The notes beneath the pieces were generated by a model. The model saw nothing but the letters and a program-made list of their open reading frames with translations, was not told the DNA's origin and made no database searches. Below, in pieces: positions 1 through 42,559 of a DNA stretch of 42,559 nucleotides (its first letter is position 1; each line of letters begins with the position of its first letter). The DNA comes from an uncultured Cellvibrionales bacterium (GTDB lineage Bacteria; Pseudomonadota; Gammaproteobacteria; Pseudomonadales; Cellvibrionaceae): positions 1 to 42,559 of the forward strand of contig CAJWCA010000002.1 in assembly GCA_913020395.1 (NCBI GenBank). The letters are read 5' to 3'. The translations under genes and the position numbers were made by a program.

Positions 1-70
1 GCGGAACAAGGCTGGTGTTGGATCTTCTGAGTGATATTATAGTATTCAATTAAAACTAAAGGGTTTTATT

Positions 71-679
71 GTGATGAATGATAATAAAGTGTCGCATCAT
101 CAAACGCTAAGCGATGCGAATGACTCTGTATTAGTTGTTATTGATGTGCAGCAATCATTCTTGGATAAGTTGTCGCCAGAGCAGGTTAGTCCGCTGACCA
201 ATCGCATACGCTGGATTGTTCAGATGGCGGGAAAGATGGATATTCCACTCGTTGTTACTGCAGAGGATATTCCAGAATCCGGGTCAACTGTTTCGCAGGT
301 AGCCGAGGTTTTCCCTGTTGGAACAAGGGAGCACAACAAAATGTCTTTTGGGTTGGCGGGAGACCCGGCAATACTATCGGCGGTGAATGCGACGGGTCGT
401 AAGACTGCAGTGCTTGTTGGCTTGGAGACGGATGTTTGTGTCATGCAATCAGCGTTGGGTTTGCTAGGCCATGGTTATAGAGTGGTGGTGTTATCTGATG
501 CGAGTGCTTCTCCGGGGCCATGTCACGAGCAGGGTTTACGCAGGCTTGAGAATGCGGGGGTCGTTATTTCCACGGTTAAAGGTACTTTTTATGAGTGGGT
601 GCGCACCCTAGATTTTGCTGACGAGCACCTTGAGGCTGAAATATGGACGGGGGAGAGGCCTGAGGGTATCAACTTGTAG
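71..679 (+). CDS. Isochorismatase-family cysteine hydrolase
   Basis: This is a single-domain hydrolase of the isochorismatase/nicotinamidase superfamily, about 202 residues, the usual length. The family triad is visible: Asp25 in VVIDVQQSF, Lys90 in HNKMSFG and Cys123 in GLETDVCV. Members hydrolyse C-N or vinyl-ether bonds in small molecules such as nicotinamide, isochorismate or N-carbamoyl compounds; the substrate cannot be told from sequence. There is no signal peptide, so it should be cytoplasmic. The start is GTG at 71, seven bases after an AAAGGG Shine-Dalgarno stretch; ATG at 74 is an equally possible start. It stands alone, with 267 bases before the next gene. Family confidence is high, specific function unknown. 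Confidence 0.88.
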   Translation: MMNDNKVSHHQTLSDANDSVLVVIDVQQSFLDKLSPEQVSPLTNRIRWIVQMAGKMDIPLVVTAEDIPESGSTVSQVAEVFPVGTREHNKMSFGLAGDPAILSAVNATGRKTAVLVGLETDVCVMQSALGLLGHGYRVVVLSDASASPGPCHEQGLRRLENAGVVISTVKGTFYEWVRTLDFADEHLEAEIWTGERPEGINL

Positions 680-946
680 CCTATCGCCTCTTGAAAGACT
701 CTGGATTTTTCTTATCCGCTTGGGTACTATCCTTCTGGTTATTTTTTCTGCTATTTGCTCTATCCCGCCCAAAATTATCAATTTGACTGATTTCGGCGCT
801 CATTCACTCCGGAGTATAACCCTGAACTTTGGTGGCGATAGAGGGTCAGTGCTAGTGGTAACCATTAGATCCCGATTTGTATGCTGACATAAGGCTTACC
901 ACAGTGGGTTAATTCAATTATAGAGGCGCTCAAGCTCGTAGATTCT

Positions 947-2362
947 ATGTTTTATATCACACTCACCCGGTCGATTTTCACTGGTATGCTCAAATACCTG
1001 CTCATGGCAACTCTTTCACTTGGGGCAACTCAGTCCTTCGCGCAGACACAAACCTCTATCGATCTGGCCCAACAAATGTATGTTGCCTATTACGGTCGAG
1101 CGGGCGACCCCGGAGGTGTTAACTTTTGGGCGGGCCAGTTCGATGAATCTACTAATCTGGATGCCGTACTATCGAATTTTGGCAACTCTCAGGAATACAG
1201 TGACAACTTTGGCTCACTAAGCCACGAGGAGCTTGTCAGTGGCCTGTTCCAGCAAATGTACAATCGCAGTCCCGATACCGCGGGGCTGGATTTTTATGTC
1301 GGCCGACTTCAAAGTGGGCAGGCAACTCTCGCCTCAATCGCCAAACAGATCGCCGACGGTTCGCTGGATGATGACAAATCCTCCCTGGATAACAAAATAT
1401 CTGTTGCCAATGCATTCACCACCCGTGTTGAAACGGAAGGGTTGGATTATGCCTCTGCTGACATTGATGAGGTGGGCTTACTACTGACGGCTGTCACCTC
1501 TGTTGCAAGTACGGTTGATGCCGCTCTGCTGGAGGTAACGGCCTGGGTTCCAGAATCCTCAACATCGACTGGCGATTCGAACGTGATCATGACAACCAGT
1601 TTAGGCGTTATAGAAATCGAGCTTTATGCTGAACAGGCACCCATTACGGTTGCCAATTTTCTCGCCTACATAGATGCGCAGTTCTACGATGACTTAATTT
1701 TTCACCGTATTATTAGCGGGTTTATGATTCAGGGTGGCGGCTTTGATATTTCCTTAACAGCGAAAGCGACTCAGGCACCCATAGTGCTTGAGACAAACAA
1801 CAATTTATCAAACTTGCGTGGCACCATCGCCATGGCGAGAACCGGTGTGCCAGACAGTGCTACCTCACAGTTTTTCATCAATCATGTGGATAATTTGTTC
1901 CTTGACTCAACCGGTAACAATGATGGCTACGCCGTATTTGGTACTGTTGTGGCGGGCATGGATGTTGTGGACACCATTGCGAATTTGGCCAAAACGTCGA
2001 TAGGATCTTTTGCAGACCTGCCTGCCAGTCCGGTAACGATTGAGTCTGTTGTGCTGGCCAGCGGAGCAAACAGCGCCCCACAAGCTAAGGCCGGACGCGA
2101 TCAAAGTGTTAATGTTTTTGAGGCGGTGTATTTGAACGGCAGCAAGAGTAGTGATGTGGATGGTGACTCACTGACCTACACCTGGACGTATTTGACGGGG
2201 CCATCCGGTTCGCAGGCCTCCCTGTACTCTACCACTACGGCGACTCCTTATTTCACTCCCGACTTGGCTGGAAAATACACCTTTGGCTTAAAGGTGAGTG
2301 ATGGCAACGGGAATAGCTCGAGTGATCGGATTGTTGTCAATGTTTCAGGAGCCGCCTTGTAG
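947..2362 (+). CDS. Exported DUF4214 - cyclophilin-type peptidyl-prolyl isomerase - PKD-like fusion
   Basis: The protein has 471 residues and a signal peptide, MLKYLLMATLSLGATQSFAQ if the second Met (986) is the start; neither candidate start has a good ribosome site. Residues about 36-140 hold two DUF4214-like units (YVAYYGRAGDPGGVNFW, then MYNRSPDTAGLDFYVGRL), a module usually found in large secreted or surface proteins. Residues about 211-372 form a cyclophilin domain with the catalytic signature FHRIISGFMIQGG (Arg254) and SQFFIN, so prolyl isomerase activity is likely. Residues about 377-468 resemble a PKD/REJ Ig-like domain (SSDVDGDSLTYTWTY, FGLKVSDGNG). It probably folds or modifies proteins in the periplasm or outside the cell. 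The combination is unusual; each domain is a firm call, the joint role is inferred. Confidence 0.85.
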   Translation: MFYITLTRSIFTGMLKYLLMATLSLGATQSFAQTQTSIDLAQQMYVAYYGRAGDPGGVNFWAGQFDESTNLDAVLSNFGNSQEYSDNFGSLSHEELVSGLFQQMYNRSPDTAGLDFYVGRLQSGQATLASIAKQIADGSLDDDKSSLDNKISVANAFTTRVETEGLDYASADIDEVGLLLTAVTSVASTVDAALLEVTAWVPESSTSTGDSNVIMTTSLGVIEIELYAEQAPITVANFLAYIDAQFYDDLIFHRIISGFMIQGGGFDISLTAKATQAPIVLETNNNLSNLRGTIAMARTGVPDSATSQFFINHVDNLFLDSTGNNDGYAVFGTVVAGMDVVDTIANLAKTSIGSFADLPASPVTIESVVLASGANSAPQAKAGRDQSVNVFEAVYLNGSKSSDVDGDSLTYTWTYLTGPSGSQASLYSTTTATPYFTPDLAGKYTFGLKVSDGNGNSSSDRIVVNVSGAAL

Positions 2363-2464
2363 TTGGCCGTTGGTCTTTTATCAGCAGCTTGAACAGATAG
2401 CCCTCCACCCGCATGCAATATATTTGAGTCACGCAATTGACGAGCGGAAATTAATATAATATAT

Positions 2465-2478
2465 TGTAAGCGCTTACA
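2465..2478. promoter_or_regulatory. LacI-family-type operator O1
   Basis: TGTAAGCGCTTACA is a perfect 14-bp palindrome with the central CG typical of LacI/GalR-family operators. It lies 102 bp after the stop of the cyclophilin fusion and about 385 bp before the GH16 start. An identical core recurs 252 bp downstream. No LacI-family gene is present in the window, so the regulator would be encoded elsewhere. Confidence 0.7.
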
Positions 2479-2610
2479 TTAGCATGATGGTACAACTCCA
2501 CTCTGTCGCTGGGATTAATGGCCAATATAGCTATAAAAAACTCATTGATCTCATTAATAGAAAGGCTTGTATTTCTTAGTGTGTATCATGTAGTACGCTG
2601 ATTCAAAACG

Positions 2611-2708
2611 TATTTCTTCTTCTTGTCCTCAAAGTTAGGCAAGAACTTCTAACATTTGGCATGCTCGCGCACGGTTAGTTTCAAACAGCTTGCGCAGAAG
2701 AAGAAATA
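2611..2708. repeat. 13-bp inverted repeat enclosing two hairpins
   Basis: TATTTCTTCTTCT (2611-2623) and AGAAGAAGAAATA (2696-2708) are perfect reverse complements 72 bp apart. Inside are GTTAG/CTAAC (2634-2638 with 2649-2653) and GCGCA/TGCGC (2667-2671 with 2691-2695). The second inner arm directly abuts the outer arm. As RNA this could form a three-way junction. The inner stems are short and could be chance. Confidence 0.45.
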
Positions 2709-2714
2709 ACTCAC

Positions 2715-2732
2715 AATGTAAGCGCTTACATT
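2715..2732. promoter_or_regulatory. LacI-family-type operator O2
   Basis: AATGTAAGCGCTTACATT is a perfect 18-bp palindrome containing the same 14-bp core as the site at 2465. It lies about 130 bp before the GH16 start codon. The centre-to-centre distance to the first site is 252 bp, close to 24 turns of 10.5 bp, which would place both sites on the same DNA face. Confidence 0.75.
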
Positions 2733-2862
2733 ATGCATGGACGCTTGTTTAATCAGGAGTTGATTTCGCATGGTCGGTGTCCGCAAGGTGGTATGGCCGT
2801 CGTAAACTTCGAATGCATTTCTCTCCGAACAAAAAACAATAAAATCGAACCTGGGAGTTAGA

Positions 2863-5187
2863 ATGAAAAAATTTCACGCCATTAAGGGCGCTGTTTGCGC
2901 CGCATTTGTAGCACTACCTATCCTCAGCCTGGCTGATTGGGTGCCGGTAGAAGGCGATGTGAGCATCAGTAAATCCAGACCTCATCGCGACAAGGTAGAT
3001 AACAACTTCAACATCACTGTGACTGTAGAAAACAATAGTTCAGAGGTGATTCAAGGGCCCTTTCGAATTCTCATTGATAAGCCAGGCAATAATGGTAGGA
3101 CAGCGACCCGAATTCAAGAATTCGATGCAGCTGCTCAAGCACTAATGCCCAGTGAATCGATGTCTGTTGTAGTTAGTTTTCCTCAGACCCACAAACATTT
3201 GAATTTTAATACGCTATTACAGCATGACCCTTCTGATTGGAATCTTGTTTGGAGTGATGAGTTTGATGGAGACTCTCTGAACACCAATAAATGGGAACAT
3301 GAAGTTAATTGTTGGGGTGGGGGCAATCTGGAGCAGCAGTGTTATACCGACCGCACCGACAATTCAGTTGTTGCCGATGGTGTGCTAAAGATTATTGCAC
3401 AGCGTGAGGACTTTACAGGCCCCGCTCAAGTAGATGGGTCGGGCTCGGCAACCTTGCCTTACACCTCTGCCAGACTGCGTACCATGAATAAAGGCGACTG
3501 GAAATATGGTCGCATGGAGATTCGTGCAAAACTGCCATATGGGCAGGGCACTCATCCTGCAATCTGGATGTTGCCTACCAACTATGTTTACGGCGGTTGG
3601 GCCGCTTCCGGTGAAATTGACATCATGGAAGCTATCAACTTGAAAACGGCGTCTGACTCACCAGACGCACAGGTTGGAGATCTTGAGTCGAGTACTTTTG
3701 GTACCTTGCATTTTGGTGAAGAGTGGCCGAACAACGTTCACTCGGGCGCCGAATATACATTGCCGAATAATATGAACCCCGCCGATGACTTTCACGTATA
3801 TGCTGTCGAATGGGAAAAAGACGAGATACGCTGGTATGTTGATAATGTACATTTCGCGACACAAAGAAGCAGTGGTTGGTACAGTCAGTTCAAAGATGAA
3901 AATGGTGTGACAGTAAACGGCGCGGAAGACGCGCCTTATAATCAACCTTTTCACCTGTTGATCAATTTAGCTGTCGGTGGCACCTGGGCGGGTAATGTGA
4001 ATGACACTGGCATTGATGAAACTGTTTTCCCTCAAATGCTTTCTGTTGATTACGTTCGAGTCTATGAGTGCTCGGTGAGCCCTGCGACCGGCGGTGGTTG
4101 TGCCACGGTGTCTGATGATGCAGAGTTCGTTGAGGGTCATCAAGCGCCAGAAATTGTAGACCCCAATGACAACTTCGGTAGTGGTGCCGTGTTTGACTTA
4201 TACACCGATGGCCTGTCGGATGGATTGTTTTTTAATAGCTACAATCCTGACGGAGCCGTAACATTTGGTGAGGAGGAAGTTGAAGGCCGTGGATTTGTTT
4301 TAGATATCAACAAGGCAGGTCCAAATGGTAATGTCTATATAGAATATCCTCCCCGCGTAAATTTGGGTCTGTGGCAAGAATATGGTGAGTTGGTTTTTGA
4401 CCTCTATATAACAAGCAGTGAAGATGCGACCGAGCTACTGGTTAAGTTGGATAGTGGTTGGCCGGATGTTAGCGATTATTCTGTGTCTTTACCGGAAAGC
4501 GGCGAATGGGTGGAAGTTCGTATTAACATTGGGGAATTGTTGGCTAATGGAAACCGTTATGCACCCGGTAGTTATGCCGATATAACAGATATTGTTAACC
4601 CCTTTGTTGTTGAACCGACCGGCGCAATGGACTTTAAGTTGGATAACGTTCGTTACGAATATTCGTTTGACGATGTTGAGGTGGTTACGGTGTTTGATGA
4701 TACGCTGCATTCGCCGTTTAATCTGGGTCAATATGTTGCGAGTGGAGCCGTGCACATGGATATCGCGCCTGCCTCAGACCTTACACACGGTGATGTTCTT
4801 CAACTCAGTTTTGACACCAATGAAAGTGTGGTATTTTTTCAGACCAAACTGACAGCTGGGGGCGACCCCCTTAAGGTGGATCTCAGTGGCTTTGACTACT
4901 TGGAGTTTGACTTGCACTTGGTCGCGGATCCTCGAGCAACTCAGAACTTTATGGTCAAGATGGATTGTGGGCACCCTTGTGGGTCAGGTGACTATGAAAT
5001 ATTGGCGCCTTCAATCGGCGAGTGGACTTCTTACAAAATTCCATTAAGTGATCTTGTTTTCAATCCAGGTTCTAGTTTGGATTTGACAAGTGTAGATTCG
5101 CCTCTGGTTATTTTTCCAGCATGGGGAAATCAGCAAGGGGTAGTAATGGAAGTTGACAATGTTCGCCTGAGTAAAGACGAAACCTAA
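2863..5187 (+). CDS. Secreted GH16 endo-beta-1,3-glucanase (laminarinase-type) with accessory domains
   Basis: The protein has 774 residues with a signal peptide (about 1-25, ending LSLADW). Residues 26-120 form an Ig/CARDB-like domain. Residues about 125-415 are a GH16 catalytic domain starting WSDEFDGDSLNTNKWE and carrying the signature GEIDIMEA; Glu251 is the expected nucleophile, Asp253 the helper and Glu256 the acid/base. The extra Met in ExDxME is characteristic of the laminarinase-type, beta-bulge members. Two divergent C-terminal modules of about 150 residues (about 430-605 and 612-770), each ending in a VDNVR or LDNVR motif, look like galactose-binding/ExoP-type beta-sandwiches and probably bind polysaccharide. 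The likely substrate is algal laminarin. Start chosen for GGGAG five bases upstream. LacI-type operators upstream suggest sugar-inducible control. Confidence 0.92.
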   Translation: MKKFHAIKGAVCAAFVALPILSLADWVPVEGDVSISKSRPHRDKVDNNFNITVTVENNSSEVIQGPFRILIDKPGNNGRTATRIQEFDAAAQALMPSESMSVVVSFPQTHKHLNFNTLLQHDPSDWNLVWSDEFDGDSLNTNKWEHEVNCWGGGNLEQQCYTDRTDNSVVADGVLKIIAQREDFTGPAQVDGSGSATLPYTSARLRTMNKGDWKYGRMEIRAKLPYGQGTHPAIWMLPTNYVYGGWAASGEIDIMEAINLKTASDSPDAQVGDLESSTFGTLHFGEEWPNNVHSGAEYTLPNNMNPADDFHVYAVEWEKDEIRWYVDNVHFATQRSSGWYSQFKDENGVTVNGAEDAPYNQPFHLLINLAVGGTWAGNVNDTGIDETVFPQMLSVDYVRVYECSVSPATGGGCATVSDDAEFVEGHQAPEIVDPNDNFGSGAVFDLYTDGLSDGLFFNSYNPDGAVTFGEEEVEGRGFVLDINKAGPNGNVYIEYPPRVNLGLWQEYGELVFDLYITSSEDATELLVKLDSGWPDVSDYSVSLPESGEWVEVRINIGELLANGNRYAPGSYADITDIVNPFVVEPTGAMDFKLDNVRYEYSFDDVEVVTVFDDTLHSPFNLGQYVASGAVHMDIAPASDLTHGDVLQLSFDTNESVVFFQTKLTAGGDPLKVDLSGFDYLEFDLHLVADPRATQNFMVKMDCGHPCGSGDYEILAPSIGEWTSYKIPLSDLVFNPGSSLDLTSVDSPLVIFPAWGNQQGVVMEVDNVRLSKDET

Positions 5188-5222
5188 AAGACTACTTTTG
5201 AAAATTGAGTTCTGCAGGTGTC

Positions 5223-5292
5223 GGTAAATTTACCAGAGTAGATTTTTTAGCACTCAACTGAAGTGCCGGTTCAACCCTCGTGGTTGAATCGG
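5223..5292. terminator. Bidirectional terminator hairpin between convergent genes
   Basis: CCGGTTCAACC (5266-5276), loop CTCGT, GGTTGAATCGG (5282-5292) forms an 11-bp stem with one G-U pair between the GH16 gene and the convergent diguanylate cyclase gene. A second small palindrome, GGTAAATTTACC at 5223-5234, is followed by a T run at 5243-5248. The long stem lacks a strong U tract, so efficiency is uncertain. Confidence 0.6.
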
Positions 5293-5307
5293 TGGTATTT
5301 CGACATA

Positions 5308-6384
5308 TTAACTCGATTGCTTGAGGATAACTTTTGACACAACACAATTGCGCCCTTGGTTTTTTCCCTGATAAAGCGCGCGATCCGCTTCCGAGATTAG
5401 CTGATCGATATTGTTAATCAAAGAGCCGGGCGCGCTGACAACCCCGAGTGTTAAACTAACGGGCTTGGCATCAGTTGGCCCATAGGGAATATTACGTTCT
5501 GCCATGGCAGCACAAACGTTATCTGCTACACTGCGTGCGCCTTCACTGTCGGTATCCGGTAAGATCAATACAAACTCTTCACCTCCAAAACGCCCCACAA
5601 TATCGGTCGACCTTTCACAGCACGAAGAGATAATGTCTACGATGTCAATCAGACATTTATCACCTGCCTGATGGCCATTACTGTCGTTATAAGCCTTAAA
5701 AAAATCGACGTCTGCCATGATGAATGATATGGAGGAGTTTGTTCGGCGGGCCCTGGCTATTTCAAGAGATAGGGCCGATTCAATGCCTCGGCGATTCAGC
5801 GCGCCGGTCAGGTAATCGGTATTTGATTGTTTATCAAGTTTTTGAAGTAGTGACCGGGTCATTGAAGAGAAACTCCAGACTACCCAGGTTGATGTTAGGC
5901 AGAGGCATGCGAGTACAACGAGGCGTGCAGAACGTATCAGATCTGGGCTATTGGGGTTCTCTGGGACAAGTCCATTGATCTCCAGTGCAAACAAAGCGGC
6001 CAAAATCAGACAGACAATCGTAAGTGATATCCAGGCGGCTCGAGAGTCGATTAACAAGGTGGTTAATATCGGTATGATGGGGGCAATAAAAATCACTGCT
6101 CCGCCAAAGCCGCCGGTATTCCAGCTGGCTGTTGCAAAACCGAGTAGTGCGATGCTTATCAATACCCATGCGGCGACATTTAACGAGGCATTGCGACGCA
6201 TGTAATATGCGTTTGCCAAGCCTGCAATCACTACAAAAATGGCCGGAACCGGGAGGTGCGCCAGCCCCATTACCAGGATTTTGGCAATGGCTAAACCCCC
6301 AACCAGAACCACCATGGTAAGGTTTGTGGCCTTGATTAATCCACGTCGACCTAGAGGTACCAATGCGTCAAATTCTATGCTCAC
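5308..6384 (-). CDS. Membrane-anchored diguanylate cyclase (GGDEF)
   Basis: This 358-residue protein has about six hydrophobic helices in residues 17-172 followed by a GGDEF domain from about residue 186. The active-site motif is GGEEF (267-271), preceded by RSTD (258-261), which matches the RxxD inhibitory site, so it should make cyclic di-GMP from GTP and be feedback-inhibited. The N-terminal region has no recognised periplasmic sensor loop and resembles the multi-pass sensor domains seen in many cyclases. It is convergent with the GH16 gene and lies 212 bp after the regulator gene on the same strand. The signal sensed is unknown. Confidence 0.9.
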   Translation of the reverse strand: MSIEFDALVPLGRRGLIKATNLTMVVLVGGLAIAKILVMGLAHLPVPAIFVVIAGLANAYYMRRNASLNVAAWVLISIALLGFATASWNTGGFGGAVIFIAPIIPILTTLLIDSRAAWISLTIVCLILAALFALEINGLVPENPNSPDLIRSARLVVLACLCLTSTWVVWSFSSMTRSLLQKLDKQSNTDYLTGALNRRGIESALSLEIARARRTNSSISFIMADVDFFKAYNDSNGHQAGDKCLIDIVDIISSCCERSTDIVGRFGGEEFVLILPDTDSEGARSVADNVCAAMAERNIPYGPTDAKPVSLTLGVVSAPGSLINNIDQLISEADRALYQGKNQGRNCVVSKVILKQSS

Positions 6385-6596
6385 GAGCTGCTCGCCTGTC
6401 GAATGTCGAGATTTTGTGAGGTATTGAAGCTAATAATGGCTTTAGTCTCCCGAAGTGCTGCATTCGCGTGCAAGAAAGTTCAATAGTGTAGCTACTTTAA
6501 AGGGGAGTAGGCGTGTGTTCAAGGTTAAGAGTCCGTTCTTTATGTATCCATATCTCACCCGCAGCAGCTCGTTAATCTTCCCGCTGGATGCCGTGT

Positions 6597-8711
6597 CTAT
6601 GGTTTGTTTGCAGGGTGAGTAAGCATAATATCAGCACTCTGATCTTTCACTAGCGTACGATAAATCTGTTTGCCATCAGAGGAAACGGAAAATCCACTGA
6701 GGTCTCTTGAGGAAAATTGAACGACCTGCGTGGAAACCCCTGAGGAAAAATTATAGTAATAGGTAGTTAGTCGCCCCCCGGTCCCCGTCGCTAGATAATA
6801 CAACCCGTCCTCCATTTGCTGCCATTGGTTGAATGGTCCCTGACTGGCTTCTGGCATCAATTGCGTTTCTTCGAGTGAGCCGTTGTTGACCCAAAATCCA
6901 TCTTTATAAAACTTGGTGTACAGGTAGCCCTTGGTTGCGTCCTGCCGCGGCTCTCCACTGAATGCACCTTCTGTTATTACGGGTGCGGATTGCTGGTTAT
7001 TGAGGTCGTATTTCCACAGTTGCAGCTGATCACCTTTCCAGGTGCTAAAATAAATGCCTTGATCGGTCCAGCGAGGGTTGCGAGCATATTGTCCTTGCAG
7101 GCTGAGGGTTTTCACCTCCAGGTTATCAATTGAAAGAATGGACAAGTTGTTGTCTGTTGAATCAAACACGATGGAGCGTCCGTCGGGTGACCACTGCATT
7201 CGAAACGGCGTATTCAAACTCTGAAATTTTGTCAGTTGGGTCTCGGCACCCGTTTGCAAATCTTTCAACCATATTTCTGTAGAGCCCGTGCGATCCGTCA
7301 GAAATGCGAGCGATTCGCCGCTTGGCCCAATCATTGGATGCCAATCCTGCCGAGTGGAAGAGACGAGAATTTGCTGGCGTTCCGGGTCTGGTGTTGAATT
7401 AAGGTCATCACTTTCCCGCAAGGGATTTGCCTGCGACACAATGTCATAGTTATACCGAGTTTCTACGAGTAGGAACTCACCCGTCAGTGGGTGTCTGGTC
7501 AAGTCCCCAATTACCGCATCTCTTTCAAGCAAGAGGGTCGAGCGTTGAGTGGCGATATTGTAGTGGACGAGCTGTCGATATAACGGCGCTTTAGCAAAAA
7601 TGACACTTTCACCCTCCCGATCCCAGGTGAGCGAGCGAATCCAGTAGGGGAATTTTGCAAGCTGCTGCGATTGATTTGTTTCAAGATTTAGCAGCCACAG
7701 TTCTGATTGATTCCAGTGGTAGGTACGAATCAAAGCCAGCTGCTTGCCATCGGGAGAGAGATCAAACGCAACATCCCCCGTAATTCCACGACTGGCCTTT
7801 GATAGCTCTCGGGTTTCGCCGCTGATGACATTCGTGGCATAGATCCGCAATGGCCCTCCTTTGTAGGGGCTGCGATTGTAAATAAGTTGCTTGCCATCGG
7901 GGTGCCAAGACAGCTGGATGTCGAAGGGTGAGCAGTCAGCGATTTTTTGAGTCTTGCCAGTTACTTCAAATTCCGTATTGACTGCCAACAGCTTAATTTC
8001 ACACCCCGCCTCTGAGTGTGAAACAAAAGCGATAGATCTGCCGTCAGGAGACCATGCGGGATGCAATTCACTGGCATTTTCGGATTGGGTGACGACTTGA
8101 GCTAGCCCTGAATTCAAATGTCGCAGGGCGATATCAAATTGATTCGACCCCTCGAGCTTTTGGCTGAAAGCGAGCACATTCCCGAGGGAGTGCATTGAGG
8201 GCGTCACTTCCACGCCTGTTGCGCTGGTTAACGGGCGAAGCTGACGCGCTGCGGGTTCGAAATCTGAGACGGTGGGTTGCGAACTGACCACAATGTACAA
8301 AATGGAAATGGCCGACAGCAACAACATTGCGGCCGCTGCCATCCACAGAGAGCGGGTTTTATGTTTGATGGCAGCCACTTGTCGTTGCTGGGTGACCTGC
8401 TCAACTTCGGCAATGAGGCGATAACCTCGTTTTGCAACTGTTTCAATATAACGGGCTTCTCGGGAATTATCCCCAAGGTGTTTTCTCAGCCGAGCGATTG
8501 CTTGATTGATCGCGGCATCAGAAACAATGCCCCGGCAGGCTTTCTCTATTAATTCATCTCGCGAGAATACCTGCCCGGGGTGCAGGGCTAAAAATTGGAG
8601 CAATTCACACAGCTGCGGGGTCAATGTCTGCTTTTTGTCACCCTGAGACAGAGAGTTGCTTGCGATATGCAGCTGCCACTCTCCAATTTTCAGCAAAATA
8701 TCCTGCGTCAC
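6597..8711 (-). CDS. CadC/ToxR-type transmembrane transcriptional regulator with TolB/WD40-like periplasmic propeller
   Basis: The 704-residue protein has an OmpR/CadC-type winged-helix domain at about 5-103 (TLTPQLCELLQFLALHPGQVFSRDELI, INQAIARLRKHLGD, YIETVAKRGYRLI). One membrane helix follows at about 121-143, then a long periplasmic region rich in propeller repeats (HPAWSPDGRSIAFVS, LSWHPDGKQLIY, FDLSPDGKQLALI, MQWSPDGRSIVFDS). Such one-component regulators bind DNA while membrane-embedded and sense periplasmic signals. The start is GTG, supported by AGAGGA seven bases upstream on this strand. It is divergent from the dehalogenase-like gene across 153 bp that carry phased GTTAT boxes, so it probably controls that gene and possibly itself. 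Confidence 0.9.
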   Translation of the reverse strand: MTQDILLKIGEWQLHIASNSLSQGDKKQTLTPQLCELLQFLALHPGQVFSRDELIEKACRGIVSDAAINQAIARLRKHLGDNSREARYIETVAKRGYRLIAEVEQVTQQRQVAAIKHKTRSLWMAAAAMLLLSAISILYIVVSSQPTVSDFEPAARQLRPLTSATGVEVTPSMHSLGNVLAFSQKLEGSNQFDIALRHLNSGLAQVVTQSENASELHPAWSPDGRSIAFVSHSEAGCEIKLLAVNTEFEVTGKTQKIADCSPFDIQLSWHPDGKQLIYNRSPYKGGPLRIYATNVISGETRELSKASRGITGDVAFDLSPDGKQLALIRTYHWNQSELWLLNLETNQSQQLAKFPYWIRSLTWDREGESVIFAKAPLYRQLVHYNIATQRSTLLLERDAVIGDLTRHPLTGEFLLVETRYNYDIVSQANPLRESDDLNSTPDPERQQILVSSTRQDWHPMIGPSGESLAFLTDRTGSTEIWLKDLQTGAETQLTKFQSLNTPFRMQWSPDGRSIVFDSTDNNLSILSIDNLEVKTLSLQGQYARNPRWTDQGIYFSTWKGDQLQLWKYDLNNQQSAPVITEGAFSGEPRQDATKGYLYTKFYKDGFWVNNGSLEETQLMPEASQGPFNQWQQMEDGLYYLATGTGGRLTTYYYNFSSGVSTQVVQFSSRDLSGFSVSSDGKQIYRTLVKDQSADIMLTHPANKP

Positions 8712-8733
8712 AGCAATCCTCTTTAAACTATAA

Positions 8734-8790
8734 GTTATTGATATTTATCGTGTTATGTTTTGGTTATTAAAAAATAACCGAACGGTTATG
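8734..8790. promoter_or_regulatory. Cluster of GTTAT half-sites, likely operator of the CadC-like regulator
   Basis: GTTAT begins at 8734, 8752, 8763 and 8785 on the plus strand; the last three are 11 and 22 bp apart, in register with the 11-bp direct repeats typical of OmpR/PhoB-type winged-helix proteins. An inverted copy forms GGTTATT-AAAA-AATAACC (8762-8779), and ATAACCG-AA-CGGTTAT (8774-8789) is a second perfect inverted repeat. The cluster lies between the divergent regulator and dehalogenase-like genes. Confidence 0.6.
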
Positions 8791-8864
8791 TGTTTTGCTC
8801 CTCGGGCCATTAGCATTCCACAACTCGCTGTATGACAGCAACCATTCTTGAGGAGATACACAAT

Positions 8865-9887
8865 ATGTTTAACAGTTATTCTCGTAAATTCTGGGGTGCC
8901 GGATTAGTGATGAGCGCCATAATGGCGGGCGTTAGTGCGTGCAGCCTTCATAAACCCAGCACAGGCGATATCATATCCACCCGTGAACTGGCACGCCATG
9001 ATTTCCCCTATCCTTCGAATTACGCCAAGGTGCTGGGTTCCAAAATGCACTTTGTAGACACGGGCGGCGACAAAGACCCTATTCTGATGCTCCACGGCCA
9101 GCCAACCTGGTCTTATCTCTGGCGTGATGTGATTCCTGAGCTGGAGAAAGACCACCGGGTAATCGCACTCGACCTTATTGGCTTTGGGAAGTCTGATAAA
9201 CCAGACATCAGCTATACCGTGGAGGACCATGCCAAATACCTCAATGAGTTTATTCAAACACTCGAATTGAACAATATCACCCTGGTGATCCACGACTGGG
9301 GGTCATTTCTGGGTTTTGATTTCGCGGCCCAGCACCCCGACAAAATCAAAGCGATTGCCTTTATGGAGTCGGTTGTGCCCTCTGACGGCAAAGACTACCC
9401 GGACTCACCTAACAAACCCATTATGGATAACTTCTTCCAGATTTTGACTGAGATCAAAACTCCGGGTGTTGGGGAGAAAATGATACTGGAAGACAACTTC
9501 TTTATTGAAGAGCTTCTGCTATCGGTACCTGGTCTTAGCGAAGATGAAAAAAATGCTTATCGTGAACCCTTTGCCAATGGCAAAAACCGATTGCCAATGC
9601 TGCAGTTCCCCAGGCAGATCTCCTTTGACGGAGTGGAGCCTAAATATGTCGTCGCGGGTAATCAGCTCATTGAGTCCTACTTGAAGACGACCCCGGTTCC
9701 CAAATTGATGCTGACCTTTACCCCGGGCGCCATTGTGGGCGACAGCAATATTCAATGGGCAAAAAACCACATGAGCAACCTGCAGCTCACTCACATTGGC
9801 GAGGGAGTGCACTTTGTTCAGGAGACTCACCCAAAAGCGATTGGTCAGACGATCAATCAGTGGATGGAAGCAAACGATCTAGACTAA
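8865..9887 (+). CDS. Haloalkane dehalogenase-family alpha/beta hydrolase, predicted lipoprotein
   Basis: The protein has 340 residues from ATG 8865, which has AGGAG nine bases upstream; an upstream ATG at 8832 has no ribosome site. The N-terminus is a lipoprotein signal ending in a VSAC lipobox. The fold carries the haloalkane dehalogenase signature: nucleophile Asp144 with Trp145 in VIHDWGS, acid Glu168 in AFMES (the position used by subfamily II) and base His316 in GEGVHFVQE. The second halide-stabilising position, normally Asn in HGNPT, is Gln79 in HGQPTWSYLW. It may hydrolyse halogenated alkanes or a related ester or epoxide substrate. It heads a likely unit with the next gene (44-bp gap) and is divergent from the CadC-like regulator. 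Family sure, dehalogenation unproven. Confidence 0.82.
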   Translation: MFNSYSRKFWGAGLVMSAIMAGVSACSLHKPSTGDIISTRELARHDFPYPSNYAKVLGSKMHFVDTGGDKDPILMLHGQPTWSYLWRDVIPELEKDHRVIALDLIGFGKSDKPDISYTVEDHAKYLNEFIQTLELNNITLVIHDWGSFLGFDFAAQHPDKIKAIAFMESVVPSDGKDYPDSPNKPIMDNFFQILTEIKTPGVGEKMILEDNFFIEELLLSVPGLSEDEKNAYREPFANGKNRLPMLQFPRQISFDGVEPKYVVAGNQLIESYLKTTPVPKLMLTFTPGAIVGDSNIQWAKNHMSNLQLTHIGEGVHFVQETHPKAIGQTINQWMEANDLD

Positions 9888-9931
9888 TAGACCATTTAAT
9901 TAAATCAACTTCATTCGAGGAATAACTAACG

Positions 9932-10663
9932 ATGAACACTTTTGCAAAATTATGTTTTGGCCTGGCCACTACCGTGGGCAGTCTCTCAGCTAACGTGGCT
10001 AATGCAGCGCTACTGGATATGAACTTCAAGAAAGGAGAAATGATCTGCATCATCTCTTCCAGTGAATACCCCTCCCAGCGAGGTGCCGTGCAGCAATACT
10101 TTAATGATACAGCACAGCTTATTGAATCAGAGAACGTTGAATTTGTAGGTTCTTTACAAGTTGAAAAGGTGCTTTTGGGGCAGCACCCTGTTCCGGGGTT
10201 TGGTTTTGTTAAGCTCCCCAGCAAGCGCAGTAAGGTTCGGCTCTATCAAGACCGACTTAACGAATGGCAACATATCAGGGAAACACGCCCAGATATCTGG
10301 AAAGAGCTGAGGCTCAACGACTTTGAGCTGCAACAGGATACAACCTTCAGTCTCGATACAGAGAAGTATTACCAACTAGAATCATTCTGGGTAAAACAAG
10401 ACAAAGAGAATGAGTTCGACACTTTTCTCAATCAAGACCTGGAACATCGCCGTAAGGTCGGTGGGCGGATTGTGCAAATATTCGGTGAACCTGACATGTA
10501 CGACACCCTCGGTGTAGAAAGGGCACCTAATGCTTACCTGATCACTGAATGGGATAGCAAAGAGGCTTTTAATCGTTACTGGGGTGACCGAAAGTCTTTT
10601 AGATATCTATCGGGACATGATGCGTGGTTGACCCGTGTACCTGCTTTGTCCAAGCCGAGTTAA
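9932..10663 (+). CDS. Exported protein of unknown function, DUF1330/NIPSNAP-like alpha/beta barrel
   Basis: The protein has 243 residues with a signal peptide ending about ANVANA (residue 26). The C-terminal half (YYQLESFWVKQDKENEFDTFLNQDLEHRRKVGGRIVQIFG ... YLITEWDSKEAFNRYW, shown in part) has the pattern of a ferredoxin-like dimeric alpha/beta-barrel domain such as DUF1330 or NIPSNAP. The N-terminal half may be a second, diverged copy. GAGG lies about a dozen bases upstream of the ATG. It starts 44 bp after the dehalogenase-like gene and is probably co-transcribed. It may bind or process a product of that enzyme in the periplasm, but this is only inferred from position. Confidence 0.6.
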   Translation: MNTFAKLCFGLATTVGSLSANVANAALLDMNFKKGEMICIISSSEYPSQRGAVQQYFNDTAQLIESENVEFVGSLQVEKVLLGQHPVPGFGFVKLPSKRSKVRLYQDRLNEWQHIRETRPDIWKELRLNDFELQQDTTFSLDTEKYYQLESFWVKQDKENEFDTFLNQDLEHRRKVGGRIVQIFGEPDMYDTLGVERAPNAYLITEWDSKEAFNRYWGDRKSFRYLSGHDAWLTRVPALSKPS

Positions 10664-10685
10664 ATACACGGTGTACACTTGTCGG

Positions 10686-10730
10686 CGAGCCTTTATTGAG
10701 GTTCGTCGCTTACTGTCACCCCGGTGACAG
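10686..10730. terminator. Tandem hairpins after the dehalogenase-like unit
   Basis: CGAGCCT-TTATTG-AGGTTCG (10686-10705, one G-U pair) is followed by CTGTCAC-CCCG-GTGACAG (10713-10730). They lie 22 bp after the stop of the exported protein and about 60 bp before the dioxygenase start. Neither has a T tract, so they could be a weak terminator or an RNA-stabilising element. Confidence 0.4.
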
Positions 10731-10790
10731 GTTGCCCTGGGTAGTCCCCGTTAGGCTAGGTATCCAATATGAGCCATCAAGTGGATTATC

Positions 10791-11621
10791 ATGGATATAG
10801 AACCTTACGCGCCTGGTTGTGGTGCATTAGTCAGCGGCATTCAACTCTCAAGCTTAACAGACACAGAACTCCTGCAGATTCGTGAAGCCTTTGTCAGTCA
10901 TGGTCTTTTGTTTTTCCGTGACCAGGTTTTCACTCCAGCAGAGCATTTACGTTTCGCCAGACGTTACGGAGACATTGTACTGAATAAGTTTTTTGCTCCG
11001 GTTAAAGGTTTTCCCGACATTGCGGAAGTGCGTAAAGAGAAACATCATCAAACGAACATAGGGGGAGGGTGGCACACCGACCACTCCTATGACGAAACGC
11101 CTGCATTGGGTTCTATTCTGGTTGCTCGTGACTTACCTGACACTGGAGGGGACACTCATTTCGCCAATCTCTATGCCGCCTATGAGGCCTTGTCTCCAGG
11201 GTTGAAAAAAACTCTGGAAGGGCTGCGAGCCCTGCACTCGAATAAACATATCTATGGGAAAGACGGTTATTATCGCGGCACAGACATTGCCGATCAACTA
11301 GGGGGGATTAACGACGTGAGTGATGCCACTCACCCCGTTGTGATCATTCATCCGGAGAGTGGGCGTAAAGCGCTGTATGTGAACCCGGGCCACACCATAC
11401 AGTTTGAAGGCTGGGGGTTTGACGAAAGTCGAGCACTGCTGAACTACCTTTATACACATGTCGACCAACCTGAATTCACCTGTCAGTTTGATTGGCAGCC
11501 AGGCTCCGTGACGTTTTGGGACAATCGTGCAACGTGGCATTTTGCGCAAAATGACTACCAGGGGCAGGCGCGGTTGATGCATCGTATAACCTTGGCTGGT
11601 GTGGGTTTGGAGGGGGTGTAG
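10791..11621 (+). CDS. TauD/TfdA-family Fe(II)/2-oxoglutarate-dependent dioxygenase
   Basis: This cytoplasmic enzyme of 276 residues is full length for the TauD family, which hydroxylates sulfonates, phenoxyacetates and similar acids, releasing sulfite or the corresponding aldehyde. The iron facial triad is visible as His95 and Asp97 in GGWHTDHS and His250 in NRATWHFA. Arg261 and Arg265 follow at the 11- and 15-residue spacings seen in TauD for 2-oxoglutarate binding. The N-terminal pattern GCGALVSGIQLS is typical. The ATG has no clear Shine-Dalgarno and no better in-frame start was found. It lies 127 bp after the exported barrel protein, behind two hairpins, so it may have its own promoter. 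Substrate unknown. Confidence 0.9.
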   Translation: MDIEPYAPGCGALVSGIQLSSLTDTELLQIREAFVSHGLLFFRDQVFTPAEHLRFARRYGDIVLNKFFAPVKGFPDIAEVRKEKHHQTNIGGGWHTDHSYDETPALGSILVARDLPDTGGDTHFANLYAAYEALSPGLKKTLEGLRALHSNKHIYGKDGYYRGTDIADQLGGINDVSDATHPVVIIHPESGRKALYVNPGHTIQFEGWGFDESRALLNYLYTHVDQPEFTCQFDWQPGSVTFWDNRATWHFAQNDYQGQARLMHRITLAGVGLEGV

Positions 11622-11662
11622 CTGGCACTATGGGTGAAATGTGTTTAAATACTTGTTAAACC

Positions 11663-11668
11663 TATAAT
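11663..11668 (+). promoter_or_regulatory. Candidate -10 box for the OmpA-like gene
   Basis: A perfect TATAAT lies 51 bp before the OmpA-like start codon. The hexamer 17 bp upstream (about 11640-11645) is a poor -35 match. A small hairpin, AGAGGA-GCT-TCCTCT (11673-11687), would fall near the 5' end of the transcript. Confidence 0.35.
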
Positions 11669-11719
11669 TGAATAGAGGAGCTTCCTCTTTCAGCCCAGTA
11701 CAGCAAGGAGCTACACCCA

Positions 11720-12817
11720 ATGTCAAAAAGAGCCGCTTTTCTTCTTGGTGCGTCAATCATGTTTTCAATGCCCGCGCTGGCAGATGGTGCCGGAGACCCA
11801 TCGGGAACTTGGCGTTTAAACCCTTCCATCGGTTTGCAGGTCTTTGACGAGGACCGGAACCTGGACAATGCAGGCACCTTTATCGGCGGATTAGAATATC
11901 GCTACGATGAAAAATGGGGAACAGAACTTTCAATTATGAGTTCTTCCCCCGATTCAGATGCAGGGGGAGATGTAGACCTGTTGCAGGTGGGTGTCGATGG
12001 CTTGTATTTCTTCAGTCGAGATAAAAATCAAGAAGCATTTTGGATATTGGGCCTCGCAGCCGCTGATTTTGATGGTGGTGCAGGCAGTGAAACGCAGTTG
12101 CACGGTGGCGTGGGGATTCGTTTTCTTTCCGGTAGCTCATGGTCATTGCGTTCAAGCGCCAAAGTCATTCGTGGTTTCGAAGACGGCGATCTTGATACGT
12201 TGATCTCTGTGGGTTTCAGTTATGCTTTTGGTCAGACATCCTCCCCCTCCATAAGCAAACCCGTGGTAATGGACGGCGATGGAGATGGCGTTGCAGATGC
12301 GGACGATCGATGCCCAACTACACCAGCCGGGGTACAGGTCGACAGCATGGGGTGTGCACTTGATGGTGATGGCGACGGTGTCGCAGACTACAAAGACCAG
12401 TGTCCGAGCACGCCTGCAGGACGGGAAGTTGATGCCAAAGGGTGTAAGTTTGTATTGACATCAAACGTTGAAATAGAACTGAAGGTCAATTTTGAAACTA
12501 ATTCAGCTGTTGTGGAAGAGGCCTTTTTGATGGAAGTTGAAAAGGTGGCCAAGTTTATGAATAAATACGGCGCGGTGACAGCGGACATTGAAGGGCATAC
12601 CGACTCACGTGGGGCAGCGCAATACAACAAGGCGCTATCCCAGCGTCGTGCTGATGCAGTGAAAGGTTTATTGGTTGAGCGTTATGGCATTGATGTCAGT
12701 CGACTGAGCGCAAAAGGGTACGGCGAAGAAAAACCACTGGAGAGCAATGACTCCAGCGACGGACGCCGCGCCAATCGACGGGTTGTGGCAGTTATGACTG
12801 CAGTTGTTGAAAAATAA
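11720..12817 (+). CDS. OmpA-like outer membrane protein with thrombospondin type 3 repeats
   Basis: The 365-residue protein has a signal peptide ending MPALA, then a beta-strand-rich region of about 150 residues resembling an eight-stranded OmpA-type barrel. Two calcium-binding thrombospondin type 3 repeats follow (DGDGDGVADADDRCPTTP and DGDGDGVADYKDQCPSTP). The C-terminal domain (about 245-365) is OmpA/MotB-like, with IEGHTDSRGAAQYNKALSQR for peptidoglycan binding. It should tether the outer membrane to the cell wall, like OprF-type porins. AAGGAG about 10 bases upstream supports the start. It is monocistronic, with a TATAAT box upstream and a strong hairpin after it. Confidence 0.93.
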   Translation: MSKRAAFLLGASIMFSMPALADGAGDPSGTWRLNPSIGLQVFDEDRNLDNAGTFIGGLEYRYDEKWGTELSIMSSSPDSDAGGDVDLLQVGVDGLYFFSRDKNQEAFWILGLAAADFDGGAGSETQLHGGVGIRFLSGSSWSLRSSAKVIRGFEDGDLDTLISVGFSYAFGQTSSPSISKPVVMDGDGDGVADADDRCPTTPAGVQVDSMGCALDGDGDGVADYKDQCPSTPAGREVDAKGCKFVLTSNVEIELKVNFETNSAVVEEAFLMEVEKVAKFMNKYGAVTADIEGHTDSRGAAQYNKALSQRRADAVKGLLVERYGIDVSRLSAKGYGEEKPLESNDSSDGRRANRRVVAVMTAVVEK

Positions 12818-12827
12818 TAAACAGTAT

Positions 12828-12853
12828 ACCGCTGGGGCTCGATCTCCAGCGGT
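12828..12853. terminator. Bidirectional terminator between OmpA-like gene and convergent binding protein
   Basis: ACCGCTGGGG (12828-12837), loop CTCGAT, CTCCAGCGGT (12844-12853) forms a 10-bp stem with one G-U pair. It lies 10 bp after the OmpA-like stop and 16 bp before the convergent gene end. The following sequence is AT-rich with a TTTT at about 12867. Confidence 0.7.
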
Positions 12854-12868
12854 GCAGTAATTAGTGTT

Positions 12869-13633
12869 TTACTTGAGTGTTTCTAGAATATGATACTCGT
12901 GATTGATGGCATTAATCTGTTCGACGTTGTCGCGCAGAAACTGATTGAACTGTTCGAGCACCTTCGGCTGTTTAACTGTAGACAGGTGGAAGGGAAAACG
13001 AGTAGACGCTAGTGATTTACTCATGACCAAGCTTCTTCTGGCGCTCATTTCCGACAAATGATAATTGGCCACCGACAGCTCCATGTCGGTGCCATCTGCC
13101 CGCCCAAGCAAGACCATTTTCAGAGCAGACTGTGCATCGCTGACTTCCAGTATTCGCACGCCATTGAGCTTGCCTTCCCACAAGGTGGGTGTGAACCCTC
13201 GAATAACTGCCAAAGTCTTAATTTTTTCAAGGGCTGGCTCATCAATGTTTTTCGGAACCACTGTTCCACTTACGATGTGCACAACAGGGTCGCTGTAATA
13301 AACGGCTGCTTCTCCCTTTATCTCCGGCGACCAGTTCGGGTGATCCGGATAGGAAAAATCGATTGATTGATGTGTTATTAAGTTAGTGCGTAAGCGGCGG
13401 ATAGGATGTGCTTGATAGAGAAGTTCGTACCCCATTTGTTGGGCAAAAAGGTTCAGAATAACAAAGGCTGCACCCCTATCTGCGCGTTTGATGGCGTGGT
13501 GCGGGAAATAATCAATATTTTCCACGCCCACTACAAACGTTTTTATCGCATCATTTTCTGTCGCATTGAGCGGAATGGATGGCACTATTATAAGGCACCA
13601 CCACAGAATTAATTTTTTAATGCGCGTTTTCAA
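12869..13633 (-). CDS. Periplasmic solute-binding protein (PBPb/SBP family 3), orphan
   Basis: This is a type II periplasmic binding protein of about 254 residues related to amino-acid-binding proteins. Features include FAQQMGYELLYQAHPIRRL, SIDFSYPDHPNWSP and a late lobe with a long helical tail. The most likely start is TTG at 13633, seven bases after AGAGG, giving an immediate signal peptide (KTRIKKLILWWCLIIVPSIPLNA). The ATG at 13660 lacks a ribosome site and would add nine residues. No permease or ATPase gene is near, so it may act in sensing, or with a distant transporter. It is divergent from another family member 249 bp away. Ligand unknown. Confidence 0.8.
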   Translation of the reverse strand: MKTRIKKLILWWCLIIVPSIPLNATENDAIKTFVVGVENIDYFPHHAIKRADRGAAFVILNLFAQQMGYELLYQAHPIRRLRTNLITHQSIDFSYPDHPNWSPEIKGEAAVYYSDPVVHIVSGTVVPKNIDEPALEKIKTLAVIRGFTPTLWEGKLNGVRILEVSDAQSALKMVLLGRADGTDMELSVANYHLSEMSARRSLVMSKSLASTRFPFHLSTVKQPKVLEQFNQFLRDNVEQINAINHEYHILETLK

Positions 13634-13882
13634 TTTTCCGCCTCTAAAAATGTTGTCCATATGATCTTACATTGTAAATTGAATCAATCGAGAATGTAGA
13701 GTTATATCGATCTTGGATAAAAAGACTCGTTTTGATGCCATCTAAGGTGGGTCGTGATTCTGTTTGTTGGCACTCTTACAGATACAGGTCATAATTATAC
13801 TTTCCACTTGTATGGGTTTATGAGTTTTAGCAAGGCTCAATTAACAAGCCAGTATAAAGTCAGCGTGGGAGGGGAGCATCAT

Positions 13883-14704
13883 TTGTTAGTTAAACATATC
13901 GCACTTGTTTCTCTGGTTTGTCTGGGAATGTATCTCTGGGCTCACAATGTTTCATCGGAAGAGCCCGCAAGCCCTCAACAGTTAATCGGCGTGTCAGACT
14001 TTTGGTGCCCCTACGTGTGCAACCAGCAGCCTGGCATGCCGGGCTACATGGTAGAGTTGCTGCGTGAGGCCCTGAAACCGCAAGACCAGGACTTCAAACT
14101 GGAGGTGGCGCCGTGGGCCAGAGCACTGCGAATAGCCAATACTAAAAAAGAGTATGCATTGGTTGGAATCAGTGAATTACGCAAGGGGCGTTTGCTGACA
14201 AATAGGATACCCATAGGGCTGGATGAAACTGTGGTTATCTCCACGAAAGATCGCAAGCTTGTTTTTGAAAACATGTCCTCATTAGATGGCTATCACATTG
14301 GTTATGTGAAAATGTCGGACAAGGCTCTGGGCAGTGACCTACATCAATATCTGTTGAGTAGAGAGCAGCAGAATTATGCCAAGGTGTCGACAATAAGTGG
14401 CAACGAGCCCGTTAATCAACTGGTAAAGATGCTGATGAGTAATCACATTGATGCAATAATTGGAAATCGACATGTTGCTCAGTTTGAAGCACTGCGGCTG
14501 AATTTCTCTGACAGTATTGATGTGGTGGGTTCGGTGGGGCACGTGTTTCTTTACATGGCCATCAATCCTGACTTTCCCGGAGCGCAACAACTCATTGACG
14601 CCGTAGATAAAGAGTTGCTCGTTATGTTGCAGGATGGCCGCTTTAGAAAAATACTGGCAGCTTATGGCGTTGATGATTGGGATCTTAAAGCGGCCCCCCA
14701 TTAA
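13883..14704 (+). CDS. Periplasmic solute-binding protein (PBPb/SBP family 3), orphan
   Basis: This is a second orphan member of the family 3 binding-protein superfamily, about 273 residues. TTG at 13883 is preferred because GGAGGGGAG lies six bases before it and the next residues form a signal peptide (VKHIALVSLVCLGMYLWAHN). The open frame extends back to a GTG at 13754, but that extension is not signal-like and has no ribosome site. Recognisable parts are GMPGYMVELLREAL, LEVAPWARALRIA and QLVKMLMSNHIDAIIGN. Two cysteines in FWCPYVCNQQPG could form a disulfide near the mature N-terminus. It converges with a third binding-protein gene only 19 bp away. Ligand unknown. Confidence 0.8.
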   Translation: MLVKHIALVSLVCLGMYLWAHNVSSEEPASPQQLIGVSDFWCPYVCNQQPGMPGYMVELLREALKPQDQDFKLEVAPWARALRIANTKKEYALVGISELRKGRLLTNRIPIGLDETVVISTKDRKLVFENMSSLDGYHIGYVKMSDKALGSDLHQYLLSREQQNYAKVSTISGNEPVNQLVKMLMSNHIDAIIGNRHVAQFEALRLNFSDSIDVVGSVGHVFLYMAINPDFPGAQQLIDAVDKELLVMLQDGRFRKILAAYGVDDWDLKAAPH

Positions 14705-14723
14705 TTATATCGCTCAACTGCCT

Positions 14724-15488
14724 TTAGTTAATAAAACTGTCAATGATTCGCGTGAATTCATTTTCTTTTCTCATCGTTGAGACTATTTTTTCAATCTCTC
14801 TGGCCCTGTAGGCATGCACAGATTTCTTTGACAAACCAATGTAAACTGGATTTGGGTCTACATATTGATAACTAACTGGAGCGATATGCCTAAGGAATTG
14901 AGGGCTACGTTGAATTAGATAGTCACCTTCAATTTGTGTGGCGATAACGACGTCAACTCTATCGGCAATCAGGCGTTTGAAGTTGTTCGTGACAGAAGAA
15001 GCCTCATCTTTTCTAAAAAAAGTTTTTTCTTTGTCGAATTCTGGAAAATACTTGTAACCTCGCGCTACGCCAACTGAGAGTCCTTTCAAGTCTTTATATG
15101 AATTTATATCAAGGTTTCGCCGCTTTAAACCATAAAATGCTTTATTCGAATTGTCCATGTAGCGAAATAAATACATGTATTCTCGCCGATCAGACTTATC
15201 GAGAAGACTCATCATAATGTCGGCACTGCCGTCGTTCATCATTCTGAGGCACCTTAGAAAAGGTGTATTTCCGGTAAAAACTAAGTCAAGGTCAAGGCGC
15301 TGGGCAATGGCTTTGGCGATATCGACCAGTGCACCTGTGGGCTCACGGCCATTGCCGTTTAAGATGTGGTAAGGCGGGTAGTGATCAATACACATTCTCA
15401 TTGGCGCCTTGCCATTGGCGAGTGCTCCAATACTTAAACTAATAAGTAGACAGGTGGCAGCGCAGATAGGTAACTTAGCTAGTTTCAT
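14724..15488 (-). CDS. Periplasmic solute-binding protein (PBPb/SBP family 3), orphan
   Basis: This 254-residue protein has a signal peptide (ending GALANG) and a complete family 3 binding fold: RMCIDHYPPYHI at the first strand, PTGALVDIAKAIAQRLDLDL, GSADIMMSLLDKSDRREYMY, then DLKGLSVGVARGYKY in the second lobe. The hinge and ligand loops look intact. Like its two neighbours it has no transporter partners nearby. Such stand-alone proteins are common in marine gammaproteobacteria and may serve uptake with distant partners or signalling. The gene runs convergent to the previous one and divergent from the sulfotransferase gene. Confidence 0.85.
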   Translation of the reverse strand: MKLAKLPICAATCLLISLSIGALANGKAPMRMCIDHYPPYHILNGNGREPTGALVDIAKAIAQRLDLDLVFTGNTPFLRCLRMMNDGSADIMMSLLDKSDRREYMYLFRYMDNSNKAFYGLKRRNLDINSYKDLKGLSVGVARGYKYFPEFDKEKTFFRKDEASSVTNNFKRLIADRVDVVIATQIEGDYLIQRSPQFLRHIAPVSYQYVDPNPVYIGLSKKSVHAYRAREIEKIVSTMRKENEFTRIIDSFIN

Positions 15489-15668
15489 TCGTAAGGGTAT
15501 TGTCAGTTGGGGCTAGCCACCAATATAACGTAAAGATCGCTTGAATGCCTGTGCTTGTGCAAAAAAACGGTTTTTTTCTAGTGGGGCAGGAGGCACTTTA
15601 TCTCTGTCATTTTCCTCTAAAGCTGTCATCATAGTCAGTCAGTTCTTTCTCGATTGTATGGAAACCAC

Positions 15669-17654
15669 GTGAACCCAAATAGTCAAAAAATCTGTCAGGA
15701 GGCTGCGCAGCTGTTGCGCGCTCGCCAATACTCCGCCGCTGAAACCCTGTTGCGTAAATTGATCGCTAAATCGCCAAATGAAGGGCCGGCACACAAACTG
15801 TTGGCCCACAGCCTGATGCGGCAAGAGAAGGTGCAAGAGAGTATACACGCATTTTCGGCAGCCATTTCCTGTGACCCGAATTCTGCGGATGCACACGGAG
15901 ATATTGGACGGGCCTACCTGCATGCAAAGCAAAACGATGAGGCGCTTCAACACTTTCGCCAGGCCGTCTCACTAGACTCTGCTTTCAGTGAGGTTTGGAT
16001 GCTTCTCGGCAATACCTTGATGAATAATGGTGACTATGCCGAAGGCAGAGCGGCCTTGATTCAAGCGGAAAAAACAGATCCGCATCGGGCGCTCATTGAA
16101 AATGCCAACCGCCTGCTGGCGAACAAACAAATGGCAGACGCCGAGAAACAATGCCTTGCGCTACTTGACCGCGTGAAAATTCACCCGGGGGCTATCGTAG
16201 TCATGGCCCGCCTCGCCGTGATGAAAAAAGCATGGGTTCGAGCGGAAACCATGTTAAAAAAAGGACTTCAATACACTCCTTACCATGTGGGTCTCTGGCA
16301 CCAGTTGGCTGAAGTTTCCGAAGCGTTGAGTAAACATCAGCAGCAGCTAGACAGTCTTGAGCGTTGCATCCTAATCGCCCCGGAGAGTGCTTTTTTACTG
16401 GCTCTTATTGGCAAGGTATACACTAATTTGGGCCGATATGAGCCAGCTTTACAGGCATTCGATCGCTCACTTCAAATAGAAGAAAATAACCCCGAGTATC
16501 TTATGCAGCGTGGTTACGCCTACCGTTTTATGGGTGAACGTGCGGGCTGTGAAGCGGACTTTAATCGCTGCAAGTCAATCAAACACTATAGTGGAGGGGC
16601 TTATTGGGCTTTGGCGGATCTTAAAGATTATCCGTTTGATGAGGCTGATGTCAGTGACATGAGTGCCATTTTTTCGCAGCCGTCGGAGTCACCACATCAG
16701 CGTTCAATGGCAGGTTTTGCGCTGGCAAAATGTTTGGAGGCCAGGGGCGAGACAAAACAAGCATTTGACTATTACCAAGGTGCTAACGCATTGCGTCCGG
16801 GAGTGAACTTCAGCCCGGATGATTTTGATCGACACAACCGGGTTTCTCGCGAACTCTATTCGGCAAAGATGTTGACGGAAGTTCAGTGTGCAGAGGTAAG
16901 CTCGGGGCCCACTCCGATCTTCGTGGTGGGTTTGCCTCGCTCGGGCTCAACTCTGGTTGAGCAGGTGTTGGCCAGTCACAGTGCCATTGAGGGCACAATA
17001 GAGCTTACAAATCTGCCACGCGTTGCCGTAGCCCTTGAGGAGGACAGTCACGCCAAAGGCATGAGCGTGGGGCAGTACTTGCGGCAGTTAAGCCCATCCG
17101 AGCGCGCTGCCTATGGGCGGCAGTATCTGGATGAGACAGCCATTTTCCGTACAGGGTCAGATTTTTTCGTTGATAAAAGACCGGGTAATTTCCGCCTTGC
17201 CGGATTGATTCACCTGCTGTTACCCCACGCAAAAATCATCGATGTACGCAGGCATCCTCTCGCGACGGGTTGGGGGCTGTATAAGCAGCATTTTGCGTCG
17301 GGTTTTGACTTCAGCTATCACCTTGATCACATTGGTCGTTATTATCGTTCCTATTTACAGATGATGGATCATTGGGATGCGGCCTTGCCGGGGAAAATAT
17401 TCTGCCAGCACTATGAAGCCCTGGTGGAAGACACGCAATCTAGTGTCAGGTCCCTGCTGTCTTATTTGGGTTTGGATTATGAGCAGAGTTGTTTGGATTT
17501 TCACAACAACCCGCGTTCGGTTCAGACTGCCAGCAGTGAGCAGGTGCGTCAGCCAATTTACAGAACGGGCCTGAAATCCTGGTTGCCATTTGATGAGCAA
17601 TTGGCCCCCCTGAAAGCCGCTTTGGGAGAAGAGGTGTTAAACCGTTGGGCATAA
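15669..17654 (+). CDS. TPR-repeat sulfotransferase
   Basis: The N-terminal roughly 400 residues are a run of tetratricopeptide repeats (for example YSAAETLLRKLIAKSPNEGPA, YEPALQAFDRSLQIEENNPE). The C-terminal roughly 240 residues are a sulfotransferase domain with the PAPS 5'-phosphosulfate loop VGLPRSGSTLVEQVLASH (near residue 425) and a 3'-phosphate segment IIDVRRHPLATGWGLY. It probably moves a sulfuryl group from PAPS to a protein or small acceptor. The open frame begins at TTG 15654; GTG 15669, preceded by GGA, is preferred but uncertain. This family is often encoded beside TonB-dependent receptors, as here, where the two genes converge on a shared terminator. A partnership in nutrient uptake or receptor modification is inferred only. 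Confidence 0.88.
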   Translation: MNPNSQKICQEAAQLLRARQYSAAETLLRKLIAKSPNEGPAHKLLAHSLMRQEKVQESIHAFSAAISCDPNSADAHGDIGRAYLHAKQNDEALQHFRQAVSLDSAFSEVWMLLGNTLMNNGDYAEGRAALIQAEKTDPHRALIENANRLLANKQMADAEKQCLALLDRVKIHPGAIVVMARLAVMKKAWVRAETMLKKGLQYTPYHVGLWHQLAEVSEALSKHQQQLDSLERCILIAPESAFLLALIGKVYTNLGRYEPALQAFDRSLQIEENNPEYLMQRGYAYRFMGERAGCEADFNRCKSIKHYSGGAYWALADLKDYPFDEADVSDMSAIFSQPSESPHQRSMAGFALAKCLEARGETKQAFDYYQGANALRPGVNFSPDDFDRHNRVSRELYSAKMLTEVQCAEVSSGPTPIFVVGLPRSGSTLVEQVLASHSAIEGTIELTNLPRVAVALEEDSHAKGMSVGQYLRQLSPSERAAYGRQYLDETAIFRTGSDFFVDKRPGNFRLAGLIHLLLPHAKIIDVRRHPLATGWGLYKQHFASGFDFSYHLDHIGRYYRSYLQMMDHWDAALPGKIFCQHYEALVEDTQSSVRSLLSYLGLDYEQSCLDFHNNPRSVQTASSEQVRQPIYRTGLKSWLPFDEQLAPLKAALGEEVLNRWA

Positions 17655-17680
17655 AAAAGGCGGGCTAATGCCCGCCTTAA
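17655..17680. terminator. Shared rho-independent terminator
   Basis: AAGGCGGGC-TAAT-GCCCGCCTT (17657-17678) is a perfect 9-bp stem with a 4-base loop, directly after the sulfotransferase stop. Read on the minus strand it ends with six Ts, so it is a strong terminator for the TonB receptor gene and also serves the plus strand. Confidence 0.9.
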
Positions 17681-17698
17681 GATTTAAAACATCGACGC

Positions 17699-20086
17699 TT
17701 AGAAGTTGATATCTGCTCTAAACGTTAATGTGCGCTCAGGAGCGAAGTAGACCAAGTCCTGATTGCTTGTGTCGGTGCGGTAGGTGACGATTTCTTCGTT
17801 CATCAGGTTCTTAATGTGAACACTCAAACGTACATTATCGCTGGCCTCAATGCTGCCTGAAGCGTTCCAGCGGGTGTAGTCTGGCGCGGTGTCCAGTTCG
17901 CTGGCGCGGTAGTGCGACTTGTATTCGTCATAACCTTCCACTTCCAAACGTACAGTAGCGGGGCGATCCATAACCTCCAACTGCTTGTCCAGTGCAGCAT
18001 AGAAGTTGTAGCTGGGCACCATCGCCAAGTCTTCACCTTTCAATCCGCCAAAGCTTGGCGCATCAGAGGTCAACTCCGAGCTAGTGTAAGAGAAGTTAAG
18101 AGTAGCGGTCAGCGTGTCTGTTAAGAACGTTGTACTCTCAAACTCAAAGCCGCTGGATTCAGCAGATGCTGCATTACCCGTGAATGGGAAGCCGCAAGTA
18201 TCCATGTCCACTTCGGTCTGCAATCCAGTCCAGTCGATGGTATAGATAGCGGAGCTGAAACGGAACCGGCGCTCAAACAGGGCACCTTTGATACCAAACT
18301 CATAGCTCTCAATCGTGTCACTGTCGAAGCGTGGCTTCCAGAACTGTGCGTTAGGATCAGCCTCACAAGACACCGGCAGAATCGGCAAGGTTGAACCGCC
18401 TGGGCGGTAGCCTTCAGAGTAGACCGCGTAGAAAGACAGGTCTTCGCTTGGTCGATAAGATGCGCTGAACTTCAAGGTGTCGCCATCGTTACCGCCGCCT
18501 TCATCGGTGACGGCGGGTGTTGGGCCTACCCATACGCCGCTTTCAATTACGCGCTGTTCATCTTCAATATCGTAAAAACGCACACCGGCAGTTAATTCCA
18601 GTTCCCCGTCGGCCAGATCGGTCAGGTAGCTGACTTCACCAAACAAGGCGTGTTCTTCTTTGCGAGTATACTCATGCGCAATGTTATAGTTCTTGGAGCG
18701 GTCGCCATAAAGCGCCTGGCCAAACTGATCGATGGACTCAACACCCAGTCCCCAGTCGGTAAAGCCCATCCAGTAATTCCAAACCTCTGTTGTCAGAGCC
18801 AGCGCTTCGGGAGTAGTTTCGTGATACTGAAACTGCATGTCTGGCACTGCGTCGAGCTCATACTTGTTAAAGTAATATCCCGCGGTCCAGCTAATAGGGC
18901 CGTCATCTATCGACTGCACCCGAAGTTCGTGGGTGACACGCTCGCCGGGCTGGCGGCCGTAGAGATTGGTGTCTTTTTCCAAAATCCAGGTTTTGCCGGC
19001 GTCGAGCAGGTCGTTGCGAGACCAGTTGGCCAACTCGCGAGTCGATTCTTTTGAATAGGAACCAACGTAAGTCAAAGAGGCGATGTCGGCGATGTTGCCG
19101 TTGGTATACGACAGGGTGAACAAGTCTTTTTCTCTTTCAAACCACTCGTCAACACTTTCCCAGATGGTGTATTTACTTGGGTGGCTGTGTCTAAAAGAAC
19201 CGTTGGACATACAGTCAACGCGGCTCTGGCCGGCGCAGCTTTCATAGTCATATGTTACGTCATAACCATTGGCTGCACTGCCGTTAGGGGTGAGGGTTGG
19301 AACGTAGCGACCACCCGAGGAGACATCCGCCCAATCGGCTCCCATGTCACGCTCTTCAGTGTGCCAATAGCCAATGGTAAGTTCTGAATCGTCATCAATG
19401 TTCCAGAGCAGTTGTGCTCGAGTCCAGTTATCATCTTCGCTGCTCATCAGGCCTGTGGCTGCGTTGAGAATGCGGCCGGGCTCATTACTGGAGCTTCCAA
19501 CCACACGCAGGGCGAGGTTGTCGGAAAGTGGTACATTAACGCCGATGTAAGCGCGGGTTTCATTGCCATCCACGTTGCGTTCGGCTGAGGTTTGAAGTGA
19601 ACCAAAGACTTCAAATTCTTCGGTGCTGGGTTTGTTGCTGATCACCTGTACCGTACCGCCAATGGCATTTGAGCCCCACAAAGTGCCTTGTGGTCCACGC
19701 AATACTTCAACTCGAGATACGTCAAACAGGTCGCTGAAGTTAAACAAAACGCCGTCGGTGAAGGTGCTGGTGGTATCCGGGCTTGAATCATTGCCGCCGG
19801 AAAGTCCACGCAGAATTAACTGGCCTCGCGGCATAGATGCGCCGGGCAGGGTGCGGAACAGATCCTCTTTAGTAACCAGGTTCCGTTTTTCAATTTCCGC
19901 GGTAGCGACAGCGGAAATATTCATGGGGACTTCTGTTAACGTCTCCTCTTTTTTACGTGCAGAAACAACGATCTCTTCCATCAGGGAGTGATTGTTCTGC
20001 GCTAGCGCCGGCAAGCTGAAGCCGGTCGCGGCAACACTGGTGGCAATCGCAGCGCGTATCGCCCAGGTGAGTTTGGTTGATTTCAT
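17699..20086 (-). CDS. TonB-dependent outer membrane receptor
   Basis: From ATG 20086 the protein has 795 residues with a signal peptide (ending PALAQN). The frame extends 31 codons further but that part is not signal-like. A TonB-box/plug start EEIVVSARKKEETLTEVPMNISAV is followed by plug motifs (RGPQGTLWGSNAIGGTVQVIS, quoted in part) and a 22-strand barrel ending LTFRADINF with terminal Phe. It imports a large or scarce ligand across the outer membrane using TonB energy. The plug style resembles receptors of sphingomonads and Cellvibrionales that take up diverse organic ligands rather than classical siderophore receptors. AGAGGA lies about 11 bases upstream. It converges with the TPR-sulfotransferase gene. 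Confidence 0.93.
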   Translation of the reverse strand: MKSTKLTWAIRAAIATSVAATGFSLPALAQNNHSLMEEIVVSARKKEETLTEVPMNISAVATAEIEKRNLVTKEDLFRTLPGASMPRGQLILRGLSGGNDSSPDTTSTFTDGVLFNFSDLFDVSRVEVLRGPQGTLWGSNAIGGTVQVISNKPSTEEFEVFGSLQTSAERNVDGNETRAYIGVNVPLSDNLALRVVGSSSNEPGRILNAATGLMSSEDDNWTRAQLLWNIDDDSELTIGYWHTEERDMGADWADVSSGGRYVPTLTPNGSAANGYDVTYDYESCAGQSRVDCMSNGSFRHSHPSKYTIWESVDEWFEREKDLFTLSYTNGNIADIASLTYVGSYSKESTRELANWSRNDLLDAGKTWILEKDTNLYGRQPGERVTHELRVQSIDDGPISWTAGYYFNKYELDAVPDMQFQYHETTPEALALTTEVWNYWMGFTDWGLGVESIDQFGQALYGDRSKNYNIAHEYTRKEEHALFGEVSYLTDLADGELELTAGVRFYDIEDEQRVIESGVWVGPTPAVTDEGGGNDGDTLKFSASYRPSEDLSFYAVYSEGYRPGGSTLPILPVSCEADPNAQFWKPRFDSDTIESYEFGIKGALFERRFRFSSAIYTIDWTGLQTEVDMDTCGFPFTGNAASAESSGFEFESTTFLTDTLTATLNFSYTSSELTSDAPSFGGLKGEDLAMVPSYNFYAALDKQLEVMDRPATVRLEVEGYDEYKSHYRASELDTAPDYTRWNASGSIEASDNVRLSVHIKNLMNEEIVTYRTDTSNQDLVYFAPERTLTFRADINF

Positions 20087-20227
20087 AGGTGTCAAGTCCT
20101 CTTCTTTTTTAGTAGTGCAATGCAACACACGTGTCTCCGGCTTTGATTTTTTATCGGAAACTATACAGAAGACGGACAAAGCGACAGAGTCCTCAATGTC
20201 GCACGTTAAAATGAGGAAAATATGCGG

Positions 20228-20289
20228 TGAGCCGAAGGCGCTGGGTATCCCGTCATCGGCTCAAAGCCCGCGTGGCGCCTGGGCTTTGA
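20228..20289. terminator. Two overlapping hairpins between DUF2130 and TonB receptor genes
   Basis: TGAGCCGA (20228-20235) pairs with TCGGCTCA (20256-20263), and TCAAAGCCC (20261-20269) pairs with GGGCTTTGA (20281-20289); the stems share three bases and cannot both form fully. They lie 25 bp after the DUF2130 stop on the minus strand. There is no T tract. They may act as a terminator, or as alternative leader structures if transcription reads through. Confidence 0.45.
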
Positions 20290-20313
20290 TAGGTAAACCC
20301 CTATGGCTCTTAC

Positions 20314-21717
20314 TTAGTCTGAAGTGCCCTCGCTCTTGAGCGCAGTAAATTTCTCAGCCATTGTCGGGTTGCCCTTGGTTAGTTTCTTAACCGTCAAGTC
20401 GTCTGCTTTGTTATTGGCAAGCCGAAGGTTATTTTCCGATCCCAGTAGTGCATCCTTGGTTTTTTGCAGATGGTCGATGGTTTTATCGATCTCAGTAATG
20501 GCAGTCTTGAATTTCTTGGAAGCCAGTTCGTAGTTTCGGGCAAAGCCTGACTTGAATGCATCCAGTTCGCTTTCGAAGTTAGTGATGTCGATATTCTGTT
20601 CTTTGACCAGGGCGAGTTCAGTCTTGTATTTGAGTGAGTTCAGCGCAGCATTTCGCAACAGCGTGATGATGGGTATAAAGAACTGGGGGCGAACGACATA
20701 CATCTTTTCATAGCGGTGGGATACATCGACAATGCCCGTGTTGTAAAGCTCGCTCTCCGGCTCAAGAAGTGACACGAGAATTGCATATTCACAGTTCTTT
20801 TCTTTTCTGTCCTTATCGAGCTCTTTAAAGAAGTCTTCGTTCTTCTTTTTAGTGGCGGTCTCATCGTTCTCGTTTTTCATTTCGAACATGATCGAGACGG
20901 TCTCTATGCCCGCATCATCTAGATCGCGAAAGATGAAGTCTCCCTTGCTGCCTGAGCGTGCATCATTATCTTTTTCGAAATAGGCCGATGGAAACGCCAT
21001 GGCACGAATACGATTGAACTCGATCTCGCAGTGTTGCTCTAGGGTTTCGCCAACCATCTTGGTTGACAGCCGGGCCTTCATATCTCTGAGTCGTTCAATT
21101 TCGCCTTCGCGATCTTTGATTTGTGTTTCATATTTATCTTTAAGTGAGTTCTCGGCGAGCTTTTTCTCCAGTTTGGATTGCTCCAGGCCACTCTTAAACT
21201 CGTCACGTTCTTTTTCGACTGTATTTACTGCCTCCGCAATGGCCAGCTTCTGTGCAACTTCTGTAGAGTCGAGCTGGGCTTTGAGTTTCTGAATCTCTGT
21301 GTCTTTTGCGGAAGCTGCTTTTTGCAGTTCGTTCATCAGTTTAGCTTCGGCAAGCTGCGAATCTGTTTTTTTGTCTTGTTTTGCTTGTTCAAGTTCGTTG
21401 TTGAGTGAGTCGCGTTCTTTTTCCACCGCGGTTAATGCTTCCGTGACCGCAAGTTTCTGGCTTACTTCGCCGGCTTCCAGTTGAGATTTTAACTCATTAA
21501 TCTCGGCGTCTTTTTTGGTGGCGGCCTTTTCTAGCTCGCTAGTGACTTTAGTGGTTGCTAGCTCAACTGCGCTTTGCTTGTCGGCCTCAGCCAACACCAG
21601 TCGCTCGTGTAGCTGTTGCTCGAAATCCTTATCTCGCACCTGCTTGAGAATGTCTGCATAGCCGGTTTCGTCGATTTTGAATGCTTTTTTACAGTGTGGG
21701 CAGATGATTTCATGCAT
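20314..21717 (-). CDS. DUF2130 coiled-coil protein
   Basis: The 467-residue protein begins with a zinc-ribbon-like motif ([10 protein letters not shown]). Residues about 40-225 are a long charged coiled coil, then a DUF2130 domain occupies about 230-420 ([66 protein letters not shown]; short quotes of the conserved parts). The C-terminal domain has the look of a restriction-endonuclease-like core (D-FIFRD ... MFEMKN), though function is not established for the family. The coil contains a gapless 69-residue internal repeat (see findings). AAAGGA nine bases upstream supports the start. The next gene upstream on the strand is 57 bp away and may be co-transcribed. Confidence 0.85.
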
Positions 21718-21774
21718 AAAGATGTGTCCTTTAAATCCAGGTTTTATGGGCTGGTTCGGGGTTTTCCGCCAGCC

Positions 21775-22284
21775 CTATTTCTCGAATGTTAGCAAGCCGC
21801 TTTCCGCCAGACTTTTCCACAAGTCAATATAGGTCTGCTGGGCGTCGGTGTTGGACGCACAAACCTTTAGGGTTTCGGACAGTCTCAATAGATATTCCTT
21901 CAGCCCAGCGTCGCCTAGTTTTTCAGCCTCAGCTAATATCGAAGTCTTACGATTTTCAGAAATTGAGTCCCCTAGCGTTTTCGAATATTCCCAGGTCGCG
22001 TCGAAAGCTTCTACTGATGTGTCTTTTTCAATGCTATCTGACACATGTGTCATGATCACTGAGAGTTTCGCGCCTTTGGCTAAATCCTGAAATTTCTTTA
22101 TTTGCTCGGGGTCGCCTTCATAAAGCTTCGCTGCAATCTCATAGGCCGCTGCACAAGTACCCCATGATTCAGCTTCCTTATTGACGTCCTCAATATCTCG
22201 AAAGCTTGTTCCGCCATTTAGATAAGTGTCTTGGGCATAGGTATTGCTGGTAATAGCCAAGAACAGCAAAATACTTTTTCTCAT
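21775..22284 (-). CDS. Small exported helical protein, unknown function
   Basis: This protein of 169 residues is not recognised. It starts MRKSILLFLAITSNTYAQ, a clear signal peptide; ATG 22284 is chosen because AAAGAGA lies six bases upstream, whereas the ATG at 22290 sits directly on that site. The mature part is almost wholly alpha-helical and acidic, with two cysteines (WGTCAAAYE and LKVCASNTD) that could form a disulfide, and a C-terminal segment QTYIDLWKSLAESG. It lies upstream of and on the same strand as the DUF2130 gene. It is likely a periplasmic protein; no function is proposed. Confidence 0.6.
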   Translation of the reverse strand: MRKSILLFLAITSNTYAQDTYLNGGTSFRDIEDVNKEAESWGTCAAAYEIAAKLYEGDPEQIKKFQDLAKGAKLSVIMTHVSDSIEKDTSVEAFDATWEYSKTLGDSISENRKTSILAEAEKLGDAGLKEYLLRLSETLKVCASNTDAQQTYIDLWKSLAESGLLTFEK

Positions 22285-22356
22285 TGTCATTCTCTTTATC
22301 TTAGTTACATCTACTTTCCGAGACTCTAGGGGCTCTGACGTTAGACAGGTGACGCT

Positions 22357-22467
22357 ATGAAAACGGGCTTCGTAAATGAGATTGTAGAAAAATTGTTTGA
22401 AGGGCTGGATACAGATTTAACGACGGATGTTAAACCTGGCTCCAGAATATCTTCATTTATCACTTAA
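22357..22467 (+). CDS. Possible 36-residue ORF or gene remnant
   Basis: ATG at 22357 has an AGGTGA site five bases upstream and opens a short frame reading MKTGFVNEIVEKLFEGLDTD and onward to TAA at 22467. The composition is protein-like and the ribosome site is good, but there is no homology to point to and no signal peptide. It could be a small protein, a regulatory upstream ORF or the 5' relic of a decayed gene. Confidence 0.3.
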   Translation: MKTGFVNEIVEKLFEGLDTDLTTDVKPGSRISSFIT

Positions 22468-22521
22468 GGTTTACAATGTTTGGTAAAAGAGTCGTTAAAT
22501 GACGTGTGCAAAAAATCCAAA

Positions 22522-22673
22522 TTTCGACATGAGTAAGATCGTATGTCGATATTATCGACATGTCTAGGAGTCATGTCGAAATAACCGAATTTTTTCGACA
22601 TGACTGGATTGTGTGTCGATGCTGTAAATATAAGTCCACAGCGAGTCGAAATATTGCCTTTTCATCAACATGA
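22522..22673. repeat. Decayed 70-bp tandem repeat of alternating TCGACATG boxes
   Basis: TTTCGACATGA-type boxes occur forward at 22522-22532, 22554-22561 and 22593-22603, with a one-mismatch copy at 22665-22673. Reverse boxes lie at 22543-22550, 22571-22581, 22613-22620 and 22645-22652. The CG of the reverse boxes is at 22547, 22577, 22617 and 22647, spaced 30, 40 and 30; the forward boxes are spaced 31, 40 and 70. Two units of about 70 bp are visible, the second decayed. Within it AGTCATGTCGAAA (22569-22581) and TTTCGACATGACT (22593-22605) form a perfect 13-bp inverted repeat with an 11-base loop. Confidence 0.75.
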
Positions 22674-22760
22674 AGGGTTGGAACAGGCGAGGCGGCATGG
22701 CCTTTTTAGTTGGTGGTGCCAAGCCAATAGTCTACCATCTTCTGCGAGCTGAGCTATGCT

Positions 22761-22781
22761 CAATTTATGACACATAAATTG
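22761..22781. promoter_or_regulatory. Inverted repeat before the methyltransferase gene
   Basis: CAATTTATG-ACA-CATAAATTG is a perfect 9-bp inverted repeat 29 bp before the start codon. It may be an operator or a leader hairpin. Overlapping it, GGCTC (22781-22785) can pair with GAGCC (22802-22806), which covers part of the ribosome site AAGGAG (22799-22804). Confidence 0.45.
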
Positions 22782-22810
22782 GCTCAAGCGGCCAGTCTAA
22801 GGAGCCACTG

Positions 22811-23674
22811 ATGAGCAATGATGTTGTTATTGAAGCCTGGAATACGGTGCTGTTTGAGAAATTCACCCGTTTCAAATACCTCTTTATCGAAGGTTATGCC
22901 TCTATTAGCGACGAGGCACTCAAACGCAGCCAATACGCCGAAGATGCAAAAATTCTCGATGTGGGTTGTGGTTTTGGGGACTGCACTATTCAGATTGCGA
23001 AGACTCTCGGCGCCAAAGGGACTGCTGCGGGAGTGGACTGTGCGAGCAACTTCATTTTGGAGTGTGAAAAATCAGCCCGTGAAGACGGGGTGGCAAATGC
23101 TCAATTTTTTGTCGCTGACGTAGAGGCCGATGATCTCGGTGGCCCCTATGACGAGGCCTTTGCGCGATTTGGCACAATGTTTTTTAACCTGCCTGGCCTG
23201 GCGATGAAAAACATTCTGCAATCACTGGCTCCGGGTGGAAAATTCACTCAAGTTGTCTGGCGTAAACGGGAAGACAACCCTTGGCTACACGACGCTGAGA
23301 AGTGTGTAAAAGCTATAGTGCCGGTTGTCTCTCACGATGAAACTGACGCGGTACACTGCGGGCCGGGTCCCTTCTCCATGGCTGGCCCCGACATGGTGAG
23401 CGACATGCTGCAATCTGTCGGTTTCGAGCGCATTCAGTTTGAGCGTTTCGATTCTGACATCTGCATCGGTAGAAATATTGAGGAGGCGATTCAGTTTGCG
23501 CTCGAGATTGGACCGGCAGGTGAAATCATTCGTTTAGCCGGGGAAGAAGGGGAGCGCCTGAGAGGGGGGGTGATTGAGTCGCTTCAGGATGTTATTGGCC
23601 AATATCTCCGCGACGACGGCAGTATCTGGGCGCCATCCAGTGCTTGGTTTATAACGGCATACAAACCTGAGTGA
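22811..23674 (+). CDS. SAM-dependent class I methyltransferase
   Basis: This 287-residue cytoplasmic enzyme has a UbiE/type 11-like methyltransferase core. Motif I is ILDVGCGFGD (about 49-57), followed by the acidic ribose-binding position in AGVDCASN, the FFVADVEADD segment and the post-core SLAPGGKFTQVVWRK. The C-terminal roughly 110 residues contain a variable substrate-binding cap. Nothing indicates the acceptor. AAGGAG seven bases upstream supports the start. It stands alone, convergent with the UbiB-type kinase gene across 68 bp, with possible operator or leader structure upstream. Confidence 0.87.
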   Translation: MSNDVVIEAWNTVLFEKFTRFKYLFIEGYASISDEALKRSQYAEDAKILDVGCGFGDCTIQIAKTLGAKGTAAGVDCASNFILECEKSAREDGVANAQFFVADVEADDLGGPYDEAFARFGTMFFNLPGLAMKNILQSLAPGGKFTQVVWRKREDNPWLHDAEKCVKAIVPVVSHDETDAVHCGPGPFSMAGPDMVSDMLQSVGFERIQFERFDSDICIGRNIEEAIQFALEIGPAGEIIRLAGEEGERLRGGVIESLQDVIGQYLRDDGSIWAPSSAWFITAYKPE

Positions 23675-23742
23675 GTTTGAGGTCTTTCAAGAAGATAATG
23701 TACCCCCTCTTATGCCCTATAAAAATGCTTGTCTGGCCACAA

Positions 23743-25098
23743 TCAAGCCTGGAACATTTTAATATTGGGGTTATCGAATACGCTTGCCCCCGGGTCGAGA
23801 ATTTGCAGATAACGGTCAAAATACAGGAATTGTTTGAGCAGCATGGTAAAGGCGCGAGGAAATCGAATGCCGTGGTTTTTCCCTATCTCACCCAACTGCA
23901 TCATCAGGTCGTTGATTGTGCCGGCCTGCATTTGTGATTGAAGATCTATTGCACCTGAGGGCTGCACCTGCCCCAGGGAGGCAAACAAGCGGGCGATGTC
24001 CATGCTTAAACGGTCGAGATCGACCTGGTCCCGGGTAATGCCTACGGCCAACATGGCTTCGGCAACCGCACGATAGTCCTGTAAACCCAAGGCGCTAAAC
24101 AAGCTGAATGTGGAAGCCCAGACGTCCTTCGAAATGCGCCCCACCATGCCGAAATCAATAAAGCCAACTCGACCGTCATCCAATAGCAGCATATTGCCAC
24201 TATGCAAATCGGCGTGGAAAAAGTCGCACTGGGTCAAGCTGGCAAACCAGGTGTTTAAGGCATTGAACAGAGCCTCAGAGGCATTTGCCGAGTGTGTTTG
24301 TAATGCCTTGGTGTCGGTCAAAGAGCAGCCATAAAAACGCTCCATGGTCAGCACTTTGGCACCAGATGCCTGACGGTAAGGTTTGGGGGCAGTGACTTGC
24401 CTGTTGCCGGTTTCTTGTAAAAACTGGCGAAAGTGTTCGAGATTATCGGCCTCTTTTACAAAGTCACATTCATCGATCATTGCCTGATACATTTCTTCAA
24501 TAATGCCGGCAATCGCATCTTTCTCAAGATTGGGCAACATCAACTCCATCAGGCGAGTGAGTATATAGACGGTGTTTAAATCCACCATTATCTCAGCGGC
24601 CACGCCCGGCTTTTGTACTTTTACGACTACGTGCTCCCCGCTTTTTAGAACGGCGGCATGAACCTGGGCAATGGAGGCGGACGCCAGGGGTTCGGGGTCG
24701 AATTGGCTGTAGACCTCATGGATAGATTGTTTTAATTCCCGTTCAAGCAATTTTTTAATTTTGCGGTAGGAAATGGGGGCGGTCTTGTCGAGCAGCAGCT
24801 GAAACTCCTCCACATAGTCTGCGGGAAACAACGAGGGAGAGCTGGCAATAAATTGCCCACACTTAATATAGGTAGCACCCAGCGCTTCAAAAAGCTCCCG
24901 CACTTCTCGGGCTGGCGGGCGTTGACGTTTGATCAGCCACTTGGCCGCCCGGGGATAGGTTTGAATAAGAAAACGCGTTAAGCGCAGACTACCGCGAACG
25001 CCCAGTTCAGCCAAACCGACCGTGCGATTACCTGGGCTTGCAGAGTTGAGGAGTCCGGGGAGCTGAGGAAGGCGAACCATTTGTCTTAAACCTGTCAT
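23743..25098 (-). CDS. ABC1/UbiB/AarF-family atypical kinase-like protein
   Basis: The 451-residue protein has the family hallmarks: KxGQ motif as YIKCGQF (79-82), the Ala-rich substitute of the glycine loop in PLASASIAQVHAAV, Lys160 in VVVKVQKPG, catalytic-loop HADLHSGN (295-302) and metal-binding DFG (315-317). Bacterial UbiB supports ubiquinone synthesis or transport and other members act in lipid homeostasis; members outside ubi operons have less certain roles. The C-terminal membrane helices of canonical UbiB are not evident. No ribosome site is obvious before ATG 25098; Met7 is an alternative. It lies next to the lipid operon but points the other way. Confidence 0.88.
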   Translation of the reverse strand: MTGLRQMVRLPQLPGLLNSASPGNRTVGLAELGVRGSLRLTRFLIQTYPRAAKWLIKRQRPPAREVRELFEALGATYIKCGQFIASSPSLFPADYVEEFQLLLDKTAPISYRKIKKLLERELKQSIHEVYSQFDPEPLASASIAQVHAAVLKSGEHVVVKVQKPGVAAEIMVDLNTVYILTRLMELMLPNLEKDAIAGIIEEMYQAMIDECDFVKEADNLEHFRQFLQETGNRQVTAPKPYRQASGAKVLTMERFYGCSLTDTKALQTHSANASEALFNALNTWFASLTQCDFFHADLHSGNMLLLDDGRVGFIDFGMVGRISKDVWASTFSLFSALGLQDYRAVAEAMLAVGITRDQVDLDRLSMDIARLFASLGQVQPSGAIDLQSQMQAGTINDLMMQLGEIGKNHGIRFPRAFTMLLKQFLYFDRYLQILDPGASVFDNPNIKMFQA

Positions 25099-25837
25099 TT
25101 AGACGTTGAGCGTTAGTGGATCGAGACGCTATTTTTTGAACGCGAAATTTTTCAATAGAGCGAGCGTGTGATTGCGTTATAGTGCCTCAGAAAATTAGAA
25201 TGCGCCGCCTAAAAATTTACCGGTCGGACACGCACCGCAAGCTCCGACAGCATAACCAGAATCGCCATCAAAAAACACATAAACTTACACTCAAACAATA
25301 CATAAACTTACAAAATGAACGTCACTCAAACGGCCATTCCGATAGGCACATAAAGTCGTTGGCATTTCGAAATCCTGATGATACTGTAATTCAATACTCC
25401 AGGCGATCGAGACAAAATGGGTACAGCAGTTCTAAAGACAAATATTGAATATTTATCCGAGTTTTCGCCATGAAATTATTACCGTGCTAGAGCAGTAAAA
25501 AGCCCTTCATGATATGGCCCAGTGCTTTGACCAACCGTTACCTGACACCAAATACGTCTATTCCTACGGCCTCTCGACAGTGGTCGTACTCGCGAGCATT
25601 TACTGTGCGACCCGCGGGCAGTACTATTTATCACTACCGATCGGGAAATTCACACTATACTGACAGTTGTTACGAAGACACCCAGAGCCGGTATCGACTG
25701 ACACCGAACAACACAATACGTAACACGCAATAATGGTGACAGACAATCAACAGGATCAGATCATTAGCCAGGGCCAGACCTAATGTCTGCGTATTATTAG
25801 ATTTTCTACTTTAGTCTCTCTGAGGGATATTTAATTC
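25099..25837. other. 739-bp intergenic region without a convincing gene
   Basis: This gap lies between the divergent UbiB-type gene and the lipid operon, so it should hold both promoters. The open frames here are rich in His, Asn, Gln and Arg and do not look coded. One 49-codon frame, 25514-25663 on the plus strand, has a hydrophobic segment (GLSTVVVLASIYCATRG) but no ribosome site. A 13-bp direct repeat ACATAAACTTACA occurs at 25277-25289 and 25300-25312. GAGGG ahead of 25838 is the ribosome site of the next gene. Confidence 0.55.
25277..25312. repeat. Pair of 13-bp direct repeats
   Basis: ACATAAACTTACA occurs at 25277-25289 and again at 25300-25312, 23 bp start to start, within the divergent promoter region upstream of the lipid operon. 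The spacing is near two helical turns, so it may be a regulator site. Chance duplication is possible. Confidence 0.4.
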
Positions 25838-27334
25838 ATGAACGTACATGCGGATGTTACAAAGGAAGTCGAGCGCCAGCCGGAAGGCGCCCATATTGGC
25901 GCTTTTTTTGATTTTGACGGAACGGTTATTGCCGGCTTCTCGGTTAAATCATTTGTGCAAGAACAACTGCGCCGTGGCGATATCGGGCCGCGCGAGTTTG
26001 CCGAACTCACCGCCACCTTCGCGAACTTTAGTTTGGGTAGAATGGGTTTCTCCGCCCTGATGGTAGCCAGTTCAAAAATGATGAAGGGTGTACCGGAGCA
26101 GCAATACATCGACTTTGGTGAAGAGCTTTACGAGAAACATCTGTCGCGCTTGATTTATCCGGAATCTCGCGCTCTGATTGAAGCCCATTTAGACAAGGGT
26201 CACACGGTGGCTTTGATCTCATCCGCCACCCGCTACCAGGTAGAGGCGGCAGCACAAGACTTGGGTTTCCAACACATTCTGTACACTGAGATGGAAGTGG
26301 AAGACGGCGTTTTTACAGGCAATGTAATCAGCCCCACCTGCTACGGTGAAGGCAAAATGACCGCGGCCAGTAAGCTCGCCGAGGAAGTCGACATCGACCT
26401 CGAAAAAAGCTTCTTCTACACTGACAGCCACGAAGATCTGCCCCTGCTTGAGGGCGTTGGCCATCCTCAGGTACTCAACCCCACCAAGAAGTTGGTCAGT
26501 ATTGCTGAAAGGCGCGGATGGCCTATTCGCCGTTTCCGCAGTCGCGGTCGGCCTAAAATGACCGACTACCTGCGCACCGCTGCCGCCACCTTTAGCCTGG
26601 TGCCCACTTTTGCCGCCAGCTTGCCCATTCAAATGTTAACGGGTTCAAAGCGTGAGGCCCTGAACTATTCCACTTCACTGTTTGGCGATACCGCAGCGGC
26701 ACTGATCGGCTTGCACCTGAACACAAGGGGCGAGCAACACCTTTGGTCCCATCGTCCGGCCGTCTTTATTTTTAACCACCAAAGCCAGGCCGACGCAGTC
26801 ATCATACCCAAGCTATTACGCCGGGACATTGCCGGGGTCGGTAAAAAAGAAATCAAAGAAGACAATTACATCATTGGCAAAATTTTTGAGTACGGTGGCA
26901 CCGTATTGATCGATCGTAAAGACGGCCAAAGCGCCGTTGAAGCTATGCAGCCGCTGGTGGATACACTCAGGAACGAGGGCCGCTCGGTGGTATTGTCTCC
27001 AGAGGGCACCCGCACCATTGGTCCGAAACTGGCGCCGTTCAAGAAAGGTGCGTTTCACCTCGCCATTCAGGCCGAGGTAGCCATTGTGCCAATCGTAATT
27101 CACAACTCCTGCGATGTGCAGCCCAAAGGCGACTGGGTATACCGTCCGGGCACCGTGGAAATCGATGTATTACCGCCGGTGGACACCAGTGACTGGACGG
27201 TGGAAACCATCGACCAGCATGTGGCTGACGTGAGGCAGATGTTCCTCGACACTCTGGGGCAGACCGAGGAAGACGAGGACGAAGCAGATGTGATTGAAGG
27301 CGCCGAGGTCGAAGAGGAAGATACCGATGTCTGA
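25838..27334 (+). CDS. Bifunctional HAD-IB phosphatase / PlsC-type acyltransferase
   Basis: The 498-residue protein joins two enzymes. Residues about 20-225 are a HAD family IB (SerB-like) phosphatase: nucleophile Asp25 and Asp27 in FFDFDGTV, motif II Ser in LISSATRY (128), and motif IV DSHED (196-200). Residues about 285-470 are a PlsC-type 1-acylglycerol-3-phosphate acyltransferase with NHQSQAD (His314, Asp319) and EGTRT (389-393). The pair could acylate lysophosphatidate and dephosphorylate phosphatidate to diacylglycerol, although the HAD substrate is inferred. The last 23 residues hold 14 acidic residues. It heads the lipid operon; its stop codon overlaps the next start by eight bases. 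Confidence 0.9.
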   Translation: MNVHADVTKEVERQPEGAHIGAFFDFDGTVIAGFSVKSFVQEQLRRGDIGPREFAELTATFANFSLGRMGFSALMVASSKMMKGVPEQQYIDFGEELYEKHLSRLIYPESRALIEAHLDKGHTVALISSATRYQVEAAAQDLGFQHILYTEMEVEDGVFTGNVISPTCYGEGKMTAASKLAEEVDIDLEKSFFYTDSHEDLPLLEGVGHPQVLNPTKKLVSIAERRGWPIRRFRSRGRPKMTDYLRTAAATFSLVPTFAASLPIQMLTGSKREALNYSTSLFGDTAAALIGLHLNTRGEQHLWSHRPAVFIFNHQSQADAVIIPKLLRRDIAGVGKKEIKEDNYIIGKIFEYGGTVLIDRKDGQSAVEAMQPLVDTLRNEGRSVVLSPEGTRTIGPKLAPFKKGAFHLAIQAEVAIVPIVIHNSCDVQPKGDWVYRPGTVEIDVLPPVDTSDWTVETIDQHVADVRQMFLDTLGQTEEDEDEADVIEGAEVEEEDTDV

Positions 27335-28814
27335 CCGCCAACAGCTCACGGCCCAGGACGCTCAGTTCCTGTTTTTGGAAACCGACAATAACCTGGGTAA
27401 TGTCACAGGGTGTCAAATTTTTGAACCGGAAGAGGGCGAGACAGAGGCTTACAGTCTGGCGCAATTTATTGCACACCTGAGCTCGCGCCTGAACGTGTCT
27501 CCCATTTTCACCCAGCGCCTGCAAAAGGTGCCGCTTGAGCTGGATTTTCCCTATTGGGTAACGGATGAATATTTTGATGTGAAGTCCCACGCCTCTTCCG
27601 TGAAATTATCGGCATCGGCCAACTGGTCAGAGTTGTGTGAGATTGTGGGTCGCTTTCATAGCCGCTCCCTCGATATGCAGCGCCCCCTGTGGGAGATGTT
27701 ATTAATTGAAGATGTCGGCAATATTGAAGGTTTTGCGCCGGGTAGTTTTGCCGTTGTCAGCAAATTGCACCATTGCGCCATCGACGGAACCTCAGGGGTA
27801 CGGGTCATGGCGGCGCTCACCGACATCGATGCCCAGGGTACACCCGTATTCCCGGTTCCCGAACAAGCGCCAGCGGAACGTAAACCTCAGTCGTTCGAGC
27901 AGATGATGACCCGGGCCGCCTGCAGCAATATCAGCTCTCCTGTAAAATTGGCTAGTTCGCTACTCAGTGCCTATCCCACCGTTTACCCGACCCTGCGTCG
28001 CGCCTTTGCCGGCGGCGACACTGAAAAGTCGGCAGTGCCCGATACCCGCTTTAACAAAGACACTTCTCCTCACAAGGTGTTTGACGGTTTAACCCTTAAT
28101 CTGGCTGACTTTAAACACATCAGAAAACTGGTAGAAGGCTCAACCATCAACGACGTTGTATTGGCAATCAGTAGCGGTGGTTTGCGCAAATACCTGCAAC
28201 ATCATCAAGAGCTGCCATCGGAATCTCTGGTCGCCTGTGCCCCCATTAATATTCGCTCTAAAGGTGGCAATAAAGATAAGGGCGGCAAGGGCAAAGAGGA
28301 GGTTAGTGGCAACAACATCACCGCAATGAATATCCCTCTTTTTACCCAGGAGCCGGACCCGGTTATACGCCTGGCTCGCATTCACCAGCTGGCAGCGGAG
28401 TCAAAAGCCGGCAAAAAAGGGATCTCGGCCCGTCTAATGACCGATATTTCCAAACACATACCCGGTTTTTCGCTGTCCATGGCCACTCGAGTGCTGGTGC
28501 GTTCGGGTAATCTCAGTAGAATGGTGAATACCTTTATTTCTAATGTGCCCGGGCCTCAGATTCCGGTCTATATGAACGGCCGCAAATGCACGCAAACCTA
28601 CGCCATGGCCCCTCTGGCTGACGGTATGGGTTTGTTTCTCGCGACGCCAAGCTACAACGGGAAGATGTTTTTCTCCATCACCGCCACACGGGAAATTGTG
28701 CCGGACATGGCGTTCCTTGTCAGCTGCTTCCAGGGGGCCTTTGACGAGTTGTTGAACACTGCCCAGGATGCTCAAGACAGCCCGCTAAGCGCGAGCATAG
28801 AGTCACCGATTTAA
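27327..28814 (+). CDS. WS/DGAT-family wax ester synthase / diacylglycerol acyltransferase
   Basis: The 495-residue enzyme has the catalytic HHxxxDG motif as HHCAIDG (148-154), RPLWEM (119-124), NDVVLAISSGGLRKYL (275-290) and a late ISNVPGP motif. The family transfers acyl groups from acyl-CoA to diacylglycerol or long-chain alcohols, making triacylglycerol or wax esters at the inner membrane. ATG 27327 is chosen because GAGGAAG lies just upstream and the gene then overlaps the preceding stop by eight bases, indicating translational coupling. Residues 311-327 form an unusual Lys/Gly-rich insert (GGNKDKGGKGK) absent from the second copy in this window. Confidence 0.95.
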   Translation: MSDRQQLTAQDAQFLFLETDNNLGNVTGCQIFEPEEGETEAYSLAQFIAHLSSRLNVSPIFTQRLQKVPLELDFPYWVTDEYFDVKSHASSVKLSASANWSELCEIVGRFHSRSLDMQRPLWEMLLIEDVGNIEGFAPGSFAVVSKLHHCAIDGTSGVRVMAALTDIDAQGTPVFPVPEQAPAERKPQSFEQMMTRAACSNISSPVKLASSLLSAYPTVYPTLRRAFAGGDTEKSAVPDTRFNKDTSPHKVFDGLTLNLADFKHIRKLVEGSTINDVVLAISSGGLRKYLQHHQELPSESLVACAPINIRSKGGNKDKGGKGKEEVSGNNITAMNIPLFTQEPDPVIRLARIHQLAAESKAGKKGISARLMTDISKHIPGFSLSMATRVLVRSGNLSRMVNTFISNVPGPQIPVYMNGRKCTQTYAMAPLADGMGLFLATPSYNGKMFFSITATREIVPDMAFLVSCFQGAFDELLNTAQDAQDSPLSASIESPI

Positions 28815-28827
28815 GCAGAGGGAAACA

Positions 28828-29856
28828 ATGTTCTGGATTTTACTCATACTTACCCTGGCTGTTGCAGCGGTGCTCTGTCTTTATTTTTACAAGCCCCACG
28901 AGCTCTATCACGGAGCGGTCAATCTAGCACTGCGCCTCACCGGGTTTCAGCGGAGGAGCCTCACGGTTGACGACGAGCACTGGCACTACCTCGAGGGCGG
29001 CGCCAGTAACAGTGCTGTGATGGTACTGCTGCACGGCTTTGGGGCAAACAAAGAAAGCTGGCTGCCCTACGCCCGTCTGCTAACAGCTAAGTACCGTGTC
29101 ATCGTGCCCGACCTACCCGGCTTTGGCGAAAGTGCCCAGATCATGGATAAAGATTACAGTTCCAAAACCCAGGCCAATCGGCTGTACGCACTGTTAACCC
29201 ATCTTGGTATTGAACACTGCCACCTATCCGGAAACTCCATGGGTGGACTGATAGCCGCGCGTTATGCCATCGCTTTCCAGCAGAGCGTTGAATCCCTGAC
29301 ACTGTTCAACAATGCAGGGATCGACTCCGAGCAGCAAACACCTTTCTTCGAGAAAATGTTCCAAGGAGATGCCACCTTGGTTGCTCGCTCGCAGGAAGAG
29401 TTTAAACAAATACTGGCCTTAGTCACCCACCGTCCCATGAAAATTCCGGCGAACATTTTTCGTGTGCTTGCTGAAGATTCTATCGCCCGAGCCCCTTTGC
29501 TGGACCACATTTTTGCCTCCCTGAAAGAGGAGGTTCTCGAGGTTTATCTCAATCAATACCTGCCAGAGATCAAGGTGCCGACGCTGGTATTGTGGGGGCG
29601 GCAGGACAATATTTTCGACTGCAGCCATGTCAATATCATGTTAGAGCACATTCCGGACAGTCACGGCGTTATTCTGGAGAGCACCGGCCACGTACCGATG
29701 TTGGAGCGGCCCGGCGACACTGTGCGCCATCAACTTCATTTTCTTGAAACCCGAGCATTAACCGCAGGTCAAATGACGAGTGAAAACGTCAACACCCGCC
29801 AACAAATTTTTGATCACAAAACGTCTACACCCCGGCAAACAGCAAAACAACAATAA
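28828..29856 (+). CDS. Membrane-anchored alpha/beta hydrolase, lipase-like
   Basis: The 342-residue protein begins with a hydrophobic anchor (MFWILLILTLAVAAVLCLYF) followed by an alpha/beta-hydrolase fold: LLHGFGANKESW for the oxyanion hole, nucleophile Ser137 in GNSMGG, acid Asp260 in WGRQDN, and His288 in ESTGHVPML. It resembles monoacylglycerol lipases and Moraxella-type lipases and could release fatty acids from acylglycerols at the membrane. GAGGGA lies just before the start, and the gene follows the WS/DGAT gene by 13 bp within the operon. Its 3' end is 16 bp before the plsB start. Substrate inferred from context. Confidence 0.88.
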   Translation: MFWILLILTLAVAAVLCLYFYKPHELYHGAVNLALRLTGFQRRSLTVDDEHWHYLEGGASNSAVMVLLHGFGANKESWLPYARLLTAKYRVIVPDLPGFGESAQIMDKDYSSKTQANRLYALLTHLGIEHCHLSGNSMGGLIAARYAIAFQQSVESLTLFNNAGIDSEQQTPFFEKMFQGDATLVARSQEEFKQILALVTHRPMKIPANIFRVLAEDSIARAPLLDHIFASLKEEVLEVYLNQYLPEIKVPTLVLWGRQDNIFDCSHVNIMLEHIPDSHGVILESTGHVPMLERPGDTVRHQLHFLETRALTAGQMTSENVNTRQQIFDHKTSTPRQTAKQQ

Positions 29857-29872
29857 CGCAGAGGCAGCCAGT

Positions 29873-32305
29873 ATGTATTCCTTTGAAAGCGCGTGGCCCA
29901 GTGAAGTCGATTCCAGCATCGTCTTTCTCATCGACAGCAACAATCGCCTGCAAACTCGATTGCTCAAGCGTTGGATCGACAGCACCAATGTCGACAAGCG
30001 CGACTACCAGGTGATTGATTTTGCCAAAAGCTCGCGAACGCAGATGGCAAAGAGTCTCGAAGCGCTACAGGGTTTGCCGGACGATACCTATTTAGTCCCT
30101 TTACGCACGCTTTGGTTTTCCAAGCAGGCTAGTCGATGCCCTTCGCTACAGGAGGAGGCACCGACATGGCGCCACATCATTTTGGGCGACCCACGAACTC
30201 CGGGCAATTGGCGCCAGTCGATGATTCACACCTTCGATGCTCAGCGCAGCAAACCCCTGTCGGCACAGGGGGCAACCCTTAGTGATTTAAAACGACGTTT
30301 TGAGTTGGCACACCCCGGCGCAGGCCAAGACTCAGCATTACTGGTGGAATACGTGGGTCGTCAGGCCTTGCTGACTCTGGAGCGAGCGGAGCGAATGATT
30401 CGCGGCGCACGTTATAAGATGCCCGCTCTGGTGGCTGAAGAAGTGCTGTCCAAACCCAACCTGGTGAAAGACCTGGTGGACGAGTCCGAACGCTCGCTCA
30501 AATCCATGGACTCCCTAATGGATTACGCCGGAAAGTGCCTTCAGGAAGTTGCCGCCCGGCCCACATCCCTGGCGGTTGATATCATGGCGGGCCTCGGGCG
30601 TTACCTCTACACCTCCGGCTTTGATCGGGAAATTGAAATGTCGGACGAAGACGTTCAACGCGTTCGCAAACTCGTGGGTGAACGCCCGGTGGTGTTTCTG
30701 ATGACACACCGCTCCCATTTGGACGGGTTTCTGATGACCACTTTGTTTTACGATATGAACCTGACACCGCTACACACCTTTGGCGGCATTAACATGAACT
30801 TTTTTGGTTTCGGCACTCTGTTCCGCCGGGCCGGCGCTATTTTTATTCGCCGCAGTTTTGAAGGAGACCGGGTCTACAAATCGGTGTTTTCCCAGTATAT
30901 CGAGTATCTGGTTGAGAAACGCTTTCCACTGCTGTGGGCTCTGGAGGGCACACGTTCCCGCACCGGAAAATTGATGCCCCCGCGCTATGGGCTGATCCGC
31001 TATGTCGTCGACGCCGCCAAACGCAATGAAAATGCTGATGTGCTGTTTGTGCCTGTGTCGATTGTTTACGATCAAGTGCCAGAGGTAAAAGATTATGCCA
31101 ACCTGCAGTCGGGCGGCGTCAAGCGCCCGGAGTCTGCCAGCTGGTTTATGCAATATATCAGCGGATTGAAAAATCCGTTTGGCAAAATTCACGTAAAATT
31201 CGGAAAGGGTGTGGCCATGTCCGATGTGATGCACAACCCCGAAGTGTCAACGCTGGAAGTCCAAAAACTGGCCTTTCAATTATCGGTGGACGCCAATAAC
31301 GCCACCGCTGTTGCGCCGACCGCCATCATCACCTACGTGTTACTGATTCATGGTACCCGAGCCTTGAGCCAGCAAGAATTGGTCACGGAGATCGCCAGCT
31401 TACTGGATCTGCTGCGCTGCTTAAATTGCCCACTGACCGCCGATGCCGACCTCAGCCAGCCCGCTATCCTCAGTAGCGTGCTGGACCAACTCACCCAAAC
31501 GGGTGTTATCGTGACTTACAAAGACGGCCCTGAGCCCGTTTACGCAGTTGCCCAGGAATCCGTGCGCACCGCAGCTTACTACCGCAACAGCATGATCCAT
31601 TTCCTGGTGATGGGTGCCATTGCCGATCTGGCACTGCTGAGCCTGACAGAACAAGCCCAGCTGAGCAGCCGCGAACAGGCACTCGATATCTTGCGCAACG
31701 AGGCCTTGCGTATTCGGGATCTCATGAAATTCGAATTCTTTTTCGAAGAGAAAGAGACCTTTCTCGAACAGTTGGAGGGCGAGCTTAGCCTTCGGCTAGG
31801 CGTGGAAGACTGGAGCGATTGTTTAACCCAGGGGCGCCAAACAATTAGAACCACGCTGTGGAAGCTCAGTCCGCTACTGGCTCACGGCGCGCTGCGACCT
31901 TTTGTGGAGGCTTATCACCTGACCGCTGAAGCCGCCGTAACGGAATTGCAAGGCGAGACTGAAGAAATTCCCGACCAGGAAAGCATTTCCAAAACGGCCC
32001 TTTCGCTCGGCAAACAACGGGTTCTGCAGCAACGTATTAACTGCGAGGAATCCGTCTCTCAAACCTATATCGATAATGGTATCAAGCTATTAAAAAGCAA
32101 AGGCTGCATGGTGGGCTCCCGTGCGCAACAATTTCAAAAATGTAATGACGCCCTGCAAGAGTTGGGAACGCTGGTACGAAGAATCGAGTTTATCGCCTCT
32201 CTGGCGGAAAGCCGTCGTACACGCCAACCGCACGCCTATCAACAAACGGAAGAAAGCCAAAACAAAGACGCCAATAATGACAAGCAATTGCTCAACGTTG
32301 GTTAA
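29873..32305 (+). CDS. plsB: Glycerol-3-phosphate 1-O-acyltransferase PlsB
   Basis: The 810-residue inner-membrane enzyme makes 1-acylglycerol-3-phosphate from glycerol-3-phosphate and acyl-CoA or acyl-ACP, the first committed step of glycerolipid synthesis. Its length is normal for PlsB. Acyltransferase block I is THRSHLDG (His279, Asp284), followed by GAIFIRRSF, EGTRSRTGK and FVPVSIVYD. Start ATG 29873 with GAGG about nine bases upstream is preferred; the open frame extends 31 codons into the previous gene, but that extension is not PlsB-like. It lies in the middle of the lipid operon, 15 bp before gpsA, which supplies its substrate. Confidence 0.95.
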   Translation: MYSFESAWPSEVDSSIVFLIDSNNRLQTRLLKRWIDSTNVDKRDYQVIDFAKSSRTQMAKSLEALQGLPDDTYLVPLRTLWFSKQASRCPSLQEEAPTWRHIILGDPRTPGNWRQSMIHTFDAQRSKPLSAQGATLSDLKRRFELAHPGAGQDSALLVEYVGRQALLTLERAERMIRGARYKMPALVAEEVLSKPNLVKDLVDESERSLKSMDSLMDYAGKCLQEVAARPTSLAVDIMAGLGRYLYTSGFDREIEMSDEDVQRVRKLVGERPVVFLMTHRSHLDGFLMTTLFYDMNLTPLHTFGGINMNFFGFGTLFRRAGAIFIRRSFEGDRVYKSVFSQYIEYLVEKRFPLLWALEGTRSRTGKLMPPRYGLIRYVVDAAKRNENADVLFVPVSIVYDQVPEVKDYANLQSGGVKRPESASWFMQYISGLKNPFGKIHVKFGKGVAMSDVMHNPEVSTLEVQKLAFQLSVDANNATAVAPTAIITYVLLIHGTRALSQQELVTEIASLLDLLRCLNCPLTADADLSQPAILSSVLDQLTQTGVIVTYKDGPEPVYAVAQESVRTAAYYRNSMIHFLVMGAIADLALLSLTEQAQLSSREQALDILRNEALRIRDLMKFEFFFEEKETFLEQLEGELSLRLGVEDWSDCLTQGRQTIRTTLWKLSPLLAHGALRPFVEAYHLTAEAAVTELQGETEEIPDQESISKTALSLGKQRVLQQRINCEESVSQTYIDNGIKLLKSKGCMVGSRAQQFQKCNDALQELGTLVRRIEFIASLAESRRTRQPHAYQQTEESQNKDANNDKQLLNVG

Positions 32306-32320
32306 GGGGAGGGTGATCAC

Positions 32321-33322
32321 ATGAAATTAAAAGTAGGTGTATTAGGTGGCGGCAGTTGGGGCACAACAGTGGCCTCTCTGGCTTCCAGAAACACAGAGAC
32401 CATGATCTGGGCCCGCGACACCGCCACGGTCACAGAAATCAATGAGCAACACACCAACGAGAAATATTTGCCCGGTGCCAAGCTCCACTCTCGGCTGACC
32501 GCAACATCAGACATCAAAGCACTGGTTTCCAGTGCTGATGTGCTGGTCGTCGGCATTCCCTCCCAATCCTTTCGCGAAGTATTAGAGAGTGTCAAAGACT
32601 ACGTGCGGCCGTGGGTCCCCGTGGTCAGCCTGACCAAGGGGCTGGAACGCACAACCAACAAACGCATGACCGAGATCATTCATGAGGTTCTGCCCGGCCA
32701 CCCCACGGGTGTTTTAAGTGGCCCTAACCTGGCTCGTGAAGTGATGGCCGGTCATGCCGCCGCCAGCGTGATTGCAATGGAAGACCCGTTTATTCTCTCG
32801 GAATTGCAGAAGGTGTTTAACTCTGGATTATTTCGAGTTTACACCAACCGCGATGTCATTGGCTGTGAGCTTGGCGGTGTGCTCAAGAACATTGTCGCCA
32901 TTGCTGCCGGCATGGGCGACGGTCAGGGCGCTGGCGTGAATACACGCTCTGCCATTATTGCCCGAGGGCTCGCAGAGTCGACCCGTCTCGGGGTTGCGAT
33001 GGGTGGAGAACCGCAAACGTTTGCCGGACTCGCAGGCCTTGGCGACCTGGTCGCCACCTGTACCAGCGAACAAAGCCGCAACCGCCATGTGGGTTATCAT
33101 CTGGGCAAGGGTCAGACCATTGACGAAATTATCGAGTCCATGCACATGGTCGCCGAAGGGGCCAAGAGCGCCCCTACCGTGATTGAACTGGCGAAACTTT
33201 ATGACGTAAAAATGCCGATCGCCGAGGAAGTTTACAAAGTAGTGTCGGGTCAGGGCTCTGCACTAGACGCCTACCGCGGACTACTTCGCTCTACTGCCGG
33301 CGATGAACTTGAGGCCGGATAG
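32321..33322 (+). CDS. gpsA: NAD(P)-dependent glycerol-3-phosphate dehydrogenase GpsA
   Basis: The 333-residue cytoplasmic enzyme reduces dihydroxyacetone phosphate to glycerol-3-phosphate. The dinucleotide-binding loop is VGVLGGGSWGTT (5-16). Conserved substrate residues are Lys106 in SLTKGLE, LSGPN (132-136) and catalytic Lys189 in GGVLKNIVAIAAG, with a C-terminal helix domain containing GLAGLGDLVATC. Length is normal. GGGAGGGTG precedes the ATG. It directly follows plsB, which consumes its product, making a two-step glycerol backbone module inside the operon. Confidence 0.97.
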   Translation: MKLKVGVLGGGSWGTTVASLASRNTETMIWARDTATVTEINEQHTNEKYLPGAKLHSRLTATSDIKALVSSADVLVVGIPSQSFREVLESVKDYVRPWVPVVSLTKGLERTTNKRMTEIIHEVLPGHPTGVLSGPNLAREVMAGHAAASVIAMEDPFILSELQKVFNSGLFRVYTNRDVIGCELGGVLKNIVAIAAGMGDGQGAGVNTRSAIIARGLAESTRLGVAMGGEPQTFAGLAGLGDLVATCTSEQSRNRHVGYHLGKGQTIDEIIESMHMVAEGAKSAPTVIELAKLYDVKMPIAEEVYKVVSGQGSALDAYRGLLRSTAGDELEAG

Positions 33323-33348
33323 ATTGATTAACCGAGAGACTGCTTTAC

Positions 33349-34833
33349 ATGTTCACATCTACAACCCGTAAATTGGAAAAGGCCATGGAGGCGGCCAACA
33401 GCTATGAGGAGTGGCGCGACGCCGCCATCCGTCATGATAAAGCACAGGGGCTGGATCGCTGGAAGGCGATGGATTTGTCCCGTCGCTATGATTTTGTCTC
33501 CATCCGCACTCGGCTGGACCGCCTGCGAGTGATGCGCGCCCGTCACGACGACCAGGGTTTACTGTTCACCCTTAATGAGGGCATTCACGGCAACATGGGA
33601 GGCATGGGCAGCGCCAAACTTTATGCCAAAGCCAAGTATGGAACCAAGCAGTTGGTGGTGGACTACGTTGACGAGATTGTGGCCGCCCTGGAGCACTTGG
33701 CCGACGATAAAACCGACAGCATCAGCTTTGAAGAAAAACTGGATTTCTTTCGCCGTGCCCATCATTGCTTTGGGTGCTCAGCCTTCATGCTCAGTGGCTC
33801 GGGCACCCTGCTTTATTTTCATGTCGGCGTGATGAAAACACTGCTGGAGCACGATCTACTGCCCAATGTGCTCTCCGGCTCCAGCGGCGGCTCCATAGTG
33901 AGTTCGATCGTAAGCTGCTACCCCAAAGAGGCACTATTAGAAAAATTCAGTCTTGAAAACCTGATAGACACGAATAACCTGGCAGACTCCAATAATACCG
34001 CTGCACCCACCTCAATGCTGGGCAGCTTGTTACAGGGTGTCATGCCCCAGCAATTGCCCGCCGAGAAATCGCGCGAGATGATTACGCAGTTGCTGCCGGA
34101 TCTAACCTTTCAGGAAGCTTTCGAGCTCACCGGGCGCCATCTGAACGTATCGGTTGCACCGGTGGAAGCCCACCAAACTTCACGACTGCTTAATGCCTAT
34201 ACATCGCCCAATGTCTTCATTCGCGAAGCCGTTTTTGCGTCCAGTGCCATTCCGGGAATTTACCCCCCCGTTACGCTGGCGGCCAAAAATGATCACGGTG
34301 AGCGCCAGACTTACCTGCCTTCTCGTCAGTGGGTGGATGGCTCGGTTAGCGACGACCTGCCAGCCAAACGCCTGGCGAGACTCTATGGCGTTAACCACTA
34401 TATTGTCAGTCAGACCAATCCACATGTGATCCCTTTTATCGCTGACAATAAGCGCGATGGCAGCCCACTGTCACAAATTAAATATGCCGGTATGAAGACG
34501 GCGCGCACCTGGCTCAATACCAGTGCAGAAGTTATGCGCAAACCCCTGTCTTACAGCCAAACGCTGTCAAGAGTATCCAATATTGCTCTGTCGGTATTGA
34601 ATCAGGACTATGTCGGGGATATTAATATCTTGCCATCCACCCGACTCTTCAATCCCGTCAAACTGCTGGCCAAGCGCAGTGAAAAGGACATTCGAGAACT
34701 GGTATTGATGGGCGAACGGGCCACCTGGCCAAAACTGGAGATGATTCGAGTACAGACATTGATTGGGCGTACCCTGGATCGTATTTTGAAGGACTATGAA
34801 GACCGGGTTCTACAGAAAACCGGTCAGGAGTGA
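33349..34833 (+). CDS. Patatin-like lipase with N-terminal DUF3336 domain
   Basis: The 494-residue protein has a DUF3336 region at about 10-140 (YEEWRDAAIRHDKAQGLDRWKA), followed by a patatin domain at about 145-350. The oxyanion segment is SGSGTLLYFHVG, the nucleophile Ser179 sits in GSSGG, and the dyad Asp330 in WVDGS. The same pairing occurs in yeast Tgl3/4/5 and plant SDP1 triacylglycerol lipases, so lipid-store hydrolysis is the best inference; phospholipase activity is possible. It lies 26 bp after gpsA on the same strand. No signal peptide, so cytoplasmic or associated with lipid inclusions. Confidence 0.92.
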   Translation: MFTSTTRKLEKAMEAANSYEEWRDAAIRHDKAQGLDRWKAMDLSRRYDFVSIRTRLDRLRVMRARHDDQGLLFTLNEGIHGNMGGMGSAKLYAKAKYGTKQLVVDYVDEIVAALEHLADDKTDSISFEEKLDFFRRAHHCFGCSAFMLSGSGTLLYFHVGVMKTLLEHDLLPNVLSGSSGGSIVSSIVSCYPKEALLEKFSLENLIDTNNLADSNNTAAPTSMLGSLLQGVMPQQLPAEKSREMITQLLPDLTFQEAFELTGRHLNVSVAPVEAHQTSRLLNAYTSPNVFIREAVFASSAIPGIYPPVTLAAKNDHGERQTYLPSRQWVDGSVSDDLPAKRLARLYGVNHYIVSQTNPHVIPFIADNKRDGSPLSQIKYAGMKTARTWLNTSAEVMRKPLSYSQTLSRVSNIALSVLNQDYVGDINILPSTRLFNPVKLLAKRSEKDIRELVLMGERATWPKLEMIRVQTLIGRTLDRILKDYEDRVLQKTGQE

Positions 34834-34896
34834 GACAGCTTAAACTGGCGTTGTAAGGACGTTGAGCTGCTTTGAATCTCTTAAGAGGAATTCCTT

Positions 34897-35514
34897 ATGG
34901 ATAATGATGACGACGACCAGCCTTCAAACAAGCCCAGTGGTAAGGGCTCTTCCTCTCCTTGGGGCGCGCTAATCAAAGGTGTGCCGCAGATGCTTTACAA
35001 GGCCGGAGGTCAATCTAAAAACCTGCTGGAAATGACCCTCAAGGCGCCGGAGTACCTTGAGCAGCTTGGCAAGGCGGGACATAAGCTGCGGGATTTGCGC
35101 GAGGTTTCCAAACTCACCATTGAAGACCTTTCGAGCGCGATAAATCTGGAGAACCCGGATTTGCTGCGGAGCATAGAAGAAGGTCGCTCACCGGTTACCA
35201 TGGACATCCTCTTTCGCCTGGCCTCATTTTATTCCCGCAACGACCCGATGTCGTTCATGTTGTCGTTCAGCAAAGATTACGCGCCCTGGCTCTGGTATGT
35301 GCTGCGCATAACGGGCATGGAAAAAATGCTGATAAGCATTGAGAGGGAATTGAAGTTTATTAATATCTATCGGAGTAAGGACGATGCCCGTAATTTAAAC
35401 GACGAGGACTTTGCCAAAGTCCTTGGATTTACACAAAAGTCGTTTGATATGGCGGTGGAGTTTATTGCCGAATCACCTCCGGCTAAAGATGAGCCAAAAG
35501 CGGAGGATCCTTAA
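34897..35514 (+). CDS. Cro/C1-type HTH protein, possible regulator of the lipid operon
   Basis: This 205-residue protein has a very acidic start (MDNDDDDQ) and an amphipathic-looking segment (about 20-55, PWGALIKGVPQMLYKAGG). An XRE-type helix-turn-helix follows at about 61-115 (LRDLREVSKLTIEDLSSAINLE, IEEGRSPVTMDILFRLASFY). The C-terminal part is helical, with the unusual aromatic stretch YAPWLWYVLRI. AAGAGGAATT precedes the start. It follows the patatin gene by 63 bp, so it is probably the last gene of the operon, perhaps sensing lipid status or associating with membranes or lipid bodies. That role is inferred. Confidence 0.75.
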   Translation: MDNDDDDQPSNKPSGKGSSSPWGALIKGVPQMLYKAGGQSKNLLEMTLKAPEYLEQLGKAGHKLRDLREVSKLTIEDLSSAINLENPDLLRSIEEGRSPVTMDILFRLASFYSRNDPMSFMLSFSKDYAPWLWYVLRITGMEKMLISIERELKFINIYRSKDDARNLNDEDFAKVLGFTQKSFDMAVEFIAESPPAKDEPKAEDP

Positions 35515-35625
35515 GCTGCAGCCACGTTGAGACCTTCGATTGTAGGGAGATGATTCAAACTAGGGGGCGATTTCTAATTTTTTACTTTACCATGCCGTGG
35601 AAATTTTTAATCTGCCTATTCCACG

Positions 35626-36657
35626 ATGAAAACAGATCAACACATCAAAAACACGACTGTTCATGCTGAGATCGTTGGCCGTTTACTGAAAGGTGCGGTG
35701 CGGGCGGGCATGGACGTGGATGATTTACTCAAGCGCTGCGACATAAATCCGCTCACTCTGCACGCTCCCAACCACCGAGTGCCCGTTGAAAATACGGTAA
35801 AACTCTTTCGTTTATGCAGCGGGTTAATGCAGGATGAACTGATAGGCCTACTGGACACGCCCCTGCCGATGGGTTATTTCAGAATGGCACTGCTGAGCAC
35901 ACTTCACCAAAGCAATTTGGGCAAGGCGCTACAACGGTTTTTTGAGTTTAACGACCTGATAAGCAAAGATGTTGAGTTTGCCTTCAACGACCAGAGCAAC
36001 CAGGCAGAAATTACCTTCACGCGTGCCCCTGATGTGTCTTTTGCTGATGATATTGCACTCGACTACCTCATTATGTGCACTCACAGAATGGCCAGCTGGC
36101 TGTGTAACGAATCAATCGCAATCAATGAGATTGAGTTTGACCACGCCGCGCCTTCATTTCAAAAGGAATACCAGCACATTTTCTTTGGAGCATCCTTTAC
36201 CTTCAACGCCACGCGCAATCGCATCACCTTTGACAAGCGATGCCTGGCGCTGCCCATTATGCGGGATGAGGCTGCTGTCAGCGCCTACTATCAACGCGCA
36301 CCACTGGGTCTTTTTCTACCTCAGGACGTACGATACTCTACCAAGAAGGCCGTTCGCAAAATAATAAAACAGAAGTTTGCCAAACAGGCTTATAGAGTCG
36401 ACTTACAGGAAGTTTCTCAGATGATACAACTGGGGGAGCAAACCATACGGCGCCGCTTGGCCAAAGAAGGCACTAGTTTTAACTGTATCAAAACTCAGGT
36501 TAAGCAAGACATCGCCATGAGCTCCCTGAGCAATCCGCAGCTAAGCCTGGAGGAGATTTCCATTCGCTCAGGTTATTCGAAGCCCGCGGCATTTATCCGG
36601 GCGTTTAAAACCTGGACCGGATTTTCACCCGCCAGGTTTCGCAAAGGCATCAGCTAA
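35626..36657 (+). CDS. AraC-family transcriptional regulator
   Basis: The 343-residue protein has an N-terminal Arabinose_bd-type ligand domain (about 20-210) and a C-terminal AraC DNA-binding domain at about 240-340 with two helix-turn-helix units (VDLQEVSQMIQLGEQTIRRRLAKEG and LSLEEISIRSGYSKPAAFIRAFKTWTG, quoted in part). The closing motif GFSPARFRK is typical. Related regulators (OruR/ArgR/MmoR-like group) respond to amino acids or fatty-acid-like compounds. It lies 111 bp after the HTH gene and converges with the second WS/DGAT gene, so lipid metabolism is a plausible target; this is inference from position. Confidence 0.92.
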   Translation: MKTDQHIKNTTVHAEIVGRLLKGAVRAGMDVDDLLKRCDINPLTLHAPNHRVPVENTVKLFRLCSGLMQDELIGLLDTPLPMGYFRMALLSTLHQSNLGKALQRFFEFNDLISKDVEFAFNDQSNQAEITFTRAPDVSFADDIALDYLIMCTHRMASWLCNESIAINEIEFDHAAPSFQKEYQHIFFGASFTFNATRNRITFDKRCLALPIMRDEAAVSAYYQRAPLGLFLPQDVRYSTKKAVRKIIKQKFAKQAYRVDLQEVSQMIQLGEQTIRRRLAKEGTSFNCIKTQVKQDIAMSSLSNPQLSLEEISIRSGYSKPAAFIRAFKTWTGFSPARFRKGIS

Positions 36658-36678
36658 CCCTCCAAGCGACGGTCGCGG

Positions 36679-38199
36679 TTATGGGGAGGCCGCGGCCTTC
36701 TTGGTCTTGAGGCTCGCCACCCCGGCCACGTCTGCCGGAGCTGCATCATTGTTAGTGGCTTCTTCCAACTCCAGACTACGCTTTAGTAACTTCTTGTGAG
36801 CGGCTTCCATATAGTTGCCCAGCTCAGCGACATCCGGCATCAAACGTCGGCAGGCAATCAAACCAAAATCGAGCCAGCCATTGTAGCTTTGCAGAGTAAT
36901 ATTCAAGCCGAAGCCGTGGTAGGGGATCGACACGGGATAAACGCTGATCTGCTTGGCACCCGCAAAATACAGCGTCATGTTTGGACCCGGCACGTTGGAT
37001 ATCACCACATTGGCCATCGGTGGCACGGCATTGGTGATGCCCGAACGTATCATTGTTGACGCGACACCACTCATCAGCCAGGGGGCCCCGAGTGAGGGGA
37101 AATCCGTCGGCAGAATAGTTTTTACATCGGACAGCAATGACTTGGCGTGCTCCGCCGAGGCGTGAATCGCCTTCAGGCGCTCAATAGGGTCTTTGATGTT
37201 TGTCGCCAGGCTCATGCGGGCCATAGAGACCTGGTTTGTGAGTTCTGTGTTTCCCTCTGGCCTGATGCTCACCGGCACCGCCGCCACTAAAGCTTTATCA
37301 GGGTGGCAGCCTTCGTCCGCCAGATACCGTTTCATTCCCTCCGCCGAAATGGCCATCACCACATCATTGAGGCTAACCTTATTGATGGCGGCAATACGCT
37401 TGCTCTCTGCCAGAGGAATCGAGAAGCGGGCGAAGCTGCGTTGATTGGTAATGGGTTTATTTAAGGGCGTCTTGGGCGCAAACCAGTCCATGCGCTCTGC
37501 GCTGGAATCGGCAGAATCACTTTTAGGCGGACGGAGGATTTGAAATGCCTTGCGCGCCAAACCGGGCAGGGTTTTTGCGAGTTTGAAGGATTGTCCAATA
37601 TTATGCGCAACACTGGAGGCCGCAAGCTCTGCAACGCCAAAGTTATCTGCTTGATAGAGCGCCCTGTTTCGAGTGGGTTTTTTCTCATCTCGTGGAACAG
37701 CGCTGACATCCAAGATCGCCTGCGCCAACACTTGTCCGCCCATACCGTCTAGCGCCGCATGGTGCATTTTTGAATACAGGCCAACGTAGCGGGTGCCCTC
37801 CGGCGCCGAAGACGGCACGGGTAATCCGTCCAGCACATACATTTCCCACAGCGGTCTGCTGCGATCCAACAAACTGGAGTGGATCCGGGCGACTAAACGA
37901 TCAACGGTGCTTCGAGTGGCAGGGGGCGGCACGATGACATGACGGATGTGGTGATCGATGTCGAGGTGTTCTTCCTTTACCCACACCGGATTGGCAATAT
38001 CAAACGGCATGTTCAGCAGCTTTCGCTGAAAAATATCCGCCAAATGCATTCGGTTTGTGATGTGAGTGCGCACATCTTCCATAAAATCGCCCGAATATTC
38101 GGGAGGGAGCTCAAGTATGTTCAAGCTGCCAACGTGCATGGGTGTTTCGGGGCTCTCAAGATGCAGAAAGGCGGCATCCAGTCCGGTGAGATGATTCAT
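36679..38199 (-). CDS. WS/DGAT-family wax ester synthase / diacylglycerol acyltransferase, second copy
   Basis: This 506-residue enzyme starts at MNHLTGLDAAFLH, the usual family N-terminus. ATG 38199 has GAGG eight bases upstream on this strand, while the ATG at 38223 does not. Catalytic motif HHAALDG is at 146-152, with RPLWEM, NDVVMAISAEGMKRYL, ISNVPGPNM and a conserved late SYNGWLDFG. It is clearly paralogous to the copy at 27.3 kb but divergent and on the opposite strand, with an Ala/Lys-rich tail. Two copies suggest different acyl or alcohol preferences or different regulation. The AraC gene converges on it from the left; a TetR gene lies upstream on the same strand. Confidence 0.95.
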   Translation of the reverse strand: MNHLTGLDAAFLHLESPETPMHVGSLNILELPPEYSGDFMEDVRTHITNRMHLADIFQRKLLNMPFDIANPVWVKEEHLDIDHHIRHVIVPPPATRSTVDRLVARIHSSLLDRSRPLWEMYVLDGLPVPSSAPEGTRYVGLYSKMHHAALDGMGGQVLAQAILDVSAVPRDEKKPTRNRALYQADNFGVAELAASSVAHNIGQSFKLAKTLPGLARKAFQILRPPKSDSADSSAERMDWFAPKTPLNKPITNQRSFARFSIPLAESKRIAAINKVSLNDVVMAISAEGMKRYLADEGCHPDKALVAAVPVSIRPEGNTELTNQVSMARMSLATNIKDPIERLKAIHASAEHAKSLLSDVKTILPTDFPSLGAPWLMSGVASTMIRSGITNAVPPMANVVISNVPGPNMTLYFAGAKQISVYPVSIPYHGFGLNITLQSYNGWLDFGLIACRRLMPDVAELGNYMEAAHKKLLKRSLELEEATNNDAAPADVAGVASLKTKKAAASP

Positions 38200-38396
38200 A
38201 TCGCGCGCCTCGGGAAGTGGCAATGATTGAAAGTGTTCCAGAGGCTATCTTCGCACAATGCGTCTGAAATTTGTAGCAGCTGTTCGGCTTCAGCGATGCC
38301 TGTAACAACAGGCGTTACTTATATCTACGATACTAAGGTCTTGCCAGGGCGATTGAAGGCGAGTGGTAAGTGGTTGATGTTTTTTACCTTGGTAGG

Positions 38397-39014
38397 CTAT
38401 TCCAAGCCCACATACCGAAACAACATCACCTTCAACTCCTCTTGTAAACGCTTTTTCTCTCCATCCGCATACAGCGGATCAAGAATCACCGGCACCGTGG
38501 CCATAAATGTATGCACCAATAAATGCGCCGCCCGTTTTTTCTCAGCACGGCTGTGGTAGCGAATCGAAGGGATCACCGGCATTAACTGCTTGGCCAAACC
38601 CTCCCGCACTTCCATTTGTCGCATCGGCCCAACTAGCAAAGGCATAGCCAACAAAATCTGCCGACGAAAGACAGCAACGGTGCCAAACAATTCCACCATG
38701 TCGCAAATCACCGCTTGAAAGGCTCGGTCGGTGGCTAAACTCTGGTGGGCTTCCAGTGCCAGAGCAAAGGCCTTTTCATTATCCGCAATATGCCGCTCGG
38801 CAATAAGTGAAAATACCGCCTGTTTATCAAAAAAATACTGATAGAACGAATTGATATTAACGCCGGCCTTATCCGCAATCTGGTTGCTGGTGACATTTGG
38901 CAGCCCCTGTTTGACTAAAAGGTAAGTAGCGGCTTCAACAATGGCTTCAAAGGTCATGACTGAGCGTTGTTGAGAGGGGTGTTTTATGGGGATTTTTTTG
39001 TTTGGTTTGCTCAT
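38397..39014 (-). CDS. TetR-family transcriptional repressor
   Basis: The 205-residue protein has an N-terminal TetR helix-turn-helix (IVEAATYLLVKQGLPNVTSNQIADKAGVNINSFYQYF, quoted in part, about 24-62) and a variable helical ligand-binding domain. ATG 39014 is preferred over the in-frame TTG at 39020. It is divergent from an alpha/beta hydrolase gene, and the 92-bp space between them carries a palindrome overlapping a promoter, so it most likely represses the hydrolase and itself in response to a small, probably lipophilic ligand. Confidence 0.9.
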   Translation of the reverse strand: MSKPNKKIPIKHPSQQRSVMTFEAIVEAATYLLVKQGLPNVTSNQIADKAGVNINSFYQYFFDKQAVFSLIAERHIADNEKAFALALEAHQSLATDRAFQAVICDMVELFGTVAVFRRQILLAMPLLVGPMRQMEVREGLAKQLMPVIPSIRYHSRAEKKRAAHLLVHTFMATVPVILDPLYADGEKKRLQEELKVMLFRYVGLE

Positions 39015-39045
39015 AGACAAGGACTGGTGGAATGTAAGTAGTATA

Positions 39046-39066
39046 TAAGTAATAACTTACTATAAT
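39046..39066 (+). promoter_or_regulatory. TetR-type operator within the hydrolase promoter
   Basis: TAAGT-AATA-ACTTA (39046-39059) is a perfect 14-bp palindrome, followed two bases later by TATAAT (39061-39066), a consensus -10 box. The palindrome would fill the spacer between -35 and -10. A further TAAGTA at 39035-39040 lies 11 bp upstream of the first half-site in the same orientation, suggesting cooperative binding. Confidence 0.65.
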
Positions 39067-39106
39067 AAATCCCTCAGATAAACCTTCTTTATCAAAATAT
39101 CATTTT

Positions 39107-39925
39107 ATGGTGAATCCAATGAGAGCTCTTGTAAAAATCGCTTTTCAACTCTTACCTAATAGCGTCGCCGCCTATGTGGTTGACCGCTTAATTCAACGGC
39201 CCATTGCTTTGACTGCTAGTCAACAGCAACTTGACTGGCTGGCCAGTGGCACCAAGTTCAATTATGGCGACCAACAAGTTGGCTGGTGTTTTGGTGAAGG
39301 GCCTTGTGTGATCTTGGTTCATGGCTGGGGCGGCAGGGCAGCCCAGTGGCAGCATCTAGCGACGGCATTGGTAAGAAAAGGTTTTTCAGTGGTGGTGCCG
39401 GATATCGCGGGTCACGGGGAATCGGTGGGCTCTCGTATCAGTTTTCGTTTATTTGGTTGTGCCCTGAAAAAGCTTATTGAATATCTGGATTGCGAAATCT
39501 ACGCCATTATCGGCCACTCTGCCGGTGGTCTGGGTATGATGGCCGCCCGGTGGAACGAGGGGGTTGATGCCACAAAATATATTTGCCTGGCGGCCCCCAG
39601 TCATCCTTACCCACCGATTAAGACCGCCCAGCGACGTTTGGGTCTCCGCCGGGGAGTCGCCTCCCTGCTTGAGAAAAAAATGGCTTACCAGTTTAACTGC
39701 AACTGGCATGAAATTACCCAATGCAGCTACCAGCGTGAAAACGATGCTGAACTGTTATTAATCTATGACAATGATGATCGTTATATTGGTGCCGGTGATG
39801 CTGAAACTATTCTTAACTATTGGCCGGAAGCCAAACTAGTCACCACTGAAAAACTAGGGCATGAAGGTTTGTTATATGATCCGGAATGTGCGGATCGTAT
39901 TGGTGATTTTTTATCGGTGGCTTGA
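39107..39925 (+). CDS. Alpha/beta hydrolase
   Basis: The 272-residue cytoplasmic protein has an alpha/beta-hydrolase fold with oxyanion motif VHGWGGRAAQW, nucleophile Ser138 in IIGHSAGG, an acidic residue in IYDNDDRYI and a likely catalytic His in KLGHEGLLYDP. It probably acts as an esterase or lipase on a small acyl substrate. No Shine-Dalgarno is visible before ATG 39107; Met5 is another possible start. It is divergent from the TetR gene, whose operator sits in its promoter. Substrate unknown. Confidence 0.85.
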   Translation: MVNPMRALVKIAFQLLPNSVAAYVVDRLIQRPIALTASQQQLDWLASGTKFNYGDQQVGWCFGEGPCVILVHGWGGRAAQWQHLATALVRKGFSVVVPDIAGHGESVGSRISFRLFGCALKKLIEYLDCEIYAIIGHSAGGLGMMAARWNEGVDATKYICLAAPSHPYPPIKTAQRRLGLRRGVASLLEKKMAYQFNCNWHEITQCSYQRENDAELLLIYDNDDRYIGAGDAETILNYWPEAKLVTTEKLGHEGLLYDPECADRIGDFLSVA

Positions 39926-40083
39926 ATAGTTTGATCAAGAGATAAATGGTCTATACTAGCTCTTGGCGACCCACAAGGAACGAATGCCTTAGCTGGCCCT
40001 ATTATCATTGATATCTAACTTGAGTAAGGGCTAAGATCAGAGCACCGGCTGAGGGAAGACTCTAAAAAAACAAGGAAATTATC

Positions 40084-42141
40084 ATGAAAGAACTTGCTGC
40101 TTTTGCTTTTTGCATAGCGATGTTATCGGCGTGCGGAGGCAACCCGAACTCAGATAGAGCAGCTGTTCCAGTTGATGTTGAACAAGCCCGGAAACTTGTG
40201 TCTGGAATAGATTTGAGCCGCATGGATCTTTCGGTTCGACCTCAGGATGATCTATTTCGACACATCAACGGAAAGTGGATTAGCGAGTTCGAAATTCCTG
40301 CAGACAAACCACGCTACAGCACGATGACGCGCCTGAGGGACAAAGCGCGCAGAGATGTAAGAGATATTATAGAAAAAGCGTCTACTGGCGATGCTCCCCA
40401 AGGCTCTGACGCGCAAAAGGTTGGCGATCTGTATAAAAGCTTTATGAATGAAGCTTTATTAGAGGAAATGGGTAATGCGCCTCTAGCTGCAGAGTTTGCC
40501 AAGATTGACGAAATTTCAAATGCATCCGGTCTTTCTGACTACATTGCTTACGCACAAATAGTGTCAGATGCCCCGTTCTGGGTGTATGTCGATAGTGATG
40601 ATAAAAAACCTGATACTTACGTAACGTATATGGGGCAGTCTGGTTTAGGTTTGCCAAATCGATCCTACTATTTTGAGGATGATGGCAAGAGTAAGGAAAT
40701 CCGTAGTCTGTATTTAGCTCACGTCGCGAAAATGGCAGAATTGGCGGGCTTAAATAATGGTCAAGGAATTGCCGCCGCTGTGATGTCGATAGAAACGCAA
40801 CTGGCTGAAAAGCAATTGACTAAGGAACAGATGCGCGATCCTGTTGCATTATATAACAAGAAAAGTCTTGCTGATCTATCGATATTACTACCGGCATTAG
40901 ATTGGGAACGCTGGAAAGAAACTGCCATGCTGCAAACAATGAACGATGTTATTGTGGATCAGCCAAGCTATTTTCAGGCTGTCAATTCAATGCTAAGTGA
41001 AGTGCCACTCGAAGACTGGAGGCGGTATTTTCAATGGCGCCTGATCAACAGTGCAGCCCCCTATATGAATGCAAGCCTTGATCAAGAGCATTTTTCATTT
41101 TTTGAAGGTGTTCTCCTTGGAGTTAAAGAACAGGAGCCAAGGTGGGTGCGTGGAGTGCGCACTATCAATCGCGTGCTGGGCGAGGTCGTTGGCAAGATAT
41201 ATGTTACCAGACACTTCACAGCCGAAGCCAAGGGAGAAATGAGTCTATTGGTGGAAAATTTGCGTACTGCTTACGGCGACAGCATCAAAAATTTGGAATG
41301 GATGGATGAGGAAACCAAAAAGGATGCGTTGGACAAGCTAAGTAAATTCACAGTTAAGATAGGCTACCCCGAAAAATGGAAAGACTATTCTGCCTTGGAA
41401 ATTTCACCCAATGACCTTTTCGGCAATATGAAAATGGCCGCCATGGCTGAAAGCAAGCGCAATCGAGGCAAACTGGGGCAACCCATCGACCGAGCGGAAT
41501 GGTCTTTGAATCCTCAAACTGTTAATGCAAAGTACAGTCCATATTTAAATGAAATTATTTTTCCTGCCGCGATCTTACAGCCACCTTATTTCAATTTGGA
41601 GGCCGATGTGGCGGTTAACTACGGTGGTATTGGTGCTGTCATTGGTCATGAAATGGGTCACGGTTTTGATGACGAAGGCTCTCAATATGATGGAGATGGA
41701 AGACTCAGTAATTGGTGGACCGAAGAAGACAGGGCGGAGTACAACAAGAGAGCCAACAAACTGATTGCTCAGTATAACGATTTTAGGGTGCTGGACGACG
41801 TGGCTGTCAATGGTGAATATACCCTAGGCGAAAACATCGCAGACTTGAGCGGCTTAACAATTGCCTTCAAGGCGTATCAGTCTATCAAAGTAGATGGAGA
41901 GGCGCCCCTTATTGATGGCTTAACTGGGGATCAACGCGTGTTTGCCGGCTGGGCTCAAATATGGGCGTCTAAGGAGCGCGATGAATATTTGCGCAAACGG
42001 ATTGAAACCGCCCCACATTCACCCAGTGAGTTCCGCGCTAATGGCGCGGTCATGAATATGCCAGAGTTTTACTCAGCGTTTGATGTAAAACCTAACGACA
42101 AAATGTACATCGGCCCAAACAAACGCGTGAAAATATGGTAA
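40084..42141 (+). CDS. M13-family (neprilysin/PepO) zinc metallopeptidase, lipoprotein
   Basis: This 685-residue protein has a lipoprotein signal (LAAFAFCIAMLSAC, Cys17), placing it in the envelope. The zinc site is HEMGH (522-526) with the third ligand in GENIADLSGL (Glu583, Asp587). N-A-x-Y substrate motif is represented by VNAKYSPYLNEIIFPAAILQ. The C-terminus ends KMYIGPNKRVKIW, matching full-length bacterial members, so the gene is intact. It degrades short peptides of up to about 40 residues outside the cytoplasm. AAGGA lies eight bases upstream. It appears monocistronic and unrelated to the lipid genes. Confidence 0.95.
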   Translation: MKELAAFAFCIAMLSACGGNPNSDRAAVPVDVEQARKLVSGIDLSRMDLSVRPQDDLFRHINGKWISEFEIPADKPRYSTMTRLRDKARRDVRDIIEKASTGDAPQGSDAQKVGDLYKSFMNEALLEEMGNAPLAAEFAKIDEISNASGLSDYIAYAQIVSDAPFWVYVDSDDKKPDTYVTYMGQSGLGLPNRSYYFEDDGKSKEIRSLYLAHVAKMAELAGLNNGQGIAAAVMSIETQLAEKQLTKEQMRDPVALYNKKSLADLSILLPALDWERWKETAMLQTMNDVIVDQPSYFQAVNSMLSEVPLEDWRRYFQWRLINSAAPYMNASLDQEHFSFFEGVLLGVKEQEPRWVRGVRTINRVLGEVVGKIYVTRHFTAEAKGEMSLLVENLRTAYGDSIKNLEWMDEETKKDALDKLSKFTVKIGYPEKWKDYSALEISPNDLFGNMKMAAMAESKRNRGKLGQPIDRAEWSLNPQTVNAKYSPYLNEIIFPAAILQPPYFNLEADVAVNYGGIGAVIGHEMGHGFDDEGSQYDGDGRLSNWWTEEDRAEYNKRANKLIAQYNDFRVLDDVAVNGEYTLGENIADLSGLTIAFKAYQSIKVDGEAPLIDGLTGDQRVFAGWAQIWASKERDEYLRKRIETAPHSPSEFRANGAVMNMPEFYSAFDVKPNDKMYIGPNKRVKIW

Positions 42142-42559
42142 CACTGAATAGCTTAAGGAGCGGGTATATTGAACGTCGGGGGTCCACACTCTCCGAGGAC
42201 TGCCCATGGCACTTTGCGGGCTATTAGTTAGTCGCCAAAAATTCCCTTTATTTCTACAGCGTCGACTGAAGTACGGCGGCAAGTGATTGAATTTTTAGCT
42301 TATGCGAGGCGACTTGAGGTATCTGAGGTTTAGGTTTCGGAGGACTGGCTTCGGCTCTTAGTTCATTAGACCGTCAGAAACGGTGACGAACCATCTATCT
42401 CGACATTACCCGTGTCCTCTAGTCCCGTTCCAGTTTTCGAATTCCTATAGGGTAAAGACGACTTAATTCGTTTGGTGTCGATTGTACGTCGTCAGAGCAT
42501 TTGGGACCATTCTAGCCAATTCCTAAGAGACACTTTTTCTGCTCCTGTTTTTCAAGTCT
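42142..42559. other. 418-bp non-coding end of the window
   Basis: No gene is supported on either strand. A nested inverted repeat is present: GTCGCC (42231-42236) with GGCGAC (42308-42313), and just inside it AAAAATTC (42237-42244) with GAATTTTT (42289-42296). No terminator with a clear T tract was found after the peptidase gene. The region may hold a promoter or regulatory sequence for a gene beyond the window. Confidence 0.45.

Follow-up and report, generated by a model that had tools for sequence, protein, structure and literature searches.

A compact set of seven genes in the genome of an uncultured Cellvibrionales bacterium is probably a dedicated neutral-lipid module, the product of which would be triacylglycerol (TAG). 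The set occupies positions 25838–35514 on the plus strand of the 42,559-nucleotide stretch of DNA that was analysed (hereafter, the window; Table 1). Its assignment to a dedicated glycerolipid module, proposed as a neutral-lipid one in the initial annotation, is well supported: the set has its own GpsA paralogue, a PRK03355-like PlsB and a gene order conserved in Pseudomaricurvus alkylphenolicus, and the bin yielded just two WS/DGAT genes, each of them inside the window. A route from dihydroxyacetone phosphate (DHAP) to TAG had also been proposed, and every enzyme family of this route is present with intact motifs. In the route, with the substrates that we infer, GpsA would reduce DHAP to glycerol-3-phosphate, PlsB2 would turn the latter into lysophosphatidate, the PlsC domain would form phosphatidate, and the fused HAD domain would remove the phosphate to leave diacylglycerol (DAG), onto which WS/DGAT would place the third acyl chain. 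In the opposite direction, the DUF3336-patatin hydrolase would free fatty acids from TAG on demand and the PlaF-like hydrolase would free acyl chains from phospholipid or monoacylglycerol, while the helix-turn-helix (HTH) protein might tune the module to the supply of glycerol or glycerol-3-phosphate.

Organization of the locus

The ORFs and profile scans bore out seven tightly spaced plus-strand genes of the named families. In gene order, the junctions are an 8-bp overlap followed by gaps of 13, 16, 15, 26 and 63 bp. This spacing is consistent with co-transcription, and the module would presumably be read as a single transcript. A consensus scan returned zero terminator-like sites at the six junctions, a result that is uninformative since the scan was at chance level for promoters and terminators (9 vs. 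9.0 and 14 vs. 13.2 in shuffled sequence).

Table 1. Genes of the proposed lipid module and its 3' neighbours in the window
Predicted product	Position	Strand	Remark
HAD-PlsC fusion, 498 aa	25838–27334	+	From ORF list
WS/DGAT	27327–28814	+	ATG start; mechanical ORF begins at TTG 27294
Alpha/beta hydrolase (PlaF/ABHD6-like)	28828–29856	+	From ORF list
PlsB2-type glycerol-3-phosphate acyltransferase	29873–32305	+	ATG start; mechanical start at GTG 29780
GpsA	32321–33322	+	PRK12439 above cut-off
DUF3336-patatin hydrolase	33349–34833	+	PF11815 and PF01734 above cut-off
HTH protein, 205 aa, candidate regulator	34897–35514	+	HTH_31 and HTH_3 below cut-off
AraC-family regulator	35626–36657	+	Neighbour, 111 bp 3' of the HTH gene
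Second WS/DGAT	36679–38223	-	Convergent with the AraC-family gene

Predicted enzymes of the module

The first gene encodes a predicted lysophosphatidate acyltransferase fused to a HAD-IB phosphatase, and the HAD part likely converts phosphatidate to DAG. The HAD part exceeded the cut-offs of TIGR01490 (170 bits against 98) and PF12710, and the acyltransferase part that of PF01553, with TIGR00530 slightly below its own (95 bits against 103); the motifs DFDGT, LISS, GEGK, DSHEDLP, HQSQAD and EGTR are all in place. The adjoining WS/DGAT is a predicted acyl-CoA:diacylglycerol acyltransferase (TIGR02946, 386 bits, cut-off 310; motif HHCAIDG; profile scans run from the second codon, 27330). Two features of operons of the atf9-plsB-plsC type are found here: the PlsC carries a fused HAD domain, its active-site motifs included, and a WS/DGAT bearing HHxxxDG is encoded close to PlsB and PlsC, all on the same strand. 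WS/DGAT enzymes can also synthesize wax esters, and the bifunctionality of the family, together with the two WS/DGAT genes in the window, might indicate wax esters instead of TAG as the product. This appears quite improbable: profile scans of ten proteins, those of the module and of three neighbouring genes, recognised no fatty acyl reductase, and the glycerol-3-phosphate enzymes point to a glyceride route.

PlsB scored above the GPAT_C cut-off and has the motifs HRSHLD, GAIFIRR and EGTRSRTGK. By profile score, it is nearest to the PRK03355 model, not to the E. coli one (best NCBIfam model, 639 bits against its own cut-off of 721; next model 347 bits). The initial annotation had regarded plsB as a usual housekeeping gene, a view at odds with two results: the bin yielded no further GPAT_C gene, and of 144 family genomes, that of the window among them, only 3 had a match to the window PlsB, one of these at no more than 33–34%. 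In G300, which is 88% complete and the one other genome listed for the genus, this protein has no match. PlsY gave no match in the bin or in any of the 143 family genomes; the search was likewise silent on a Bacteroides control, which presumably carries PlsY, so these negatives are unsafe, and the argument that PlsB is the sole GPAT of the cell was dropped for this reason. The acyltransferases seen in eight genomes, by listing and by family scans of some of them, comprised PlsC-like, YihG and OlsF proteins, MFS-acyltransferase fusions and unnamed proteins of ~360–390 aa.

GpsA, an NAD(P)H-dependent glycerol-3-phosphate dehydrogenase by family, was recognised by PRK12439 (498 bits, cut-off 436) and by its nucleotide-binding motif GGGSWG. 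It is a paralogue separate from the bin's other copy, which lies on contig C47 and with which it shares 42–43% identity; a check for plsB and gpsA elsewhere in the genome, proposed earlier, was positive for gpsA and found no second plsB in the bin. The operon GpsA belongs to a discrete type, with 31 places scoring at least 403 bits and the next one 289. Sixteen of the 30 places other than the window's are near a window-type PlsB and two more adjoin HAD-PlsC, whereas 12 have neither PlsB2 nor HAD-PlsC alongside in the stretch examined around each.

Two lipases had been annotated initially, of which the DUF3336-patatin hydrolase stood as a likely TAG lipase. It combines DUF3336 with a patatin domain carrying GxSxG (GSSGG) and the DG dyad (DGS), a combination that we take to be that of the TAG lipases Tgl3-5 of yeast and SDP1 of plants. 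No PDB relative was detected at E 0.001, and a literature search on DUF3336, patatin and lipase found no paper. The alpha/beta hydrolase, on the other hand, is less likely to act on TAG: judging by its relatives, it is probably a membrane-anchored phospholipase A or a monoacylglycerol lipase. In the PDB, it matched PlaF (6i8w, E 1.7e-63) and ABHD6 (7ots, E 3.5e-31), and the alignment with PlaF covers residues 2–307 of 342, spanning the membrane helix. Near full-length similarity to Pseudomonas aeruginosa PlaF and human ABHD6 is accompanied by the alpha/beta-hydrolase triad with the GNSMG nucleophile and by an N-terminal hydrophobic stretch, judged a membrane helix from hydropathy and the PlaF alignment; the lid differs among PlaF homologues (PMC9132575). 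PlaF being a phospholipase A1 anchored in the membrane, this kinship leaves the DUF3336-patatin as the better candidate for a TAG lipase.

Conservation of gene order

A gene-neighbourhood comparison, suggested at the outset as a check, found all genes except that of the HTH protein arranged identically in P. alkylphenolicus, with identities of 85, 75, 70, 80, 87 and 79%; this strain (KCTC 32386) carries a second cluster as well. Parts of the arrangement recur in seven further families of the same taxonomic order (numbered f4, f13, f23, f31, f39, f40 and f47 in our sample). The conserved six-gene order and its partial recurrence in these families show that the grouping goes beyond chance. The source genome is a metagenome-assembled genome, 83.9% complete and 5.3% contaminated, and this contamination might favour chance neighbours, an assembly artefact or a contaminant contig as the explanation. 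Such an explanation is extremely improbable: the identical order in P. alkylphenolicus, a named isolate, refutes chance gene order, and the first 20 kb of the contig, the part compared, found their best match among 143 family genomes in same-genus G300 (74% over 4.2 kb), so the contig fits its bin and a contaminant contig was rejected.

Apart from the window's own, 26 genomes of the order have a window-type PlsB (>600 bits), and in these the PlsB neighbourhood was counted within 6 kb and on the same strand. HAD-PlsC was near it in 23 of them, GpsA of the window type in 16, a Hydrolase_4 protein (monoacylglycerol-lipase-like) in 16, WS/DGAT in 10 and DUF3336-patatin in 6. With WS/DGAT alongside in no more than 10 of the 26, what is conserved more widely is the making of phosphatidate (HAD-PlsC, PlsB and GpsA), not of TAG. 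Such a core would also suit an operon serving chiefly membrane phospholipid, in which GpsA, PlsB2 and PlsC would lead to phosphatidate, acyl chains would be remodelled by the PlaF-like hydrolase in a Lands cycle, and WS/DGAT would take up acyl-CoA and DAG in excess. In line with this are the kinship of the third-gene hydrolase to PlaF, which alters membrane phospholipid, the bin's lack of another GPAT_C gene and of a PlsY match (the latter an unsafe negative), and the housekeeping interpretation given to the Rhodococcus operon (PMC4850399). A chiefly membrane role is nevertheless unlikely: with the window PlsB matched in so few family genomes, the membranes of the relatives are made without it; the unit includes DUF3336-patatin and WS/DGAT; and the silence of the PlsY search extended to its Bacteroides control. 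The neutral-lipid module stays the best explanation.

Identities suggested a mosaic, with PlsB and patatin of f23 type and HAD-PlsC and GpsA of f4/f13/f40 type. In a quick tree of PlsB2, with long rows present, the window grouped with f23 (SH-aLRT 100). For HAD-PlsC, a grouping of the window with f23 was not rejected either (AU p 0.275; 27 rows, six long or distant ones of the 33 being left out), and the mosaic was dropped since this test allows an f23 origin too.

The HTH protein

The seventh gene is a looser member of the operon, outside the block common to the window and P. alkylphenolicus. Its product scored 22.8 bits with HTH_31 and 22.3 bits with HTH_3, missing both Pfam cut-offs (27 and 23), and gave a single weak match in the PDB (E 0.064). 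In the family sample, the protein was found in only three genomes, each also with a match to the window PlsB, and in all three its gene is next to glycerol or TAG genes: 3' of the patatin gene in the window; in P. alkylphenolicus, ~31 bp 3' of glpK, within a glpD-glpR-glpK locus; and in G394, immediately 5' of WS/DGAT-gpsA. Behind the patatin gene of P. alkylphenolicus, it is missing. We tentatively suggest that it may be an undescribed, lineage-specific regulator tying glycerol or glycerol-3-phosphate supply to TAG turnover, a role that we hold possible rather than probable. A protein of this type seems to have no earlier description.

Comparison with known systems

Examples of the arrangement have already been described in rhodococci and mycobacteria (PMC4850399) as well as in marine Gammaproteobacteria (PMC10351704), and clusters of similar content have been attributed to the synthesis of TAG or to the Kennedy pathway (PMC4850399, PMC3503283, PMC10351704). 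In Rhodococcus jostii RHA1, atf9-plsB-plsC is one operon by RNA-seq, read by its authors as the whole Kennedy pathway; it shares with the window WS/DGAT, PlsB and a HAD-fused PlsC, whereas the account of that operon names no GpsA, DUF3336-patatin, PlaF-like or HTH gene (PMC4850399). Under N-limitation, the condition of TAG accumulation, its atf9 transcript was 5.4-fold less abundant in the transition phase, which led the authors to propose a 'house-keeping' function (PMC4850399); for this reason, storage may not be the sole role of the module. R. jostii also has two gpsA genes, likened to ours by description only, of which gpsA2 went up 3.4-fold and gpsA down 6-fold under N-limitation (PMC4850399). 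Mycobacterium tuberculosis Rv2482c-Rv2485c, again likened by description only, comprises adjoining PlsB2, HAD-PlsC, WS/DGAT and esterase LipQ, with TAG synthesis proposed, while GpsA and patatin are unnamed in the accounts of that locus (PMC3503283, PMC10699116). The Kennedy-pathway clusters of marine Gammaproteobacteria, compared by content and not by gene order, have WS/DGAT, GPAT, PAP/AGPAT, alpha/beta hydrolase and lipase on a shared scaffold; patatin has no occurrence in the main text of that paper, and the section compared here has no mention of an HTH gene (PMC10351704).

The window thus holds a compact gene set, sparse in its family, with its own source of glycerol-3-phosphate, the enzymes leading from phosphatidate to TAG and a likely lipase. 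The phosphatase function of HAD-PlsC has been termed unestablished (PMC4850399, PMC10351704), and the set is a handy unit in which to ask whether the fused HAD domain is a phosphatidate phosphatase, a question that these papers leave open. Its HTH protein is also a candidate through which the regulation of oil storage in bacteria can be approached.

Layout and genomic setting of the putative operon

The initial annotation placed seven ORFs on one strand, which was borne out by the ORF positions, and Pfam and NCBIfam agreed with the gene families it named. PlsB fell short of the cut-off set for PRK03355 (the PlsB2 type), the NCBIfam model that fits it best, and the Pfam matches of the HTH protein lay below Pfam's cut-offs. 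With ATG starts at 27327 and 29873, the first two ORFs overlap by 8 bp, and the later gaps are 13, 16, 15, 26 and 63 bp. The motifs that we take to be those of active sites are intact in the HAD (DFDGT/LISS/GEGK/DSHEDLP) and PlsC (HQSQAD, EGTR) domains, WS/DGAT (HHCAIDG), the third-gene hydrolase (GNSMG), PlsB (HRSHLD, GAIFIRR, EGTRSRTGK), GpsA (GGGSWG) and the patatin (GSSGG, DGS).

Features of the window and of stretches fetched from other genomes
Feature	Location	Strand	Remark
ABC1/UbiB-like kinase	23743-25098	-	Upstream of the operon, pointing away, about 740 bp between
Overlap of the first two operon ORFs	27327-27334	+	
AraC-family gene	35626-36657	+	Convergent with the second WS/DGAT
Second WS/DGAT	36679-38223	-	Just downstream of the operon, convergent with the AraC-family gene
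HTH relative, P. alkylphenolicus	L099:7293-9489		
HTH relative, G394	L130:6486-9962		
Second P. alkylphenolicus cluster	L078 (G395:C70:89000-108900)		
OlsF-like protein, G057	L126:367-2106		

The MAG measures 4.4 Mb, with 83.9% completeness and 5.3% contamination, and its incompleteness counts against our favored reading of the operon as a dedicated neutral-lipid (TAG) module. The first 20 kb of the contig best matched the only listed genome of the same genus. As to whether plsB and gpsA also occur elsewhere in the genome, a second gpsA was present on contig C47, but the operon's own gene was the single GPAT_C gene found in the bin. Both WS/DGAT genes found in the bin lie inside the window. 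The operon GpsA shares 42-43% identity with the C47 protein, the other of two found, and 57-87% with type-2 copies of other genomes. We read the C47 gene as the probable housekeeping copy and the operon gene as a putative specialized paralogue.

Conservation in the family and the order

In Pseudomaricurvus alkylphenolicus, a member of the Cellvibrionaceae according to NCBI, the first six operon genes recur in the same order at 70-87% identity (85, 75, 70, 80, 87 and 79%, respectively), so the comparison of gene neighborhoods in relatives gave a positive result; the HTH gene was not found behind this six-gene block. This PlsB was matched in three of 144 family genomes, including the window's: P. 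alkylphenolicus has two matches (81 and 33%) and another genome, G394, is matched at 33-34%. The same-genus genome had none in that search. PlsB matches were also absent from the 12 other family members within the draw of 293 order genomes. A PlsY search of 143 family genomes returned nothing, and it also missed a control that should presumably possess PlsY. A second P. alkylphenolicus cluster (L078) comprises HAD-PlsC, PlsB2, WS/DGAT and a Hydrolase_4 gene, with GpsA and patatin absent from the fetched stretch.

Across the order, 27 of 293 genomes, the window's included, matched PRK03355 above 600 bits, a threshold of our choice, and these span seven families besides the window's. Neighbors were counted within 6 kb of PlsB on the same strand, per genome over all its places (30 places in 26 other genomes). 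HAD-PlsC was near this PlsB in 23 of the 26 genomes, GpsA and a Hydrolase_4-like gene in 16 each, WS/DGAT in 10 (queried with either window copy), DUF3336-patatin in six and a PlaF-like gene in one, as a partial match at 5.9 kb. The plain reading is a wider core of HAD-PlsC, PlsB and GpsA, to which WS/DGAT and hydrolases are frequent additions; the minority share of WS/DGAT counts against a TAG module. Of the 293 genomes, 91 encode DUF3336 proteins, but apart from the window, only those six have one close to this PlsB (a G063 fragment was left out of the count). Among the loci examined, a PlaF-like gene lies within the unit only in the window and P. alkylphenolicus, and some of the stretches fetched (L042, L057, L062, L078) carry PlaF-like relatives on the opposite strand. 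When nine unnamed neighbors were searched against Pfam, eight matched PF12146 and are presumably monoacylglycerol-lipase-like; these come from seven of the 16 Hydrolase_4 genomes and from P. alkylphenolicus. The remaining neighbor resembles aspartyl proteases. In genome G057, a 580-aa protein scored above the cut-off for OlsF, the bifunctional ornithine-lipid synthase.

The operon GpsA query gave 31 places of at least 403 bits in the 293 genomes (its own included), the next score being 289. Sixteen of the 30 other places lie near this PlsB type, HAD-PlsC adjoins two of the remaining 14, and 12 have neither PlsB2 nor HAD-PlsC within the fetched stretch (8.6-19.9 kb). The linkage of type-2 GpsA is therefore common, not universal, and the 12 genes unlinked in the stretches fetched count against a dedicated TAG module.

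The two hydrolases

The best PDB match of the third-gene hydrolase was 6i8w, with E 1.7e-63 over residues 2-307, a stretch that takes in the membrane helix; ABHD6 was among the next (7ots, E 3.5e-31). The 6i8w protein is PlaF, a PLA1 that is anchored in the membrane and has membrane phospholipid as its substrate; its catalytic domain is reported to protrude into the periplasm (PMC9132575). If oriented like PlaF, the third-gene product would presumably be unable to reach cytoplasmic TAG. It is predicted to be a phospholipase or monoacylglycerol lipase. Of the two lipases claimed in the initial annotation, the DUF3336-patatin is the better TAG-lipase candidate. The patatin's candidacy follows from its presumed kinship with yeast Tgl3-5 and plant SDP1; the PDB search found no relative of solved structure.

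The HTH protein

The HTH protein was matched in three of 143 family genomes (the window's, P. alkylphenolicus and G394), the same three that match this PlsB among 144 searched. Its relative in P. alkylphenolicus follows glpK at a distance of about 31 bp (mechanical start), with glpR and glpD as further neighbors; the three glp genes all score above their NCBIfam cut-offs. In G394, it immediately precedes WS/DGAT (49%) and type-2 GpsA (74%) on the same strand. A three-sequence profile found no further copy in the fetched loci. Since each of the three copies found has glycerol or TAG genes next to it, and the setting differs every time, gene context suggests a candidate regulator of glycerol/TAG metabolism, although the cases are not fully independent because two of the genomes belong to one genus.

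Relation to known clusters

A literature search, with most subscription papers beyond its reach, recognized no description of the exact seven-gene set. In Rhodococcus, the atf9 transcript falls under N-limitation (PMC4850399), which counts against the reading as a TAG module. The matching cluster in M. tuberculosis is Rv2482c-Rv2485c (PMC3503283, PMC10699116), and in an assay of purified M. smegmatis PlsB2, acylation at the sn-1 position was reported (PMC10593935). PMC10351704 reports clusters for the complete Kennedy pathway in marine Gammaproteobacteria, and also GPAT with a glycerol-3-phosphate dehydrogenase as its neighbor. The operon is a further member of these known Kennedy-type clusters, with a fuller gene set.
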